From: Prochlorococcus sp. AG-402-G06
Lineage (GTDB): Bacteria > Cyanobacteriota > Cyanobacteriia > PCC-6307 > Cyanobiaceae
Direction: 5' to 3'
Assembly: GCA_003277985.1 (NCBI GenBank)
Contig: QCHR01000001.1
Location: 62,001-126,000, forward strand
DNA length: 64,000 bases
The notes under the pieces are model-generated. The model worked only from the letters and a program-made list of their open reading frames with translations, had not been told where the DNA came from and searched no databases. Shown piece by piece: positions 1-64,000 of this stretch (the stretch's first letter is position 1; every line of letters starts with the position of its first letter). The position numbers were made by a program, and so were the translations under genes.

Positions 1-480
1 AAATCTGATACTAATAAAACAGAAATAAGTGAAACTTTAAAAAAAGAAAACTTTCTAAGTTCTAATCTAGATTTTAAAAATAGGAAGCTAGAGATTTGGT
101 CAAAAATAATTACAGATGAAAATGAAAAATATGAGCTAATAGAAAATATCGAAGCAATCACTCAAGAAGATGAAGCGACTTACATTTGGAGCCAATACTT
201 ATCTTCTATTTCAAATTTTGAAAATACAAACTACTTACAAAATTATTCAGATAATGAACAGAGTATAGATGAAGTTAATGATTTCAATGATGTCCTTAGA
301 ATACATTTAGGTGAAGACAAAACCAAGACAGTTTTAAATAATTTCTATCCATATATTTTATTTAAAACTATGTTAGGCAATAAACTAACTCCTCCTCAAA
401 ATATTGATATATCTATTTCTGTCCCTACGATTAACTATCCAGACTTCATTAAAGTTAAAATCAACTTTAAAACAAGTTAA
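1..480 (+). CDS. C-terminal part of an unidentified protein (cut by window edge)
   Basis: Frame 1 is open from the first base to a TAA at 478-480, giving about 159 residues with no start inside the window. It is missing from the ORF track because it has no start, but the frame is free of stops and the composition is protein-like: charged, Asn/Glu/Lys-rich, ending in LGNKLTPPQNIDIS and VKINFKTS. There are no membrane segments in the visible part. I do not recognise the family. The gap to gltA is about 110 bases. Confidence 0.7.
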   Translation, partial: KSDTNKTEISETLKKENFLSSNLDFKNRKLEIWSKIITDENEKYELIENIEAITQEDEATYIWSQYLSSISNFENTNYLQNYSDNEQSIDEVNDFNDVLRIHLGEDKTKTVLNNFYPYILFKTMLGNKLTPPQNIDISISVPTINYPDFIKVKINFKTS

Positions 481-620
481 TAAAAAGTTTCAAGTGCTAT
501 ATTTAGTACATAGTTTAATTCTATACAATAAAGTTCAAGTTGAAAATTATTTTTTCCAATTGAACAGAAAATTATTTTGCAGGAGCTACAGCCATAGAGA
601 ACGAACAAAAGACAACTAAT

Positions 621-1748
621 TTGGTTTTAAAACCTGGTTTGGAAGGAGTTCCAGTAACCAACTCAGGGATATGCGAAATCGATGGGACAGAAGGGAAGCT
701 GAACTACAGAGGTTATCCAATATATGAGCTAGCCCAAAAAAGTAGCTTTTTAGAAACTGCATTTCTTTTGATATGGGGAGAACTACCAACTAAAAATGAG
801 CTTCAGAAATTTGAAGAGGACGTTCAAATGCATAGACGAGTGAGCTTTCGAATTAGAGATATGCTCAAGTGTTTCCCAGAGTCTGGTCATCCAATGGATG
901 CTCTGCAAGCAAGCGCTGCTTCTCTAGGCCTCTTTTATTCTCGAAGAGCAATTGATGATCCCAAATATATCTATGACGCAGTTGTGAGGTTGATTGCAAA
1001 AATTCCAACCATGGTTGCTGCTTTCGAGCAAATAAGAAAAGGAGACGATCCAATTCAACCTCAGGATGATTTACCTTATTCTTCAAATTTCCTTTATATG
1101 CTCACAGAGAGGGAACCAAATCCTCTTGCAGCAAGAGTCTTTGACAGATGTTTAATTCTTCATGCCGAGCACAGTCTCAATGCGAGCACGTTCAGCGCGA
1201 GAGTTACTGCTAGCACTCTCACTGATCCATATGCTGTAGTAGCTTCTGCCGTTGGGACATTGGCTGGTCCTCTGCATGGAGGAGCAAATGAAGATGTGAT
1301 AGCAATGTTGGAAGAAATTGGAAGCCCTGCTAAAGCCTCCTCATTTCTCAATGATGCGATTGCAAAAAAAAGGAAAATCATGGGCTTTGGGCACAGGGAG
1401 TATCGTGTCAAAGACCCTAGAGCAACAATTTTACAAGCCTTCGCAGAGGAACTTTTCTTGGAATTTGGTAAAGATGAAATGTATGAAGTAGCCAAAGCTC
1501 TTGAAGAGGAGGCTATTTCCAGATTGGGGCCAAAAGGTATATTCCCAAATGTTGACTTTTACTCGGGACTTGTTTATAGAAAGCTTGGTATTCCTCGAGA
1601 TTTATTTACACCAGTTTTCGCAATTTCCAGAGTTGCTGGTTGGTTGGCTCACTGGAGAGAACAACTTGGAGCAAATAGAATTTTTAGACCATCACAAATT
1701 TATGAAGGAGAAAAAATCAGAAATTGGCAGCCTCTTGAGAGCAGATAA
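621..1748 (+). CDS. gltA: Citrate synthase (type II-like, GltA/CitZ family)
   Basis: Condenses acetyl-CoA and oxaloacetate to citrate, the entry into the incomplete cyanobacterial TCA branch that supplies 2-oxoglutarate. The 375-residue ORF spans the family. Near the N-terminus is GKLNYRGYPIYELA, then LILHAEHSLNAS and GPLHGGANEDV with the active-site His residues, then KIMGFGHREYRVKDPR with the second catalytic His. The track starts at TTG 621, but that TTG has no Shine-Dalgarno sequence. The in-frame ATA at 594 lies 8 bases after AGGAG (581-585) and would restore an N-terminus reading IENEQKTTNLVLKPG. See findings. Confidence 0.95.
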   Translation: MVLKPGLEGVPVTNSGICEIDGTEGKLNYRGYPIYELAQKSSFLETAFLLIWGELPTKNELQKFEEDVQMHRRVSFRIRDMLKCFPESGHPMDALQASAASLGLFYSRRAIDDPKYIYDAVVRLIAKIPTMVAAFEQIRKGDDPIQPQDDLPYSSNFLYMLTEREPNPLAARVFDRCLILHAEHSLNASTFSARVTASTLTDPYAVVASAVGTLAGPLHGGANEDVIAMLEEIGSPAKASSFLNDAIAKKRKIMGFGHREYRVKDPRATILQAFAEELFLEFGKDEMYEVAKALEEEAISRLGPKGIFPNVDFYSGLVYRKLGIPRDLFTPVFAISRVAGWLAHWREQLGANRIFRPSQIYEGEKIRNWQPLESR

Positions 1749-1762
1749 TTTGAAATTTATTT

Positions 1763-1787
1763 TTTTGAATTTAAAATTAATTCAAAA
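1763..1787. repeat. AT-rich perfect 9-bp inverted repeat between gltA and ndhA
   Basis: TTTTGAATT (1763-1771) and AATTCAAAA (1779-1787) are perfect inverted copies around a 7-base loop, 15 bases after the gltA stop. The hairpin would be weak because it is AT-rich, but its position fits an attenuator or weak terminator separating gltA from the ndh operon. Chance occurrence is possible in DNA this AT-rich. Confidence 0.3.
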
Positions 1788-1822
1788 TTACACTAACCTT
1801 GTTAATAGATTAAATATTAGAA

Positions 1823-2941
1823 GTGAATTCAGGTATAGACCTTGAAATGAGTTTTACCCAAGGTGTTCAAAACCTTGGGTTATCTCATGAATTAGCACAT
1901 CTTTTATGGATCCCTCTTCCAATGCTTTTGGTATTGGTGTCAGCTGTAATTGGTGTATTAGTAACAGTTTGGCTTGAACGAAAAATTTCTGCAGCAGCTC
2001 AACAAAGAATTGGGCCTGAATATGCAGGTGCACTTGGTATTCTTCAGCCAATGGCTGACGGTTTAAAACTTCTAGTAAAAGAAGACATTATTCCAGCAAG
2101 GGCAGACAGCGTTCTTTTTACAGTTGGACCAATATTAGTTTTAGTTCCAGTAATTCTATCTTGGTTAATTGTTCCTTTCGGTCAAAATCTTTTAATTAGC
2201 AATGTAGGCATTGGAATCTTTTTATGGATTGCCTTGAGTAGTATTCAACCTATTGGTCTTCTAATGAGTGGCTACTCTTCTAATAATAAATATTCTTTGT
2301 TAGGTGGACTTAGAGCTGCTGCTCAATCAATTAGTTATGAAATTCCACTAGCTCTAGCGGTTTTAGCAATAGTTATGATGAGCAATTCATTGAGTACAGT
2401 TGATATAGTTGAGCAACAGAATACTGCTGGTTTTCTTAGCTGGAATATATGGCGACAACCTGTAGGTTTTATTATTTTTTGGATCTGTGCATTAGCTGAA
2501 TGCGAGAGACTACCTTTTGATTTGCCAGAGGCAGAAGAAGAACTTGTCGCTGGTTATCAAACTGAGTATGCAGGTATGAAATTTGCTCTGTTTTACTTGG
2601 CTGGATACATAAATCTTGTTTTATCTGCTTTACTTGTTTCCGTTTTGTACTTAGGAGGATGGGGTTTCCCAATCTCAATTGATTGGTTTTCATCTTTGAT
2701 AGGTCTTTCAATTGATAATCCATTAGTTCAAATTATGGCTGGTTCTATAGGAATTGTTATGACAATCCTTAAGGCTTATTTACTGGTTTTTCTAGCAATT
2801 TTATTGAGATGGACTACACCAAGAGTTCGTATTGATCAACTACTTGATTTAGGGTGGAAATTTCTTTTACCTATATCGTTAGTCAATTTACTTGTAACTG
2901 CGTCACTCAAATTAGCATTTCCTATGACATTTGGGGGATAA
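1823..2941 (+). CDS. ndhA: NAD(P)H-quinone oxidoreductase subunit 1 (NdhA)
   Basis: Membrane subunit of NDH-1, homologous to NuoH, at the junction of the membrane and peripheral arms; it takes part in cyclic electron flow and respiration in the thylakoid. At 372 residues it has the usual length with about eight hydrophobic segments. Family signatures are [20 protein letters not shown] near residue 50, [11 protein letters not shown], and [21 protein letters not shown] around residue 230. The start is GTG at 1823, from my recollection that relatives begin [12 protein letters not shown]; the alternative is ATG 1847. First gene of ndhA-I-G-E. Confidence 0.97.
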
Positions 2942-3049
2942 AAGAAAAGCAACACAATAGCTAATTTTTTTAAGTAAAAGTACCTACATTTAGTTGAAAA
3001 AAACTGTATAATGAGTAATGTAAATGAGGCCGCCGGCAGCAAATTTAAT

Positions 3050-3703
3050 ATGCTTGGTTTCCTTGAAAAAGTTGCGGACTACACTAAAGAAGCAGTTAGT
3101 GCAGCGAAATATTTAGTTGATGGACTAGGCGTTACGTTCGACCACATGCGTCGAAGGCCTGTAACGGTTCAATATCCTTACGAAAAACTAATACCCTCTG
3201 AGCGTTATCGAGGAAGAATTCATTATGAATTTGACAAGTGTATTGCTTGTGAGGTTTGTGTAAGGGTATGCCCAATTAATCTTCCAGTTGTTGATTGGGT
3301 TATGAATAAAGAAACAAAGAAAAAAGAATTGAGAAATTATTCTATTGACTTTGGTGCATGTATTTTTTGTGGAAATTGCGTTGAGTATTGCCCTACAAAT
3401 TGCTTATCAATGACAGAAGAATATGAACTGGCTGCATTTGATAGACATAGTCTTAATTACGATAATGTTGCTCTTGGAAGACTACCAACAAGCGTAACTT
3501 CAGATCCATCAGTTAGGCCTCTAAGAGAATTAGCTTATTTGCCTGATGGTATTATGGATCCTCATGAATTACCTGCTAAGCAAAAAAGAGCAGGCAAGCT
3601 TCCTAGTCAGATTATAAAAGAACTACAAGTTAAGAAATCACAAGAAGATGAAGATAATAATTCATCCGAAATGGTTCCAAATAATTTAAATTCTACCAAT
3701 TAA
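3050..3703 (+). CDS. ndhI: NAD(P)H-quinone oxidoreductase subunit I (NdhI), 2x[4Fe-4S]
   Basis: Peripheral-arm subunit that carries two [4Fe-4S] clusters and passes electrons toward plastoquinone. The two cluster motifs are plain: [12 protein letters not shown] and [12 protein letters not shown], spaced as in the family. I place the start at ATG 3050 (217 aa) because relatives begin right there (M-x-x-FL...). The track start at 3011 adds 13 residues ([13 protein letters not shown]) that I cannot support. The last 40 or so residues are a charged, Asn/Glu-rich tail. The stop overlaps the ndhG start by one base (TAATG), so the two are translationally coupled. Confidence 0.95.
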
Positions 3704-4305
3704 TGAATATAGCTTATTCAACAGAATTAATTTGCTTTTTAATTCTTAGTGCAGTCATAATTTCTGGAAGTTTGGCAGTTGTTTTATTAGAAAATATTGT
3801 TTACTCAGCATTTTTATTAGGTGGAGTATTTATGGCTGTAGCAGGTTTATATCTTTTGCTAAATGCTAGTTTTGTTGCGGCTGCTCAAATTCTTGTATAT
3901 GTGGGAGCTGTAAATGTTTTGATATTATTTGCAATTATGTTGGTTAACAAGAAAGAAAAATTAAAACCAATTGAAGGTCTTAGAACTAGAAAATTGATAT
4001 CTGGAGGTGTTTGTGGTGGATTATTAATTTTATTATTAAGGGTTAGTATCATCACTCAATGGAACTTACCTGGACCAAGCTCTATTGGTGAAGAAGCGAC
4101 CGAGAGAATTGGCGAACATCTATTCACAGACTATTTATTACCTTTTGAACTTGCTTCTATTCTATTATTAATGGCTATGATTGGAGCAATTGTATTAGCC
4201 AGAAGAGATGTATCAATCCCAAGAGATGATATAAATAATAACAACAATAAAAAGTCCTTAAGTGATAAGAAAATCCCTCTCCTTTCCGAAAATAGTTTAA
4301 AATGA
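3703..4305 (+). CDS. ndhG: NAD(P)H-quinone oxidoreductase subunit 6 (NdhG)
   Basis: NuoJ-type membrane subunit of NDH-1, 200 residues with five hydrophobic segments. It contains the family stretch [22 protein letters not shown] near residues 60-80. The hydrophilic C-terminal tail has an Asn run ([10 protein letters not shown]), as is common in AT-rich picocyanobacteria. It starts one base into the ndhI stop and is followed by ndhE after a short gap. Confidence 0.95.
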
Positions 4306-4339
4306 ATTTAATTGTACGTATAAAATTTACTTGCTAGAA

Positions 4340-4669
4340 ATGTTAGAAAATTCTATTGGGCCAGTACCTCTTCAAGCTTATCTTATGGTCGCTGCATTTC
4401 TTTTCTGTACAGGTGTCTGGGGATTAATAAATAGTCGAAATGCTGTACGAGTTTTAATGAGTATTGAATTAATGTTAAACGCAGTGAATATAAATCTTAT
4501 GAGCTTTTCATCCTATATAGACGGATCAATAATTAGAGGTCAAGTATTTTCAATTTTTGTTATCACAGTAGCCGCGGCTGAGGCTGCTGTTGGACTAGCA
4601 ATACTACTTTCATTGTATAGAAATAGAGTTACTATTGATATGGAAAGCTTTAATCTACTAAAGTGGTAG
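4340..4669 (+). CDS. ndhE: NAD(P)H-quinone oxidoreductase subunit 4L (NdhE)
   Basis: NuoK-type small membrane subunit with three membrane helices, part of the proton-translocation route of NDH-1. It contains [22 protein letters not shown] with the conserved buried Glu, then [18 protein letters not shown], and ends in the family-typical FNLLKW. I chose ATG 4340 (109 aa); the track start is TTG 4331, three codons earlier, and neither has a clear Shine-Dalgarno sequence. It is the last ndh gene of the operon, and nadK follows after nine bases. Confidence 0.95.
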
Positions 4670-4678
4670 GTATTATCA

Positions 4679-5587
4679 ATGACAACAAATCTGATCTGGA
4701 TCTTATATAGATCAGATAGTGATACTGCTTATAAAGAAACCTTAAATTGTAAGAGAATAATTGAAGATTATGGAAAAAAAGTTTTATTTTCAGAAATATC
4801 TAATGAAACAAATAATATTAATCAATTATTTTCAGTATCTGAGGTTTTACCAGAAATCGCTCTTGTTTTAGGAGGTGACGGAACTGTGTTAAGGGCAGCC
4901 AGATTTTTATCGCCTCAAAACATACCAATTTTAAGTTTCAATGTTGGAGGGAATCTAGGCTTTTTGACACACGATCGTCATATCTTGAAGCAAGCGAATT
5001 TTTGGGAAAGAGTTTCAAATAATAGATTTAATATTCAAACAAGAATGATGCTTGAAGCAACAGTATTTACCGAAAATAATATTCATAAAAGCAAAATTAA
5101 AAGATCATTTTTTGCACTCAATGATTTTTATTTAAGATCTTGCACAGATGAAATTGCACCTACTTGCAGCCTTGAACTTGAAATAGATGGTGAAGCTGTT
5201 GACAAATACAAAGGAGATGGACTTATCTTCTCAACCCCAACAGGTTCTACTGCTTACTCTATGGCCGCGGGAGGACCAATAATACACCCTTCCTTAGATG
5301 CAATTATAGTAAGCGCCATATGTCCAATGAGCCTAGCCAGCAGGCCTATTGTGGTCCCTCCCGAATCTCAATTATTAATAAAGCCAATAAGAGAAAAAAA
5401 ACAAAAAATAAAGTTATGGTTAGATGGATCTAGTGGATGTCTAATTGAAACCAATGACACATGCTTAATAAAGAAATCTAATCATTCAACCTCAATAATT
5501 ATTTTAGATGAAAATCTTTCTTACTATAAGACAATCACTCAAAAACTTCATTGGGCTAGCAGCCTTAATGAGAGCAATAAACAATAA
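4679..5587 (+). CDS. nadK: NAD(+) kinase
   Basis: Phosphorylates NAD to NADP using ATP or polyphosphate. The catalytic GGDG motif is in LVLGGDGTVLRAARF (around residue 65), followed by NVGGNLGFLTH and GDGLIFSTPTGSTAYSMAAGG, all hallmarks of the family. Length 302 is normal. It lies directly downstream of ndhE, and the link between NADP supply and photosynthetic electron flow makes co-transcription sensible, though that is inference. Cyanobacteria usually carry two nadK paralogues, so which one this is cannot be told here. Confidence 0.93.
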   Translation: MTTNLIWILYRSDSDTAYKETLNCKRIIEDYGKKVLFSEISNETNNINQLFSVSEVLPEIALVLGGDGTVLRAARFLSPQNIPILSFNVGGNLGFLTHDRHILKQANFWERVSNNRFNIQTRMMLEATVFTENNIHKSKIKRSFFALNDFYLRSCTDEIAPTCSLELEIDGEAVDKYKGDGLIFSTPTGSTAYSMAAGGPIIHPSLDAIIVSAICPMSLASRPIVVPPESQLLIKPIREKKQKIKLWLDGSSGCLIETNDTCLIKKSNHSTSIIILDENLSYYKTITQKLHWASSLNESNKQ

Positions 5588-5590
5588 ATT

Positions 5591-6085
5591 ATGGGGATAG
5601 AAATCGAAAGAAGATTTTTAGTGGAAAATGAAGATTGGAAATCTCAGGTAATACTAAGTGAAGATTTTAGTCAAGCTTATTTAAATTCAAAAGTAGATGA
5701 ATGGTCAACTCGAGTAAGGATAGTAGACAATAAGAAATCATACATGACACTAAAGTCCTCTTTAAATGTATTAACAAACTATGAGTTTGAATATTCAATT
5801 CCTCTACAAGATGCTATTGAACTAATAAAATTATCAAAATATACAATCAAAAAAACTCGTTATCAGCTAATGATAAATCAAAAAATTTGGGTAGTTGATA
5901 TTTTTGATGGATCAAATTCTTCTTTAAAAATTGCTGAAATTGAATTGAATTCTGAATCCGAAGAAATTCAAGTTCCATCATGGTGTGGTCAAGAGATCAC
6001 TGGGATGAAATCATTAAGCAATGCTTCTCTTGCAAAAACTCCCATTTCTCTAGTTTCACTAAAGGATAGGCTGAAAGTCGGATAA
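5591..6085 (+). CDS. CYTH-domain protein (triphosphate tunnel metalloenzyme family)
   Basis: A single 164-residue CYTH domain. Members bind triphosphates in a beta-barrel tunnel and act as tripolyphosphatases, thiamine triphosphatases or adenylate cyclases. The N-terminus MGIEIERRFLV matches the signature ExExK, but the usual Lys is Arg here (E4, E6, R8). Later are charged strands typical of the tunnel (WSTRVRIVDNK, YMTLKSS, VVDIF, IAEIEL). It starts three bases after nadK, so it is probably in the same transcript. The substrate cannot be read from sequence. Confidence 0.85.
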   Translation: MGIEIERRFLVENEDWKSQVILSEDFSQAYLNSKVDEWSTRVRIVDNKKSYMTLKSSLNVLTNYEFEYSIPLQDAIELIKLSKYTIKKTRYQLMINQKIWVVDIFDGSNSSLKIAEIELNSESEEIQVPSWCGQEITGMKSLSNASLAKTPISLVSLKDRLKVG

Positions 6086-6133
6086 TCTTAGGCAAAAAGG
6101 CGACTTGTCCTTTAGATTGTCTTTATAATTATT

Positions 6134-6328
6134 TTGGTGGTTTCGAGCTGCCTATGCATCTTTTGCAAGAGGTATAACTTGTATGGTCTTTATGACACAG
6201 AAGGTATCCTTCGCTTCACTTGTACTGACAAGGAAGCTTGCATTGCATATGCAAGGCTATTTGAGCTTTCATCAATTGAATTTTCTTTAATGCCCTTATC
6301 AGATTTTAATGAGGACGAGAATGATTAA
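6134..6328 (+). CDS. Small conserved-looking protein of unknown function
   Basis: A 64-residue ORF containing RYNLYGLYDTEGILRFTCTD and a Leu/Glu-rich middle, ending in an acidic tail DFNEDEND. The body looks like a real small soluble protein with four or five beta strands. The start is doubtful: TTG 6134 and GTG 6137 are the only canonical options and have no clear Shine-Dalgarno sequence, and the Cys-rich first 11 residues do not look like the rest. Converges on the regulator gene at 6334. I do not know the function. Confidence 0.6.
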   Translation: MVVSSCLCIFCKRYNLYGLYDTEGILRFTCTDKEACIAYARLFELSSIEFSLMPLSDFNEDEND

Positions 6329-6333
6329 ATCCT

Positions 6334-6615
6334 CTACGAATCTGTTTCATCTGGCAATGAACAACAATTAAACCCATCCCGGCATATCTTTCCATGGTCC
6401 ATTGCCCAGTTCAATAAAGCTACTCTGTTTTTTGAACCTGTTTTTGTAAACATATTGCTCACATGATTGTCTACAGTCCTTTTGCTGATTGTCAGTTTTT
6501 CAGCAATCTCTTGATTAGTAAGGCCATCTGCAACTAATCCAATAATCTCCATTTCCCTAGCTGAGAGTCCCATATGGGACGAATTAGCGATCTCTCCTGT
6601 AAACATTCCCCTCAC
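6334..6615 (-). CDS. pedR: LuxR-type HTH regulator, PedR (Ssl0564)-like
   Basis: A 93-residue protein that is almost only a LuxR/GerE helix-turn-helix: LSAREMEIIGLVADGLTNQE, then ISKRTVDNHVSNMF as recognition helix. There is no receiver domain. Known relatives are Synechocystis PedR (Ssl0564), a redox-responsive regulator of photosynthesis genes controlled by thioredoxin through cysteine chemistry. Here Cys78, Cys84 and Cys85 lie in the C-terminal tail (KICRDGFNCC), consistent with that mechanism. Divergent from metF. Assignment to PedR rests on size, HTH and the cysteines. Confidence 0.8.
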   Translation of the reverse strand: MRGMFTGEIANSSHMGLSAREMEIIGLVADGLTNQEIAEKLTISKRTVDNHVSNMFTKTGSKNRVALLNWAMDHGKICRDGFNCCSLPDETDS

Positions 6616-6690
6616 TCACAACTCATTAATTAATACTACTTAGATTAGGGCCTTTAATCACCGATAGTAATTATCTAGTAAAAAATACAT

Positions 6691-7572
6691 GTGAAATCTA
6701 AACTTCAAAATCGTCTTGAATCTGGCTTATCAGCGATTACTGCTGAAATCATGCCTCCTAGGGGCGGTAATACTGCTTTAGCCCTCTCAAAAGCCATCAA
6801 ATTAAAAGACCTAGTCCATGGTTTTAATGTTACAGATGGCAGCAGAGCAATCATGAGAATGAGCAGCCTAGCCTTATGCAAGCTGCTTTTAGAGGCAAAT
6901 CTTGAACCAGTCCTGCAATTATCATGTAGGGATAGGAATCGAATTGCATTACAAGCTGAATTACTCGGAGCGGATGCTTTAGGAATCAAAAATATTCTCT
7001 GTTTAACTGGTGATCCTGTACGAGTAGGAGACCAATCTCTTGCCAAATCAGTACAAGACTTCAACTCAATAGAACTTATCAATCAAGTCACATCACTTAA
7101 CAAAGGAATAGATCCTGTATCTGGTTTTTTACCTGATGGTCCAACTAATTTATTTGCTGGAGCAGCAGCTGATCCAAATTGCAGGGGATTTGATGGTTTA
7201 AGAAGAAGAATAGAACTCAAGCAAAAAGCGGGGGCAAATTTCCTTCAAACTCAAATGGTTATGGATCCCAAAGTACTTGAACGATTTTGCAAAGAAATAA
7301 CAGAGCCTATGAAAATTCCAGTTTTAGCAGGAGTTTTTCTACTCAAATCTGCGAAAAATGCTCAATTCATCAATCGTGTGGTACCGGGTGCATGCATACC
7401 CGAATCAATTATTTCTAGACTTGATATTTCATCAAATCCTATTGATGAAGGCATATCAATTGCTGCTGAGCAAGTAAAAAGTTTTTTAGGAATTACTCAA
7501 GGAGTTCACCTAATGGCCGTTAAGGCAGAACAACAAATACCGAAAATTTTAGATAGGGCAAATATTAATTAG
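6691..7572 (+). CDS. metF: Methylenetetrahydrofolate reductase
   Basis: Reduces 5,10-methylene-THF to 5-methyl-THF for methionine synthesis; FAD-containing TIM barrel. 293 residues, GTG start. Family features are AITAEIMPPRGG at the N-terminus (catalytic Glu in the xxEIMPPRG strand), then VLQLSCRDRNRIALQAELLGADALG, NILCLTGDP, and KAGANFLQTQMV. The stop overlaps by 8 bases with the convergent nucleotidyltransferase gene. Confidence 0.93.
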   Translation: MKSKLQNRLESGLSAITAEIMPPRGGNTALALSKAIKLKDLVHGFNVTDGSRAIMRMSSLALCKLLLEANLEPVLQLSCRDRNRIALQAELLGADALGIKNILCLTGDPVRVGDQSLAKSVQDFNSIELINQVTSLNKGIDPVSGFLPDGPTNLFAGAAADPNCRGFDGLRRRIELKQKAGANFLQTQMVMDPKVLERFCKEITEPMKIPVLAGVFLLKSAKNAQFINRVVPGACIPESIISRLDISSNPIDEGISIAAEQVKSFLGITQGVHLMAVKAEQQIPKILDRANIN

Positions 7573-8743
7573 AAGAGCCAATCAGATCAGTACCTAATAA
7601 TTCAGCCATTGCTTTTTGTTGAGGTGATGGTTCGCCTAAATCCTGTCTTCTAGCATCAGTAATTAGCCAATCTAAAGCGGCTTCCTGCAGGTCAAAATGA
7701 TCACCTTCTTTACCAACACAATATCTACCAAAAACTAACTTCTCTACAAGTTGTACTCCTGGACCAATTAGTGAATAATCAAAAATTATTGAATTATCAA
7801 TTGTTGCACCTTCGCAAATACAGCAACTTGGACCAATCATAGAAGGACCAACAATAGTCACCCCATCCTCAATCCTTGTCATTCCACCAACATATATAGG
7901 TCCTTTCACATTTATTTTATCCCAGTTAGCTGCAACATTTAAACCAGTGTAGATCCCAGGTCTTACTTGCTTTCCCGGGATTTCGACCTGTCGAACATCA
8001 CCTTTAAGAACATTCCTTATTGCTCTCCAGTAATCTGGAACTTTACCAATATCAACCCACTCAAAATCCATTGGTAAGGCATAAAAAGGTGCACCTTCCT
8101 CTACTAATTTTGGAAACAAATCTGAGCCAATATCAAAGGGTTTTCCAGACGGAATATAATTAAAGATTTCAGGCTCAAATAAATAAATTCCAGTGTTAAT
8201 AGTATCTCCTAAAGCATTATCTATCGAAGGTTTCTCTTGAAAAGCTTGAACACGATCCTCTTCATCAGTTACGACAACACCATAACTACTTACTTGATCT
8301 TTTGAAACTCGTTTAGTTATCAAACTAGCTAAAGCACCTTTTTCTTTATGTCGTTTTACAGCTTCAGACAAATCCAAATCAATTAGCGCATCCCCACATA
8401 AAACGACAAAAGTATCATCAAAAAACTTTTGAAAATCTTGAATTTTCTTCAGCCCACCAGCCGAACCAAGTGCGTCACCAATTAATTCTCCGTCTTCGAT
8501 ACGACCTTCAAAACTGTATGCAATTTCAACGCCAAATCGTTGCCCATCCCGAAAATAATTTTCTATTTCTTCTGCTAAATGAGAAACATTGACCATAACC
8601 TCAGTAAAACCATGCTCCTTAAGAAGTTCCAACAGAAACTCCATTACAGGTTTCTGAAGGATAGGAATCATTGGCTTTGGAATCACATGGGTGATTGGCT
8701 GAACTCGGGTACCTTTTCCAGCCGCCAGGATCATCGCCTTCAT
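7565..8743 (-). CDS. Sugar-1-phosphate nucleotidyltransferase with left-handed beta-helix domain
   Basis: N-terminal nucleotidyltransferase: MKAMILAAGKGTRVQPITHVIPKP is the pyrophosphorylase signature, followed by VLCGDALID and FQEKPS. The C-terminal part (from about residue 260) has hexad-like repeats (GPIYVGGMTRIEDGVTIVGPSMIGPS), a left-handed beta-helix. Such cyanobacterial proteins are usually annotated as mannose-1-phosphate guanylyltransferase or glucose-1-phosphate thymidylyltransferase; the sugar and nucleotide cannot be fixed from sequence. Precursor supply for polysaccharide or glycoconjugates is likely. Located 55 bases downstream of scpA on the same strand. Confidence 0.88.
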   Translation of the reverse strand: MKAMILAAGKGTRVQPITHVIPKPMIPILQKPVMEFLLELLKEHGFTEVMVNVSHLAEEIENYFRDGQRFGVEIAYSFEGRIEDGELIGDALGSAGGLKKIQDFQKFFDDTFVVLCGDALIDLDLSEAVKRHKEKGALASLITKRVSKDQVSSYGVVVTDEEDRVQAFQEKPSIDNALGDTINTGIYLFEPEIFNYIPSGKPFDIGSDLFPKLVEEGAPFYALPMDFEWVDIGKVPDYWRAIRNVLKGDVRQVEIPGKQVRPGIYTGLNVAANWDKINVKGPIYVGGMTRIEDGVTIVGPSMIGPSCCICEGATIDNSIIFDYSLIGPGVQLVEKLVFGRYCVGKEGDHFDLQEAALDWLITDARRQDLGEPSPQQKAMAELLGTDLIGSSN

Positions 8744-8798
8744 AGGCGGTTTAACCTATCTAAACAAGGCCAACATAGAATGCTGCCTCCACAAAGAG

Positions 8799-9692
8799 CT
8801 AAGCAGCAGCCGGCGAGCCATCTGTCACGTCTAGAGAGGAAAGGGGTAATTGAGCAACCATCCCAGGTTCCAAAAGCCTCTTTAGACTTATTGGAGAAAA
8901 CAATGAACCTTTTTGATCAATCTCCACTTTGCCTTGAGAGCATAAAAACAATAAAGCCCAAAACACTCCGACTCTATCGGTATCTAAATCGTCTGAGGCA
9001 GAATTTTCTTTCCACCTCTCGACTAATAATTCAAAATCTACCCAGTGCAAAGCTTGCTCCCACTTATTTATAAAAATCGCCAAAGCAGCAGTGGTTTCGG
9101 GTAATTTTTCTCGATGAGCTAGAGATGAAACTTGAGCAATAACCTCCCTATTGCTTAATTTCTTTTGTCGTAACTTTCGACGGTTTTGCAGCTCATCATT
9201 TTTCAAAGATTCCGCAATTGTCTCAAGCTGATTTATCAATTCTCCAAGAGTAACTGGCCTTCTAAATGGGGGGGGTGCAACGGGCCTTCTAAAAAGATGT
9301 CTTTCTGGTCGAAGAGGTAATTGAAAACTGTCATCTAGCCAACCCTGTTCGCCAAAATCAAAGTCTGAATTATCTTCATCTTCATTATCAATAGAGAACA
9401 TTTCAGCCTCAAGCACCTCCGCCTTTAAACCAACTAATACAGACGCAGCTAAAAAGGCCTCGCTGCTCTGAGCGAGATCAACCTCATAACTTCCACCATT
9501 CTGGCTGAAATGTTGTGAAATCTTTTTTGGTATTTCAATACGCTGTTTAAGTTGATCCAAAAAACCATCCACAACTGGAATAACATCCACATCCCAAGGA
9601 TCAATATCTCCTCTTTGAGCAGCATCTTGCAATAAACGAATAGCAAGTCTCGCGCCAGAATCTGCAGTTTGAGTTAAAAGATCAAATGGCAA
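8799..9692 (-). CDS. scpA: Segregation and condensation protein A (ScpA)
   Basis: Kleisin subunit that bridges SMC heads and binds ScpB in chromosome condensation. 297 residues. The N-terminal region ARLAIRLLQDAAQRGDIDPWDVDVIPVVDGFLDQL is the family pattern of helix plus IDPWDIDI-type motif. The middle is acidic with linker character (EDEDNSDFDFGEQ), and the C-terminal winged-helix part includes LFLCSQGKVEIDQ. It lies downstream of ndhD on the same strand with a 64-base gap. A long antisense ORF (8579-9073) is a shadow. Confidence 0.88.
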   Translation of the reverse strand: MPFDLLTQTADSGARLAIRLLQDAAQRGDIDPWDVDVIPVVDGFLDQLKQRIEIPKKISQHFSQNGGSYEVDLAQSSEAFLAASVLVGLKAEVLEAEMFSIDNEDEDNSDFDFGEQGWLDDSFQLPLRPERHLFRRPVAPPPFRRPVTLGELINQLETIAESLKNDELQNRRKLRQKKLSNREVIAQVSSLAHREKLPETTAALAIFINKWEQALHWVDFELLVERWKENSASDDLDTDRVGVFWALLFLCSQGKVEIDQKGSLFSPISLKRLLEPGMVAQLPLSSLDVTDGSPAAA

Positions 9693-9756
9693 TTAGAAAT
9701 TTGAATCTAAAAGCAAGTTATCTCTATATTCGATGTAACGCCAGGTGAAAAAATTT

Positions 9757-11412
9757 TCAATCCAGAAGAGGAGCTTCAATAGTTCCAATTGATAAATTTG
9801 TATTACTAATAATTGTTGCTTGATCACTTCTAATTCTCTCAACGGCTAACAAATCTCTTTTAACCAATCCATCAATTGATGAAATATAAGTATCAGTCAT
9901 TATTTTTGGATACAAACCAATTCCAATAATAGGAACTAATAAACAAGCAATAATATAGATTTCTCTAGGTTCTGCATCTACCAACTTTGCTTTGGATATT
10001 AACTTCACATTCTCTTTCCCAAAGAAAATTTCTCTGAGCATCGAAAGCAAATATATGGGTGTCAAAATTACTCCAATTGCGGCTAATGAAGCTACAACAA
10101 TTCTAAATGGAAGTGTATAAACTTCATCAGTGACGAAACCGACAAAAACCATTAATTCTGATATGAATCCACTCATTCCAGGTAAAGCAAGAGAAGCAAA
10201 AGCACATGCAGTCCATAGAGCAAACATAATCCTCATGTTTTGACCAATCCCGCCCATCTCATCTAATTGAAGAGTGTGAGTTCTGTCATAAGTTGCTCCT
10301 ACAAGGAAAAACAAACTTGCTCCTATTAAACCGTGGCTAACCATCTGCAACATCGCACCACTCGTTCCCAAAGAACTAAAGCTTCCAATACCTATCAAAA
10401 CAAAACCCATGTGGCTTATTGAGCTATAAGCAATTTTCCTTTTTAAATTTCTTTGAGCAAAAGAAGTTAAGGCTGCATAAATAATATTTACTACACCCAG
10501 CACAATTAATAATGGTGCAAATTGGGCGTGAGCATCAGGCAGTAATTGTGCGTTAAATCTAAGGAGAGCATATCCGCCCATCTTTAACAATATTCCTGCC
10601 AAGAGCATATGTACGGGAGCAGTAGCCTCTCCATGGGCATCAGGCAACCAAGTATGCAGAGGTACAATAGGAAGTTTGACCCCAAAAGCTATTAGCAATC
10701 CTGCATAACAAAGCAGTTGAAACCCCTTACCAAAATTTTGCTGAGCTAAATGGGTATAACCAAAATCTGGTATCCCTCCTCCTTGAAAGAAACCCATTGC
10801 AAGACCTGCGAGTAGAATAAATAACGAGCTGCCTGCTGTGTAAATAATAAATTTCGTCGCTGCATATTGCCTTTTCTTTCCACCCCAGATTGCAAGAAAT
10901 AAATACACTGGGAATAACTCCAATTCCCAAGCGAGAAAGAAAAGCAACATATCTTGAACAGCAAATACAGCTATCTGTCCGCCATCCATGGCGAGAATTA
11001 AAAAGAAAAATAATTTTGGTTTATAGCTAACTGGCCACGCGGCTAAAACGGCAAGAGATGTTATGAAACTTGTAAGCAATATCAAAGGCATTGATAAGCC
11101 ATCTGCACCAACAGACCAAGTCAATCCAAGATCTGGTAGCCAACTAACTTTTTCATACAATTGCAAGCCTTCTTGACTTGGATCAAAACCTTTGAAGTAT
11201 GCAGCGACAGTAATTAGAAAAGTTATTAAAGCAATTATCAGGGCATACCATCTAACTTCTTTCCCATCTCCTTTATCTGGAATAAATGGAACAATTAGTG
11301 CCCCAAAGATGGGAAACAAAATAGATAAACTTAACCAAGGGAAATCGGCTTGAATTGGCTCAGGAATTAGCATTGTTCCTAGGTTCAAACTTGTATTGAG
11401 AGCGAATTCCAA
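9757..11412 (-). CDS. ndhD: NAD(P)H-quinone oxidoreductase chain 4 (NdhD1-type)
   Basis: Antiporter-like proton-pumping subunit of NDH-1, 551 residues with about 14 hydrophobic segments. It contains [19 protein letters not shown] with the conserved Glu, [30 protein letters not shown], and [12 protein letters not shown]. Directly downstream of ndhF (about 100 bases). Pairing with ndhF suggests the NdhD1/NdhF1 form used for respiration and cyclic electron flow; the CO2-uptake paralogues are commonly reported absent from Prochlorococcus, so this may be the only copy. Confidence 0.96.
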
Positions 11413-11511
11413 GACTCGAAATTAATCACCACTTTTTGAGTTTAGAAATTATGAGATTATTGGCACCCTCTAGATAGGGGATGAAACACACACCTAAAAA
11501 AATTATGTAAA

Positions 11512-13518
11512 TTATGCTCCTACAACGCCAAAAAGTGCAACCAGAGCAATCACTCCTCCAAAAACAATCAATGCATAAAACTGAGCTCTTCCAGTCTCAA
11601 AATATTTGAGTCCTTCTCCACTACCAAGAGTCAATAATCCAGTCAGGTTTACTACTCCATCAACTACTTTTGCATCTACTTCTAATACTTCTCTTGCTAG
11701 CTTTCTGCTACCTTTTACAAAAATCTTCTCATTTATTTCATCCAAGTACCATTTGTTCTGAAGAAATGAATTAATTTGAGGGTACTTCTCGGCTAGAGAA
11801 ACGCCAAGATCTAATCTTTTCAAATAATAAGTTAAAACCGCTAATAATATCCCCGCTGATGAGACGGCCACAGAGGCAGTTGCAAGAGGAAGAAATTCTC
11901 CCCAACTAAACTTTTCTGCAACTTCAATAGCCTCACTGGGGTTTAACAAGTTTGCAAAAATGCTGTTCCAAGGAACTCCTATAAATCCAATTAATGCAGA
12001 GGGAATTGCCAAAACGGTTAATGGGAATGTCATAGGCCATGAAGATTCATGTATCTTTCCAACTTCATGCTCTTCATGCTCTTCATCTTTTTCTTTACCT
12101 GCTAAAGAAAGCAAAGAAAGCTGCATCTCTTGATTTTCTCCTCGGAAGTCCCCCTCAAAAGTAAGAAAATAAAGCCTAAACATATAGAAAGCTGTCATTC
12201 CTGCAGTTAAAAAACCAATAAACCAAAGTATTGGGTAACTATTAAAGGCTTGACCAAGAATTTCATCTTTACTCCAAAAACCAGCTAGAGGGGGTATGCC
12301 ACTAATAGCAATACAACCAATGAAAAAAGTTATTGCTGTGATGGGCATTTTTTTACGCAGCCCTCCCATTAATCGCATGTCTTGAGCAAGAATAGGTTCA
12401 TGACCAACCACCTCCTCCATAGCGTGAATAACTGAACCTGAACCGAGAAACAACATCGCCTTAAAACAAGCATGAGTCACTAGATGGAACATTCCTGCAA
12501 CTGGTGCACCACATCCCATTGCAAGCATCATGTATCCGAGTTGAGAAACTGTGCTATAAGCCAATCCTTTTTTCAAATCCATCTGTGTCAAAGCTATAGA
12601 CGCTCCTAGGAAACAAGTTACCGTTCCAATAATTGCAATGAATAATCCCACAAAAGGGAACTGACTGAACAACGGATCAAGCCTTGCTACTAAAAAAACT
12701 CCGGCTGCAACCATTGTTGCTGCATGAATAAGGGCAGAGATGGGAGTTGGCCCTTCCATTGCATCCGGCAACCAAACATGTAAAGGGAATTGGGCAGACT
12801 TTGCCATTGGTCCCATAAAAACAAGGATGCAGAGAATCAAAGCTGCCCAAACTGGAACTGTCCCAGAACTAACTGCCTCTGATAAACCTTCAGCGATTCC
12901 ATGAAAATCAAAACTACCTGTTGCCCAAAAAAGACCTAAAATACCAAGTAATAAACCAAAGTCTCCCACTCTATTTACTATAAAAGCCTTTTGAGCTGCA
13001 TGTGCAGCACCATCTCTGTCATACCAAAAGCCAACTAGTAAGTATGAACACATACCAACCAATTCCCAAAAAACATATATTTCAAGCAAATTTGGACTAA
13101 CAATTAGCCCAAGCATTGAACTGCTGAATAAAGCTAAATAAGTAAAAAAACGAACGTAACCAGGATCATGTGCCATATAACCATGGGAATAAATCATGAC
13201 CAAGAAAGCAATTGAAGTCACAAGAGCGAGCATTACTGCCGCTAGAGGATCAATTACATATCCCATTGGTAACTCAAAAGATCCTGCGCTTGCCCATACA
13301 AACAGGTGTTCAACTGGAGGCTTGCCGGAGAGTTGCTCAGCCAAAACGGCATAGCTAATAAATGCCGAGGCACCTACGGAAGTTAAGAGGGTTATTGCAA
13401 CGGGTTTTCTTGAACGATTAAAAAGATCATTAAAACTAATTAATCCCAAACCAATCAAAACTGCTCCACAAAGAGGAAGTAGAGGAATTAACCAAGCAAA
13501 ATCTGCAGCCGAATGCAT
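11512..13518 (-). CDS. ndhF: NAD(P)H-quinone oxidoreductase subunit 5 (NdhF1)
   Basis: Distal antiporter-like subunit of NDH-1 with the long lateral helix. 668 residues, many hydrophobic segments. Motifs are FWELVGMCSYLLVGFWYDRDGAAHAAQKAF, KSAQFPLHVWLPDAMEGPTPISALIHAATMVAAG, and YSTVSQLGYMMLAMG. Residues around 475-490 carry a charged Glu/His stretch (KEKDEEHEEHE) in a loop before the last helices. It follows the NnrU-like gene by 9 bases and precedes ndhD, so the three probably form one leftward transcript. Confidence 0.97.
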   Translation of the reverse strand: MHSAADFAWLIPLLPLCGAVLIGLGLISFNDLFNRSRKPVAITLLTSVGASAFISYAVLAEQLSGKPPVEHLFVWASAGSFELPMGYVIDPLAAVMLALVTSIAFLVMIYSHGYMAHDPGYVRFFTYLALFSSSMLGLIVSPNLLEIYVFWELVGMCSYLLVGFWYDRDGAAHAAQKAFIVNRVGDFGLLLGILGLFWATGSFDFHGIAEGLSEAVSSGTVPVWAALILCILVFMGPMAKSAQFPLHVWLPDAMEGPTPISALIHAATMVAAGVFLVARLDPLFSQFPFVGLFIAIIGTVTCFLGASIALTQMDLKKGLAYSTVSQLGYMMLAMGCGAPVAGMFHLVTHACFKAMLFLGSGSVIHAMEEVVGHEPILAQDMRLMGGLRKKMPITAITFFIGCIAISGIPPLAGFWSKDEILGQAFNSYPILWFIGFLTAGMTAFYMFRLYFLTFEGDFRGENQEMQLSLLSLAGKEKDEEHEEHEVGKIHESSWPMTFPLTVLAIPSALIGFIGVPWNSIFANLLNPSEAIEVAEKFSWGEFLPLATASVAVSSAGILLAVLTYYLKRLDLGVSLAEKYPQINSFLQNKWYLDEINEKIFVKGSRKLAREVLEVDAKVVDGVVNLTGLLTLGSGEGLKYFETGRAQFYALIVFGGVIALVALFGVVGA

Positions 13519-13527
13519 CCAGCTAAA

Positions 13528-14289
13528 TCATATTGAAATAAGTTTAGGCATTCTTGCCAGTAATTCAGTGAAATCATAAGAGAGAAATCTCTGAGCCCCA
13601 ACAGAAATAAATTTATGAGACCACCAGAAAAAAAACACTGCAATGAGAATACCCATTTGAGACGGCCTTAGAAATTCTTTTATTTGTAATTTTTGTCGTC
13701 CATCCAACACAGCCAAAAAAGGAACGACCGACGTTCGTTTCTTCACTTCCTCAAATTCTTTTCCAAATTTCAAGCTAAGTCTTCTATCACCATGCCAGAT
13801 GGCAAATAAATGATGTGCAATCAATCCCAAACAAGTCACAAGTGTAAAACTTGTCCCTATCCAAAGAAAATGTGCAAAACACCAAATAATCTGCCCAATT
13901 GCCTGCGGATGGCGTGTGACTCTAATAATCCCTGAAGCATAAATTCTTACTTTGGGCTTGAGGAGAGCAGGGATTTCTAAAAGATTGTAAGTAGCTGGAT
14001 ACAAAAAAAGAAAACTTATGGCACTTAAAATCCAAATCAGAGGTATTAGTTCGCTAATCCCTTGTAAATTCCAAAATCTAATTCCGTCGTAACGATGAGC
14101 TATAAAATAACCAACCAAAATAACTGCTGAGGGAATACTTACAAAAGCAAAAATCAATCTCCATGCTCTTGCACCAATAATGCTCTCTGCCCTCACCCTT
14201 AAAGCGGCTCCACCACTATGAATTACTGCAAAGCAAAATAGAAGTAATATCATCACAAAACTGGAATTATGAGTTTCTAAAAATGCCAT
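13528..14289 (-). CDS. NnrU / Z-ISO (zeta-carotene isomerase)-like membrane protein
   Basis: 253 residues with about six membrane segments. The stretch RVTRHPQAIGQIIWCFAHFLW and the following HHLFAIWHGDRRLSLKFGKEFEE are the conserved NnrU-family core. The plant 15-cis-zeta-carotene isomerase Z-ISO, a heme enzyme, belongs to this family; the bacterial name comes from a denitrification cluster and tells little. It starts the leftward run ending in ndhF-ndhD, and the carotenoid genes pds and crtB lie 2 kb away, so a role in carotenoid isomerisation is attractive but is inference. Confidence 0.82.
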   Translation of the reverse strand: MAFLETHNSSFVMILLLFCFAVIHSGGAALRVRAESIIGARAWRLIFAFVSIPSAVILVGYFIAHRYDGIRFWNLQGISELIPLIWILSAISFLFLYPATYNLLEIPALLKPKVRIYASGIIRVTRHPQAIGQIIWCFAHFLWIGTSFTLVTCLGLIAHHLFAIWHGDRRLSLKFGKEFEEVKKRTSVVPFLAVLDGRQKLQIKEFLRPSQMGILIAVFFFWWSHKFISVGAQRFLSYDFTELLARMPKLISI

Positions 14290-14322
14290 TAGTCTTATAA
14301 AAAGCCTCTAAAAAAATTATTA

Positions 14323-14337
14323 GATCCATACCGGATC
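14323..14337. promoter_or_regulatory. Candidate LysR-type operator (GATCC-N5-GGATC)
   Basis: A perfect 5-bp inverted repeat with 5-base spacer sits in the 109-base divergent region between the NnrU-ndhF-ndhD run and rbcR. LysR regulators usually bind dyads near their own divergent promoter. The dyad is short and does not match the T-N11-A rule exactly, so it is only a candidate. Confidence 0.3.
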
Positions 14338-14398
14338 AACAGTTGGAGTTGTTTTTCCCTACATTTTATTTTAATAAGTGCCATGAAGGCCTGCCACC

Positions 14399-15349
14399 AT
14401 GGCCGAAATCCCATTCACTCTTGATCAACTAAGAATCCTCAAAGCAATTGTTGACGAGGGGAGCTTTAAAAAAGCTGCTGACAGTCTCTTTGTGACTCAA
14501 CCAGCAGTAAGCTTGCAAGTGCAAAATCTTGAAAAACAACTAGAAATTGCCATATTTGATAGAGGAGGAAGGAAAGCTCAACTTACAGAAGCTGGAAAAC
14601 TTCTCCTAAATTATTGTGAAAAAATCTTAGGAGAGTGCCAAGAGACTTGCAAAGCAATTGAAGATTTAAATAATCTCAAAGGTGGATCTCTGATTATTGG
14701 AGCCAGTCAAACTACAGGTACTTACTTGATGCCAAGGATGATTGGGCTTTTCAGACAAAAGTATCCAGAAGTATCAGTTCAACTTCAAATTCACAGCACT
14801 AGAAGAACAGGATGGAGTGTTTCAAATGGCCAGATAGACATTGCAATTATTGGAGGTCAACTTCCATTAGAGTTAAACGAATCATTACAGGTAATTCCTT
14901 TTGCAACTGATGAGTTAGCTTTGGTTTTGCCTACCAATCATCCATTAGCGAAATCAAAAGAACTCACAAAAGAAGATTTATATAGTTTGAGGTTTATAAC
15001 CTTGGATAATCAATCAACTACAAGAAAGGTAGTTGATCAACTGCTATCTTCTTCAGGATTAGACGTACAAAGATTACATATAGAGATGGAATTAAATTCT
15101 CTTGAAGCCATCAAAAATGCTGTTCAATCTGATTTAGGAGCTGCTTTTCTTCCAGTAGTCTCAATTGAAAGAGAACTATCTGGAGGGACTATTCATAGAC
15201 CAATTGTTGCAGATTTAGAAGTCAAAAGAGAACTAAAAGTAATTACTAATCCTGGCAGATATTCATCTCGAGCTGCCGAAGCATTCATACAAGATATCTT
15301 ACCTTTATTTGCAAGTTCATTCTCGCCATTGTTTAATCCTCAAAATTAG
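14399..15349 (+). CDS. rbcR: LysR-family transcriptional regulator RbcR (NdhR/CcmR/CmpR group)
   Basis: 316 residues. N-terminal winged [23 protein letters not shown] and [19 protein letters not shown]. The C-terminal part is a periplasmic-binding-like effector domain ([19 protein letters not shown]). This cyanobacterial group senses 2-oxoglutarate, 2-phosphoglycolate or RuBP-type signals and controls carbon-fixation, inorganic-carbon uptake and ndhF genes. Its divergent position next to the ndhF-ndhD run resembles NdhR arrangements. The stop codon overlaps the convergent DUF3172 stop (TTAG). Confidence 0.92.
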
Positions 15350-16005
15350 AACTGTATAGCTTCTTTATTTATACCAACAGCATCTTCTTCAGCACCTTTA
15401 ATTATAAATTTATTTTCATTAACATCTGCTTGATAAACGCAACGCACAATTGGCTGATCCCTGATTGAACCAATATAAGCAAATGTATTCATTCTCTGCT
15501 TGCACTCCCTTACATCTTCATTATTTATAGCCCCTTGCTTCTGCAAAACAGTCCAGTTCTCTCTTCTAATTACACAACCTGGCTGAAGAGCAGGTTGTGT
15601 AACAAAGCTTGTAGAGGGATTTAAGGTCGTATACATTTCAACATCGATAACAAAAGCACTTGCACCGTATTGCCTACAAAAGTCAGGATCAGGAACTGCC
15701 ATATCCAACTGTTGCTGACTTGCAATGTTTCCCTGACCACCTGAAGTTGTGCTTGTAATAAGGCTGCCTAGACCCACACCAATTACCAATACTCCAGCCA
15801 AAATAGCAATTGAATTAGAGTTAATTTTTATACCACCGCCTCCTCCATCTGAGGGACCAGACGATTTAAATCGATTTCCTCTCGTTTCATATTGGTCTCT
15901 CTCATTTGGATCTTTTCTTGAATTAAATCTGTTTCCTTCTCCTCTTCTCGCCAGATCTGATCTTCTACGAGATGATGGTCGCCGATTATAAGGGCCTTGA
16001 TTCAT
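15346..16005 (-). CDS. DUF3172 family protein
   Basis: 219 residues. The first 70 are Arg/Asp/Gly-rich and probably disordered ([20 protein letters not shown]), followed by one membrane helix ([19 protein letters not shown]) and a C-terminal domain with conserved-looking cysteines ([30 protein letters not shown]). This layout is that of the cyanobacterial DUF3172 family, of unknown function. The start overlaps by 4 bases with the end of ndhM on the same strand, so the two are coupled. Confidence 0.85.
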
Positions 16006-16349
16006 AATAATTCTTGAGTTCGAGGTAATCCCATTGAATAGTTCATTACCCTGCTGTTTGGGTTATAACTGAGTTCTCCATCTTTCAGCAACTTTCGAAT
16101 AAAATCTTCAAGCAACGATCCAATTTTTCTCAAGCTGTAATCGCTCAATTCATTATCGGCTTGCGAGTCCACTAGTTCACGAAAATAATCTTGCACTTTT
16201 TTTATAGATTGATCGCTCCAAATAAACTCATTATCAGGATCAATATCTAAGGTCAAATGCCCATTATCTAAAACTAAATCATGATTTTTGACCACTGCAG
16301 TAAATATTCTTACGTGTCTCGTTGTGCATTTAAGAATAGTGTCGCTCAT
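16002..16349 (-). CDS. ndhM: NAD(P)H-quinone oxidoreductase subunit M (NdhM)
   Basis: Oxygenic-photosynthesis-specific peripheral subunit of NDH-1 with no counterpart in bacterial complex I. 115 residues. Recognisable stretches are [10 protein letters not shown]-like [12 protein letters not shown] near the start, [13 protein letters not shown], and the C-terminal [19 protein letters not shown]. Soluble, on the cytoplasmic side near the arm junction. Divergent from pds with about 100 bases between. Confidence 0.93.
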
Positions 16350-16435
16350 GAATTTAAAACAACAAACCGAAATATATAGTGCAAATTTAACGACCTTAAC
16401 CCGTGTTGGGTGGTCTTAATCACTAAAGTTGTTAA

Positions 16436-17842
<1,407 letters not shown>

Positions 17843-17922
17843 TCTTAATGTATCAAAATAAATTTGTCTAAAATTGCAATTAATAGATTAATGCAAACTA
17901 AAAAACTTACAAACTTCTAATT

Positions 17923-18864
17923 TTGTCGCAGCCTTCTTCTTTGAATCTAGAGGATGCCTACGAGGCTTGCAGAAAAGAAACTGCACAATGGGCCAAGACC
18001 TTCTATCTTGGCACCATGCTGCTTCCCCCTTCTAAACGCAGAGCTATCTGGGCTATTTATGTTTGGTGCCGTAGAACGGATGAGCTAATGGATAGCACAG
18101 AAGCTCAAAGCAAATCTAGAAATGAATTATCAGATCGACTAGATAAATGGGAAGACAAAACAAAAAAAGTTTTTGCTGGTCACATTGAAGATGATCTTGA
18201 TGCAGTTTTAGCCGATACTCTTCAAAAATTTCCTCAATCCATTCAGCCTTATATCGATATGATTGAGGGTCAGAGAATGGATTTAGATACAACCAGATAC
18301 AAAAACTTTGAAGAACTTGAACTCTACTGTTACAGAGTCGCTGGAACGGTTGGATTAATGACACAAGGTGTAATAGGTATTGATGCTGCCTATACGTCCA
18401 ATCCAAACAAGGTATCTCCTGATACTTCAAAAGCAGCTATTGCTCTAGGAATTGCCAATCAATTAACAAATATTCTGAGAGATGTTGGAGAAGATAGAGG
18501 AAGAGGGCGAATTTATTTACCATTAGAGGATCTAAAGAAATTTAATTACACAGAAGAAGATTTAATGAACGGAAAAATCAATGAAAACTGGAAAGCATTA
18601 ATGTCTTTTCAATTAGCCAGAGCGAGAGATTGGTTCCTTAAATCTGAAGAAGGCATAAAATGGCTTTCAATAGATGCAAGATGGCCAATATGGACTTCAT
18701 TACGACTATATAGCGGAATACTTAATTCAATTGAGAAATTGGATTATGACGTTTTTAATAATCGCGCGTATGTAAAGGGATGGGTTAAAGCTGTAAATTT
18801 ACCCATCTCTTATATGATGACTATCAACGATGAAAAATATAAACTTAGAACACTAATTAATTAA
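17923..18864 (+). CDS. crtB: Phytoene synthase (CrtB)
   Basis: Head-to-head condensation of two geranylgeranyl-PP to phytoene, the first committed carotenoid step. 313 residues. The two Asp-rich motifs are RRTDELMD (near residue 50) and NQLTNILRDVGEDRGRGRIYLP (near residue 180). TTG start at 17923; no in-frame ATG or GTG lies nearby upstream. It ends 4 bases before the convergent RRM gene, leaving no room for a dedicated terminator. Confidence 0.96.
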   Translation: MSQPSSLNLEDAYEACRKETAQWAKTFYLGTMLLPPSKRRAIWAIYVWCRRTDELMDSTEAQSKSRNELSDRLDKWEDKTKKVFAGHIEDDLDAVLADTLQKFPQSIQPYIDMIEGQRMDLDTTRYKNFEELELYCYRVAGTVGLMTQGVIGIDAAYTSNPNKVSPDTSKAAIALGIANQLTNILRDVGEDRGRGRIYLPLEDLKKFNYTEEDLMNGKINENWKALMSFQLARARDWFLKSEEGIKWLSIDARWPIWTSLRLYSGILNSIEKLDYDVFNNRAYVKGWVKAVNLPISYMMTINDEKYKLRTLIN

Positions 18865-18868
18865 ATAT

Positions 18869-19300
18869 TTATACAGGAGTTTTTTGATTAGCCAAAAGAT
18901 CCTTTAATTTTGATAATTCACCCGCCCATCTTGGATCTGGAGCTTCTTTGATTGGTGCATCGCTATGTACAACTTTCTTAACATCTTTACGATTAGAAGC
19001 TTTATTTCCATTACTGGAGCTTGCCCCTCTTCTGGAACTGCCTGAATTTGAGTCTTTACGCTCGGAACGCTCAACCCTCAATTTATTACCATTGAATTCA
19101 TGGCCATTTAATTTTTCAATAAGTTCATTAGCAACATTCTCGTCTTTAATATTAGCGAAACCAAATCCCCTACAAGCCTTGGTATCTCTATCGAAAACAG
19201 CTTTAAATTTGATTCCGTCTCCTATGGATGTGAGAAGGGCTTCAAGTTCTTTAACATTGACATTCTGCGGCAAATTGCCGATGTAAAGGCGAACACTCAT
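18869..19300 (-). CDS. RNA-binding protein with one RRM (cyanobacterial Rbp type)
   Basis: 143 residues. One RRM at 1-80 with RNP-2 (LYIGNL) and RNP-1 (RGFGFANI). After it comes a Ser/Asn/Arg-rich low-complexity linker (NSGSSRRGASSSNGN) and a short C-terminal motif (DPRWAGELSKLKDLL). Cyanobacterial Rbp proteins are often cold-induced RNA chaperones. The C-terminal motif differs from the plain Gly-rich tails. The 66-base leader contains the small dyad CGGC-CGTAT-GCCG. Confidence 0.9.
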   Translation of the reverse strand: MSVRLYIGNLPQNVNVKELEALLTSIGDGIKFKAVFDRDTKACRGFGFANIKDENVANELIEKLNGHEFNGNKLRVERSERKDSNSGSSRRGASSSNGNKASNRKDVKKVVHSDAPIKEAPDPRWAGELSKLKDLLANQKTPV

Positions 19301-19366
19301 TTAGAAAAAAGGGGATAAAACGACTACGGCATACGGCCGAGATTAATTTGATTTGTGTGTAGTTAA

Positions 19367-20560
19367 TCACAAAAAGGGGGCATTCTCTAGTGTCCATTTA
19401 CGAGCGACCTCCAAAGCCTGTTGATTTGTAAGGTACCGACCATAAGCTTTTTCCCGAGAAAGATGCATCATCAGCTCCCCTAAGAGGGGGCCAGGGGGGA
19501 TGTTTAAGACTTTTTGAAGTGAGTGGCCATCAAGGGGAGAGGAAGGGTGAAAGAGAGGATCTGAAGGGTCTTCCCAACGCTCTATCCAATTATTCATATA
19601 TTTATCTTTCAAAAAAAGAACTAAAGATGGCAAATCCTCTTCCAAGTCTATGTGAAGTTGAAACCTTTCATCTTCTGAAAAATTATCCAAACCTAAGTTG
19701 TTAATTTTATTAACCCAAAATCGCAAGGTCTTACATCTTTTAATTTGATTTTTACTAAACATCAATCTTGATAGACCATCATCACTAAGCAAACATATTA
19801 ATCTTGCTAACTGAATACCTAATGTTGGTGTTTCTGAGAAAATATATTTTCTATTTTCCTCAACAAAAGGAAGTTTACCTTCATTCCAATTTCTCAATAA
19901 TTGCAGCTCTAAATAAGTCTGATAAATCGAAGAATTCCATTTTGAATCAACTATTTTTAAAATCTCCATTTTTATCCTTTCAGGCGCAACATTACTTAAT
20001 CTATCTGAATTATTTTTTAGAAATCTTTTAGTTTTTTTCTCTAGATCAAAGTTTAGTTCACACATTAATCTAAAACCTCTGAGAATTCTCAATGGGTCAT
20101 CAATTAGGTTCTGCTCACTTATTGCAACAATTTTCTTCCTTTTCAAATCATCAATTCCTCCCGCTGGATCAAAAATCTCCGGCCTTTCTTTAAGCCTTAA
20201 AGCAATTGCATTCATTCTAAAGTCACGTCTTAATAAATCATCTTTAAGATTTTCACCAACCTGTCGAGCAATATCTAAAGTCCAACCATTAACAACTAAT
20301 CGAGCAATATCTCTCTTCTCATCTAGCTTTATAAAAGTGGCATTAATCTTTTTAGATAAATTTTCGCTGAATTTAATAGCATCTGTTGGAATAACAAAAT
20401 CCAAATCAGGTTTTTGACTTAATTTTTTTAATAATCCATCTCTCACAGAGCCTCCAACGAGAGCACTTCCTGGGGGCAAATCAGCTATTGATATTGGCCA
20501 ATCTTTAGGATTTAAATCTCCAAAAAGATCAATTGATAGTAATGTGTCCTTAATTATCAA
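19367..20560 (-). CDS. cca: tRNA nucleotidyltransferase / poly(A) polymerase family
   Basis: Class II nucleotidyltransferase that adds or repairs CCA ends (or A-adding only, as these can be split). 397 residues. Motifs are LVGGSVRDGLL, then the metal-binding pair in PDLDFVIP, then LLRRDFRMNAIALRL and EQNLIDDPLRILRGFRLMCEL, all in family order. TTG start at 20560, two bases from the track start of the divergent ycf34. The promoter region is therefore inside or extremely close to the ycf34 leader. Confidence 0.9.
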   Translation of the reverse strand: MIIKDTLLSIDLFGDLNPKDWPISIADLPPGSALVGGSVRDGLLKKLSQKPDLDFVIPTDAIKFSENLSKKINATFIKLDEKRDIARLVVNGWTLDIARQVGENLKDDLLRRDFRMNAIALRLKERPEIFDPAGGIDDLKRKKIVAISEQNLIDDPLRILRGFRLMCELNFDLEKKTKRFLKNNSDRLSNVAPERIKMEILKIVDSKWNSSIYQTYLELQLLRNWNEGKLPFVEENRKYIFSETPTLGIQLARLICLLSDDGLSRLMFSKNQIKRCKTLRFWVNKINNLGLDNFSEDERFQLHIDLEEDLPSLVLFLKDKYMNNWIERWEDPSDPLFHPSSPLDGHSLQKVLNIPPGPLLGELMMHLSREKAYGRYLTNQQALEVARKWTLENAPFL

Positions 20561-20589
20561 AATTGCACCCAGATTTTACCCGAAGAGTT

Positions 20590-20841
20590 ATGTGCATCTG
20601 CGTTGATTGTGCCTGGGTTGATAGATGCAAGACCTACTTTACGGTTGAAGAACAGCATGGAGTAAAACACTTGTCGCAAAATCCAGATTTTCAAGGTTCT
20701 AATCCAAAAATACATATCAATATTGCTGATTTGCCCGATAGCACAATAGGAATTGAATGGGATGTAAGAGGATGTGATAGTTTTAAACTTGATCAAGGGA
20801 AGTGGAGCAGGCTTCGTCCAGGAGAAGAAATTCCAAAATAA
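20590..20841 (+). CDS. ycf34: Ycf34 family protein
   Basis: 83 residues from ATG 20590; the family begins MCIC at this point, so the track start (TTG 20563) is too long. Cysteines CICVDC and DRCKTY are the conserved cluster ligands; Ycf34 of Synechocystis binds an Fe-S cluster and affects photosynthetic electron flow. C-terminal motif is IEWDVRGCDSFKLDQGKWSRLRP. The following tsaB frame overlaps or abuts its end. Confidence 0.92.
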   Translation: MCICVDCAWVDRCKTYFTVEEQHGVKHLSQNPDFQGSNPKIHINIADLPDSTIGIEWDVRGCDSFKLDQGKWSRLRPGEEIPK

Positions 20842-20858
20842 CAATCATAATAAATTCT

Positions 20859-21521
20859 TTGCAAAATTTCCATAACTCAAAATCAAAATATTTATTAGCA
20901 TTACATAGCTGCTCAGAATCATTTGGAGTAGCCATTAAAGATACTGAAAATCCAGAAAAAATAATAAAAAGTGAAATATTTAATATTGGTAGATCATTAT
21001 CAAACAAATTATTTAGTTGTATAGAAACAATTCTTCCGAGAAAGTTTTGGAAGCAGATTATTCGCATTTCGGTAGCAAAAGGTCCTGGGAGTTTTACCAG
21101 TACAAGATTAACTATCTCAATGGCTAGAACTATTGCTCAGCAAATGGATTGTTCATTAGATTCGATTAGTTCCTTCCATTTAATGGCTACAAGGCTTTAC
21201 AAAGATCTTGCTACGAACCAAAGCTTGAATCCATTTTGGATAACAGATGTTTTACCACGTAGAGGAATTGTGGCTGGTAAATATCAACTAGTTAAAATTC
21301 ACCAAGAGTCAAATTTTCATGAATTTTATGAAATAATTTCTCCACAATTAATAAGTAATGAAAAACTAATCAACCCTTCAATAAAGGCCTCCTACAATAT
21401 AGAAAAAGATATTATTTCGCTTATAGAGTTTTCTCAATATTGTCAAAATTCAAAAGTTCAATCTAATTGGCAAAAAACATTACCCATTTATCCAACTTCA
21501 CCAATCGATAATCAAAAATAA
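20859..21521 (+). CDS. tsaB: tRNA threonylcarbamoyladenosine biosynthesis protein TsaB
   Basis: Partner of TsaD in making t6A37 on ANN-decoding tRNAs; ASKHA fold without its own catalysis. Features are LLALHSCSESFGVAIKD at the N-terminus and ISVAKGPGSFTSTRLTISMARTIAQQ, the family hallmark. The track opens at GTG 20802 inside ycf34; I prefer TTG 20859 (220 aa) because the fold starts only 10 residues later, but this choice is soft. It ends about 50 bases from the convergent plsC. Confidence 0.85.
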   Translation: MQNFHNSKSKYLLALHSCSESFGVAIKDTENPEKIIKSEIFNIGRSLSNKLFSCIETILPRKFWKQIIRISVAKGPGSFTSTRLTISMARTIAQQMDCSLDSISSFHLMATRLYKDLATNQSLNPFWITDVLPRRGIVAGKYQLVKIHQESNFHEFYEIISPQLISNEKLINPSIKASYNIEKDIISLIEFSQYCQNSKVQSNWQKTLPIYPTSPIDNQK

Positions 21522-21569
21522 AAATGGATTAGTTTCAACGTTTTCTATTCTTGTAAACATAACTTAATT

Positions 21570-22256
21570 TCAGATAATCTTTATGAGCCCTTTATCCAGC
21601 ATTGAATTGATAGATGTTTGAATTTTTTTAGTTGTTGATGTTAAATCTTCTCTTTTCTTTGTTTTAGGGGGTTGAATTAATTCACCAACTCTTAAATTAA
21701 TAGAGACAAATCGGGGTAAAAGAGATCCTTTTGGGAAAGCTCTATGACTATTAATTATTGCCACAGGCAGAATAGGAGAGCCTGTCCTCGCTGCAAGAAG
21801 AGCCGCTCCTGCTTTTGGGTCATTAACTCTCCCATTTTCTTGTCTTGTTCCATCCAAAAACACACCCGTAGCCCAACCTTCTCTTAATCGATTAGATGCA
21901 TTTCTTATTGCCTCTCTATCTCCAACTCCCCTCTTAACTGGATAGGCACCACAAGCAGAAATTATGAATGACACTATGGGCACATTAAAAAGTTCAGATT
22001 TTGCCATGAATGCTACTGGTCTTCCCAATGCATGTCCCAAAATCGGCGGGTCCAAATGGGAGCCATGATTAGAAACAACAACAACTCCTCCTGTCTTCGG
22101 TAAATTCGAAATTCCTACTGTTTTACCTCTAAACAAAAAACGAAAAATCGGGAAAACTAATAAATAACTGACGCAAGCATAAACAAAACTTTGTCGAGGT
22201 ATATAATTCGGGATTTTTTCTACTCCCGTAACATCTTTAAATTGTTCCAAAATCAA
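21570..22256 (-). CDS. plsC: 1-acyl-sn-glycerol-3-phosphate acyltransferase (PlsC family)
   Basis: Acylates lysophosphatidic acid to phosphatidic acid at the membrane. 228 residues. The HX4D catalytic motif is in VSNHGSHLDPPILG (around residue 60), followed by GAYPVKRG and FLDGTRQENG, then PILPVAIINS. It overlaps the end of fabD by 4 bases and is last in the rpaB-plsX-fabH-fabD-plsC run, so initiation and assembly of phospholipid are grouped. Confidence 0.93.
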   Translation of the reverse strand: MILEQFKDVTGVEKIPNYIPRQSFVYACVSYLLVFPIFRFLFRGKTVGISNLPKTGGVVVVSNHGSHLDPPILGHALGRPVAFMAKSELFNVPIVSFIISACGAYPVKRGVGDREAIRNASNRLREGWATGVFLDGTRQENGRVNDPKAGAALLAARTGSPILPVAIINSHRAFPKGSLLPRFVSINLRVGELIQPPKTKKREDLTSTTKKIQTSINSMLDKGLIKII

Positions 22257-23149
22257 TAACCCAAATCACTTGCATGTGATATTTGACTAGCTAAGACCCC
22301 TTTCATTGCTCGTTTAGCGAGACCGCTAAGCACATTCCCTGGTCCAATCTCAACCATTGTTGTTATGCCTTCTTTTTGCATTACATCCATAGTCTCTCGC
22401 CACCTGACTCCAGTAGTCATTTGTTTTTTTAGGCGATCCTTCAATATGTCACCACTTAAAGTTGGGGTTGGATCAACATTACTAAGAACTGGAACTTGAG
22501 CATCTTGAAAAGTTACTTTATCGAGTTCTTCAGCAAAACTTGTAGATGCTTCAGACATAAATATGGAGTGAAAAGCACCTGAAACTTGTAAAGGAATTGC
22601 TCTTTTACATTTTAAATTATCAGCGACTTTCCTAACTGCTTCTGGTAATCCAGATAAAACAACTTGGGATTCACTATTGTCATTAGCTATTGCCGCTCCA
22701 TCAGTTTTCCTAATCAAATCATCTAATTCATTTCGATCAAACCCCAAAACAGCAATCATTGATCCTCCTCCTGCCGATGCCATCAATTCAGATCTTTTCT
22801 TCAAAAGTAATAACGCTGTCTTAGCATCTAAAACATCTGCTGCATAAAGACCAACTATTTCTCCGAGACTGTGGCCTGCAATTATTTGGGTTTCTCGTTT
22901 TTGTCTTTTTAAATCATCCACCAACAGTGACTCAACAACAAAAAGTGCAGGTTGGGTGTTTCTCGTATCGTTTAAATCATATATTTCTTCGTTTGGAACA
23001 CCTTCACCAGAACAAATTTTCCACAAATCTCTTCCAAGAATTTCTGAGGCCAATTCAAATCTATCTCTCGAACCAGGTAAATCTAGTAACGAATTAGCCA
23101 TGCCTAATTTTTGAGAGCCTTGACCAGGAAAGACCCAGGCAATAGTCAT
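22253..23149 (-). CDS. fabD: Malonyl-CoA:ACP transacylase (FabD)
   Basis: Transfers malonyl from CoA to ACP. 298 residues. N-terminal WVFPGQGSQKLGMA, catalytic Ser in IIAGHSLGEIVGLYAADVL (near residue 93), catalytic His in SGAFHSIFM (near 200), and C-terminal MVEIGPGNVLSGLAKR. Lies between fabH (27 bases upstream) and plsC (4-base overlap). Confidence 0.96.
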   Translation of the reverse strand: MTIAWVFPGQGSQKLGMANSLLDLPGSRDRFELASEILGRDLWKICSGEGVPNEEIYDLNDTRNTQPALFVVESLLVDDLKRQKRETQIIAGHSLGEIVGLYAADVLDAKTALLLLKKRSELMASAGGGSMIAVLGFDRNELDDLIRKTDGAAIANDNSESQVVLSGLPEAVRKVADNLKCKRAIPLQVSGAFHSIFMSEASTSFAEELDKVTFQDAQVPVLSNVDPTPTLSGDILKDRLKKQMTTGVRWRETMDVMQKEGITTMVEIGPGNVLSGLAKRAMKGVLASQISHASDLGY

Positions 23150-23176
23150 AATTTTTTAGATTAATTATTAAATAGC

Positions 23177-24193
23177 TTAATAGGGACCATGCCAATAAAA
23201 CAAAGCGGCTCCCCAACTCAAGCCAGCGCCAAATCCACTACAGGCTATCAAATCGCCTGATTTAATCCTGTGATCTCGTACTGCCTCATCAAGCATCAAT
23301 GGAATCGTTGCTGCAGAGGTATTTCCATAATGTTTCAAATTTGAAAGAACTTTTTCTGATGGTATTGAAAATCTCGAAGCTACAGCATCAAGAATTCTTT
23401 GATTAGCCTGATGCAATAGGAGCCAATCTATTTTTTCTGAATTAATTTGATATTTTTCTAATATTTCTCCAAGAATGATTGGAACTTCTTTAACTGCAAA
23501 CTTATAAACCTCCTTCCCCTCCATTTTAATTGGCAAATATTCCCCTTTTTGATAAGTAGCGCCTTGAACCAACTCTAAAAAAATATTTGATTGAGAGAGA
23601 TTTAAACAACCTCCTTTACTTCCATCAGACTTCAAATCATATCCAATCAAACCAGTTTCATTCCCAGATGTTTCAATAGCTACTGCTCCAGCTCCATCTC
23701 CAAACAAAACACAGGTCTTTCTGTCATCCCAATCCACCCATTTTGATAATTGATCTGCCCCAATCACAACAGCTCTTTTCATAGATCCAGAAGCTAAGTA
23801 TTGTGATGCAGTTACCAAAGCAAATAAGAAACCACTACAAGCAGCAGTCAAATCAAAAGCGACTGCATTCGAAGCTCCTAAATTTGATTGAATTTTAGGT
23901 GCTGAGCCAAATAAATCTTCCGGAGTAGATGTTGCAAGAATTATCAAATCTATAGTTTTCACATCCCAATTAGCCATTTTGACAGCATTAAGTGCTGCTT
24001 CAGTAGCCAAGTCAATCAGAGACTCATTTTCTCCAATAACCCTTCTTTCGCCAATACCAGTTCTACTTTGAATCCATTCATCATTAGTATCCACTCTCTG
24101 ACCAAGTTGATCATTATTGATTACCTTTTGAGGTGTGGCGCTTCCGCACCCTACAAAAGATATTGACGAGTCACATTGAGAATTTCTAATCAA
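23177..24193 (-). CDS. fabH: 3-oxoacyl-ACP synthase III (FabH)
   Basis: Starts fatty acid synthesis by condensing acetyl-CoA with malonyl-ACP. 338 residues. The Cys-His-Asn triad is visible: DLTAACSGFLFAL (Cys), LLHQANQRILDAV (His), and HYGNTSAATIPLML (Asn). The C-terminal glycine loop ACSGFGAGLSWGAAL is also present. The first dozen residues (MIRNSQCDSS) are a species-type extension. About 50 bases downstream of plsX. Confidence 0.96.
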   Translation of the reverse strand: MIRNSQCDSSISFVGCGSATPQKVINNDQLGQRVDTNDEWIQSRTGIGERRVIGENESLIDLATEAALNAVKMANWDVKTIDLIILATSTPEDLFGSAPKIQSNLGASNAVAFDLTAACSGFLFALVTASQYLASGSMKRAVVIGADQLSKWVDWDDRKTCVLFGDGAGAVAIETSGNETGLIGYDLKSDGSKGGCLNLSQSNIFLELVQGATYQKGEYLPIKMEGKEVYKFAVKEVPIILGEILEKYQINSEKIDWLLLHQANQRILDAVASRFSIPSEKVLSNLKHYGNTSAATIPLMLDEAVRDHRIKSGDLIACSGFGAGLSWGAALFYWHGPY

Positions 24194-24246
24194 ATCTAAA
24201 AAAAGCCCTCATTTCATAAGTCAATCACATGGTAGGACAGTTCCCA

Positions 24247-25569
24247 TCAGACATTTAAAACATCTGTTTTATTTAAATCTGCTAAATCATCCATGACTCC
24301 ATGGCTTGCAGCAGAATGAACAACTCTTAAAGCACTCAAAACAGATAAAGCTTTGCTTCCACCGTGACCAATAACACAAATTCCATTAATTCCAAGAAGC
24401 AAAGCTCCTCCATGTTCAGCATGATCTAGACGTTTCTTTATTCGTTTCAAATTATTTCTTAAAAAAGCAGAACCAACTTTGCCTCTTCTTCCTCTTGGCA
24501 ACTCAGCTCTCAAAACTCCCAAAAGAACACTTCCAACTGACTCTAGAAATTTCAGCAAAACGTTTCCTGTAAATCCGTCACAAACCACAACATCAAAATC
24601 GCCTGATAAAACATCTCGTCCTTCACAATTTCCGTAAAAGCAAAAACGTTCTTCTTCGTTTAAAAGTTTGTAAGTTGCTAAAGAAAGATCGTTACCCTTA
24701 CAGGATTCTTCGCCAATGTTCAATAATCCTATTCTTGGCTTATCTACCTGCAACACATCTCGGCAATAGATATTTCCAAGAAGAGCAAATTGATGCAAGT
24801 AGGTTGGTTTACAATCCATATTTGCTCCAACGTCTAAAACCAAAACTGGTTGACCAGGATCTTTAGTTGGGAATAATGCTCCAATTGCTGGACGATCAAT
24901 TCCTTTTAAACGTCCTAACTTGAATATTGCTGAGGCCATCATTGCTCCAGAGTTCCCAGCGGAATAAACACCCATAGCTTTGCCTTCTTTAACCAATTTC
25001 ATTGCAATATTTATGCTCGCATCTTTTTTTTTGCGAACCGTAGTTGCTTCTTCATCCATGCCAACTGAAAGACCACTTGGAATTAATTCGAAATTTCCAT
25101 CATCTATAGCTTTGTGAAGAGATTCTTCTAAGCCAAATTCAATGGCTGCTTTTTCTACTTTTTCAATTTCACCAACAAATTTAATTTTCAATGGAAGTAA
25201 TGACAAAGATTTCAAACACCCATCAAGAATTGCTCCAGGTGCAAAATCTCCTCCCATTCCATCGACAGCAACCCAAATCCTTTCAGAATGATGAATTTCA
25301 TTTTTCTCATGTGTATTTGCTCCACCTTGCAACCTCCTAAGAGGATCAAAAACAAATGGTTCTAATGTACTCCTAGCAATTGAACCAGCACTAGTAACAA
25401 CAGAACCAGCATTAGAAACAACTGTTCCAGCAACATTGCCTGCTGCTGTCGCGGAGCTTGTTGCGGTGTCAACAAGACTTGTAACAGCAGAGTTTCGGCG
25501 ATACCAAATAACTAATCGTCTAATTGCCTTAGAACGATTTGTTTTTATATTTAGGTGATTTTTTTCCAC
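24247..25569 (-). CDS. plsX: Phosphate acyltransferase PlsX with N-terminal extension
   Basis: Converts acyl-ACP to acyl-phosphate for phospholipid synthesis. The catalytic domain starts near residue 92 (VAVDGMGGDFAPGAILDG) and runs to LSALRVVHSAASHG. The first 90 residues are additional to a usual length near 340: a basic start (RSKAIRRLVIWYRRNS), then an Ala/Ser/Thr/Gly/Val stretch (ATSSATAAGNVAGTVVSNAG) ending in RSTLEPFVFDPLRRLQGG. That segment resembles an amphipathic or membrane-associating helix. Starts 4 bases after the rpaB stop. Confidence 0.94.
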   Translation of the reverse strand: MEKNHLNIKTNRSKAIRRLVIWYRRNSAVTSLVDTATSSATAAGNVAGTVVSNAGSVVTSAGSIARSTLEPFVFDPLRRLQGGANTHEKNEIHHSERIWVAVDGMGGDFAPGAILDGCLKSLSLLPLKIKFVGEIEKVEKAAIEFGLEESLHKAIDDGNFELIPSGLSVGMDEEATTVRKKKDASINIAMKLVKEGKAMGVYSAGNSGAMMASAIFKLGRLKGIDRPAIGALFPTKDPGQPVLVLDVGANMDCKPTYLHQFALLGNIYCRDVLQVDKPRIGLLNIGEESCKGNDLSLATYKLLNEEERFCFYGNCEGRDVLSGDFDVVVCDGFTGNVLLKFLESVGSVLLGVLRAELPRGRRGKVGSAFLRNNLKRIKKRLDHAEHGGALLLGINGICVIGHGGSKALSVLSALRVVHSAASHGVMDDLADLNKTDVLNV

Positions 25570-25573
25570 TGAT

Positions 25574-26320
25574 TTATGATCCTTCAGGAATCATAGAATC
25601 AACAATTCTTTGAAAAAGATAGCCTGTTCCTCTTGCCGTAAGAATTAGTTCTGGATTTGCAGGATCATCCTCAAGTTTTGATCTCAGTCTAGAAATATGA
25701 ACATCCACTACTCTTGTATCAACATGTCTTTCAGGTGTATATCCCCAAACTTCTTTCAAAATCTCACCTCGGCTAAATGGTTCTCCTGAACGACTGACCA
25801 ATAGTTCTAAAAGACTAAATTCCATTCCAGTTAATCTAATTCGTTCATCATTTCTATAAACCTGACGTTTATTTGTATCAATCTTTAAATTCATAACCGC
25901 AATCACACCTGAATTAGGTAATCCTGCTATTTGTTCCTTTTCTACTCTTCTTAAGACACATCTAATCCTCGCTTCTAATTCTTTTGGGCTAAATGGTTTA
26001 ACAACATAATCATCAGCCCCAAGCTCTAGGCCAGTAATTCTATCTGCAACATCTCCCAATGCTGTCAGCATGACTATTGGAACATCTGATTCCTTTCGTA
26101 GTTCCTGGCAAACCCCATAGCCATCCAATTTAGGCATCATGACATCAAGCACAACCAAATCAGGCTCACAATTCCTGAAAAGATCCAATGCCTCATTTCC
26201 ATCACAAGCAGTAACTACCTGATACCCAATCATGGATAGGCGAGTTTCTAGGATCCTCCTAATACTTGCCTCATCATCAGCTACGAGGATGGTTTCCTTT
26301 GAGGGACTTGTGGCCGTCAT
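25574..26320 (-). CDS. rpaB: OmpR-family response regulator RpaB (Ycf27)
   Basis: Essential light/redox response regulator in cyanobacteria that binds HLR1 elements of photosystem I and hli genes. 248 residues. Receiver: ILVADDEASIRR, phosphorylatable Asp in LVVLDVMMPKLDGYGV, Thr/Lys in VMLTALGD and YVVKPFSPKELEAR. The winged-helix DNA-binding domain has LTGMEFSLLELLV, WGYTPERHVDTRVVDVHISRLRSKLEDDP. Heads the lipid gene run and is divergent from radA. Confidence 0.95.
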   Translation of the reverse strand: MTATSPSKETILVADDEASIRRILETRLSMIGYQVVTACDGNEALDLFRNCEPDLVVLDVMMPKLDGYGVCQELRKESDVPIVMLTALGDVADRITGLELGADDYVVKPFSPKELEARIRCVLRRVEKEQIAGLPNSGVIAVMNLKIDTNKRQVYRNDERIRLTGMEFSLLELLVSRSGEPFSRGEILKEVWGYTPERHVDTRVVDVHISRLRSKLEDDPANPELILTARGTGYLFQRIVDSMIPEGS

Positions 26321-26427
26321 TTGTTCTTTAGCTTTGGCGGCTGCGACAAGATCTTAAGTGAAGGTTCACCAACATTTTAAGATCATTATCTTTATTCAAC
26401 TACAGCCAACTTCCTTTTTACAACTAA

Positions 26428-27807
26428 GTGTCTCGTTCTGTCTCTATTTATGTCTGTCAAAGTTGCGGTGCTCAAACAAGGCAATTCTTTGGCCGCTGCA
26501 ACAATTGTGGAGAATGGAACTCAATAATAGAAGAAAAAATTAATCAAAAATCAGAGAAATCTAGTTACAAAAAGTTTAATTCTCCCAATGAGAGATCTCC
26601 TTATCGTTCAGAACTAATAAGCCAGACAAAAAACCAAATCATTGATCGTATCCCAAGTGGATATAAAGAATTAGACAGGGTGCTTGGAGGTGGCTTAGTA
26701 CCTGGATCACTTGTATTAATTGGTGGAGACCCAGGAATTGGCAAAAGCACTCTCATTTTGCAAAGTGCGACTGCAATGGCTCATCAAAGATCAGTACTTT
26801 ATGTGGCTGCCGAAGAATCTGCTCAACAAGTAAAGCTCAGATGGAATCGAATTGAAGATTCTGAATCCAATCTTCATTTACTAGCAGAAACAGATCTAGA
26901 GCTAGTTATGAAAGAGCTTGATTATTTGAAGCCTGAAGTAGCAGTAATTGATAGCATTCAAGCTTTACATGATCAAAACTTATCAAGTTCGCCTGGCTCA
27001 GTTGCTCAAGTTAGAGAATGTTCTGCTGCTTTGCAGCAGATTGCTAAACGAGAAAACATATCCCTTTTAATCATCGGGCACGTAACGAAAGATGGAATGT
27101 TAGCCGGACCAAAAGTTCTAGAGCATCTTGTGGATGCAGTACTTACTTTTGAAGGCGATCGCTTTGCTTCTCACAGACTTCTAAGAGGGGTGAAAAATCG
27201 ATTTGGTGCTACATCTGAGCTCGGAGTCTTTGAGATGCAAGCAGATGGATTATCTGAGGTAACTAATCCAAGCGAATTATTTTTAAGCAAAACCTCTGCA
27301 CCTGGAATTTCAACAATTGTTACCTGTGAAGGGACAAGACCATTAGCGATAGATATACAAGCACTTTTAAATCCCACTAGCTATGCAAGTCCAAGAAGAA
27401 CCACCACTGGAGTCGAAATAAACAGGCTTCATCAAATCTTGGCAGTTCTAGAAAAAAATATGAATCTCTCACTCTCAAGATTCGACTGTTACTTAGCTGT
27501 AGCTGGGGGATTAGAAGTAGAAGAACCAGGAGCCGATCTTGGAATAGCCGCTGCAATAGTTTCAAGCTTTAAAGATATTGAACTGGAAGAAGGTGTTGTT
27601 TTCATCGGAGAAATAGGTCTAGCAGGTCAATTAAGATTAGTAAGACAAATGCAACAACGAATTAATGAAGTTATAAGACTTGGATACAAGACATTAATTA
27701 TCCCAGAAGGTATTGATACAAGTGAGTTTGAAACAAATAAAAAATTTAAAATATTAAAAGCTTCTAATATTAATCAAGCTTTAATCTATGCTTTAAATAA
27801 TAGTTAA
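26428..27807 (+). CDS. radA: DNA repair protein RadA (Sms)
   Basis: RecA-like branch-migration helicase. 459 residues, GTG start. N-terminal zinc finger YVCQSCGAQTRQFFGRCNNCGEW, Walker A in GGDPGIGKSTLILQ (near residue 100), the RadA-specific KNRFGATSELGVFEM motif near 260, and a C-terminal Lon-like domain (AVAGGLEVEEPGADLGIAAAI). Convergent with ycf3 after 15 bases. Confidence 0.96.
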   Translation: MSRSVSIYVCQSCGAQTRQFFGRCNNCGEWNSIIEEKINQKSEKSSYKKFNSPNERSPYRSELISQTKNQIIDRIPSGYKELDRVLGGGLVPGSLVLIGGDPGIGKSTLILQSATAMAHQRSVLYVAAEESAQQVKLRWNRIEDSESNLHLLAETDLELVMKELDYLKPEVAVIDSIQALHDQNLSSSPGSVAQVRECSAALQQIAKRENISLLIIGHVTKDGMLAGPKVLEHLVDAVLTFEGDRFASHRLLRGVKNRFGATSELGVFEMQADGLSEVTNPSELFLSKTSAPGISTIVTCEGTRPLAIDIQALLNPTSYASPRRTTTGVEINRLHQILAVLEKNMNLSLSRFDCYLAVAGGLEVEEPGADLGIAAAIVSSFKDIELEEGVVFIGEIGLAGQLRLVRQMQQRINEVIRLGYKTLIIPEGIDTSEFETNKKFKILKASNINQALIYALNNS

Positions 27808-27822
27808 ACCAAGTTTAATTAC

Positions 27823-28344
27823 TTACAAGTAAACATCTACATTTCCTCTACCTGTAGTTTTAAGCCAATTCTCAATATCTAAATATCCTCCTGGATATAA
27901 ACGAACAGCTTTACTCCAAACTTCAGCTGCCTGATCGAACCAGATATCACCCTCATCTTGATTGCCATTTCTTTGAGCCATTCTTCCTCTTTTTTCGTAT
28001 ATTAAACCCATGTTTTTTAAGCAAGATGGCTGTTTAGGATTTTGACCCAAAGCTTTTTTGTATGTATTTAGTGCTTTCTCTTCATCTCCATTACTCATAT
28101 AAATTATTGCCATGTTTTTTAATGTTTCTCCTCTATCAACTTGATTATCCTCAAGTTTTAAGCTCTCCTCGTAATACTCAAGAGCTTCTGAGTAATCACC
28201 ATCATTTTGAGCTGCCAAACCTTTTCGGTAATAGAGATAGGCTTCTTTCTCTTTTGAGGCTATTGGCATCACTTTCACTATCCCCTCAGCCATCTTCGTA
28301 AAGGCCTTATCAAGAAAATTGTCTTTGTTTTGACTTCTAGGCAC
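27823..28344 (-). CDS. ycf3: Photosystem I assembly protein Ycf3 (TPR)
   Basis: Thylakoid-associated TPR chaperone for PSI assembly. 173 residues with about three TPRs: [47 protein letters not shown], and [18 protein letters not shown]. The start [22 protein letters not shown] and the end [17 protein letters not shown] match the Ycf3 pattern. Divergent from the copper ATPase with 160 bases of AT-rich DNA in which I see no further gene. Confidence 0.95.
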
Positions 28345-28505
28345 AATTGAAACACTACCAATAGATATGATTATATCTTGCCTGGAAATAGAAAAAATGT
28401 TTAGAAATAATGAAACTAATTTTTATGTATTAATAAATTATTAAATGAATGCAACATGCTTTTTATTTATTAAATTTAGAATAAGTACCCAAAGTTTATA
28501 TTCCC

Positions 28506-30836
28506 TTGAGCAACAAAAAGATTGCCCAAAGCAAAAATTCTATTTTGCTTGATGTAGATGGAATGAAGTGCGGAAGTTGTGTAGGGACAGTTGAAAAAAT
28601 ACTTAAAAGCCATCCAAACATAAACAATGCAAGCGTTAATTTAGTTACTAAAACGGCTTTTATAGAAATTAAAGAGCCTAATAATTCCTTATCTGATGTA
28701 ATCCAAACTCTTACATCCAAGGGTTTTCCATCAAGGGAAAGACCTGATCAAACAACTATAAAAAATGCCGAATTCGAGACAAGTGAGAATCAAAATCTAT
28801 GGAACCATTGGAAACAACTAATAATCGCCACTTCATTACTAATCCTCTCTGGATTTGGTCATTTAGTAGAGGGGCAACAAATATCTTTTCCACTTATTGG
28901 CTCATTACCTTTTCATGCTGCACTCGCAACATATGCTTTACTCGGCCCAGGCAAAGCAATCCTAAAAGCAGGTTTTAAGTCAGCAATCATGCTTACACCA
29001 ACTATGGACACCCTAGTCAGCCTTGGTGTGATGAGTGCTTATCTGGCAAGCATAATTGCCCTGATTTGGCCAACAGTTGGGTGGCCATGTTTTTTCAATG
29101 AGCCGGTAATGCTGCTTGGATTTGTTTTATTGGGACGTTTTTTGGAAGAAAGAGCACGAGTAAACACAGGCACTGCATTAAAAGAATTAGCCAAATTACA
29201 ACCCGAAACAGCCAATCTCATTTTAGAAAACAATGAAATTCGTGAAATCAGAATAGGTGCCCTAAGACCAGGTGAAAAAATTCAGTTATTAGCGGGAGAT
29301 AGAATCCCGGTCGATGGTATGGTTATCAAAGGGAATTCGGCCATCGATGTTTCAAGTTTAACTGGTGAATCTTTACCAATAGAAGCAACACCAGGCGTCG
29401 AGCTTCCTTCTGGCAGCCTAAATTTAGAATCAACAATTATTTTAGAAGTTCAAAAAATAGGATCTGATACTGCAATAGCAAAAATAATAAGTTTGGTTGA
29501 AGAAGCCCAAGCTAGAAAAGCACCAATTCAGGGATTAGCAGACAAGGTAGCAGGCATATTCTGCTATGGGGTCACAACTCTTGCTTTAGTGACTTTTCTT
29601 TTTTGGTGGAAAATAGGTACGAGGATATGGCCAGAAGTTTTAGAAGTTTCTAATACAGGTTTCATGCAAAGCCATCATTTACATGATCATTTCCTTAATA
29701 CACCTCAAACACCTCTTGGGCTGTCATTTCAATTATCAATAGCTGTTTTAGTTGTGGCATGTCCATGTGCTCTGGGACTTGCCACCCCAACTGTAATAAC
29801 AGTTGCATCTGGGGAAGCTGCTAAACGTGGATGGCTTTTCAAAGGTGGCGATGTCATAGAAATGGCATCAAAAATAAATCAAATTATTTTTGATAAAACA
29901 GGCACACTCACAATTGGAAGACCTCTAGTTGTTGGCTCCTGGGAAAACAAAGAATCAGAAAGAAATATTATGCTCAAATTGGCGGCAAGCATAGAACAAG
30001 ATAGTCGGCACCCTTTGGCCCTAGCAATTATTCAAGAAGCGCATAAAAAAGAAATTCAACTAGAAAAAGTATCCAAATCAATTACATATCCAGGTAAAGG
30101 CTTAGCTGGCAAAATTAATAATTTAGAAGGACTGATCAGAGTCGGAACTCCTGAATGGATAAAAAGCGAAGGAATTGAATGGAATGAAATGATTGAAACA
30201 AATTTCAAGCTTTCGAAAAGAAAAGCGCAATCAATAGTTGCTGTAGCTTTGAAGAACAAATTATTAGGTTTTTTCTTGATTGATGACCAATTAAGAAAAG
30301 ATGCTTTCCTTTCAATTAATAAATTACGGGAAAGAGGTTTTTCATTAAGTTTGTTCAGTGGTGATAGGGATTCTGCCGTTTTATCTTTAGGAGAAAAATT
30401 GGGATTTAGTACAAAACAAATTGCATGGCAAATGTTACCTTCAGACAAGCTAACTAAGTTGAACTTATTAAAAAATAATGGTTTAGTTGCGATGATAGGT
30501 GATGGAATTAATGATGCGCCAGCTCTTGCCGCAGCTGACTTGGGCGTAGCAATAGGAACAGGAACTCAAATCGCACAAGATTCAGCTGATCTTGTTCTGC
30601 TTGGAGAAAACTTGGAAGCTCTGCCAAATGCTTTACAGCTTTCAAAACAAGCAATGCTCAAAATAAAACAAAACCTTGCATGGGCATTTGGATACAACTT
30701 AATTGCTTTACCAATCGCCGCAGGATTACTTCTACCGTCGTCTGGTTTATTACTTTCTCCTCCTTTGGCGGCTTTACTTATGGCTTTGAGCTCTATAAGT
30801 GTTGTATTTAATGCTTTATCTTTGAAGTCAAAATGA
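28506..30836 (+). CDS. Copper-type P1B ATPase (CopA/PacS/CtaA family)
   Basis: Heavy-metal translocating ATPase, 776 residues, TTG start. One HMA domain at the N-terminus (DGMKCGSCVGTVEKIL), actuator loop SSLTGESLPIEA, transmembrane metal site VACPCALGLATPT, phosphorylation site IFDKTGTLTIG, HPLA-type SRHPLALAI, and hinge MIGDGINDAPALAAADLG. The CPC motif points to monovalent copper. In cyanobacteria such pumps supply plastocyanin or export excess copper; which one cannot be told. The stop overlaps tmk (ATGA). Confidence 0.94.
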   Translation: MSNKKIAQSKNSILLDVDGMKCGSCVGTVEKILKSHPNINNASVNLVTKTAFIEIKEPNNSLSDVIQTLTSKGFPSRERPDQTTIKNAEFETSENQNLWNHWKQLIIATSLLILSGFGHLVEGQQISFPLIGSLPFHAALATYALLGPGKAILKAGFKSAIMLTPTMDTLVSLGVMSAYLASIIALIWPTVGWPCFFNEPVMLLGFVLLGRFLEERARVNTGTALKELAKLQPETANLILENNEIREIRIGALRPGEKIQLLAGDRIPVDGMVIKGNSAIDVSSLTGESLPIEATPGVELPSGSLNLESTIILEVQKIGSDTAIAKIISLVEEAQARKAPIQGLADKVAGIFCYGVTTLALVTFLFWWKIGTRIWPEVLEVSNTGFMQSHHLHDHFLNTPQTPLGLSFQLSIAVLVVACPCALGLATPTVITVASGEAAKRGWLFKGGDVIEMASKINQIIFDKTGTLTIGRPLVVGSWENKESERNIMLKLAASIEQDSRHPLALAIIQEAHKKEIQLEKVSKSITYPGKGLAGKINNLEGLIRVGTPEWIKSEGIEWNEMIETNFKLSKRKAQSIVAVALKNKLLGFFLIDDQLRKDAFLSINKLRERGFSLSLFSGDRDSAVLSLGEKLGFSTKQIAWQMLPSDKLTKLNLLKNNGLVAMIGDGINDAPALAAADLGVAIGTGTQIAQDSADLVLLGENLEALPNALQLSKQAMLKIKQNLAWAFGYNLIALPIAAGLLLPSSGLLLSPPLAALLMALSSISVVFNALSLKSK

Positions 30837-31468
30837 AAGGAAAATTTATTGTTTTTGAGGGTATTGATGGCTCTGGGAAAACCACTCAAATCAATGAATT
30901 ATCAAAATGGCTGATGGAAACTGATCTGATTCCTGAAAAAAATCAATTAGTTATCACTAGAGAACCAGGAGGGACTGAATTAGGAAAATCCATAAGATCA
31001 CTTCTCCTAGATACCTCTAAAGAAAAAAGCCCAGATTCTATTACTGAGCTTTTGCTCTATGCTGCAGATAGATCAGAGCATGTAAATAAGATTATTCGTC
31101 CAACTTTAAATAAAGGTGATTGGGTAATAAGCGATAGATTTTGTGGGTCCACAGTTGCTTACCAAGGTTATGGAAGGAAATTAGATATAAAATTAATTAA
31201 AGATCTAGAAACTATTGCCACAGAGGGAATTTCTCCCGACATCACATTTCTACTAGACATACCTGTTGAAGAAAGTATAAAAAGAAGAATAAATAGAAAA
31301 GATGATCGAATAGAACAAGAAGGTAGAGAATTTTTATCAAATGTTTGTCTTGGCTTTGAAGAATTATGCGAGGACAGTAGATGGAAAAAAATATCTGCAA
31401 TTAACTCTATAAAAAACATCAAATCAGAGATTCAATCTGAGATAAAGAAGTTAATAAAAAACGAATAA
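30833..31468 (+). CDS. tmk: Thymidylate kinase
   Basis: Phosphorylates dTMP to dTDP. 211 residues. P-loop FEGIDGSGKTTQINEL, then TREPGGTELGKSIR, and SDRFCGSTVAYQGYGRKLD, all canonical. Starts inside the P-ATPase stop (ATGA overlap of 4 bases) and is followed by holB one base after its stop, so the three form a tight unit. Confidence 0.96.
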   Translation: MKGKFIVFEGIDGSGKTTQINELSKWLMETDLIPEKNQLVITREPGGTELGKSIRSLLLDTSKEKSPDSITELLLYAADRSEHVNKIIRPTLNKGDWVISDRFCGSTVAYQGYGRKLDIKLIKDLETIATEGISPDITFLLDIPVEESIKRRINRKDDRIEQEGREFLSNVCLGFEELCEDSRWKKISAINSIKNIKSEIQSEIKKLIKNE

Positions 31469-31469
31469 A

Positions 31470-32429
31470 ATGGATGATTTTGAAAATATTTATGGGCAAG
31501 ATTTAGCAATTGAAATTTTAAAGTCTGCTATTTCAAAAAAACATATTTCTCCTGCCTATTTATTCTCTGGACCAGCAGGAGTTGGAAGAAAAAAAACTGC
31601 TAAAATTTTTATTAAAGCTATTCTTGATAGGCATTTAGATAAAGAAATTACAAAAAGAAAAATAGAAAATAATAATCATCCTGACTTATTGTGGATAGAA
31701 CCATCTTATATCTTACAAGGTAAAAGTATTTCTCAGAGGCAAGCAAAAGCTGAGAGTTTAAGCATGAAATCACCTCCGCAAATAAGGCTAAATCAAATAA
31801 AAGAGATAATAGAATTTCTTGGGAAAAAGCCATTTGAATCAGAAAGAAGCATAGTGATAATTGAAGATATTGAAAGAATAAATGAATCGGCATCAAATGC
31901 ATTATTAAAAACTCTTGAAGAGACAAATACAGGATTATTTATTCTTATCACTCAAAGACCAGAGAAATTATTATCAACCATTAGATCGAGATGCCAGATA
32001 GTCCCCTTTATTCGCTTGAATGATCATGTAGTGAAAACAATTATTAATAAATTAGAAAATGTCAAAGAGATAGATGATATTCCTACTGACAAAATTAGAG
32101 AATTAATCGATTTCTCAAATGGATCTCCTGGTCAATATCTCATTAATCTTGAAAACTGGTTATCTATCTCAAGTCCATTAAGACAAAAGCTAGAAATCCA
32201 ATTAACTAGTCAAATTGAGTTATTACAATTAGCCAAGGAAATTACTAATGAAATGAACATAGAACAACAACTTTGGTTTATTGATTTTCAACAAAATAAG
32301 TCTTGGATAAAAGAAAGAAATTCAAATAAGGTTAAAAAACTCGAAGAGCTAAGAAAGCAAATTTTAAAGTATGTGCAACCGCGACTTGCTTGGGAAGTAA
32401 CTTTATTAGAAATAAACTTGCTCGATTAA
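31470..32429 (+). CDS. holB: DNA polymerase III delta-prime-type clamp-loader subunit
   Basis: 319 residues of AAA+ clamp-loader type. [16 protein letters not shown] occupies the P-loop position with Arg-Lys-Lys instead of the canonical Gly-Lys-Thr, as delta-prime subunits often lack ATP binding. Sensor and SRC motif: [18 protein letters not shown] and [11 protein letters not shown]. Sits next to tmk as in many bacteria. Shares a TTAA stop overlap with the convergent rpaA. Confidence 0.9.
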
Positions 32430-33223
32430 GCAATTACCCTTTCATCCGTATTGTTTTTAAAAGAGTTGGTTTCTCTCGCTTGAGTTATTAATGGTTGAAT
32501 TTCACTTATTTTGTCCCCAGTTGGCAATTCCAAGCAATAACCCGCACCATAAACAGTTTTAATGAATCTTGGTTTTCTTGGATCAGGTTCAAGCTTGGTT
32601 CTCAAATGTCTTACATGCACTCGTATAGTTTCTATATCATCGTCAGGCTCATAACCCCACACCTCTTTGAGAATTAAAGAGGGTGCAACTGTCTGACCAT
32701 GCCTTTGCATCAAACAATGGAGTAGTTCAAATTCCAAGTGAGTCAATCGAACAGGAGATTCGAACCATATTGCCTCAAATCTTTCAGGAACAAGAGTAAG
32801 TGGGCCATAATTGAGTATTTCTTGCTGATTATTACTTCCTAATGGAGCACGGTTACTTCTTCTCAACAAAGCCTTGATCCTGACTTGAAGTTCTTCCAAG
32901 TCAAAAGGTTTTGTTATGTAATCGTCTGCACCGGAGTTAAAACCTGTGACTTTATCTTTGATACCACCCAAAGCAGTGATCATTAGAATAGGTATTGCTG
33001 CTGTTCTCTCATCTCTTCTTAAGCGTTGACAGAGAGTTAAACCGTCAACCTTAGGAAGCATTAAATCCAGAAGAATCAGATCAGGAGCATATTGCAAAGC
33101 AAGCGCTTGGCCCTTGATCCCATCTTCAGCTTTTTGGACATCAAAACCAGTGTGCTCTAGATGCCCTGCAACCAGATCCCTCATGTCTTGGTCGTCTTCA
33201 ATAAGTAAAATGCAAGGCTTCAT
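32426..33223 (-). CDS. rpaA: OmpR-family response regulator RpaA
   Basis: Output regulator of the KaiABC clock downstream of SasA, also linked to phycobilisome/PSI coupling. 265 residues. Receiver: [14 protein letters not shown], phosphorylatable Asp in [18 protein letters not shown] and [17 protein letters not shown]-binding domain: [40 protein letters not shown] and [11 protein letters not shown]. The [11 protein letters not shown] stretch separates RpaA from RpaB. The C-terminal 25 residues are a variable tail. Confidence 0.93.
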
Positions 33224-33599
33224 TAATAATTGCCAAAGTTAAAAAAGTACCCGCCTCAGCGATTACTAAAGATTCATATGATTCTCTCAAAATTTTGTTT
33301 TTATTGCAGAATTCAAAAAAATTGGTTTTCCAAAGCATAATCGACAAGATCGATTGTCATAACTGAATTTTTTCCTCTAAAAATGCAAGAAGAAGCCGGA
33401 CTGTCTTTAGAAAGTCTTCCGATTCGAGGGCTCTACTGTTAAGGAATTCTCAAAACTTGAATAAAAAACGTTCATAAAAAAATTAAGAGATTTGTTTTTT
33501 TCTTACAAATAAAGAAATATTTTTAGGAACTCAATTGTAAAAAAATTGAATTTAATGGGTAAAACAAATTTGCATATGTTTTTAAACTCACCGGAGGAG
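33224..33599. other. Gene-free stretch upstream of rpaA
   Basis: About 375 bases between the rpaA start and the recognisable end of the TPR pseudogene. No ORF with coding character is seen. It must hold the leftward rpaA promoter. A patch at 33391-33440 is less AT-rich and contains the near-palindrome GACTGTCTTTAGAAAGTC (one mismatch), which could be an operator, an RNA hairpin or chance. Confidence 0.5.
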
Positions 33600-34100
33600 C
33601 CATGAGTTGAGCTCTCAGAAGTAATTGCGAGTCAAAGTCATTGAGATTAAGCGCTATTGATTTTCGGCAATCAATTTCAGCATCACGTATTTTTCCTAGA
33701 TCTTTTAAGACTGCTCAAAGGTTTAGATGAGCCTGAAAAAATCCGGATTAAGTTCCATGGCTTCGCGGAGGGGTTGTTTTGCTTCTTGTGGCTTATTTTT
33801 ACCCAATTAGGATTGTTCCTAGAAGGAAATGAGAATTAAAGAGATTGGGGATAAGTTCTATGAATTTAAGGCACGCAATTTCAGCCTCTTTTGTCTTTAC
33901 TAGTTGAACATAACCATTGGCAATGATTTACCAAAGCAGTAGCTAATAGAGAGTCTAATTAATTGGCTTTTATAAAAATTGATAATAATTGTTTTTGTTA
34001 CCAGTATTGAGTTCAATACTTTCAAGAATAGTTAATTCTGAAGCACAATAACTATATATTTAAAGAGCTTTTGAATAAAATTTTTTAACAGTTTTCAAAT
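33600..34100 (-). pseudogene. Decayed TPR-repeat gene
   Basis: Reading leftward from about 33900, one frame gives KEAEIACLKFIELIPN and LLGTILIG then a stop; the next frame gives QEAKQPLREAMELNPDF then a stop; a third gives QAHLNL-stop-AVLKDLGKIRDAEIDCRKSIALN. Together these are successive tetratricopeptide repeats of the type common in marine picocyanobacterial TPR proteins, interrupted by at least two frameshifts and an in-frame TGA where Gly is expected. The upstream end near 34100 is uncertain (weak hints such as GDLKTVKKFYSKAL). Plus-strand ORF 33657-33839 is its antisense shadow. Confidence 0.72.
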
Positions 34101-34218
34101 CTCCAATAGATTGAATTTTTCGTTAAAAACAAATAAAAAGCTAATAATTGCCTTTTATTTCTAAGTATTCTGAAAATTGTTTTTACTAAGAAAATATAAG
34201 AGCCTAGTCAAGACAAGA

Positions 34219-34236
34219 AGCTCCCTTCTGGGGGCT
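34219..34236 (-). terminator. Hairpin terminator after tRNA-Asn
   Basis: Leftward strand reads AGCCCCC-AGAA-GGGAGCT, a 7-bp stem with one G:U pair and a tetraloop, followed by TCTTGTCTTG. It lies about 30 bases past the 3' end of tRNA-Asn. GC-rich stems are rare in this AT-rich DNA, which supports a function as intrinsic terminator. Confidence 0.55.
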
Positions 34237-34264
34237 CTGGGACGTCTCTGATTTTGAGAGAAAA

Positions 34265-34336
34265 CTCCCCGGGCGGGATTCGAACCTGCGACCAATCGGT
34301 TAACAGCCGATCGCTCTACCGCTGAGCTACCGAGGA
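34265..34336 (-). tRNA. trnN: tRNA-Asn (GTT)
   Basis: Leftward 72-base cloverleaf. Acceptor TCCTCGG pairs with CCGGGGA; D-arm AGCTCAGCGGTAGAGC; anticodon arm ATCGG-CTGTTAA-CCGAT with anticodon GTT; T-arm contains GGTTCGAATCC. CCA is not encoded. The track ORF 34161-34352 runs across it and is spurious. Confidence 0.97.
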
Positions 34337-34372
34337 TTGCAACAATAGACATTAAGAACTTACCCTTGCCAG

Positions 34373-35056
34373 CTACCTAAGGGCAAGTGATTTTAATTCT
34401 TGGAACACTTTTGAACCAGATTTCCACTTGCTAATTCCTCTATTTTTAACTATTGCCGCTCCATCACAAAAAAATAATTCTTCCAAACGATGAGTAACCC
34501 ATATTGCTGTGATTGGATTAGCTGAGGAACTTGTCAATTTTTTCACAACATTCAAAACTGAATTTTGACTATGAGGATCCAATAGCGCTGTAGGCTCATC
34601 AAGTAAAAGTAAATTTGAATTGCTAACAATAGCTCCAGCAAGAGCTAATCGCTGCTTTTGGCCTCCACTTAAAGTATGAATGGGTCTATCCAACATTTCC
34701 CCTAAATCGACTTTTTCAAGAGCTGATTGAATCAAATATAATAAATCGCTCTGTGGAATGTTTTTTGGAACACTAAGCATCAACTCACTTTTACATGTTG
34801 GCATAAGCAATTGATGATCTGGGTTTTGATAAACCATTGACGGCCTCAGTGAACAGAAAATTTGTCCACTGTTAGGGCGAATCACTCCACTGATTAATCG
34901 AAACAAGGTACTTTTACCACTTCCATTTTCACCCACTAGCATCCACAACCCAGGTTTTACAATTGAAAAAGAACAGTGATCAATAACATTGACTCCATTA
35001 GGCCAAGAAAAAGAAACTTTATCGAATTCCAAAAAGCCATACCCAGTTGATTTCAA
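34373..35056 (-). CDS. ABC transporter ATP-binding protein (CbiO/EcfA-like)
   Basis: 227 residues, one nucleotide-binding domain. Walker A GENGSGKSTLFRL, Q-loop MVYQNPDHQLLMPT (the QNPD-Q form is typical of cobalt/ECF-type ATPases), signature LSGGQKQRLALAGA, Walker B LLLLDEPTALLD, and switch His in WVTHRLEE. No permease gene is adjacent, so the partner and substrate are unknown. Chloroplast relatives of this type exist. Upstream neighbour on the same strand is the UPF0367 gene. Confidence 0.88.
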   Translation of the reverse strand: MKSTGYGFLEFDKVSFSWPNGVNVIDHCSFSIVKPGLWMLVGENGSGKSTLFRLISGVIRPNSGQIFCSLRPSMVYQNPDHQLLMPTCKSELMLSVPKNIPQSDLLYLIQSALEKVDLGEMLDRPIHTLSGGQKQRLALAGAIVSNSNLLLLDEPTALLDPHSQNSVLNVVKKLTSSSANPITAIWVTHRLEELFFCDGAAIVKNRGISKWKSGSKVFQELKSLALR

Positions 35057-35080
35057 AGTTCAATCTCTCCTAATTTCTTA

Positions 35081-35341
35081 TTAATCCTGAAGTGAGAATC
35101 CAGGCCTTTTACTTGTGCTACTACTGGTTTTTTCATAAATTTGTACTGCTGTAATTTCACTAACAAGAACAGTAATTCTTTTATCTTCGACTTTTTCACA
35201 GGTCAACTCTAAAAGCCTTTGATTACCTTTTTGCATAGAATCTACAAGTTCAGAGTAAAGCTTTTGAGCCTCTACATGCTCTTTTCTCTGAACTACCAGA
35301 GGCATAGGACTTAATTTAATAGTAAGCTCGATACAATACAC
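35081..35341 (-). CDS. UPF0367 family protein
   Basis: 86 residues starting MYCIELTIKLSPMPLVVQRKE and ending in KRPGFSLQD, matching the cyanobacterial UPF0367 family. Small, soluble, alpha/beta. Function unknown. About 25 bases upstream of the ABC ATPase on the same strand, so co-transcription is likely. Confidence 0.88.
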   Translation of the reverse strand: MYCIELTIKLSPMPLVVQRKEHVEAQKLYSELVDSMQKGNQRLLELTCEKVEDKRITVLVSEITAVQIYEKTSSSTSKRPGFSLQD

Positions 35342-35425
35342 TTTTTTTAGAAAACACTTATAACAAGATAATTCTTACAAAGAAAAGCCGAAGAAGTGAA
35401 AAATATGTTAATAATAATATTTTAT

Positions 35426-36997
35426 TTAATCATTACATGTATAAAGATCCCAATCATTAGTTTTCTTAATTGCATTGCATTTGATTTGATTTTTTTCGTC
35501 AAAAATTTTGATTTGTTTTTGTGAATACCAATTTAAACTTGGTCGTTCAAAACTATTTTTAATATAAATTTGTTGATTAGGGAAATTAGTTATAAATTCA
35601 GCTAAAGGCCTTACATCCCAATTTTCATTTATTTCCCATAACCAAAATTTAGAGCTCACAAAAAAGAATAAACCAATTATACTTCCAAAAATTATTCCAA
35701 TAAAACCATATTTTCTAATGTTCTTTCTTGAATTAGATAATAATAATCCCCCAATAAACCAAGCCAAACTAATAGAGAAGATTGCTCCAAAGTAACCTTC
35801 TTCAAAGTTGATAATATTTAATTTAACTAATAAAGAAAATGCAAATAAGCATAATCCAATGAAAGATAATCCATAAGGAATTTTTGTTAATATTTTTCTA
35901 CCGAAAATATAATTATTCTCTTTTCTTTGAATTAACCAAGATACTGGCGGTCCACATATTAAAGCAAAAGGCAACCAAAATGGATGGATATACCATGGAA
36001 GTTGCATTTTCAGAGGTAAAATACTTCCTGCAATAATTATTTGAGAACTAAAAGCCCAAACGCCCCAACGAGTATTAAGACTAAAGCATGCCCACAAAAA
36101 ACCAATAGGCCAAACAAGAATCCAAGGCCACCCACCTTCAAATATTTCAATTATTGGTACCAGAACTCCTAGCTCACTACCTGAGCCTTTTTCAAATAAA
36201 ACTCTTCCTGCTCCATCGCCCCACCATAACCAAAAAGCTCCTGAACCATATGAAATGATGTTCCATACGTGCCAAGCAAAACCTGGAATTAGCCCATAAA
36301 AGAACCAAGGCCATGAAAGATTATTAAAATATTTTTTTGATTTATATTCCCAAATCAAAGGAACTAAAGAAGCAAATAGTGCAGGAATAATTACAGGAGC
36401 TTTAAGTAAAAGCAAAAAACTACATGAAAATCCAGCTCCTATCAAATTAAATTTAGAGGACCTATTATTTTTTATTGATGATAAGCAAAACCATAAAAGT
36501 GCAATAGCACTAAGCTGGGTTCCATCCAACATTGCCATTCTGCCATATCTAATAATTGGCAATAAAGTCAATAAAATTGCAGATGTAGCAATACATGCTA
36601 TTCGATCTTTAGGGCGCAAATTCCACTGAATCAGACCACCCAGTGGAACAACAAAAGTAGATAAAAGTGCTGGAAAAAATCTTATGCAAAACTCAGAGGG
36701 TAAAAAATCTAAACTGTTTTGAAAATTTCTACTAATCCCAATCGCAAAAGATATTATCCAATGCAATCCAGGGGGTTTATTCAAATAGGGCTTATCCCAG
36801 ATAGAAGGAAGCAAGCGTTCTAGTCCACTCTTTTGGTTTAATTCCAATGCAACTCTTGCAACAGTTGCTTCATCAAAATCTCTTAAAGGCAAATTCCCCA
36901 GAGAGACAAATGCAATTCCACAAGCTATGGTCCAAAAAAGAAAAACCCATAAAATTGGAGGCCTACAGTTGTGGGAAATGCTCTCGGTCAATATCAA
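35426..36997 (-). CDS. Membrane glycosyltransferase (ArnT/PMT-like, GT-C fold)
   Basis: 523 residues, about ten membrane helices and a soluble C-terminal tail. The first luminal loop carries LPLRDFDEATVARVALELNQ, an acidic motif of the GT-C/ArnT type, followed by PYLNKPPGLHWIISFAIG, the lipid-A-sugar-transferase-like KPP segment. Probably transfers a sugar from a polyprenyl-phosphate donor to an envelope acceptor. Substrate unknown. Divergent from cysK. Confidence 0.85.
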   Translation of the reverse strand: MILTESISHNCRPPILWVFLFWTIACGIAFVSLGNLPLRDFDEATVARVALELNQKSGLERLLPSIWDKPYLNKPPGLHWIISFAIGISRNFQNSLDFLPSEFCIRFFPALLSTFVVPLGGLIQWNLRPKDRIACIATSAILLTLLPIIRYGRMAMLDGTQLSAIALLWFCLSSIKNNRSSKFNLIGAGFSCSFLLLLKAPVIIPALFASLVPLIWEYKSKKYFNNLSWPWFFYGLIPGFAWHVWNIISYGSGAFWLWWGDGAGRVLFEKGSGSELGVLVPIIEIFEGGWPWILVWPIGFLWACFSLNTRWGVWAFSSQIIIAGSILPLKMQLPWYIHPFWLPFALICGPPVSWLIQRKENNYIFGRKILTKIPYGLSFIGLCLFAFSLLVKLNIINFEEGYFGAIFSISLAWFIGGLLLSNSRKNIRKYGFIGIIFGSIIGLFFFVSSKFWLWEINENWDVRPLAEFITNFPNQQIYIKNSFERPSLNWYSQKQIKIFDEKNQIKCNAIKKTNDWDLYTCND

Positions 36998-37134
36998 AAA
37001 ATTATTCCATCTATTTATATCTCTAAAAGGCCAATAAAGCTTTTTAATAATAAATTTTCAATCATTATTAAAAAAGAATTTAATTGTTAAATAACTTTTG
37101 CCTCGACCCTGATTCAAGTTTTTTAAATAAGATC

Positions 37135-38103
37135 ATGCCAATTGCTAATGACATAACATCTTTAGTTGGCCAAACACCCTTGGTCAAACTGAATCGATTA
37201 CCTAATGAATTTAACTGTAAGGCACAAATTATAGCTAAATTAGAAAGTTTCAACCCGACAGCATCTGTAAAAGACCGAATAGCTGGCGCAATGGTGAAAT
37301 CAGCGGAAAAAGAGGGCACCATCAAACCTGGACATACTGTTCTTATTGAACCAACTAGCGGAAACACCGGAATTGCATTGGCCATGGTTGCGGCAGCAAA
37401 AGGTTATCGGTTGATACTTACAATGCCTGACACAATGAGTACTGAGCGGCGCTCAATGTTAAGAGCATTTGGAGCAGAGCTTCAACTAACTCCTGGTAAA
37501 GAGGGAATCCAAGGCTCTATTCAGCTAGCGAGGGAGTTGGTAGCTTCTATCCCTAATGCATATTTACTTCAGCAATTCGATAATTCATCCAATCCTGAAA
37601 TTCATGAAAAAACTACCGCTGAAGAAATTTGGGAAGATTGCGAAGGGCGACTTGATGCATTAATTGCTGGAGTAGGCACAGGTGGAACAATCACAGGTTG
37701 TGCAAGATTTTTAAAACAAAAAAATCCAAACATTAAAGTTTTTGCGGTAGAACCCTTATCAAGCCCTGTTCTCTCAGGAGGGGAGCCTGGATCTCATGCG
37801 ATACAAGGCATTGGTGCTGGTTTCATCCCTAATGTATTAGAGATGAATCAAATTGATGAAGTCATAAAAATCAGTGATGATGAAGCCATGGACATAGGGA
37901 GAAGACTTGCCAAAGAAGAGGGATTGCTAAGTGGTGTTAGCAGTGGTGCTGCAGTAGCCGCTGCTTTAAAAGTAGGAAATCAAGCTGAGTTTGCGAATAA
38001 ACGCTTGGTTGTTATCTTGCCTAGTTTTGGTGAAAGATATCTCTCAACAAGTATGTTTACTTCCATCCCCGCAAAGCCAGTAAAAGGGAATGAGTATCTC
38101 TAA
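37135..38103 (+). CDS. cysK: Cysteine synthase A (O-acetylserine sulfhydrylase)
   Basis: PLP enzyme making cysteine from O-acetylserine and sulfide. 322 residues from ATG 37135 (MPIANDITSLVGQTPLVKLN); the TTG track start at 37084 adds 17 unrelated residues. PLP Lys is in NPTASVKDRIAG, the substrate loop is EPTSGNTGIALAMVAA, and the phosphate-binding loop is GVGTGGTITG. Single gene, with the DnaJ-like gene following after 20 bases. Confidence 0.96.
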   Translation: MPIANDITSLVGQTPLVKLNRLPNEFNCKAQIIAKLESFNPTASVKDRIAGAMVKSAEKEGTIKPGHTVLIEPTSGNTGIALAMVAAAKGYRLILTMPDTMSTERRSMLRAFGAELQLTPGKEGIQGSIQLARELVASIPNAYLLQQFDNSSNPEIHEKTTAEEIWEDCEGRLDALIAGVGTGGTITGCARFLKQKNPNIKVFAVEPLSSPVLSGGEPGSHAIQGIGAGFIPNVLEMNQIDEVIKISDDEAMDIGRRLAKEEGLLSGVSSGAAVAAALKVGNQAEFANKRLVVILPSFGERYLSTSMFTSIPAKPVKGNEYL

Positions 38104-38123
38104 AAAGAAATAATCCTTCAACA

Positions 38124-38774
38124 ATGAGCAAAGACCCATATCAAATATTGAAAGTTCATCCCAGCGCAAAACTAGAAGAGATTAAACAAGCATATAGAAA
38201 ACTTGTAAAAATACACCACCCAGACAAAGGAGGAGATTCAGCAGTAATGCTCGAAGTAAACTCAGCATGGGAAATATTAAAGAAAACACATAAAGATCTG
38301 AATATAAATAAAATTAATAACTCAAAAGTTTTCAATCAGAATGAATACAAAAGAGAAACCAATAATTACTCTAAATCTGAAGATATAAAAAAATGGTTTC
38401 AGAATATATACCTCCCTATTGATAAATTATTAGGGCAAATAATTAATCCTTTAGGTTCAAAAATAAGAGATTTATCAGCTGATCCTTATGATCAAATATT
38501 AATGGATTCTTTCTGCCTATATCTTGAGCAAAGTAAAAATAAAATAACTAAGATTAAAAAAATTTATACATCTTTTGCATGTCCCTCAATCATAAGGGAT
38601 TTTAGCTTAGATCTATATCATTGCCTATCACATGTTGAGGATGGTATCAATGAATTAGAACGCTACACAATGGGTTATGTAGACGATTATCTTTATGACG
38701 GAAAGGCAATGATTGGTCTTGCTAAGAAAAAAAGAAAATTTTTACAAAGCAATAAAAAAGAATGGCTTAACTGA
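38124..38774 (+). CDS. J-domain (DnaJ-like) protein
   Basis: 216 residues. J-domain at 1-60: DPYQILKVHPSAKLEEIKQAYRKLVKIHHPDKGGD, with the HPD motif. The rest has no Gly/Phe region or zinc fingers, so it is a type III co-chaperone with a specific partner. C-terminal two thirds are Lys/Ile/Asp-rich and unfamiliar. Converges on ndhO. Confidence 0.9.
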   Translation: MSKDPYQILKVHPSAKLEEIKQAYRKLVKIHHPDKGGDSAVMLEVNSAWEILKKTHKDLNINKINNSKVFNQNEYKRETNNYSKSEDIKKWFQNIYLPIDKLLGQIINPLGSKIRDLSADPYDQILMDSFCLYLEQSKNKITKIKKIYTSFACPSIIRDFSLDLYHCLSHVEDGINELERYTMGYVDDYLYDGKAMIGLAKKKRKFLQSNKKEWLN

Positions 38775-38792
38775 TAGTTTAAATTACATGCA

Positions 38793-39056
38793 TTAATATG
38801 ACACTATATGATCAGAACTTATCCAAACATCAGGGACTGGTCTTCTCCATCTAACTTGACAATAATCACCTTTAATCAATAATACCTCTCCTGGCCCTTG
38901 AAAAATATAATCTGGTAGATTAGTATCGCTTGCTTTAGATTCTAAGCTATTAGAATATTTTTCACGATCAACTTTTACAAGATCTCCTTTTCTTAATTTC
39001 TTTTGTATCTTTGGAGGTGATTGTGAATCATCTACTTTTCCGGTTTGTTCAGACAT
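38793..39056 (-). CDS. ndhO: NAD(P)H-quinone oxidoreductase subunit O (NdhO)
   Basis: 87 residues. KLRKGDLVKVDREKYSNSLE, then PDYIFQGPGEVLLIKGDYCQVRWRRPVPDVW follow the NdhO pattern, an SH3-like oxygenic-specific subunit near the ferredoxin-binding side of NDH-1. The first 20 residues are a variable charged tail. About 190 bases of gene-free DNA separate it from the divergent epimerase gene. Confidence 0.93.
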   Translation of the reverse strand: MSEQTGKVDDSQSPPKIQKKLRKGDLVKVDREKYSNSLESKASDTNLPDYIFQGPGEVLLIKGDYCQVRWRRPVPDVWISSDHIVSY

Positions 39057-39245
39057 TTTAAATAATTAATAAAAAAGACTAAAGGCCTAATTCAAATATT
39101 CAAATGAAGAATAGCAGTTAAAACAAAATGATAAAAATCGTGTTATTAATCACTTGCAACTTCCATAACGCAAATATTCTTGATGGATTAAGACCATAAG
39201 TTCATCAAAATCCCTCTAAGCTAATCAAAGCTGACTAGAGAAATC

Positions 39246-40175
39246 ATGAAATTACTACTTACAGGATGTACTGGTTTTATAGGAAGAGAATTAATTCCTT
39301 TGCTCATCAAGGAAGGACATAGCCTCACAGTAATATCGAGACAATCTAAAGAAAAGCTTAAAACTATAGCTAATGATCCAAAAATCAATTTTATACGAAT
39401 GAATCCAGCCGAGTCTTCGTCTTGGAATAAAGAACAAATTCAAAACGCCCTTAAAAGCTGTGAGGGAGTTATCAATCTCGCTGGGGAACCTATTGCTGAA
39501 AAGAGATGGACTGACGATCACTGTAAAGAAATTACAAATAGTCGCATAGAGACAACAAAAAACTTGATCAAAAACCTAAGAAATCTTAAAAAATCTCCCA
39601 AAGTTCTTATAAATGCTTCGGCAATTGGCTTTTATGGCTCAAATCCTCAAACTGAATTCACTGAAGAAAATATTCACGGTGATGATTTCCTCGCGAATTT
39701 GTGCAAAGAATGGGAATCTATTGCAAAAAATAAGCCAAGAAGTACTAGAGTTTTAATTGTAAGAATTGGAATTGTATTAGCTAAAGATGGAGGAGCACTT
39801 GGGAAAATGCTTCCCATCTTTAGAGCCGGGCTTGGAGGCCCTATAGGAGATGGCAGACAATGGATGAGTTGGATACATAGAACAGATCTTTGTAATCTCA
39901 TCAATACAAGTATAAAAAATTCTTCTTGGTCAGGAGTGGTCAATGGTGTTGCGCCAAATCCTGTAAGAATGAATGAGTTCTCTAAGTCACTTGGAAAGAT
40001 TCTTGGCAGACCAAGCCTTCTAGCAGTTCCTGGACCAATTTTAAAGTTAATTTTAGGAGATGGAGCTCGTGTAGTCTTAGAAGGACAAAATGTGAAATCT
40101 CAACGATTAAATAAACTGAAATTTAACTTTAATTTTCCTACAATTAATGATGCTTTTAAAGCAATATTAACTTAA
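39246..40175 (+). CDS. TIGR01777-type NAD-dependent epimerase/dehydratase (SulA-like annotation)
   Basis: 309 residues of extended SDR type. N-terminal Rossmann motif LLLTGCTGFIGRELIPLL, then GVINLAGEPIAEKRWTDDH, INASAIGFYG and SWIHRTDLCNLI with C-terminal substrate domain. Relatives are often mislabelled as cell-division inhibitor SulA; chloroplast homologues exist. Substrate unknown. Confidence 0.88.
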   Translation: MKLLLTGCTGFIGRELIPLLIKEGHSLTVISRQSKEKLKTIANDPKINFIRMNPAESSSWNKEQIQNALKSCEGVINLAGEPIAEKRWTDDHCKEITNSRIETTKNLIKNLRNLKKSPKVLINASAIGFYGSNPQTEFTEENIHGDDFLANLCKEWESIAKNKPRSTRVLIVRIGIVLAKDGGALGKMLPIFRAGLGGPIGDGRQWMSWIHRTDLCNLINTSIKNSSWSGVVNGVAPNPVRMNEFSKSLGKILGRPSLLAVPGPILKLILGDGARVVLEGQNVKSQRLNKLKFNFNFPTINDAFKAILT

Positions 40176-40200
40176 GTTGTTTATCGAATCTGATAAGAAA

Positions 40201-40620
40201 TTAAAGGTCTAACCAACTTTTTATTTTAAGTAACGTCTTCCAATTAGGTTTTCGTAAAAGACCATCTTCAAATGATTCTTTTAATTCTTTTTCTAATTCA
40301 GGAAGAATAAGCATAGCTCTTTTTACATAATCAATGTGATCTCTAACACCTTTAGAATTAGTTTCTAATAATGCAAGACTCAAATTTATCCTTGACTGTG
40401 GATCTTGGCCATTAAGTTTCACTGCATACCTAGAAGATCGCAAAGCTTCCTGCGGCGAATCAGATAACAATTGCAACCAAGACAAGCATGTCCATGCAGC
40501 AGAATTATTTGGGGTAGTAGAAACTATTTTCTCAAAATCTTCAAGCAATTCCTCTGCTGGCGAACCAGCTTTATAGCGATTCAGGGCTTCTTCAAAAAGA
40601 CTTTCCTCTGATTGATCCAT
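40201..40620 (-). CDS. Small TPR-like protein
   Basis: 139 residues from ATG 40620 (MDQSEESLFEEALNRYKAG). The track start at 40680 would run 31 bases into the IscA-type gene and adds a non-matching 20 residues. TPR-like pairs of helices: PNNSAAWTCLSWLQLLSDSPQEALRSSRYAVKLN, PQSRINLSLALLET. Found next to the iron-sulfur carrier gene, same strand. Function unknown. Confidence 0.82.
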   Translation of the reverse strand: MDQSEESLFEEALNRYKAGSPAEELLEDFEKIVSTTPNNSAAWTCLSWLQLLSDSPQEALRSSRYAVKLNGQDPQSRINLSLALLETNSKGVRDHIDYVKRAMLILPELEKELKESFEDGLLRKPNWKTLLKIKSWLDL

Positions 40621-40649
40621 TGTTAATTTAAAAATTCTTTTAGTTAAAG

Positions 40650-41039
40650 TTAAACTGCAAAGGAACTTCCACAGCCACAAGTTTGTGATGCATTTGGATT
40701 AGTAAAGTTAAATCCTCCACCAATTAAATCTGTACTGAAATCTAACTGCATGCCATATATATATAAAAGACTCTTGGGATCACAAATCACTTTAAAAGAA
40801 CTGCTACCAACTGAATATTCATAAACTTCATCATCTTTTTGAATATCATCAGCAGACACAAAGTCCATTGTGTAACTCATACCACTGCATCCTCCAGACC
40901 GTACCCCTACTCTCAATAATTTACCTGAGCCTTGTTCTTTGCAAAGTCTAGACAACTGATCCAATGCTGGAGTGGTGATAAGTACTCCCTTGCCATCTTG
41001 AGCTTTATGAGTTTTAGGCGGTGCGTTTGATTCACTCAT
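40650..41039 (-). CDS. A-type iron-sulfur carrier (IscA/SufA/ErpA family)
   Basis: 129 residues. The three conserved cysteines are in VRSGGCSGMSYTMDF and at the C-terminus in SQTCGCGSSFAV, the A-type carrier layout. It delivers Fe-S clusters to apoproteins; photosystem I and NDH-1 are major users in this organism. The first 25 residues are a charged extension. Divergent from zds. Confidence 0.92.
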   Translation of the reverse strand: MSESNAPPKTHKAQDGKGVLITTPALDQLSRLCKEQGSGKLLRVGVRSGGCSGMSYTMDFVSADDIQKDDEVYEYSVGSSSFKVICDPKSLLYIYGMQLDFSTDLIGGGFNFTNPNASQTCGCGSSFAV

Positions 41040-41144
41040 TGTTTTTTCTGAACTTTAATAACACTCTATTAATTATATTCGATTTTAAAAGTTCCAAAAA
41101 AGAGTTTTTATTCATAGAGTTAGTGTATCCATCTAATTAAACGA

Positions 41145-42605
41145 GTGAAAATCGCAATAATAGGTGCAGGTTTAGCAGGCTTGACTGCTGCAGTTGACCT
41201 TGTTGATGAAGGGCATGAAGTCGACCTATATGAAGCAAAACCATTTATGGGAGGCAAAGTTGGAAGCTGGGAAGATTCCGATGGCAATCACATAGAGATG
41301 GGCTTGCATGTGTTCTTTTTCAACTATGCCAATCTTTTTGCCTTAATGAGAAAAGTAGGGGCGTTTGAAAATCTTTTACCAAAAGACCACACTCACCTTT
41401 TTGTTAACAAAGGCGGTGACATTAAATCACTCGATTTTCGATTTTTTGCAGGAGCTCCCTTTAACGGCTTAAAAGCCTTCTTCACTACACCTCAATTAAA
41501 TTGGATTGACAAACTCAGGAATGCTCTTGCGCTTGGAACAAGTCCAATTGTTAGAGGACTTGTTGACTACGAGGGTGCGATGAAGACAATAAGATCTCTA
41601 GATTCTATAAGCTTTCAACAATGGTTTCTTAACCATGGAGGAAGCCAAAATAGTATTGAAAGAATGTGGAATCCTATTGCATATGCACTGGGATTTATTG
41701 ATTGCGAAGCAATTTCAGCAAGATGCATGCTTACCATCTTTATGATGTTTGCTTCGAAAACAGAGGCATCAAAGCTCAACCTATTGAAGGGCTCACCCCA
41801 CAAATGGCTGACCAAGCCAATCCTCGATTACATTGAACAACGAGGAGGAAAACTTCACTTAGAGAATATTGTTAAAGAAATTCATTCAGAGGATTCCGAC
41901 CAGCCATGTGTGACTGGATTAACTCTTCAAACACCAGAAGGTGAACAAAAAATTCAAGCAGACAAATATTTAGCCGCTTGTGATGTATCTGGTATGAAAA
42001 GAATAATTCCTAGATCATGGAGACGTTTTAAAGAGTTTGACTCAATTTTCAAGCTTGATGCTGTCCCGGTCGCGACAGTCCAACTTAGATACGATGGCTG
42101 GGTAACAGAGATCAACAATGAACAAGCTCAAATAAACCTAAAAAGTCCATCTGGATTAGACAATTTGTTATACACAGCCGATGCTGATTTTAGTTGTTTT
42201 GCAGATTTAGCTTTATCAAGTCCAGTAGACTATAAAAAAGATGGTCAGGGCTCACTACTTCAATGTGTGTTAACCCCTGGAGATCCTTGGATAACAAAAT
42301 CTTCAGATGAAATTGTAAAACATACTGATCTACAGGTGAGGACGCTTTTCCCTTCTTCAAGGGGCTTGAAGCTTTTATGGAGCAATGTGGTCAAAGTTTC
42401 TCATTCTCTTTACAGGGAGGCGCCTGGAATGGATCCATATAGACCAGATCAAAAAACTTCTTTTAGTAATTTCTTCTTAGCAGGCAGTTATACAAAACAG
42501 GATTACATTGACTCTATGGAAGGGGCAACAATGAGCGGTCATCTTGCTGCTTCAGCAATACTCTCAAAGTCTGTTTCACTGGCAAAAAATTCTTCGGTTG
42601 CTTAA
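41145..42605 (+). CDS. zds: Zeta-carotene desaturase (CrtQ/ZDS)
   Basis: Second plant-type desaturase, converting zeta-carotene to lycopene. 486 residues, GTG start. Motifs are [58 protein letters not shown], and C-terminal [24 protein letters not shown]. It differs from pds in the same window in HVFFFNY versus HIFFGAY. Followed by the SRPBCC gene after 3 bases. Confidence 0.95.
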
Positions 42606-42608
42606 GAA

Positions 42609-43061
42609 ATGGGAAAGTGGCTTGATCACACAGTGATAAGTGAAATTAATGCTCCAGTCGAACTTGTCTGGAAGTTTTGGAGTGATTTAGATTCGATGCC
42701 TTTGTGGATGACTTGGATTGAATCAGTTAAAACAGTCGACGAAAAAACCTCGACACTTCCTGATTTAACGGAGTGGACACTTGCAGCTAATGGTTTCCGT
42801 TTTAAATGGAAAGCTCAAATCACTGAAAGAGTAGAATCACAGAAATTGGAATGGAAATCAGTTGGTGGTTTACCTACTAAGGGTTCGGTAAGGTTTTATA
42901 GTGAAGAGAGCGCTAAAACTGTGGTTAAATTAAAAATATCTTATGAATTACCTCAGGTTTTAGCAAGTTTAATGAAAGCAAATATTCTTGGAGGAATGGT
43001 GACGAAAGAATTACAAAAAAATCTTGATGGATTTAAAGAACTCGTAGAAAAATCAGCATAA
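42609..43061 (+). CDS. SRPBCC (polyketide cyclase/START-like) protein
   Basis: 150 residues forming one helix-grip domain: ISEINAPVELVWKFWSDLDSMPLWMTWIESVKTV, then beta strands with EWTLAANGFRFKWKAQI, and a C-terminal helix LQKNLDGFKELVEK. Members bind hydrophobic ligands. Three bases after zds, an arrangement I recall for cyanobacteria, so a link to carotenoids or membrane lipids is possible inference. Converges on hemD. Confidence 0.85.
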   Translation: MGKWLDHTVISEINAPVELVWKFWSDLDSMPLWMTWIESVKTVDEKTSTLPDLTEWTLAANGFRFKWKAQITERVESQKLEWKSVGGLPTKGSVRFYSEESAKTVVKLKISYELPQVLASLMKANILGGMVTKELQKNLDGFKELVEKSA

Positions 43062-43063
43062 AT

Positions 43064-43849
43064 TTAATTAAAATTGAGTTCTAAGCATGCTTTTAATAAT
43101 CCCTCTAGATCGTGCGGAGAAGCCTCTTTATCAGGTTTTCTAATAAGGTTTTTACAGCTAATAGTTGTTTGAGGCCCAATCGAAACAAGTTTAATCTTTT
43201 CAATTAATTTTAACCAATTTCCACCCAAGAATTTTTTAAATAAGCTGACAGTATTTATTACTGTCTTACCACTAGTAAAAGCAATAATATCTATTTCCCC
43301 ACTATTCAAAGCATCTATAGTATTTTGAGGTATATCTTTAGGACAAGAAGATTCATAAGCAGCCACTTCAGTAACTTCTGCTCCTTTTAATTTAAAAGAG
43401 TCAGATAATATTGATCTTCCTCCAGTTTGTACTCTAGGAATCAATAGTTTTAAACCTTTTTGATTCTGAGGGAAATATTCAACCAAGCTATCTGCAACAA
43501 AACTAGGAGGAACAAAACTAATCTTTGCATCCATATCTGATAACAAAGAAGCTGTTTTTCTTCCGACAGCGGCAATTTGAATAGTCTTAGAGATTCCCGA
43601 TAAAGATAAGCCAATTTCTTTCATTCTATCTTCAACATATCTAACACCATTTGCGCTAGAAAAGATTATCCAGTCAAAGGTAGTAATTTCCTTTAAGGCA
43701 TTATCCAGAGGCTCCCAATCATCTGGAGGTCCAATCACTAATGAAGGAAGATCGAATACCTCAGCTCCATTTTTTCGAAAGATCTGACGGGCCTCTGAAG
43801 TCTGTTCTTGGGCACGAGTAATAATTATCTTTTTGTCGGTTAATGTCAT
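43064..43849 (-). CDS. hemD: Uroporphyrinogen-III synthase (HemD)
   Basis: Closes and inverts ring D of the tetrapyrrole, common to heme and chlorophyll. 261 residues with the usual low sequence conservation: ITRAQEQTSEARQIFRKNGAEVFDLP at the start, FDWIIFSSANGVRYV, IAAVGRKTASLL, and DIIAFTSGKTVINTVSLF. Order and spacing fit the two-domain HemD fold. Ends two bases from the SRPBCC stop. Confidence 0.88.
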   Translation of the reverse strand: MTLTDKKIIITRAQEQTSEARQIFRKNGAEVFDLPSLVIGPPDDWEPLDNALKEITTFDWIIFSSANGVRYVEDRMKEIGLSLSGISKTIQIAAVGRKTASLLSDMDAKISFVPPSFVADSLVEYFPQNQKGLKLLIPRVQTGGRSILSDSFKLKGAEVTEVAAYESSCPKDIPQNTIDALNSGEIDIIAFTSGKTVINTVSLFKKFLGGNWLKLIEKIKLVSIGPQTTISCKNLIRKPDKEASPHDLEGLLKACLELNFN

Positions 43850-43949
43850 TTCTGTATGATTCTTTCTAGGAAGTCTAAAGAATAACTATGCAGTTATTTA
43901 AACAATAGTAAAGTTTTTCTTGAATATTAAATTCTCGATCAAACAATTT

Positions 43950-45587
43950 TCAATCAGTAAATTCTTTACTTGATTTTTTATCAATTTCCTTTTTTAATAT
44001 TTTTGATTGCAAAATACGACGTAAAATTTGATTTTGTGCTTCCTCTATTTGACTAGGGCTATAAGCTAAAGGAATAGACTCGTGAATAGTTTTCTTTATT
44101 TTATCATATAAATATGGACAACCATATATAATGACCCCCGATAATCTTTCCTCAATTTCTAAATTTTTTATAGCACCTATCCAATGATCATTATTATAAT
44201 CTAATCCGATGAATGGTTTACCTCTTACAAAAAGCTGAACAAGAATTTTACTGTTACCAAATTGCCCCAATTCTAAAAATTTATTATTAGTTTTTCGCCA
44301 AGGGCTGATACCTAGAGGATGTATAATTAAATTTTTAAAACCTGCTACCTTAGGTAAATCTAAGGCAGGAAAATATTGATTAGATACCTTATCAATATTA
44401 TCTATTTGTATCAGATTAATATCATTAACTTCAGCCTTTACACTACTTTCTTTTCTGATAAAGATAGAATTTTTAATTGTAAAATTACTAAATCTATAGG
44501 CATCCAATGAAAATTTATTCTGAATCGCTTCATTACTCAATTCTTCTTTATCTAAATCATTTTCATTACTAATTAAATCAAGTTGTTTTTTTCTTCTTTC
44601 TCTAGATATATGTAACTTATCTAAAGAAATTTTTTCTAAGTAAAATGCATCAGTAAGAGAATTAATTGCCTTATCGATATCTTTGGGCATCAAAATCAAA
44701 TCGATTCCCGCTTCAAATGCCATGACAGCTGCCCTACCACTGCCAAATTTATTAGATATTGCATTCATAACTAACGCATCGCTGACGACTAAACCATCGT
44801 ATTTTAATTTGATGCGTAACAAATCAGTAACCAGTCTTTTTGAAAGTGTTGCAGGATAAATAGGATCAATCTTTGAAAAAAGTAAATGTCCGATCATGAC
44901 ACTATTTACTCCTTGATTGATTAAAGATTTAAATGGAATCAACTCGAATTTCTCTAATTTAGATAAGTCATTCTGTATCTCTGGCAAATCCAAGTGAGAG
45001 TCAACTTCAGAATTTCCATGTCCAGGAAAATGTTTCGCACAAGTCAGCATTTTTGAGCTAGAAACACCCCTGTGAAAAGCACAAGTTAAAATTTTTACTG
45101 TTTCAGGTTCTTCTCCCCAAGCTCTTAGATTTATAACCGGGTTATTTGAATTGTTATTAATATCGCAGACTGGTGCTAATAGCCAATTTAAACCAATATT
45201 TTTTGCTTCTTTCCCAGTAAAATATCCGATTTTTTCAGCAATAGAAATTGCTAAATTATGATCTTTTTTATAAATCTGAGCGATACCCATTGGAGGAATA
45301 AATTTTGTTCCTCCATAAAATCTTTGACCAACACCTTCCTCAATGTCAGCACATAAAAGAAGAGGTTTACCAGACCATTTTTTTAAGACATTGCAACGAA
45401 TTTCTACTTCTTTTACAGTACCTCCTAGAAGAATAACTCCACCAACACCTTCTTCTAAAAGTCTCTTTAGATTAGAATTAGATTCTTCTAATTTAGGGTA
45501 TAAACGTTGCGAATCCAGATTAAATCCACTGGCTCGAACTATAAATAATTCAGCAACTTGTCTTCTAAGATCAACTTTATTCATCAA
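43950..45587 (-). CDS. Glycoside hydrolase family 3 (NagZ-like beta-N-acetylhexosaminidase)
   Basis: 545 residues. GH3 N-terminal domain with ILLGGTVKEVEIRC, LCADIEEGVGQRF, and the NagZ-specific catalytic loop CAKHFPGHGNSEVDSHLDLP. Nucleophile Asp is in GLVVSDALVMNAI. NagZ is usually near 340 residues; here a C-terminal domain of about 200 residues follows. Probably acts in peptidoglycan turnover. Precedes, on the same transcript, nothing obvious; rbfA is 14 bases upstream on the same strand. Confidence 0.9.
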   Translation of the reverse strand: MMNKVDLRRQVAELFIVRASGFNLDSQRLYPKLEESNSNLKRLLEEGVGGVILLGGTVKEVEIRCNVLKKWSGKPLLLCADIEEGVGQRFYGGTKFIPPMGIAQIYKKDHNLAISIAEKIGYFTGKEAKNIGLNWLLAPVCDINNNSNNPVINLRAWGEEPETVKILTCAFHRGVSSSKMLTCAKHFPGHGNSEVDSHLDLPEIQNDLSKLEKFELIPFKSLINQGVNSVMIGHLLFSKIDPIYPATLSKRLVTDLLRIKLKYDGLVVSDALVMNAISNKFGSGRAAVMAFEAGIDLILMPKDIDKAINSLTDAFYLEKISLDKLHISRERRKKQLDLISNENDLDKEELSNEAIQNKFSLDAYRFSNFTIKNSIFIRKESSVKAEVNDINLIQIDNIDKVSNQYFPALDLPKVAGFKNLIIHPLGISPWRKTNNKFLELGQFGNSKILVQLFVRGKPFIGLDYNNDHWIGAIKNLEIEERLSGVIIYGCPYLYDKIKKTIHESIPLAYSPSQIEEAQNQILRRILQSKILKKEIDKKSSKEFTD

Positions 45588-45601
45588 AAATTTTGATTAA
45601 T

Positions 45602-45973
45602 CTATAAGTCTTTACTTTTACGTTCAAGTTCTAATGAATTGAGAAGATCTAAAACAGCAGGCCCTTTTGTCATACCTTTATCAATCTTAAACACAAGTTC
45701 AGGTGATCGTCTCATTTGAAGCCTTCGAGCAAGCTCAGCACGAACAAATCCATTTGCTTCCTCTAAAACAACTAGAACTTCAGCTTTTTTTTTCTCTTCG
45801 CCAAAAAGACTTATAAAAATTTTTGCATGCTGTAAGTCCCCTGACACCTCAACAGCTGTAATGGTAATCATAGCTTGATGAATTCTTTCATCTCTAACCC
45901 CATTAACTAAAAGTTCACTAACTTCTCTTTTTAGTAAAGCTGCTAATTTTTCCGCCCTTCTTGAATTAGCCAT
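45602..45973 (-). CDS. rbfA: Ribosome-binding factor A (RbfA)
   Basis: Late 16S rRNA processing and cold adaptation factor of the 30S subunit. 123 residues. [18 protein letters not shown], then [24 protein letters not shown], and [21 protein letters not shown] are family signatures. Lies between ycf33 (upstream, 2-base gap) and the GH3 gene. Confidence 0.94.
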
Positions 45974-45975
45974 AA

Positions 45976-46182
45976 CTAAGTAATTGATGCAGGGAAAGCC
46001 ATAGCCTTTAATAAGAAAATTATTGTCAGAAGTCCACTAAACAAAGCCCCAACGAGAGCAATCGCTGTGATCGGATTACGACCTCGTTTAATTAATGGAG
46101 AAATTGCAGCAGTGAAAACTCCCAAAACTATTGTGATGAGATATTTGGGATATCTAGAAACATTAGAAAAAAACTCACCCAT
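45976..46182 (-). CDS. ycf33: DUF751 / Ycf33 family membrane protein
   Basis: 68 residues with two membrane helices: [21 protein letters not shown] and [19 protein letters not shown]. The N-terminus [14 protein letters not shown] is the DUF751/Ycf33 pattern. Function unknown; it is widespread in cyanobacteria and some plastids. Two bases upstream of rbfA. Confidence 0.85.
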
Positions 46183-46242
46183 TTTTCACCACCAAAAGAC
46201 TGAATTAATAGCTACTCTGCTAACCATTTGAAGAAACATAAA

Positions 46243-46962
46243 ATGTTGGAACTTCATCAATTTAGGCACTCACCTTATTGCTTGAAAGTAAGAATGGCTT
46301 TGGCTGCAAAAAAGCTTGCATATCGAAAAGTTGAGATAACTCCAGCAATAGGTCAAATAGATATTTTTCAAAAAACAGGACAAAAAAAATTACCCGTGCT
46401 TTTTGATAATGAAACAACAATCCATGACTCAAGTTCAATAATACGACACTTAGAGAAAATTGAAATAGAACCAAAATTAATTCCAGAGGATCTAAAGGAA
46501 GCTTCCCAGGCCCAAATAATTGAAAATTGGGCAGATACAACTTTGGCAAAATCTATAAAAATTGTCTTTTTGGAAGAGCTTACTAAGAATCCAATCTTGA
46601 TTTCCTCTTTATTCTCCAAAGAAATTTCGGATCCCATGCAAAAAATTCTTTTTAATATTCCTACAAAGATTGCTAGTCAGATGTCTGGATTAATCAACCA
46701 GAAAGAGAAAGAATCTCTCAAATTAAATCTAGAATATCTATCAAATTTAATTGATAAAGAAAACTTTCTTATTGGAGAAAAACTTTCTATTGCTGATATC
46801 TCTGTAGCATCACACTTATCACTACTCAAATTTCCAAATTCATCTGGGGAAAATCTAGCCGGAAAAGGTTGTTCTTTATATATAAATGATCCAGGTCTTC
46901 AAAATCTTTTTTACTGGAGAGACTTAATTGAAGATCAATTAGCAATAACTAATCATCATTAG
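46243..46962 (+). CDS. Glutathione S-transferase family protein
   Basis: 239 residues from ATG 46243 (MLELHQFRHSPYCLKVRMAL); the TTG track start adds five residues. N-terminal thioredoxin-like domain has the SPYC redox-type motif, KLPVLFDNETTIHDSSSIIRHLEK with the cis-Pro loop and the DSSSI glutathione-binding Ser. C-terminal helical domain has GEKLSIADISVASHL. Overlaps the convergent gene by 14 bases. Confidence 0.9.
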   Translation: MLELHQFRHSPYCLKVRMALAAKKLAYRKVEITPAIGQIDIFQKTGQKKLPVLFDNETTIHDSSSIIRHLEKIEIEPKLIPEDLKEASQAQIIENWADTTLAKSIKIVFLEELTKNPILISSLFSKEISDPMQKILFNIPTKIASQMSGLINQKEKESLKLNLEYLSNLIDKENFLIGEKLSIADISVASHLSLLKFPNSSGENLAGKGCSLYINDPGLQNLFYWRDLIEDQLAITNHH

Positions 46963-47680
46963 TCTTTATAAGTATTAGTTTAGATTTCTCTGTTTTAATC
47001 GGCAAAGAAATCAGATTTTGCCCAGGTTGATTATAAATCGCCTGAAATTGCTCTCCACAAATATTAAAATCAATCTGATTTATTTCATTATTTTTAGTAG
47101 ATCCACATTTTTTAAATTCAGTTAATGTTTCGACCTGACTAACCCTACTCAATTCTGGTGTATGCAAAATTTGTAGAGTTATTTCATCACTAATAAAAAT
47201 ATTATTGTCGATTTTTTCTTGAAGTCTTCCTATGATTTTTGTCTCTAAGTACCTATCTTCAGTTAATTTAGCAAACTGACGATTAGGAGATTTAGGATCA
47301 TTCTTTACGGATAAAAAACCACCAGTCTTTGTGCTCAAGGCGTAAGACTTAGTGTTGTATTCACGGTCAGCTATTAAATCTCCAGAAGTATTTTGAATAA
47401 ATTTAGCGGAATGAATAATAGGTTCTTGATTCTGATCACTTTCTATCTTGCTAGTAACATCCCATACACCTTCAAACCAATCAGGGTAAATTAAATCATC
47501 TTTCAATCCTGGGCGCTTAATGGAAGTTGGAAGGCGCCAATCAGGCCAGATTAATTTGCGTTCGTAAAGCTTAGATGGTTGAAAATTATTTATTTCAAGA
47601 CTACTTTCAGCAAGTGCAGGACCTGTGTAAGTAAAAATAATTAAAATAGAAACCAAAAAAAAGAAAAATTTCTGTCTCAT
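46949..47680 (-). CDS. Exported cyanobacterial protein (DUF6816-like)
   Basis: 243 residues with a signal peptide (MRQKFFFFLVSILIIFTYTG, cleavage after ALA near residue 24), so likely lumenal or periplasmic. Motifs are LIWPDWRLPTSIKRPGLKDDLIYPDWFEGVWDV and two cysteines (FKKCGS, FNICGEQ) that may pair. I associate the WPDWRLP/YPDWFEG pattern with an uncharacterised cyanobacterial family (DUF6816) from memory. Its start is adjacent to the divergent CRR7 start. Confidence 0.75.
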   Translation of the reverse strand: MRQKFFFFLVSILIIFTYTGPALAESSLEINNFQPSKLYERKLIWPDWRLPTSIKRPGLKDDLIYPDWFEGVWDVTSKIESDQNQEPIIHSAKFIQNTSGDLIADREYNTKSYALSTKTGGFLSVKNDPKSPNRQFAKLTEDRYLETKIIGRLQEKIDNNIFISDEITLQILHTPELSRVSQVETLTEFKKCGSTKNNEINQIDFNICGEQFQAIYNQPGQNLISLPIKTEKSKLILIKTNDD

Positions 47681-47942
47681 GTCTGATCCGCTAATTAGAG
47701 AAATGGATAATTATGTTGTTTTGGTTCCTGGCGAAAGTGAACAATTCCTGGATAAAGAACAAACTCTTCTATGGCTTCAATCTTGGTTAAATAAATTCGA
47801 TTCATTACCATTAGATCTTGAATGTAAGTCTTCAATAGCAGAAGCTGCGCAACATTTGCTTGATACAGCCTGCGACCTAGAAATCAAAACAGGTTTTACA
47901 ATTCAGTGGTATGCCGTTCGGCTTGAGTCTCCGGGTCAATAA
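47679..47942 (+). CDS. CRR7 (chlororespiratory reduction 7) family protein
   Basis: 87 residues. YVVLVPGESEQFLDKEQTLLWLQSWL, then SIAEAAQHLLDTACDLEI and C-terminal IQWYAVRLE resemble CRR7, first found in Arabidopsis as needed for accumulation of chloroplast NDH. Soluble alpha/beta. The ORF start overlaps the divergent exported-protein start by 2 bases, and its 3' end overlaps aroK by 47 bases. Confidence 0.75.
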   Translation: MSDPLIREMDNYVVLVPGESEQFLDKEQTLLWLQSWLNKFDSLPLDLECKSSIAEAAQHLLDTACDLEIKTGFTIQWYAVRLESPGQ

Positions 47943-48492
47943 GGATGCTTGGCAAATGTTCAGCAATCATAGTTGCGACCTCACATGGTGATTGATCCTC
48001 AACTTCTATTCTCAAATCTGACTCTAAATATATTGGTTTTCTACTTTCATAAATCTGACTAAAACTCTCAGCTAAATCATCCACAATTAGTAAGGGGCGT
48101 TTCTTTTGATCACTTTCTAATCGTTTAATTGAACGTTTCAAATCAAGATCTAACCAAATAACAATTCCTTGATGAAGAATGCCCCAGTTTTCAGGCAAGG
48201 TAACTAAACCACCTCCAGTAGCAATTACAAGAGAATGATGTTGACTAATTTCTTTTAAAACTTTTTTTTCAACATCCCTAAAGACTTTTTCTCCATCTTT
48301 TTCAAAAATTGATGAAATAGATTGTTTAGACGCTTTTTCAATCACATTATCAGTATCAATAAAAGCATAATTGATCATTTTTGCTAGAACTGGACCCGTT
48401 TGACTTTTGCCAGAACCCATCATTCCTATCAAAAATATATTTCGACCACCTAACTTTTCTTTAAGTGTTTTAGAGGTTGATTGGACGGCCAT
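47896..48492 (-). CDS. aroK: Shikimate kinase (AroK)
   Basis: Phosphorylates shikimate in aromatic amino acid synthesis. 198 residues. P-loop IFLIGMMGSGKSQTGPVLA, DTDNVIEKASKQSISSIFEKDGE with the shikimate-binding Asp, FRDVEKKVLKEI, and VIATGGGLVTLPEN. The last 15 codons overlap the convergent CRR7 gene by 47 bases, and the C-terminal tail (LIDPETQAERHTTEL) is therefore constrained by two reading frames. Confidence 0.94.
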   Translation of the reverse strand: MAVQSTSKTLKEKLGGRNIFLIGMMGSGKSQTGPVLAKMINYAFIDTDNVIEKASKQSISSIFEKDGEKVFRDVEKKVLKEISQHHSLVIATGGGLVTLPENWGILHQGIVIWLDLDLKRSIKRLESDQKKRPLLIVDDLAESFSQIYESRKPIYLESDLRIEVEDQSPCEVATMIAEHLPSILIDPETQAERHTTEL

Positions 48493-48544
48493 AAAGACAG
48501 AAGTAACTAAAAGTTATTAAGATGAATGTTGATGTGAAAAATTT

Positions 48545-49471
48545 ATGGAAGCAATCACATCTAATTTCCCTCACGGAGAGGGCAGAACCTGTGTAATCAC
48601 AAGGCGAGCTTGTTTTAGCGCAAGCCACCTTTATAGGCTTCCTGAATTATCTGATGATGATAATTCAGCTTTGTTTGGCCCATGCTCAATAGCTCCTGGC
48701 CACGGACATAATTACGAGTTAATCGTAACCATGGAAGGAGATCTTAATAAATATGGCATGGTCTTAAACCTTTCAGATGTAAAACATGCCATAAAAAATG
48801 AAGTAACAAGTCAGCTTGATTTTCGTTTTTTAAATGACACATGGCCTGAGTTTGACCTTTCTAAACCCGAAGGTTGCTTACCCACAACTGAAAGTTTAGT
48901 TCGTATTATATGGGAGCGCCTTAAATCTCACTTACCCCTAAAATCTCTTCGTCTTTACGAAAACCCAAAACTCTGGGCTGACTATCAAGGAAATGCTATG
49001 GATGCTTATTTAACAGTTCAAACACACTTTTCAGCGGCTCATCGCTTAGCTAGAGAAGACCTACCTCAAACCGAAAACGAAAAAATATTCGGAAAATGTG
49101 CTCGACCAAATGGACATGGTCACAATTACTTGGTAGATATAACTGTCAAAGGAAAGATTAATCCTAGAACCGGAATGATATGTGATTTATCTGCATTAAA
49201 TAGTTTAATAAATGATTTAGTTGTAGAACCTTTTGATCATACCTTTTTAAATAAAGACATTCCTTATTTTGCAAATTGTGTACCTACAGCTGAAAATATT
49301 GCATTACACATTTCAGATAAATTAACTAATCCGATTAATGCGATTGGCGCTAACTTATATAAGATTAAACTACAGGAGAGTCCTAATAATGCCGCTGAAG
49401 TTTATGCAAACGTACCTGAATCAATGATCGATACTAAAGACTCAAAGAATCAGGTTGGTTTGCTGAGATAA
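48545..49471 (+). CDS. Tandem 6-pyruvoyl-tetrahydropterin/6-carboxytetrahydropterin synthase
   Basis: 308 residues carrying two PTPS/QueD domains (about 15-150 and 155-290). Domain 2 has Zn ligands His166, His191 and His193 (FSAAHRL, NGHGHNY), Cys185 and the Asp231-His232 pair (FDHTFLN). Domain 1 keeps the Zn histidines His28, His53 and His55 and Cys47, but reads LDFRFLN, so His of the catalytic Asp-His pair is Phe93. It could serve pterin or queuosine-type synthesis. Followed with no gap by a RibD-like reductase gene. Confidence 0.88.
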   Translation: MEAITSNFPHGEGRTCVITRRACFSASHLYRLPELSDDDNSALFGPCSIAPGHGHNYELIVTMEGDLNKYGMVLNLSDVKHAIKNEVTSQLDFRFLNDTWPEFDLSKPEGCLPTTESLVRIIWERLKSHLPLKSLRLYENPKLWADYQGNAMDAYLTVQTHFSAAHRLAREDLPQTENEKIFGKCARPNGHGHNYLVDITVKGKINPRTGMICDLSALNSLINDLVVEPFDHTFLNKDIPYFANCVPTAENIALHISDKLTNPINAIGANLYKIKLQESPNNAAEVYANVPESMIDTKDSKNQVGLLR

Positions 49472-50143
49472 TTGAAAAAAAAATGGGTTAAATTAGTTTT
49501 AGCTTCTAGTATTGATGGACGTATCGCATATCCAGAAGGAGGGAAAACAGAATTAGGTCAGTCTGGTGATCGTTTAGTTTTAGAAGAAGCACTTGCTTGG
49601 TCAGATGGGATTTTAATGGGAGGACAAACACTGAGAGACCATCAATCAATTTGTGTAATTAAAAATAAAAGCTTACTAAAAAAAAGAACTTCAGAAGGCA
49701 AGAACGAACAACCAATTGCTCTTATAGCCAGCAATCAAATAGATTTTCCAGGAAATTGGCTTTTTTTTCAACAACCTCTTCAAAAATGGTTGATCCAAAT
49801 GCAAGATAAGAACAATGAGATTATGCTTCCTAACGGATTCGATAAAAAAATAAATTTAAAAATCACGTGGCGTGATTCTCTTGATGATTTATATCAAAAA
49901 GGAATTGCGAAAGTTGTATTACTTGGAGGTACAAATCTTATTTCAGCTTTTCTTTTAGAGAATCTAATAGATGAATTACAAATCACCATTACACCTCATC
50001 TTATAGGAGGAGATTACTGCTGGGTTTCATCTAAATTAAGGAACTTAAGTACAATAATGAATAAAAAAAATAACTGGATTCTAAAAGAAAGTAAAAAGCT
50101 AGGGAATAACGAATTACTTATTAGATATTTTAGAAATCATTAA
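49472..50143 (+). CDS. RibD C-terminal-like (dihydrofolate reductase superfamily) reductase
   Basis: 223 residues, TTG start immediately after the PTPS stop. VKLVLASSIDGRIAYPEG at the N-terminus, DGILMGGQTLRDHQ, and KVVLLGGTNLISAFLLENLIDELQITITPHLIGG are the RibD_C pattern. No deaminase domain is present, so this is not a bifunctional RibD. Substrate may be a riboflavin-pathway pyrimidine or a pterin; tight coupling to PTPS favours a pterin, as inference. Confidence 0.85.
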   Translation: MKKKWVKLVLASSIDGRIAYPEGGKTELGQSGDRLVLEEALAWSDGILMGGQTLRDHQSICVIKNKSLLKKRTSEGKNEQPIALIASNQIDFPGNWLFFQQPLQKWLIQMQDKNNEIMLPNGFDKKINLKITWRDSLDDLYQKGIAKVVLLGGTNLISAFLLENLIDELQITITPHLIGGDYCWVSSKLRNLSTIMNKKNNWILKESKKLGNNELLIRYFRNH

Positions 50144-50171
50144 TCCTGAATATATATTTAGTATAAATTAA

Positions 50172-51353
50172 ATGAACAATATCAAAATCAAATGGCATAG
50201 AACAATCCAAGAAATTCCTAAAATTATTTGGAATAATTTCTTAAAAGGAAATTCAACTCCTTTTTATAAATGGGATTGGTTAAATGCATTAGAAAGATCA
50301 AAAAGTGTTAGTACAAAATATGGATGGCAACCATTATTTCTCTCTGCTTGGAGTGAAAATGATTTAATTGCATGTGCACCTCTCTATCTTAAATCTCATA
50401 GTTATGGAGAATTTATTTTTGATAATGCCTTTGTTCAACTAGCTCAAGATATGGGACTTCAATATTATCCAAAACTAATAGGAATGAGTCCATTAAGTCC
50501 AATAGAGGGTTATCGCTTTCTTTTTGCAGAAGGAGTTAATGATAGAGATCTCACACAAATATTAATCTCTGCAATTGATAGTTTTGCCAAACAAAATGGA
50601 ATTCTCAGTTGTAATTTTTTGTATGTAGATCCTAAATGGATGAAAGTAGCTGAATCTCTAAATTGCGCTAAGTGGGTCAACCAACAAAGTTTGTTGAAAC
50701 TGAATGAAGAAAAAAGTTTTTCTGATTTTTTACAAAAATTCAATTCCAATCAACGTAGAAATATTAAGAGAGAAAGAGAAAGCATAAAAAAATGTGGAAT
50801 AAAAGTTGAACCTCTTAGTGGGTCTCAAATAAATGTAATGAATTTAAAAAAAATGCATTATTTTTATCAGCTTCATTGTTCAAGATGGGGAGTATGGGGA
50901 AGTAAATACCTCACGGAATCATTTTTCACGGAACTTACATCAACAGAACTCAAAGAAAATCTTGTTTTATTTGATGCAAAAGAAGAAGGCATTGATCAAA
51001 CCATTGGAATGTCCTTATGCGTGAAAAACGAAAATATGCTTTGGGGGCGATATTGGGGTGCAGAAAAAAATATAGATAATTTACATTTTGAAGCTTGTTA
51101 TTACTCCCCGATTGAGTGGGCCATAGCAAATAAAATAAAATATTTTGATCCTGGAGCAGGCGGTAGTCACAAAAAACGAAGAGGTTTTATTGCTAAACCC
51201 AATGCAAGTCTTCATAGATGGTACAACTTGCCTATGGATTCATTAATTAGAGAATGGCTACCAAAAGCAAATAAGTTAATGCTTGATCAAATAAACGCTA
51301 CAAATAATGAAGTACCTTTTAAGTTTGAAGAGCCAAAACTATCAAATACATAG
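50172..51353 (+). CDS. GNAT-type protein (COG3146/DUF482, peptidoglycan-recognition-like)
   Basis: 393 residues. N-terminal TPFYKWDWLNALERS and W-rich start, LIACAPLYLKSHSYGEFIFD, FLQKFNSNQRRNIKRERE, and GRYWGAEKNIDNLHFEACYYSPIEWAI, ending with DPGAGGSHKKRRGF, follow the COG3146 layout of paired GNAT-like domains. Predicted to transfer an acyl or aminoacyl group; substrate unknown. It is third in the PTPS-RibD-like run. Confidence 0.85.
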   Translation: MNNIKIKWHRTIQEIPKIIWNNFLKGNSTPFYKWDWLNALERSKSVSTKYGWQPLFLSAWSENDLIACAPLYLKSHSYGEFIFDNAFVQLAQDMGLQYYPKLIGMSPLSPIEGYRFLFAEGVNDRDLTQILISAIDSFAKQNGILSCNFLYVDPKWMKVAESLNCAKWVNQQSLLKLNEEKSFSDFLQKFNSNQRRNIKRERESIKKCGIKVEPLSGSQINVMNLKKMHYFYQLHCSRWGVWGSKYLTESFFTELTSTELKENLVLFDAKEEGIDQTIGMSLCVKNENMLWGRYWGAEKNIDNLHFEACYYSPIEWAIANKIKYFDPGAGGSHKKRRGFIAKPNASLHRWYNLPMDSLIREWLPKANKLMLDQINATNNEVPFKFEEPKLSNT

Positions 51354-51384
51354 TAACTTCAGACAAATTAAAGATTTCATCTCA

Positions 51385-51651
51385 ATGTCAGATAACAATT
51401 TACTAGATTCTACTGAAACCAATAAATCACTTGCCTCCGATAAAGATACAGTCGATTCTCATGAAGAAAAACCTTTCTTTGCTCAAGGGATTTTTAGTTA
51501 TAAAGACAAAGGGACTCAAGGTGTTATTACTCTTTTTGGCTATGAACTAACAGCACCAGCAGGCCTAAAAAATCCGGGTATTGTTTATTTATCTTTTATT
51601 TTTATAAACCTGCTTATATTTTTAATCTTAAAAAGTTTTATTTCAGGATAA
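51385..51651 (+). CDS. Single-membrane-helix protein of unknown family
   Basis: 88 residues from ATG 51385 (MSDNNLLDSTETNKS); the track start 51307 runs into the GNAT gene. First 35 residues acidic and probably disordered, then KPFFAQGIFSYKDKGTQG, VITLFGYELTAPAGLKN, and a C-terminal membrane helix (IVYLSFIFINLLIFLIL). There is no Hli chlorophyll-binding motif. Looks like a membrane-anchored accessory protein; I cannot name the family. Confidence 0.75.
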   Translation: MSDNNLLDSTETNKSLASDKDTVDSHEEKPFFAQGIFSYKDKGTQGVITLFGYELTAPAGLKNPGIVYLSFIFINLLIFLILKSFISG

Positions 51652-51733
51652 TTTTTTATAAGAAATTCTAAAAATTTAATAACTACAGAATAAGTGACTT
51701 GTGTATCTTCTTTTTAATTTGTAAATTAAAGAA

Positions 51734-52135
51734 ATGAACAATCTAGATCTTCAAGAAGACTTAATTAACTCAATAACGCTTTTAGACGCTAAATTATCCA
51801 AGCGGCAAATAGAGCTTGATCCAAAAGGTTATTTCTTAATAAAAATTGAACCCAAAACAAATGAGTTAATACTTGAACATTATTTAAATGATATTGATCA
51901 AAAAGGTCGCGCTATTGATCCAGAGTCCGGAGAACCAATTGGGTGTAAATCAAAAAGTAGAAATCAACCAAACAATATTTATAGAGGTAAAAGTGCAAAG
52001 CAATTAGGTATTCAAATCTCCGAGGGTCATGGTCCATTTCCCATCAGTCATTTAGATCATGCGATTTACATTGGTCGTGAATTACAGCGAGCAGAGCAAT
52101 GCCTGATCAGTGGTAAACCATATATTCAAGATTAA
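51734..52135 (+). CDS. DUF4346 family protein
   Basis: 133 residues. LLDAKLSKRQIELDPKGYFLIKIEP, LEHYLNDIDQKGRAIDPESGEPIGC, and AKQLGIQISEGHGPFPISHLDHAIYIGRELQRAEQCL match DUF4346, a cyanobacterial family of unknown function. Soluble, no signal. An AT-rich gap of 82 bases precedes it. Confidence 0.85.
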   Translation: MNNLDLQEDLINSITLLDAKLSKRQIELDPKGYFLIKIEPKTNELILEHYLNDIDQKGRAIDPESGEPIGCKSKSRNQPNNIYRGKSAKQLGIQISEGHGPFPISHLDHAIYIGRELQRAEQCLISGKPYIQD

Positions 52136-52197
52136 AATTAATAAATTCAAACGATAAAGCACTGATGTTCTATTATTAGTGGAGAAATTTAAATCAA

Positions 52198-52290
52198 ATG
52201 GGCATTCTTTTTTACTTAGTTTTTGTTGGAGCAGGTCTTTCTGCAGCATTCTTGATTCAAAAAGCGCTTAAAGCTATTAAATTAATCTGA
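52198..52290 (+). CDS. 30-residue membrane peptide, PetL-like (cytochrome b6f subunit candidate)
   Basis: Too short for the ORF track. ATG 52198 to TGA 52288-52290 gives MGILFYLVFVGAGLSAAFLI plus QKALKAIKLI: one membrane helix and a basic C-terminus. Cytochrome b6f PetL and related small subunits have this size, one helix and an ending like RAIKLI. GGAG at 52181 is 13 bases upstream. Position among single genes gives no extra hint. PetL is my best guess, other small photosystem subunits are possible. Confidence 0.6.
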   Translation: MGILFYLVFVGAGLSAAFLIQKALKAIKLI

Positions 52291-52466
52291 ATAAATAAAT
52301 CAATCTTACTAGGGCTGGATTAGTTAAAGATGTTTATATTTAATACTGAGTCAGATATTTATGCTTCTTAAAATATCAAGAACATTAGAATTCATTTAAA
52401 TTATTCAGACTTAAAAGGAATTCTTCATTAGAATAGAAAATATTCAATTACTTAAAATCCACCTGC

Positions 52467-53408
52467 ATGGGATCTTCAAGACTAAAGAGTCGTCGTCGCC
52501 AAGATCTAGGTTCTAAATGGGCGAGAATTGTAATAGCTATATTATCAACAGTTGGTGTTATTGATACAGGTTCGATAACACTAAATAAATGGGGGATAAT
52601 AGGAAGTTTAAACTGTCCAGGTGGATTAGGAGGCTGCGATAAAGTTTTAAATAGCCCTTGGGGAACTTTCTTTCAAACAAATCATTTCTCTATCCCATTA
52701 TCATTAATAGGTTTAATTAGTTATTTATTAATATTATCAATGGCAATATTCCCATTAATGCCTATTCTCAAAAACCAAAAAAATAATATATCTAAAGTTG
52801 CGTGGTGGGGGTCTTTTTATATATCTACATCGACTTTTATTTTCAGCTTAATTTTAATATCAATAATGATATTTAAAATTAAAGCCTTCTGTTTTTTCTG
52901 TCTTCTTTCTTTTCTTATATCACTTTCACTTATATTATTAAATATATTTGGCGGCGGTTGGGAAGACTATGGTAAATTATTTTTTAGAGGTTTTCTTATG
53001 TCAGTAGCAGTTCTTTTAGCAGGGCTAATATGGTCATCATCAGTCGATCCTGCTGTTAAGGAAGTTTCAAATAATATTCCAGGCATGCCACCTGCGGTAA
53101 TAGCTATAAGTTCTCCTGAAAAAATAAAACTCGCTGAACATTTAACAAAAGAAGGAGCAGTCATGTATAACGCTTATTGGTGTCCACATTGTCATGATCA
53201 AAAAGAAATGTTCGGGAAAGAAGCTGCAGAAAAATTAAATTTAGTTGAGTGTGCAAAAGATGGCTTTAACAACAAAAGAGAACTTTGTGAAGCCAAAGGT
53301 ATAACAGGTTTCCCATCTTGGGAAATTAATGGCTCAATTGATTCAGGAGTCAAAAGCCTAGAAGAATTAGCTGACCTTACCAATTACAAAGACTCTAAAG
53401 ATTTTTAG
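52467..53408 (+). CDS. VKOR-thioredoxin fusion (oxidative protein folding)
   Basis: 313 residues. N-terminal vitamin K epoxide reductase-like domain, four or five helices, with CPGGLGGCDKVLNSPWGTF (loop cysteines) and CFFC active site near residue 145. After about residue 200 a thioredoxin-like domain follows with NAYWCPHCHDQKEMFG (CPHC) and GITGFPSWEI (cis-Pro). Transfers electrons from lumenal disulfide formation to quinone, as in Synechococcus VKOR and plastid LTO1. Overlaps nadB by 14 bases. Confidence 0.93.
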   Translation: MGSSRLKSRRRQDLGSKWARIVIAILSTVGVIDTGSITLNKWGIIGSLNCPGGLGGCDKVLNSPWGTFFQTNHFSIPLSLIGLISYLLILSMAIFPLMPILKNQKNNISKVAWWGSFYISTSTFIFSLILISIMIFKIKAFCFFCLLSFLISLSLILLNIFGGGWEDYGKLFFRGFLMSVAVLLAGLIWSSSVDPAVKEVSNNIPGMPPAVIAISSPEKIKLAEHLTKEGAVMYNAYWCPHCHDQKEMFGKEAAEKLNLVECAKDGFNNKRELCEAKGITGFPSWEINGSIDSGVKSLEELADLTNYKDSKDF

Positions 53409-55095
53409 GAAAACCAGCTTTATCGACAATTGGTCTTGTATGAATATTCTTTCCTTTTATTTGCCGAGTATGACATTGCCAAAAAGGAACTGAGGTAGGG
53501 AAATCATCTCTAAAGTGGCCTCCTCTACTTTCTTCACGAAACAAGCAAGCTTCCAACATAAGCAAACTTGACATTTGTCGATTACTCAAATCAAGTAGCA
53601 AATTAAGGTCTCTCCTGGCAAGTTCGTCGAATTCATTAATTTCATATTTTGACTGAGAAAAAACCAAATTTAATAAGGGCTCGTTTAAAAGATTTTGATA
53701 ATCTCTTTTAACTTTTACAAGAGCAGAATTCATTCCTTGTCGTGATCGATCAACCCCAGCTTCACGCCAGCATAATTGTCTAAGTTTTTCAATTTCTTTT
53801 GATAAATAACTAGTTCCTTGCTCCTTAGAAAAGCGAAGATCTGATTTGTTAAAACTTAAATTTTTTCCTGATATATCGTAGGTTTTGAAATCATTTAATT
53901 CAATATTTCGCATTTGATTTGCAAAAACCAAACATTCCATTAATGAATTACTTGCAAGTCTATTGGCACCATGTAGTCCAGTACATGCCACCTCACCAAT
54001 CGCAAAAAGTCCTTTGATATTTGTTTGTGCTTTCAAGTTTGTAGCGACACCACCCATCCAATAATGGGCAGATGGAGCCACGGGGATTACTTCTTTTAAA
54101 GGTTCTAAGCCAAGCTCTCTGCACCTTTGAAAAATTGATGGAAAGCGCGCTTCTAAATCCTCAACAGAAATGGATTTAAAATCAAGACCAATATGATCAA
54201 CTTTTTGCTTTTGCATTGCTTGAAACAATGCCCTGCTGACTTGATCTCTTGATGCAAGATCTTTCCCCTCAAGATGAGCTACGGGACTCTCTCCGAGAGA
54301 ATCCACTAAAACTGCACCCTCTCCTCTTACCGCTTCAGAAATCAAAAACGAAGGCGCATTATCCAATTTCAGAGCAGTTGGGTGAAATTGAAAAAATTCG
54401 AGATCTTCTATGCAAGCCCCAGCTTTCCAGGCTAAAGAAATCCCCTCACCAGCAGCTTGAGTTGGATTAGTGGTGTTTGCGAATAAATGTCCACCTCCTC
54501 CGGTTGCTAAAACTACTGCCTTTGCTTTTATCCAACGCAAAGCTGGTCCATCAAGAACTTGGGCTCCTAAACATCTTCCTTTTTCAACCCAAATCTGAGT
54601 AACTCGAATTCCTCTTCGATGCAGAACATTATCTCTTTGATCAACTTGCTCATTAAGAACATCTACCAATGCCTTTCCAGTTCTATCTTTTACATGAAGT
54701 ACTCTTCTATAAGTGTGAGCAGCCTCAAGAGTTGTAGATAACTGGCCAGAGGTTCTATCAAATTCCATTCCTAGTTTCAAAAGTCTATCGACTAATCTCG
54801 GCGCACTTTTAACAAACATCTGAACTGCTTCAGAATCACAAAGTCCCGCCCCTGCTTTTATGGTATCCAGAGCATGAATATCCTCACTATCTTCGATTCT
54901 CGTAACAGCAGCCATTCCTCCTTGTGCCCACCTACTGGAAGAACGCTTACTAGTATTACGATTTAAAAGTAAAATTTTGAGATTTGATGGCAATTCAAGA
55001 GAAGACATTAAGCCCGCAGCTCCTGCTCCAATAACAATTACATCCCAATTAGTTGAGTAAATGTCTTTTTTATTAAAGCCAGTATTTAAGTCCAT
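53395..55095 (-). CDS. nadB: L-aspartate oxidase (NadB)
   Basis: FAD enzyme giving iminoaspartate for NAD synthesis. 566 residues. FAD-binding VIVIGAGAAGLMSSLELP, then SSRWAQGGMAAVTRIEDSEDIHA, LATGGGGHLFANTTNP, EFFQFHPTALKL, APSAHYWMGGVATN and GLHGANRLASNSLMECLVFA, typical of the fumarate reductase/NadB group. The C-terminal helical domain includes SRGGHFRDDFP. The last residues overlap the convergent VKOR gene. Confidence 0.95.
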   Translation of the reverse strand: MDLNTGFNKKDIYSTNWDVIVIGAGAAGLMSSLELPSNLKILLLNRNTSKRSSSRWAQGGMAAVTRIEDSEDIHALDTIKAGAGLCDSEAVQMFVKSAPRLVDRLLKLGMEFDRTSGQLSTTLEAAHTYRRVLHVKDRTGKALVDVLNEQVDQRDNVLHRRGIRVTQIWVEKGRCLGAQVLDGPALRWIKAKAVVLATGGGGHLFANTTNPTQAAGEGISLAWKAGACIEDLEFFQFHPTALKLDNAPSFLISEAVRGEGAVLVDSLGESPVAHLEGKDLASRDQVSRALFQAMQKQKVDHIGLDFKSISVEDLEARFPSIFQRCRELGLEPLKEVIPVAPSAHYWMGGVATNLKAQTNIKGLFAIGEVACTGLHGANRLASNSLMECLVFANQMRNIELNDFKTYDISGKNLSFNKSDLRFSKEQGTSYLSKEIEKLRQLCWREAGVDRSRQGMNSALVKVKRDYQNLLNEPLLNLVFSQSKYEINEFDELARRDLNLLLDLSNRQMSSLLMLEACLFREESRGGHFRDDFPTSVPFWQCHTRQIKGKNIHTRPIVDKAGFPKNL

Positions 55096-55108
55096 AAAAT
55101 ATTAATTT

Positions 55109-55768
55109 TCAGATCAATCCACTTAATTGAGGCTGAATCAATGTAGTAGCAAAAAATAAACCATCAACCCATAAGGTTGTTGTCAAAGCCGAACTTGATA
55201 CAAGCCAAGCATCAGAAGATAAAGATTCACTTTTTGATTTTTGATTCATCCAATTTGCTATCAAAATTATTAAAAGTGCAGCAATAAAAATGGCAAATAA
55301 TGAAAAAGGTTCCAATAATTGCTCCGCAGTGAAACTCAAGATTTTGGAGGCTTCTGAAAAAGGCGCATCTACAACTTCTGGCCAAGCCTTCATGACACCT
55401 GTTAAGACAATCATTACATCAGTAAAAGCAGTTCCTAATAGAGATGCTAAATAGAAACTGGCTCCTATTTTCCATCTAGTATTTAAGAGGCTTACTGCTA
55501 TTGGCAAAGCTATTGACTCAACTGGCAAATGCCACACAGGATGGGCTCTTAACCATCCCCAAAAAAGACATCCTCCTAACCAGCTCCAACTAACGCCAAC
55601 CAGTAGAGAACCAATAGATGACCATCTATCACTACAGAATTTTAGTAAAAAAAATCCAAGAAAAAATATTATGAAACTAAATAAAAAAGCTGAAAAAGGA
55701 AACACATGAACCCATGGAGCCTGAACAAAAACCGGCAGGACAACCATTGTGCTAGCCCAAAATTGCAA
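55109..55768 (-). CDS. DUF3120 family membrane protein
   Basis: 219 residues, about six membrane segments, TTG start. ASTMVVLPVFVQAPWVHVFPFSA at the start, SWSWLGGCLFWGWLRAHPVWHLPVE, and SLLGTAFTDVMIVLTGVMKAWP match DUF3120, a family I know only from cyanobacteria. Function unknown. 13 bases upstream of nadB, so possibly co-transcribed. Confidence 0.85.
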   Translation of the reverse strand: MQFWASTMVVLPVFVQAPWVHVFPFSAFLFSFIIFFLGFFLLKFCSDRWSSIGSLLVGVSWSWLGGCLFWGWLRAHPVWHLPVESIALPIAVSLLNTRWKIGASFYLASLLGTAFTDVMIVLTGVMKAWPEVVDAPFSEASKILSFTAEQLLEPFSLFAIFIAALLIILIANWMNQKSKSESLSSDAWLVSSSALTTTLWVDGLFFATTLIQPQLSGLI

Positions 55769-56058
55769 TGTCCTTGGCTTTGACAGATAGGACGTTTCTT
55801 GATCTATGGGGTTGGTGGGATTGTTTGAGTAAATCAGAATTAATAAAACTGAGTTTGTTTTCAGCTCAACCTTCTATGAATTTACATTCAAGTCGATACC
55901 CAAACCAAACAGTCTTCGGAATGCAAATAACAAAGTTAAAAAAAAAAAATCTTCAAAACTTCTTATTTACAATGATTACAATGCTTTTCAAGGCCAAGTG
56001 TTTAAAATCCTTAGAAAAAGAGATGATTAAAAAAGTCTTCTTAAGTACTTTTTATTGA
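55768..56058 (+). CDS. Doubtful ORF of 96 residues
   Basis: ATG 55768 overlaps by one base the divergent DUF3120 start. The product begins MSLALTDRTFLDLWGWWDCL and then becomes Lys/Phe/Leu-rich with no recognisable domain, one possible weak hydrophobic patch and no Shine-Dalgarno. It is the only ORF in the roughly 395-base gap between DUF3120 and the radical-SAM gene. It may be a lineage-specific gene, a decayed remnant or noise. Confidence 0.3.
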   Translation: MSLALTDRTFLDLWGWWDCLSKSELIKLSLFSAQPSMNLHSSRYPNQTVFGMQITKLKKKNLQNFLFTMITMLFKAKCLKSLEKEMIKKVFLSTFY

Positions 56059-56163
56059 AAATTTACTTATATTAAAAAAATAAATGATTCTTCAAGATCA
56101 ATTTAATTTTTTTCAAACCGCCCGAAAAGTATAAAAAATTTATTTTCTTGCTTAGGAGCATAA

Positions 56164-57513
56164 ATGAGCACAGTAAAGATAACTAAAAACAACATCAAAC
56201 CTGCTGTTGTTGCATCTATCGAAGAAGGTTCCATAGGCGAGGAGCTTGGATTTGAAGTTGGAGATCAATTAATTAGTATTAATGGTGTTAAACCAAGAGA
56301 TCTTATTGATTATAAATTTCTTATCGCTGAAGAAAATATTCAATTAGTTATAGTAGATGAAAAAGGTAAAAGACATACAGTTGACGTTGAAAAAGATTAT
56401 GATGATGAGTTAGGACTCTCGTTTACTGAAGCTTTATTTGATGGATTAAAACAATGCAATAATCAATGTCCATTTTGTTTTATTGATCAACAGCCTCCAG
56501 GTAAAAGAAAAAGCTTATATCTCAAAGATGACGACTACAGGCTAAGTTTTTTATATGGTTCTTACTTAACACTTACAAATCTTTCCGAACAAGACTGGTT
56601 CAGAATTGATCAACAAAGACTAAGTCCTTTATTCGTGTCAGTGCATGCAACAGAACCTTCTTTAAGGTCAAAATTACTAAGGAATCCTAAAGCTATTGAC
56701 CTTTTAAATCAGTTGGCTTGGTTCTCAACAAAAAAAATTCAAATTCATGCTCAAATTGTTGTTTGCCCTGAAATAAATGATGGGAAAGCTTTAGAAAGAA
56801 CCATTAATGATCTATATAGTTTTGCTCAAGGAGATTTCCCTGTAGTCCTATCAGCGGCAGTAGTTCCAGTTGGGTTAACAAGGTTTCGACCCAGTAATGA
56901 TGGGCTAATGCCAGTGGATTCTGATTGTGCGACAAAAGTCATCAATCAAGTTGAGAAAATGCAGAAAAGATTTTATAAATCAATGGGTTCCCGTTTTGCC
57001 TGGTTATCAGATGAATGGTATTTAATAGCGAAGAAGTCTTTACCATCTCTTAATTCTTACGAAGATTTACCTCAAAAAGAAAATGGAGTAGGAAGTATTC
57101 GCAGTTTTCTTAGAGCGATGGATGAAGCCACAAGAAAGCTACCTTCCAAAATTAAGCAAAAAAGAACCTGTAGCTGGGTAGTTGGAAAACTTGTTGAAAA
57201 TGAATTACAAAAACCTTGCAAACGACTAAATAAAATAAATAATCTTTTACTCCATCTATATGGAATTCCCAGTCCTTATTGGGGCCAAGAACAAATAGTT
57301 ACCGGCTTACTCACAGGCCAAGACCTCATAAAAGGACTGCGAGGAAAAGAATTAGGCGATGAGTTACTTCTGCCATCGGTCATGCTCAGGCAAGGTGAAA
57401 AAATCTTTCTTGATGACATGACACTTCAAGAGCTCTCTTTGTCACTTAATGTATCTGTAAGAATTGTCCATGATGCACAAGACATCGTGAACAAAGCACT
57501 TGGTAAAGCATAA
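56164..57513 (+). CDS. PDZ plus radical-SAM-like cyanobacterial protein (DUF512/TIGR03279)
   Basis: 449 residues. N-terminal PDZ-like domain (VVASIEEGSIGEELGFEVGDQLISING), then a CxxxCxxC cluster in QCNNQCPFCFIDQQPPGKR near residue 100, a barrel with LSPLFVSVHATEP, and a C-terminal DUF512 domain (VVGKLVENELQ...). A putative Fe-S oxidoreductase conserved across cyanobacteria, function unknown. AGGAG lies at 56155, just upstream of ATG 56164. Confidence 0.9.
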   Translation: MSTVKITKNNIKPAVVASIEEGSIGEELGFEVGDQLISINGVKPRDLIDYKFLIAEENIQLVIVDEKGKRHTVDVEKDYDDELGLSFTEALFDGLKQCNNQCPFCFIDQQPPGKRKSLYLKDDDYRLSFLYGSYLTLTNLSEQDWFRIDQQRLSPLFVSVHATEPSLRSKLLRNPKAIDLLNQLAWFSTKKIQIHAQIVVCPEINDGKALERTINDLYSFAQGDFPVVLSAAVVPVGLTRFRPSNDGLMPVDSDCATKVINQVEKMQKRFYKSMGSRFAWLSDEWYLIAKKSLPSLNSYEDLPQKENGVGSIRSFLRAMDEATRKLPSKIKQKRTCSWVVGKLVENELQKPCKRLNKINNLLLHLYGIPSPYWGQEQIVTGLLTGQDLIKGLRGKELGDELLLPSVMLRQGEKIFLDDMTLQELSLSLNVSVRIVHDAQDIVNKALGKA

Positions 57514-57550
57514 TTGCTTTACTTAATCCATCTCAGTTTTTCTTATAACT

Positions 57551-59128
57551 ATGAGGAGAGTGAAGAGAAAGTTCCTAATTGTTGCAGGTTTATTTATATC
57601 TGGGCTAAATCCTTTATGGGCTACAAGTTCGCAAAAAATAACCTCAAATATAAAGATAAAAGGAGACTCAAGTAAAAGCCTAACTCTAAAACAACAAGGG
57701 GTCTTATATGAATTAAATTCGCCTGAAGATCTTTCTTTACCATCCAGATCTAGAGAGGTATTGGTCAAATCCTATAAAAATATCTATCTCGATCAATTAG
57801 AAAGCATACTGATTAATAACAATCGAACAATCAAAATTTACTTAGAAAAAATTGATCAAGCTAAATCAATATTAAAAAGTTCGTTATCTGCATGGTACCC
57901 AACATTAAACCTAACAGCAAATGGAATCCCTCAGTATTTTGAATCTAATAATTACAATGAGTCAAATTTAATACAAGATACTTCAAGTAAACAATGGAGC
58001 ACTTCTATAAGCGCTCAAATTCAATGGGATTTAATTAATCCTGCAAGAGTTCCTGAAATAGCTTCGGCTAGAGATAGTTTTGAAAAGGCAAAATATTCGT
58101 ACTCAATAGTTTTAAGGGATTTAAAATTAGAGGCAAAAAAGCGGTACTTCAATTTGCAAAAAGCAAATGAGGAGATAAAAGTAGCAACAAAATCGATTGA
58201 ATCCTCAACTCTTGGATTAAAAGATGCAGAAATTAGATTCGAATCAGGCATTGGTACAAAACTAGAGGTTCTAGAAGCAAAAACACAATTATCAAGAGAT
58301 CAACAGTTATTAAATATTAAGTTAGGAGATCAAAAAATTGGTCAAAGATCTCTTGCAGAAATACTTAATTTTCCAGAAGATTTAACACCCTTAATTGGTT
58401 CGAAAACGAAAGTATTAGGTATCTGGAACTTATCATTAGAAGAAAGTATTATCGCGGCTTATAATGCACGTGAAGAACTTGATAGTATCCTTTTAGATAT
58501 ATCAATTAACAACAGTAATGCCAATGCTGCACTTGCTGCTGGTCAACCGAGAATAAGCATCATAAATACATCTACTTCTTCGTTTTCTAAAGGTGAGTTA
58601 AATAAGATCTCTCCAAACACTAACAATGAATCCTCCAGTTTCTCTAACACTATTGGACTTAATGCAACATGGTTTATTTTTGATGGAGGCAATTCAAGAT
58701 CTTTATATAAGTACAATTTAAGTAAAGCAAAAGAAGCAAAGCTGAATTTTGCTTTAACAAGAGCTCAGATCAGAAAAGAAGTTGAAGAAGTATTCTTCAA
58801 ATTAGAATCAGCCAAACTAAATATTTCTGCTTCTTATGCAGAAGTTTTATCCGCAAGAGAGTCCCTTAGACTTGCTAAACTTAGATATAATTCAGGTATT
58901 ACTACACAACGAGAAGTTGTAAATAACCAAAGAGATTTAACCGATTCCGAGGTTCGTTACATTATTTCTGTAACAAGCTATAATACATTATTAGCTGATT
59001 TAAGTAGACAAACTGGTTTAGATAACATCCAACCATGTGACATTAAAGCCAATCAAATGAATCAGATTGATATAGACAGTACATCAAATCTCTATGAATC
59101 GAATTTAATTCCTTTATGTCAACTATAG
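57551..59128 (+). CDS. tolC: TolC-family outer membrane efflux protein
   Basis: 525 residues. Signal peptide (RKFLIVAGLFISGLNPLWA), then two outer-membrane-efflux repeats: first around 95-290 (LKSSLSAWYPTLNLTANG... AEIRFESGIGTKLEVLEAKTQL), second around 300-500 (NATWFIFDGGNSRSLYKYN... AKLRYNSGITTQREVVNNQRDL). Long helices with heptads and the SG(I)xT motif in both halves are the TolC trademark. Forms the outer membrane channel for type I export or drug efflux; in cyanobacteria one copy usually serves several pumps. Confidence 0.93.
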   Translation: MRRVKRKFLIVAGLFISGLNPLWATSSQKITSNIKIKGDSSKSLTLKQQGVLYELNSPEDLSLPSRSREVLVKSYKNIYLDQLESILINNNRTIKIYLEKIDQAKSILKSSLSAWYPTLNLTANGIPQYFESNNYNESNLIQDTSSKQWSTSISAQIQWDLINPARVPEIASARDSFEKAKYSYSIVLRDLKLEAKKRYFNLQKANEEIKVATKSIESSTLGLKDAEIRFESGIGTKLEVLEAKTQLSRDQQLLNIKLGDQKIGQRSLAEILNFPEDLTPLIGSKTKVLGIWNLSLEESIIAAYNAREELDSILLDISINNSNANAALAAGQPRISIINTSTSSFSKGELNKISPNTNNESSSFSNTIGLNATWFIFDGGNSRSLYKYNLSKAKEAKLNFALTRAQIRKEVEEVFFKLESAKLNISASYAEVLSARESLRLAKLRYNSGITTQREVVNNQRDLTDSEVRYIISVTSYNTLLADLSRQTGLDNIQPCDIKANQMNQIDIDSTSNLYESNLIPLCQL

Positions 59129-59146
59129 ACTTTAAAATTAATAACA

Positions 59147-59965
59147 ATGAATAAAAATCCTATATCTAAAGCCCTAAGCAAGGCTCAACTAATTTCAATT
59201 CATCATTTAGTTGATGAGGTAGGAAAACGTCAACTTCAAGACTTTGGTCAAATAAACTCTGACATAAAACCTGATGGAACACTTATTACAGAGTGTGATA
59301 GGTGGAGTGATAAAACAATAGTGCAAGGTTTATCCGAAATTGCTCACGGAGAAGGTGTTCTGAGCGAGGAAGGCAACAAATCAATTCCTAGCTCTAATGA
59401 ATATTGGGTAGTTGACCCGCTTGATGGAACAACTAATTTTGCAGCAGGAATTCCATACTGGGCAATATCAATAGCACGTTTCACAAATGGGCAACCTGAG
59501 ACTGCCTTTCTTGATATCCCAGCTCTGAAAAAAAGAATCTTTGCCATCAGGGGAAAAGGAGTTTGGCTAAACAACAAGCCGCTTAAGCCTGAATCTCGTT
59601 TCAAAAAAAATAGTGATTGCATTTCTCTTTGTAGCCGTTCCATTAAAGTTTTACAAATGAAACCTGAACAGTCTTTTCCTGGGAAAATCAGATTACTTGG
59701 AGTCTCAAGTTTAAATATGACTAGTGTTGCCATAGGTCAAACAATTGCGGCTTTAGAGGCAACACCAAAAATCTGGGATATTGCAGCTGCGTGGTTAATT
59801 CTTGAAGAACTGAATTGTCTAATCAACTGGTTGGGAACTAATCCGAAAGATATCCGCTCAGGGACAGATCTTACTTCTGTTAATTTTCCATTGCTAACAG
59901 CATCCTCCGAAGATCAACTGAAAAACATGTTGCCTTGGGCTAATGCATTAATTCAAGATAATTAA
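59147..59965 (+). CDS. Inositol monophosphatase family protein
   Basis: 272 residues. Metal sites: LSEEGNKS (Glu), WVVDPLDGTTNFAAGIPYW (DPLDGTTNF), and WDIAAAWLILEEL (WDxAA). May dephosphorylate inositol monophosphate, histidinol phosphate or another small sugar phosphate; such genes are promiscuous. Eighteen bases after tolC on the same strand. Confidence 0.92.
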   Translation: MNKNPISKALSKAQLISIHHLVDEVGKRQLQDFGQINSDIKPDGTLITECDRWSDKTIVQGLSEIAHGEGVLSEEGNKSIPSSNEYWVVDPLDGTTNFAAGIPYWAISIARFTNGQPETAFLDIPALKKRIFAIRGKGVWLNNKPLKPESRFKKNSDCISLCSRSIKVLQMKPEQSFPGKIRLLGVSSLNMTSVAIGQTIAALEATPKIWDIAAAWLILEELNCLINWLGTNPKDIRSGTDLTSVNFPLLTASSEDQLKNMLPWANALIQDN

Positions 59966-60100
59966 TTCTCTATTTGCTTTTTGTTTCTCATTAAATAAGA
60001 TTAGCTTCATTAAAAGATTTATGATTTCAAATCTACTGATTCAACTAAGAAAAATCTTCTCCCTAGGAGTTAGCGTAATAGTAAATACTTTTAAACCAAA

Positions 60101-61015
60101 GTGGGTTTGAACTGGAATAAAAAAGCAAGATGGTTTTTTAGTAGTCTCTGGAGAGCTTATGAAAGATGGTCTAAGTGTGATTGCGTCGATTTAAGCGCAG
60201 CATTTGCTTACTACACTCTTCAGTCCTTTTTTCCAATATTGCTAATCTCTCTATCTGTTGCATCATGGTTTTTAGGAAAACAGCAAGGAATAGAGCAAAG
60301 AATAATTGAATTAGCTGCTGAGGTGTTACCGTCTGAAGTCATAGCATTAGTCGCTTCAACCTTAGAACAATTAATTAAGCAAGGATTTGGAGCAGGAATT
60401 CTTGGCGCAATGTTTTTAATGATCACTGCTGGCAATGCCTATCTAACATTACAAAGAGGCGCAGATAGATTATGGGAAGACGTTTTACCAGTTAAATCAA
60501 AGCCTGATCCACTAAAAATTCAAGCGTTTCGATTTATCAGAAATCGTATTGAAGCTTTTTTTGTAGTTCTTTTGGTTGGGATTCTGATGGTTATCGATCA
60601 AATCAGTGCAAATATTCGTATGATTCCCGAGACAGTTTTAGAAGACTTAGCCAACACAACCCCTTGGATTGAAAATGCAATTACTAAAATACCTGTACTT
60701 CAAGTAGGTCAATTTATACTTCCTCTAATAGGTTTTTCTACTATGGCACTACTTTTACAAGGTTTACTCCCAAGTAGAAGAGTTCCTTTAAAGCCACTAA
60801 TACCTGGGGCTTTGATGATTGGAACTTTGCTAACTATTTTAAATTTGGCAGTTAGTAGAAGTATCCTTTCGTTGGGATCAAGATTTCAAGCTTATGGCTT
60901 CATTGGTGGAGTCCTAGTATTGACTCTTTGGGTTTGGATGGTAGGAGTGATTATTTATTTTGGTCAATGTTGGAGCGTTGTCATTGCAAGCATGCGTCGT
61001 AATCGATACGTTTAA
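60101..61015 (+). CDS. YihY/UPF0761 (BrkB-type) membrane protein
   Basis: 304 residues with six membrane helices, GTG start. CDCVDLSAAFAYYTLQSFFPILLISLSVASW and LTLQRGADRLWEDV, then FIGGVLVLTLWVWMVGVIIYFG fit the YihY family. Often annotated ribonuclease BN by old error; the molecular role is unknown. The 135-base gap upstream holds no other gene. Confidence 0.9.
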   Translation: MGLNWNKKARWFFSSLWRAYERWSKCDCVDLSAAFAYYTLQSFFPILLISLSVASWFLGKQQGIEQRIIELAAEVLPSEVIALVASTLEQLIKQGFGAGILGAMFLMITAGNAYLTLQRGADRLWEDVLPVKSKPDPLKIQAFRFIRNRIEAFFVVLLVGILMVIDQISANIRMIPETVLEDLANTTPWIENAITKIPVLQVGQFILPLIGFSTMALLLQGLLPSRRVPLKPLIPGALMIGTLLTILNLAVSRSILSLGSRFQAYGFIGGVLVLTLWVWMVGVIIYFGQCWSVVIASMRRNRYV

Positions 61016-61076
61016 ACATCAATGAAACAAGCCAGAAAATTTAAATTATAATATTTAAATTAACTCATCAGTACTC

Positions 61077-61406
61077 ATGAATAAGCCATCTTCATGGATT
61101 TGGATGGTATTTATTTTACTTATTATTTTACCTACACCAGCTGGGAAATTTATTATTGATTTAGCAGGTGGAATATTCATTCTCATTACAATATTACCAT
61201 TAATCTTAGGAGGAATTGGATGGTTTACTTGGAAAAGAATCCAATCAAAATTACTCACCTGTGAAGCTTGTGGCTCAACCTTTCTAAATAGTCAGATGAT
61301 TTGTCCAATATGTGGAGCAACTATAAAAAATACCGAAGATATCCTAGAAAATATTCCAGCAAGTGCAGCAACAATTGATATCAAATCCGAAGATATAGAT
61401 TTATAA
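61077..61406 (+). CDS. Membrane-anchored zinc-ribbon protein
   Basis: 109 residues. Two membrane helices (WIWMVFILLIILPTPAGKFII and LAGGIFILITILPLILGGIGWF), then a zinc ribbon with two CxxC pairs, LTCEACGSTF and MICPICGATI, and an acidic tail ending in SEDIDL. The family is unknown to me. Position upstream of a convergent xseB with 2-base gap suggests nothing on function. Confidence 0.78.
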   Translation: MNKPSSWIWMVFILLIILPTPAGKFIIDLAGGIFILITILPLILGGIGWFTWKRIQSKLLTCEACGSTFLNSQMICPICGATIKNTEDILENIPASAATIDIKSEDIDL

Positions 61407-61408
61407 AG

Positions 61409-61660
61409 TTAATCTAATTCCAAAAACTCTTCACTAATTTCATTAATCTCTTGTTCACAAAACTGTAGAAGTTCCTCACAATGTTTAAGAAGAAGATGAC
61501 CTTTAATATAATTAATTTGAATTTTATCTAATGAAATATTTTCATCTTGAACATTGTTTAAGATAGTTTCCAACTCAAATATAGATTCTTCATAACTTAA
61601 TTTATTGATCTCTTGTTGAATTATTTCAATATTTTTTTTGTTAGTAGCTTTATTAGACAT
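61409..61660 (-). CDS. xseB: Exodeoxyribonuclease VII small subunit (XseB)
   Basis: 83 residues from ATG 61660 (MSNKATNKKNIEIIQ); the track start 61699 adds 13 residues with no support. Helical hairpin with LSYEESIFELETILNNVQDENISLDK and YIKGHLLLKHCEELLQFCEQEI, the XseB signature. Downstream of xseA on the same strand (65-base gap from the xseA stop), making the complete ExoVII enzyme. Confidence 0.88.
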   Translation of the reverse strand: MSNKATNKKNIEIIQQEINKLSYEESIFELETILNNVQDENISLDKIQINYIKGHLLLKHCEELLQFCEQEINEISEEFLELD

Positions 61661-61725
61661 TGATAAATGATGAGTGATGCCTTCATCTGAAAATGTCATA
61701 GAGTAAAAAGTTTTCTTGCATAAAT

Positions 61726-62886
61726 CTATACTTTATCATAATTAACTCTATCAACATCTACGATAATTTTTCCATCACAAAATTGAACTATTAACTTATC
61801 TTTTTCCTTAACATTTTTTACACTGTAAATCGAATTACCTGCATCGTCAGTAATTAGAACAAAACCTCTTTTTAACAATTTTTCCGGAGAAAGTGCATTT
61901 AACATCTCATACATATAATTTATTCTAGTTCTTTTATTTTTTATTAATAGTCGAGGGGCCTGAGATTCGAAAAAAGACTTTTTTGTAATTAAATATTTCT
62001 TTGTGTTCTGAAAAAATAATTTCCAATAATCTTTTAGTATTTTCTTGTTTTGCAAAAAATTATTTTTTTCAATTTCTCTTGAAGGTAATAGATCAACAAT
62101 CGCAGCAGTTGGTGTGGCTGATCTATGGTCTGAAACAAGATCAGAAACTGTTAAATCATCTTCATGACCTATTCCTGTAATTATTGGTATTGGGAATGTT
62201 GCGATTTCTCTAGCTATTATTTCGCTATCGAACAACATTAAATCTTCTCTGCTGCCTCCTCCTCTAGCTATAATTAAAGCGTCTAATTTTAACTTATTTA
62301 TTTTTAATTTACTTAAAATAGATTTTAATTCATTTTCCTTATTACCTTGAACAGGAATAGGAATTATTTGCAGCTTCGTTAATGGCCATCTCTCCTTAGA
62401 GGTCCTCAGCATGTCAGCCAAAGCAGAGCTTGGAACACTTGTAAGAATTCCGATTGAATGAGGGTATTTTGGTAATTTTTTTCGTAACGAATCATCTATC
62501 AAACCCTCTTTAAAAAGTTTTGATTTTACTATTTCGAACTTCTTTAGAACAGTAGAAATACTTGGTCTAATATCAAAAACTTGTACCGATAATCTTGCTT
62601 GAGATTCCCAGAAATTTAATTTACCAACAATAACAACGCCATCATCTTCCTTTGGTAAGAATTTTAAAGACTTTACTGTTGATGACCATGCAACCGCATC
62701 TACACTGGCTTTTCCATCAGTTAAAGTCAACCATAAATGACCTTTTTTTAGTTGCGATTTAGAAACAGTGGCTTTAAGTATAAATTTTGGTGCAAAACCT
62801 CTGGATAGTAATAAACCAATAGATTCGTTTAATTCTTTAACACTATATGAAGTTAGAGATTGTTTAGCGTTTTTAAAATCAGTCAA
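61726..62886 (-). CDS. xseA: Exodeoxyribonuclease VII large subunit (XseA)
   Basis: 386 residues. OB-fold at 10-110 (YSVKELNESIGLLLSRGF, GHLWLTLTDGKASVDAV), catalytic domain with PHSIGILTSVPSSALADML, and ALIIARGGGSREDLMLFDSEIIAREIA, HRSATPTAAIVDLLPS, typical of XseA. Converts single-stranded DNA to oligonucleotides. Shorter than E. coli XseA (about 450) mainly in the C-terminal helices, as in other cyanobacteria. Confidence 0.93.
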   Translation of the reverse strand: MTDFKNAKQSLTSYSVKELNESIGLLLSRGFAPKFILKATVSKSQLKKGHLWLTLTDGKASVDAVAWSSTVKSLKFLPKEDDGVVIVGKLNFWESQARLSVQVFDIRPSISTVLKKFEIVKSKLFKEGLIDDSLRKKLPKYPHSIGILTSVPSSALADMLRTSKERWPLTKLQIIPIPVQGNKENELKSILSKLKINKLKLDALIIARGGGSREDLMLFDSEIIAREIATFPIPIITGIGHEDDLTVSDLVSDHRSATPTAAIVDLLPSREIEKNNFLQNKKILKDYWKLFFQNTKKYLITKKSFFESQAPRLLIKNKRTRINYMYEMLNALSPEKLLKRGFVLITDDAGNSIYSVKNVKEKDKLIVQFCDGKIIVDVDRVNYDKV

Positions 62887-62919
62887 ACTATTAAATATAA
62901 AAAACTAAGATTTAGTTTT

Positions 62920-63066
62920 TTAACCGATTCCCATCTGAGTTAAAATTCCTTGCCCAGTCAAAAGCTCTGTTGTTAAACCTATTAAAATTCCCATCATTGC
63001 TAAACGGCCATTCCAGATTTCAGCAAAATTGACAAATCCATAACGAGGTTCGAAGTTATCTTTCAT
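62920..63066 (-). CDS. hli: High-light-inducible (Hli/Scp) one-helix protein
   Basis: Absent from the ORF track because of size. 48 residues: MKDNFEPRYGFVNFAEIWNG then RLAMMGILIGLTTELLTGQ and ILTQMGIG. The chlorophyll-binding E-x-x-N-G-R (EIWNGR) in the membrane helix is diagnostic. Hli proteins protect photosystems under excess light and are numerous in Prochlorococcus. It sits upstream of xseA on the same strand; no clean RpaB HLR1 box is apparent in the 100-base leader. Confidence 0.93.
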   Translation of the reverse strand: MKDNFEPRYGFVNFAEIWNGRLAMMGILIGLTTELLTGQGILTQMGIG

Positions 63067-63166
63067 TTGGAAATTTATATCAGTTTAATAATACTAAAGA
63101 AATGCTCACAATGAGAAACATATAAATTGACTCTTGAAATTAATTTATTTTTAAAGTGTTCAAGGT

Positions 63167-63550
63167 CTATCTAACATGTCTTGCTCCATCAACTGGGTGA
63201 TAGTCCTCTCCTGTAAGTTCCTCGTAAATAATTGCTGGCAATCCAGTTTCGAACATAGTTTGAAGAGCTTCTTTTAAATAAGGATTCCATCCACCTGTAC
63301 TAACTTCTCCATGTCGAACAGTCCAATCCCATGTTCCTTGTAGATCTCTAGGCATTCTTCCTTCTCTATCTCTTCTCGCGACCAAATCAAGAGACTCTAC
63401 TAACCCAACTTGAATTGGATCTTTTCCATAAGCTGGGGTAAGGCTTAATTCAAGCCTTACTGGATCTTCCTTTAATAATCTGAGACGAAACCTTGGCGGT
63501 AACTTCATGTTTTTCAAAACTGCAGCGACTATGCGCGTTCTTTGTTCCAA
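63167..63550 (-). CDS. Conserved-looking protein of unknown function
   Basis: 127 residues, soluble, Arg- and Leu-rich: LKNMKLPPRFRLRLLKEDP, ESLDLVARRDREGRMPRDLQ, WDWTVRHGEVSTGGWNPYLKEAL, ending DYHPVDGARHVR. No known motif recognised. It lacks membrane segments and signal. Upstream of hli on the same strand with a 100-base gap. Composition and lack of low complexity say it is a real protein. Confidence 0.75.
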   Translation of the reverse strand: MEQRTRIVAAVLKNMKLPPRFRLRLLKEDPVRLELSLTPAYGKDPIQVGLVESLDLVARRDREGRMPRDLQGTWDWTVRHGEVSTGGWNPYLKEALQTMFETGLPAIIYEELTGEDYHPVDGARHVR

Positions 63551-63605
63551 AATTAAAACCTCTTTGATAACTATGTAATGTCAAATGCAAAAAATCTAAT
63601 GAAAA

Positions 63606-63884
63606 TTATTCAGAAGGCTTTTCAGATGATTGTGGATGATCAGTGTCCTTAGAAAAACGAACTGTGAGCAAATCTTCATCAGTAATGCAACCATCTTTGT
63701 CCAAAAGCTCAGGATGAACAGTAACCAAACCTGTACGATCATCACCTTTTTCCCTTGAAAATGAATGTTGAGTCTTAAATGATTCTTGACCTGAGAAAAA
63801 ACCATTTAACATTATTCTGGCAGCCAAAATCAACAAAACAAAAACTGAAAGGCCATAAAGAAAAGGTAAAAAATTGCTCAACAT
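63606..63884 (-). CDS. DUF2973 family protein
   Basis: 92 residues from ATG 63884 (MLSNFLPFLYGLSVFVLLIL); the track start at 63905 adds seven residues. One N-terminal membrane helix, then DDRTGLVTVHPELLDKDG and ITDEDLLTVRFS, the DUF2973 core as I know it from cyanobacteria. The tail (KDTDHPQSSEKPSE) is polar. Function unknown. Confidence 0.82.
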   Translation of the reverse strand: MLSNFLPFLYGLSVFVLLILAARIMLNGFFSGQESFKTQHSFSREKGDDRTGLVTVHPELLDKDGCITDEDLLTVRFSKDTDHPQSSEKPSE

Positions 63885-63986
63885 TTGCAAAAAATGATAA
63901 ATCAAAAACTGAATGCTTTAATTCAGATTAAGTTTTGAAGTCGCTCTACTTTCATTTCCAATCAAAGAATAAATCAAGACATTATT

Positions 63987-64000
63987 CTAGAGGAAAGGAA
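63987..64000 (+). promoter_or_regulatory. Possible ribosome binding site of a gene beginning past the window
   Basis: The last bases read TAGAGGAAAGGAA, a strong purine-rich Shine-Dalgarno-like stretch on the plus strand with no start codon left in the window. A rightward gene may begin within 10 bases beyond the edge. Confidence 0.3.

Follow-up and report, generated by a model that had tools for sequence, protein, structure and literature searches.

A tandem PTPS gene in Prochlorococcus

The window analysed here, a stretch of 64,000 nucleotides from contig QCHR01000001.1 of Prochlorococcus sp. AG-402-G06, carries on its forward strand an intact open reading frame for a protein of 308 amino acids, with a second gene beginning at the base after its stop codon. 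The Pfam PTPS model PF01242 matched the product of the first gene twice (206.6 bits, E = 1.1e-61), in agreement with the preliminary description of this DNA, which had reported tandem PTPS domains and had the reading frame, the coordinates and all residue numbers correct. An AlphaFold model of the protein (pLDDT 89, pTM 0.84) supports the presence of two folded PTPS domains. Orthologues were found in 137 of the 151 genomes of the same family, and in all 94 of its high-quality genomes. Among named genomes, the nearest matches were single-cell genomes of Prochlorococcus, with 97-99% identity. The genes and domains are as follows:

48545..49471, + strand: bimodular PTPS-II (6-pyruvoyl-tetrahydropterin synthase) gene, 308 aa, ATG to TAA, intact open reading frame
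48590..48994, + strand: domain 1, predicted pseudo-catalytic PTPS domain of the DF type, residues 16-150; second PF01242 match and placement in the N clade of the trees
48998..49414, + strand: domain 2, predicted catalytic PTPS domain of the DH type, residues 152-290; PF01242 match
49472..50143, + strand: RibD_C-only reductase gene, TTG start at the base after the PTPS stop; PF01872, 84.2 bits

Active-site residues of the two domains

When the two halves of the protein were aligned with each other, the Zn-binding histidines fell in the same columns (H28/H166, H53/H191 and H55/H193), as did two glutamates (E116/E250 and E139/E278) and the catalytic positions (C47/C185, D92/D231 and F93/H232). 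This alignment confirmed that domain 2 has Cys185, Asp231 and His232 together with the Zn histidines, and that domain 1 has the Zn histidines and Cys47 but Asp92-Phe93 where the Asp-His pair would be, both as originally described. Human PTPS matched domain 2 with an E-value of 8e-34, and its triad, Zn ligands and glutamates were all the same. The residues considered below lie at the following positions:

48626..48628, + strand: His28, Zn ligand of domain 1, from the half-versus-half alignment
48683..48685, + strand: Cys47 of domain 1, codon TGC, fixed in picocyanobacteria and present in 29 of 65 sequences in the rest of the class
48701-48703, + strand: His53, Zn ligand of domain 1, from the half-versus-half alignment
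48707-48709, + strand: His55, Zn ligand of domain 1, from the half-versus-half alignment
48818..48823, + strand: Asp92-Phe93 of domain 1, codons GAT TTT, at the positions of the catalytic Asp-His pair
49097..49099, + strand: Cys185, catalytic Cys of domain 2, kept in 167 of 167 sequences
49235..49240, + strand: Asp231-His232, catalytic pair of domain 2, kept in 167 of 167 sequences

Relationship to known PTPS and T-fold enzymes

Dual-domain PTPS proteins of cyanobacteria have been published: Kong et al. (2006, FEBS Lett, PMID 16920111), as cited in PMC3546692 and PMC5041015, dealt with PTPS of "single or dual domain" in biopterin synthesis. PMC5041015 credits the PTPS-II of Synechococcus PCC 7942 with canonical PTPS activity in vitro, and relates that cofactor synthesis in that strain was unaffected by deletion of PTPS-I. 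Judged by its sequence, the window protein is an ordinary member of this known bimodular cyanobacterial PTPS-II. It shares with the Synechococcus sp. PCC 7942 protein the two fused PTPS domains, the PTPS-II motif and a coexisting PTPS-I homologue, and no difference in kind emerged between the two. The CxxxxxHGH signature, given in PMC5041015 as the motif rule for PTPS-II, is found in both domains (CSIAPGHGH and CARPNGHGH), and the combination of a Cys-Asp-His triad with three Zn histidines, expected of a PTPS-II in at least one domain, is present in domain 2 of all 167 sequences compared. By analogy with its Synechococcus PCC 7942 relative, the one protein for which this activity is published, the window protein is predicted to make 6-pyruvoyl-tetrahydropterin from dihydroneopterin triphosphate on the way to biopterin-type pterins.

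Mammalian PTPS (1b66/1gtq and 3i2b) has one domain per chain and forms a hexamer of identical subunits without a pseudo-domain, although the model is 43% identical to human PTPS over one domain. QueD (PTPS-I) has the same fold as the window protein but a CxxxHGH motif, whereas five residues separate the Cys from HGH in both domains here. The NCBIfam QueD model TIGR03367 scored 121.9 on the whole protein against a cut-off of 89.25, probably by summing the two domains; despite this match, the CxxxxxHGH motif rules out a QueD identity, and an automatic annotation as QueD, although to be expected, would be wrong. A PTPS-III enzyme of the folate branch, or a FolB substitute, was also rejected, since there is no Glu at the ExxHGH position and FolB was separately present in 11 of the 11 complete genomes tested. 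Uricase and GTP cyclohydrolase IB likewise have two T-fold domains per chain, and Foldseek aligned them over approximately 300 columns, but with a TM-score of approximately 0.40 and an rmsd of approximately 8 Å, no better than one-domain matches, and their chemistry differs. These tandem T-fold enzymes form barrels with more T-folds per ring.

Conservation across the class

The preliminary description had proposed checking whether Phe93 is fixed, and took His in most orthologues as the sign of a strain mutation. Among 112 orthologues of the same family this column held Phe in 109, Tyr in 3 and His in none; Cys47 was present in all 112 and Asp92 in 104. The comparison was then made with 165 distinct domain 1 sequences from class Cyanobacteriia, 100 from the same family and 65 from the rest of the class. 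Phe was found in 98 and Tyr in 2 of the family sequences; elsewhere in the class the column held Phe (45), Tyr (10), Gly (4), Asn (2) and single occurrences of other residues. His was found in none of the 165, so the substitution is not a strain mutation. A sequencing error can be dismissed along with it, and nothing was found in favour of either. With Phe93 in the window protein and the triad His missing throughout the class, domain 1 is not a catalytically complete PTPS domain.

The other pocket residues of domain 1 varied to different degrees. Asp92 was less fixed (92 Asp, 7 Asn and 1 Ala among the 100 family sequences; 41 Asp and 21 Asn among the other 65). The Cys was present in 100 of 100 distinct family sequences and in 29 of 65 elsewhere, where many different residues replaced it; Cys47 is thus firmly retained in picocyanobacteria only. 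Glu116 was found in 165 of 165 and Glu139 in 161 of 165 sequences. On these alignments, the feature general to the class is the loss of the His rather than of the whole pocket. The triad of domain 2 was intact in 167 of 167 sequences across the class, and outside the picocyanobacteria its Cys was present in 66 of 66. Tandem PTPS reading frames of approximately 285-345 aa occurred in most sampled families of the class.

Some lineages depart from the common plan. In family f19 (L115, L130, L215 and L216) domain 1 is without all three Zn histidines, the Cys and the catalytic His, and the fusion and the domain 2 triad are still present. Family f32 (L159 and L209-L214) has triple-PTPS proteins of 430-439 aa, with a DF-type domain 1, a middle domain with an intact triad and QueD-like CxxxHGH spacing (CTRTHGH, CTQTHGH), and then a normal domain 2. 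In several triple-domain proteins domain 1 is short of one Zn ligand. As Zn ligands of domain 1 have been lost in some lineages, Zn binding is not universally needed there. Family f22 (L152 and L167) has an additional stand-alone PTPS of 171 aa, of the domain 2 type with an intact triad, in the same genomes as the double protein.

Selection on domain 1

By the Nei-Gojobori method, dN/dS between the window gene and its relatives was 0.03-0.15 in domain 1; in domain 2 it was 0.02-0.07. Domains 1 and 2 had the same mean identity class-wide (0.675 and 0.677, respectively), and within the family domain 1 changed somewhat faster (0.746 versus 0.790). By these measures domain 1 is under purifying selection, maintained rather than decaying. 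The original suggestion for domain 1, a structural or regulatory role or a changed reaction, is upheld by this selection and by the His absent class-wide, the Cys lost in approximately half of the sequences outside the picocyanobacteria, and Zn ligands and pocket glutamates that are mostly kept.

These data bear differently on the roles that domain 1 might have. It could be a pure scaffold that completes the hexamer, its Zn and pterin residues being leftovers that stabilise the fold, and both the somewhat faster divergence within the family and the lineages that keep the fusion without domain 1 Zn ligands would fit. We nevertheless regard this as doubtful, because the class-wide divergence rates of the two domains are equal and both pocket glutamates are invariant or nearly so, which exceeds the needs of a scaffold alone. 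Nor does a purely structural role explain why Cys47 is fixed in picocyanobacteria. A changed reaction in domain 1, for example of the retro-aldol or carboxy-pterin type, using Cys, Zn and Glu without the His, appears improbable: outside the picocyanobacteria about half of the domain 1 sequences are without the Cys and have various residues instead, which leaves no other catalytic residue conserved throughout the class. The presence of FolB, and of a separate QueD-like PTPS, also speaks against it. Glu116, Glu139 and the Zn ligands are nonetheless retained in most sequences, and small active-site changes have made new reactions in this family, PTPS-III being the example described in PMC5041015.

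Origin of domain 1

All 55 domain 1 rows came out as a single clade (SH-aLRT 100) in a tree built from 120 domains. A phylum-wide search found two genomes from a different class (G340 and G353, family f46) with two adjacent PTPS reading frames in overlapping frames, followed by a gene for a short-chain dehydrogenase/reductase (SDR):

L207:2797-4522 and L208:3116-4756: consecutive genes for an unfused DF-PTPS, an unfused DH-PTPS and a sepiapterin-reductase-like SDR, in the two genomes that are not of class Cyanobacteriia

The first reading frame of the pair has the Cys, the Zn histidines, the Glu and an Asp-Phe (RYDFKHLNFD in both genomes), and the second has Asp-His (RLDHQFIG/RLDHQFIA). The DF proteins joined the cyanobacterial domain 1 clade with support of 100/94, and still with 99/94 when the columns in the region of the trait were removed and the proteins re-aligned. 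Six columns split the DF and DH proteins in the same way as domains 1 and 2 (I18/L156, Y30/L168, F44/Y182, N75/D214, F93/H232 and L143/N282); several of the domain 1 states at these columns are shared with human PTPS, and hence not all are derived. The DH proteins were not firmly grouped with domain 2 (AU p = 0.087 against such a grouping). The pair was present in just 2 of the 18 genomes examined of that class, both of them draft bins with contamination of 3% and 7%. For the G340 SDR, the second-best match in the PDB was the Chlorobium sepiapterin reductase 2bd0 (E = 5e-39); given the size of the SDR family, this likeness is supporting evidence rather than proof.

Because the unfused DF protein groups with domain 1, the Phe-type partner appears to predate the fusion. 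The simplest reading is that a duplication ahead of the fusion gave rise to it and that the Cyanobacteriia have the pair in fused form; domain 1 has the look of a long-standing, dedicated helper and not of a copy that was damaged. Nothing was found on the absence of the domain 1 His or on an unfused DF/DH pair in the literature searched, although Kong et al. 2006 may mention the former. Against that literature, novelty is confined to this history of domain 1, the dual-domain enzyme being already published.

Proposed working and ring arrangement

Taken together, the window protein is probably a bimodular PTPS-II in which domain 2 is catalytic and its pseudo-catalytic partner, domain 1, is ancient and was encoded by a separate gene before fusion. 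Domain 1 would have begun as a separate protein encoded beside the active one, the two being fused before the cyanobacterial class diversified. Domain 2 would perform the chemistry, and domain 1 would in most lineages keep the set of residues that holds Zn and pterin (three His and two Glu) without the acid-base step.

PTPS is a dimer of trimers with its Zn sites between three monomers (PMC7546909), and the triad is intersubunit according to the title of Burgisser 1995, cited there. Residues that build a working site of this kind should not vary. In the window protein the only invariant triad residues are Cys185, Asp231 and His232, and with an intersubunit triad domain 2 would have domain 2 as its neighbour. 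The Cys is reportedly contributed by one subunit and the Asp-His pair by the neighbouring one. Pairing of domain 2 with domain 2 is thus the most likely arrangement on the conservation pattern, and it argues against N-C pairs sharing one ring. The initial proposal had been that the two domains are paired in one ring; it is not supported, since PTPS rings are trimeric and the domain 2 Cys and His are kept in 167 of 167 sequences while the domain 1 Cys is variable.

A more specific version of the one-ring arrangement would build a mixed active site from Cys47, Zn and Glu of domain 1 and Asp231-His232 of a neighbouring domain 2. That PTPS triads form between subunits, that neither Cys47 nor the Zn ligands vary among picocyanobacteria, and that the Cys is also present in the unfused DF proteins all speak for it. 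Such a site, however, predicts an invariant domain 1 Cys and a drifting domain 2 Cys, and outside the picocyanobacteria the reverse was found (29 of 65 against 66 of 66); N-C pairs, moreover, cannot tile a ring of three. We therefore consider a mixed site quite unlikely.

With domain 2 paired to domain 2, three chains would give one ring of three domain 2 units and one of three domain 1 units, and stacking of the C ring on the N ring would reach six domains, the normal PTPS count. Domain 1 may then serve as an assembly partner or as a pterin-binding regulatory ring that provides feedback. We tentatively propose a fused two-component enzyme, in which an active PTPS is joined to a pseudo-PTPS dedicated to it that would bind pterin and govern assembly or feedback, this Phe-for-His partner being older than the class; this is possible, but we would not yet favour it. 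If true, the Phe-for-His partner could yield a heteromeric PTPS, so far undescribed.

Bimodular PTPS-II has been known since 2006, and the texts searched do not account for its having two domains. The absence of the His across the class, together with a pre-fusion pair split in the same way, makes the part played by a pseudo-enzyme partner, where active sites are intersubunit, a question that can be tested. According to PMC3546692, pteridine glycosides are abundant in cyanobacteria and their function is unclear, and control of the PTPS step is therefore of some general interest.

Gene neighbourhood and other pterin genes

The plasmid and phage collections searched yielded QueD-like single domains or no match. 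The window's own genome has one further PTPS, a separate QueD-like reading frame of 163 aa (CRYVHGY). The sepiapterin reductase model TIGR01500 reached its cut-off in no genome, and a sepiapterin reductase gene was not identified in the window's genome. RibD_C matches accompanied 109 of the 110 family loci, and at 90 loci the match lay on the same strand, at most 300 bp downstream. Elsewhere in the class a single locus had it downstream (L128, 511 bp away), so that it says little about the enzyme class-wide; RibD_C was accordingly rejected as a conserved operon partner that would reveal function. The RibD_C-only reductase could, from its sequence, be a candidate pterin reductase or DHFR-like enzyme, and a second RibD_C-only copy of approximately 220-240 aa was present in most complete genomes tested.
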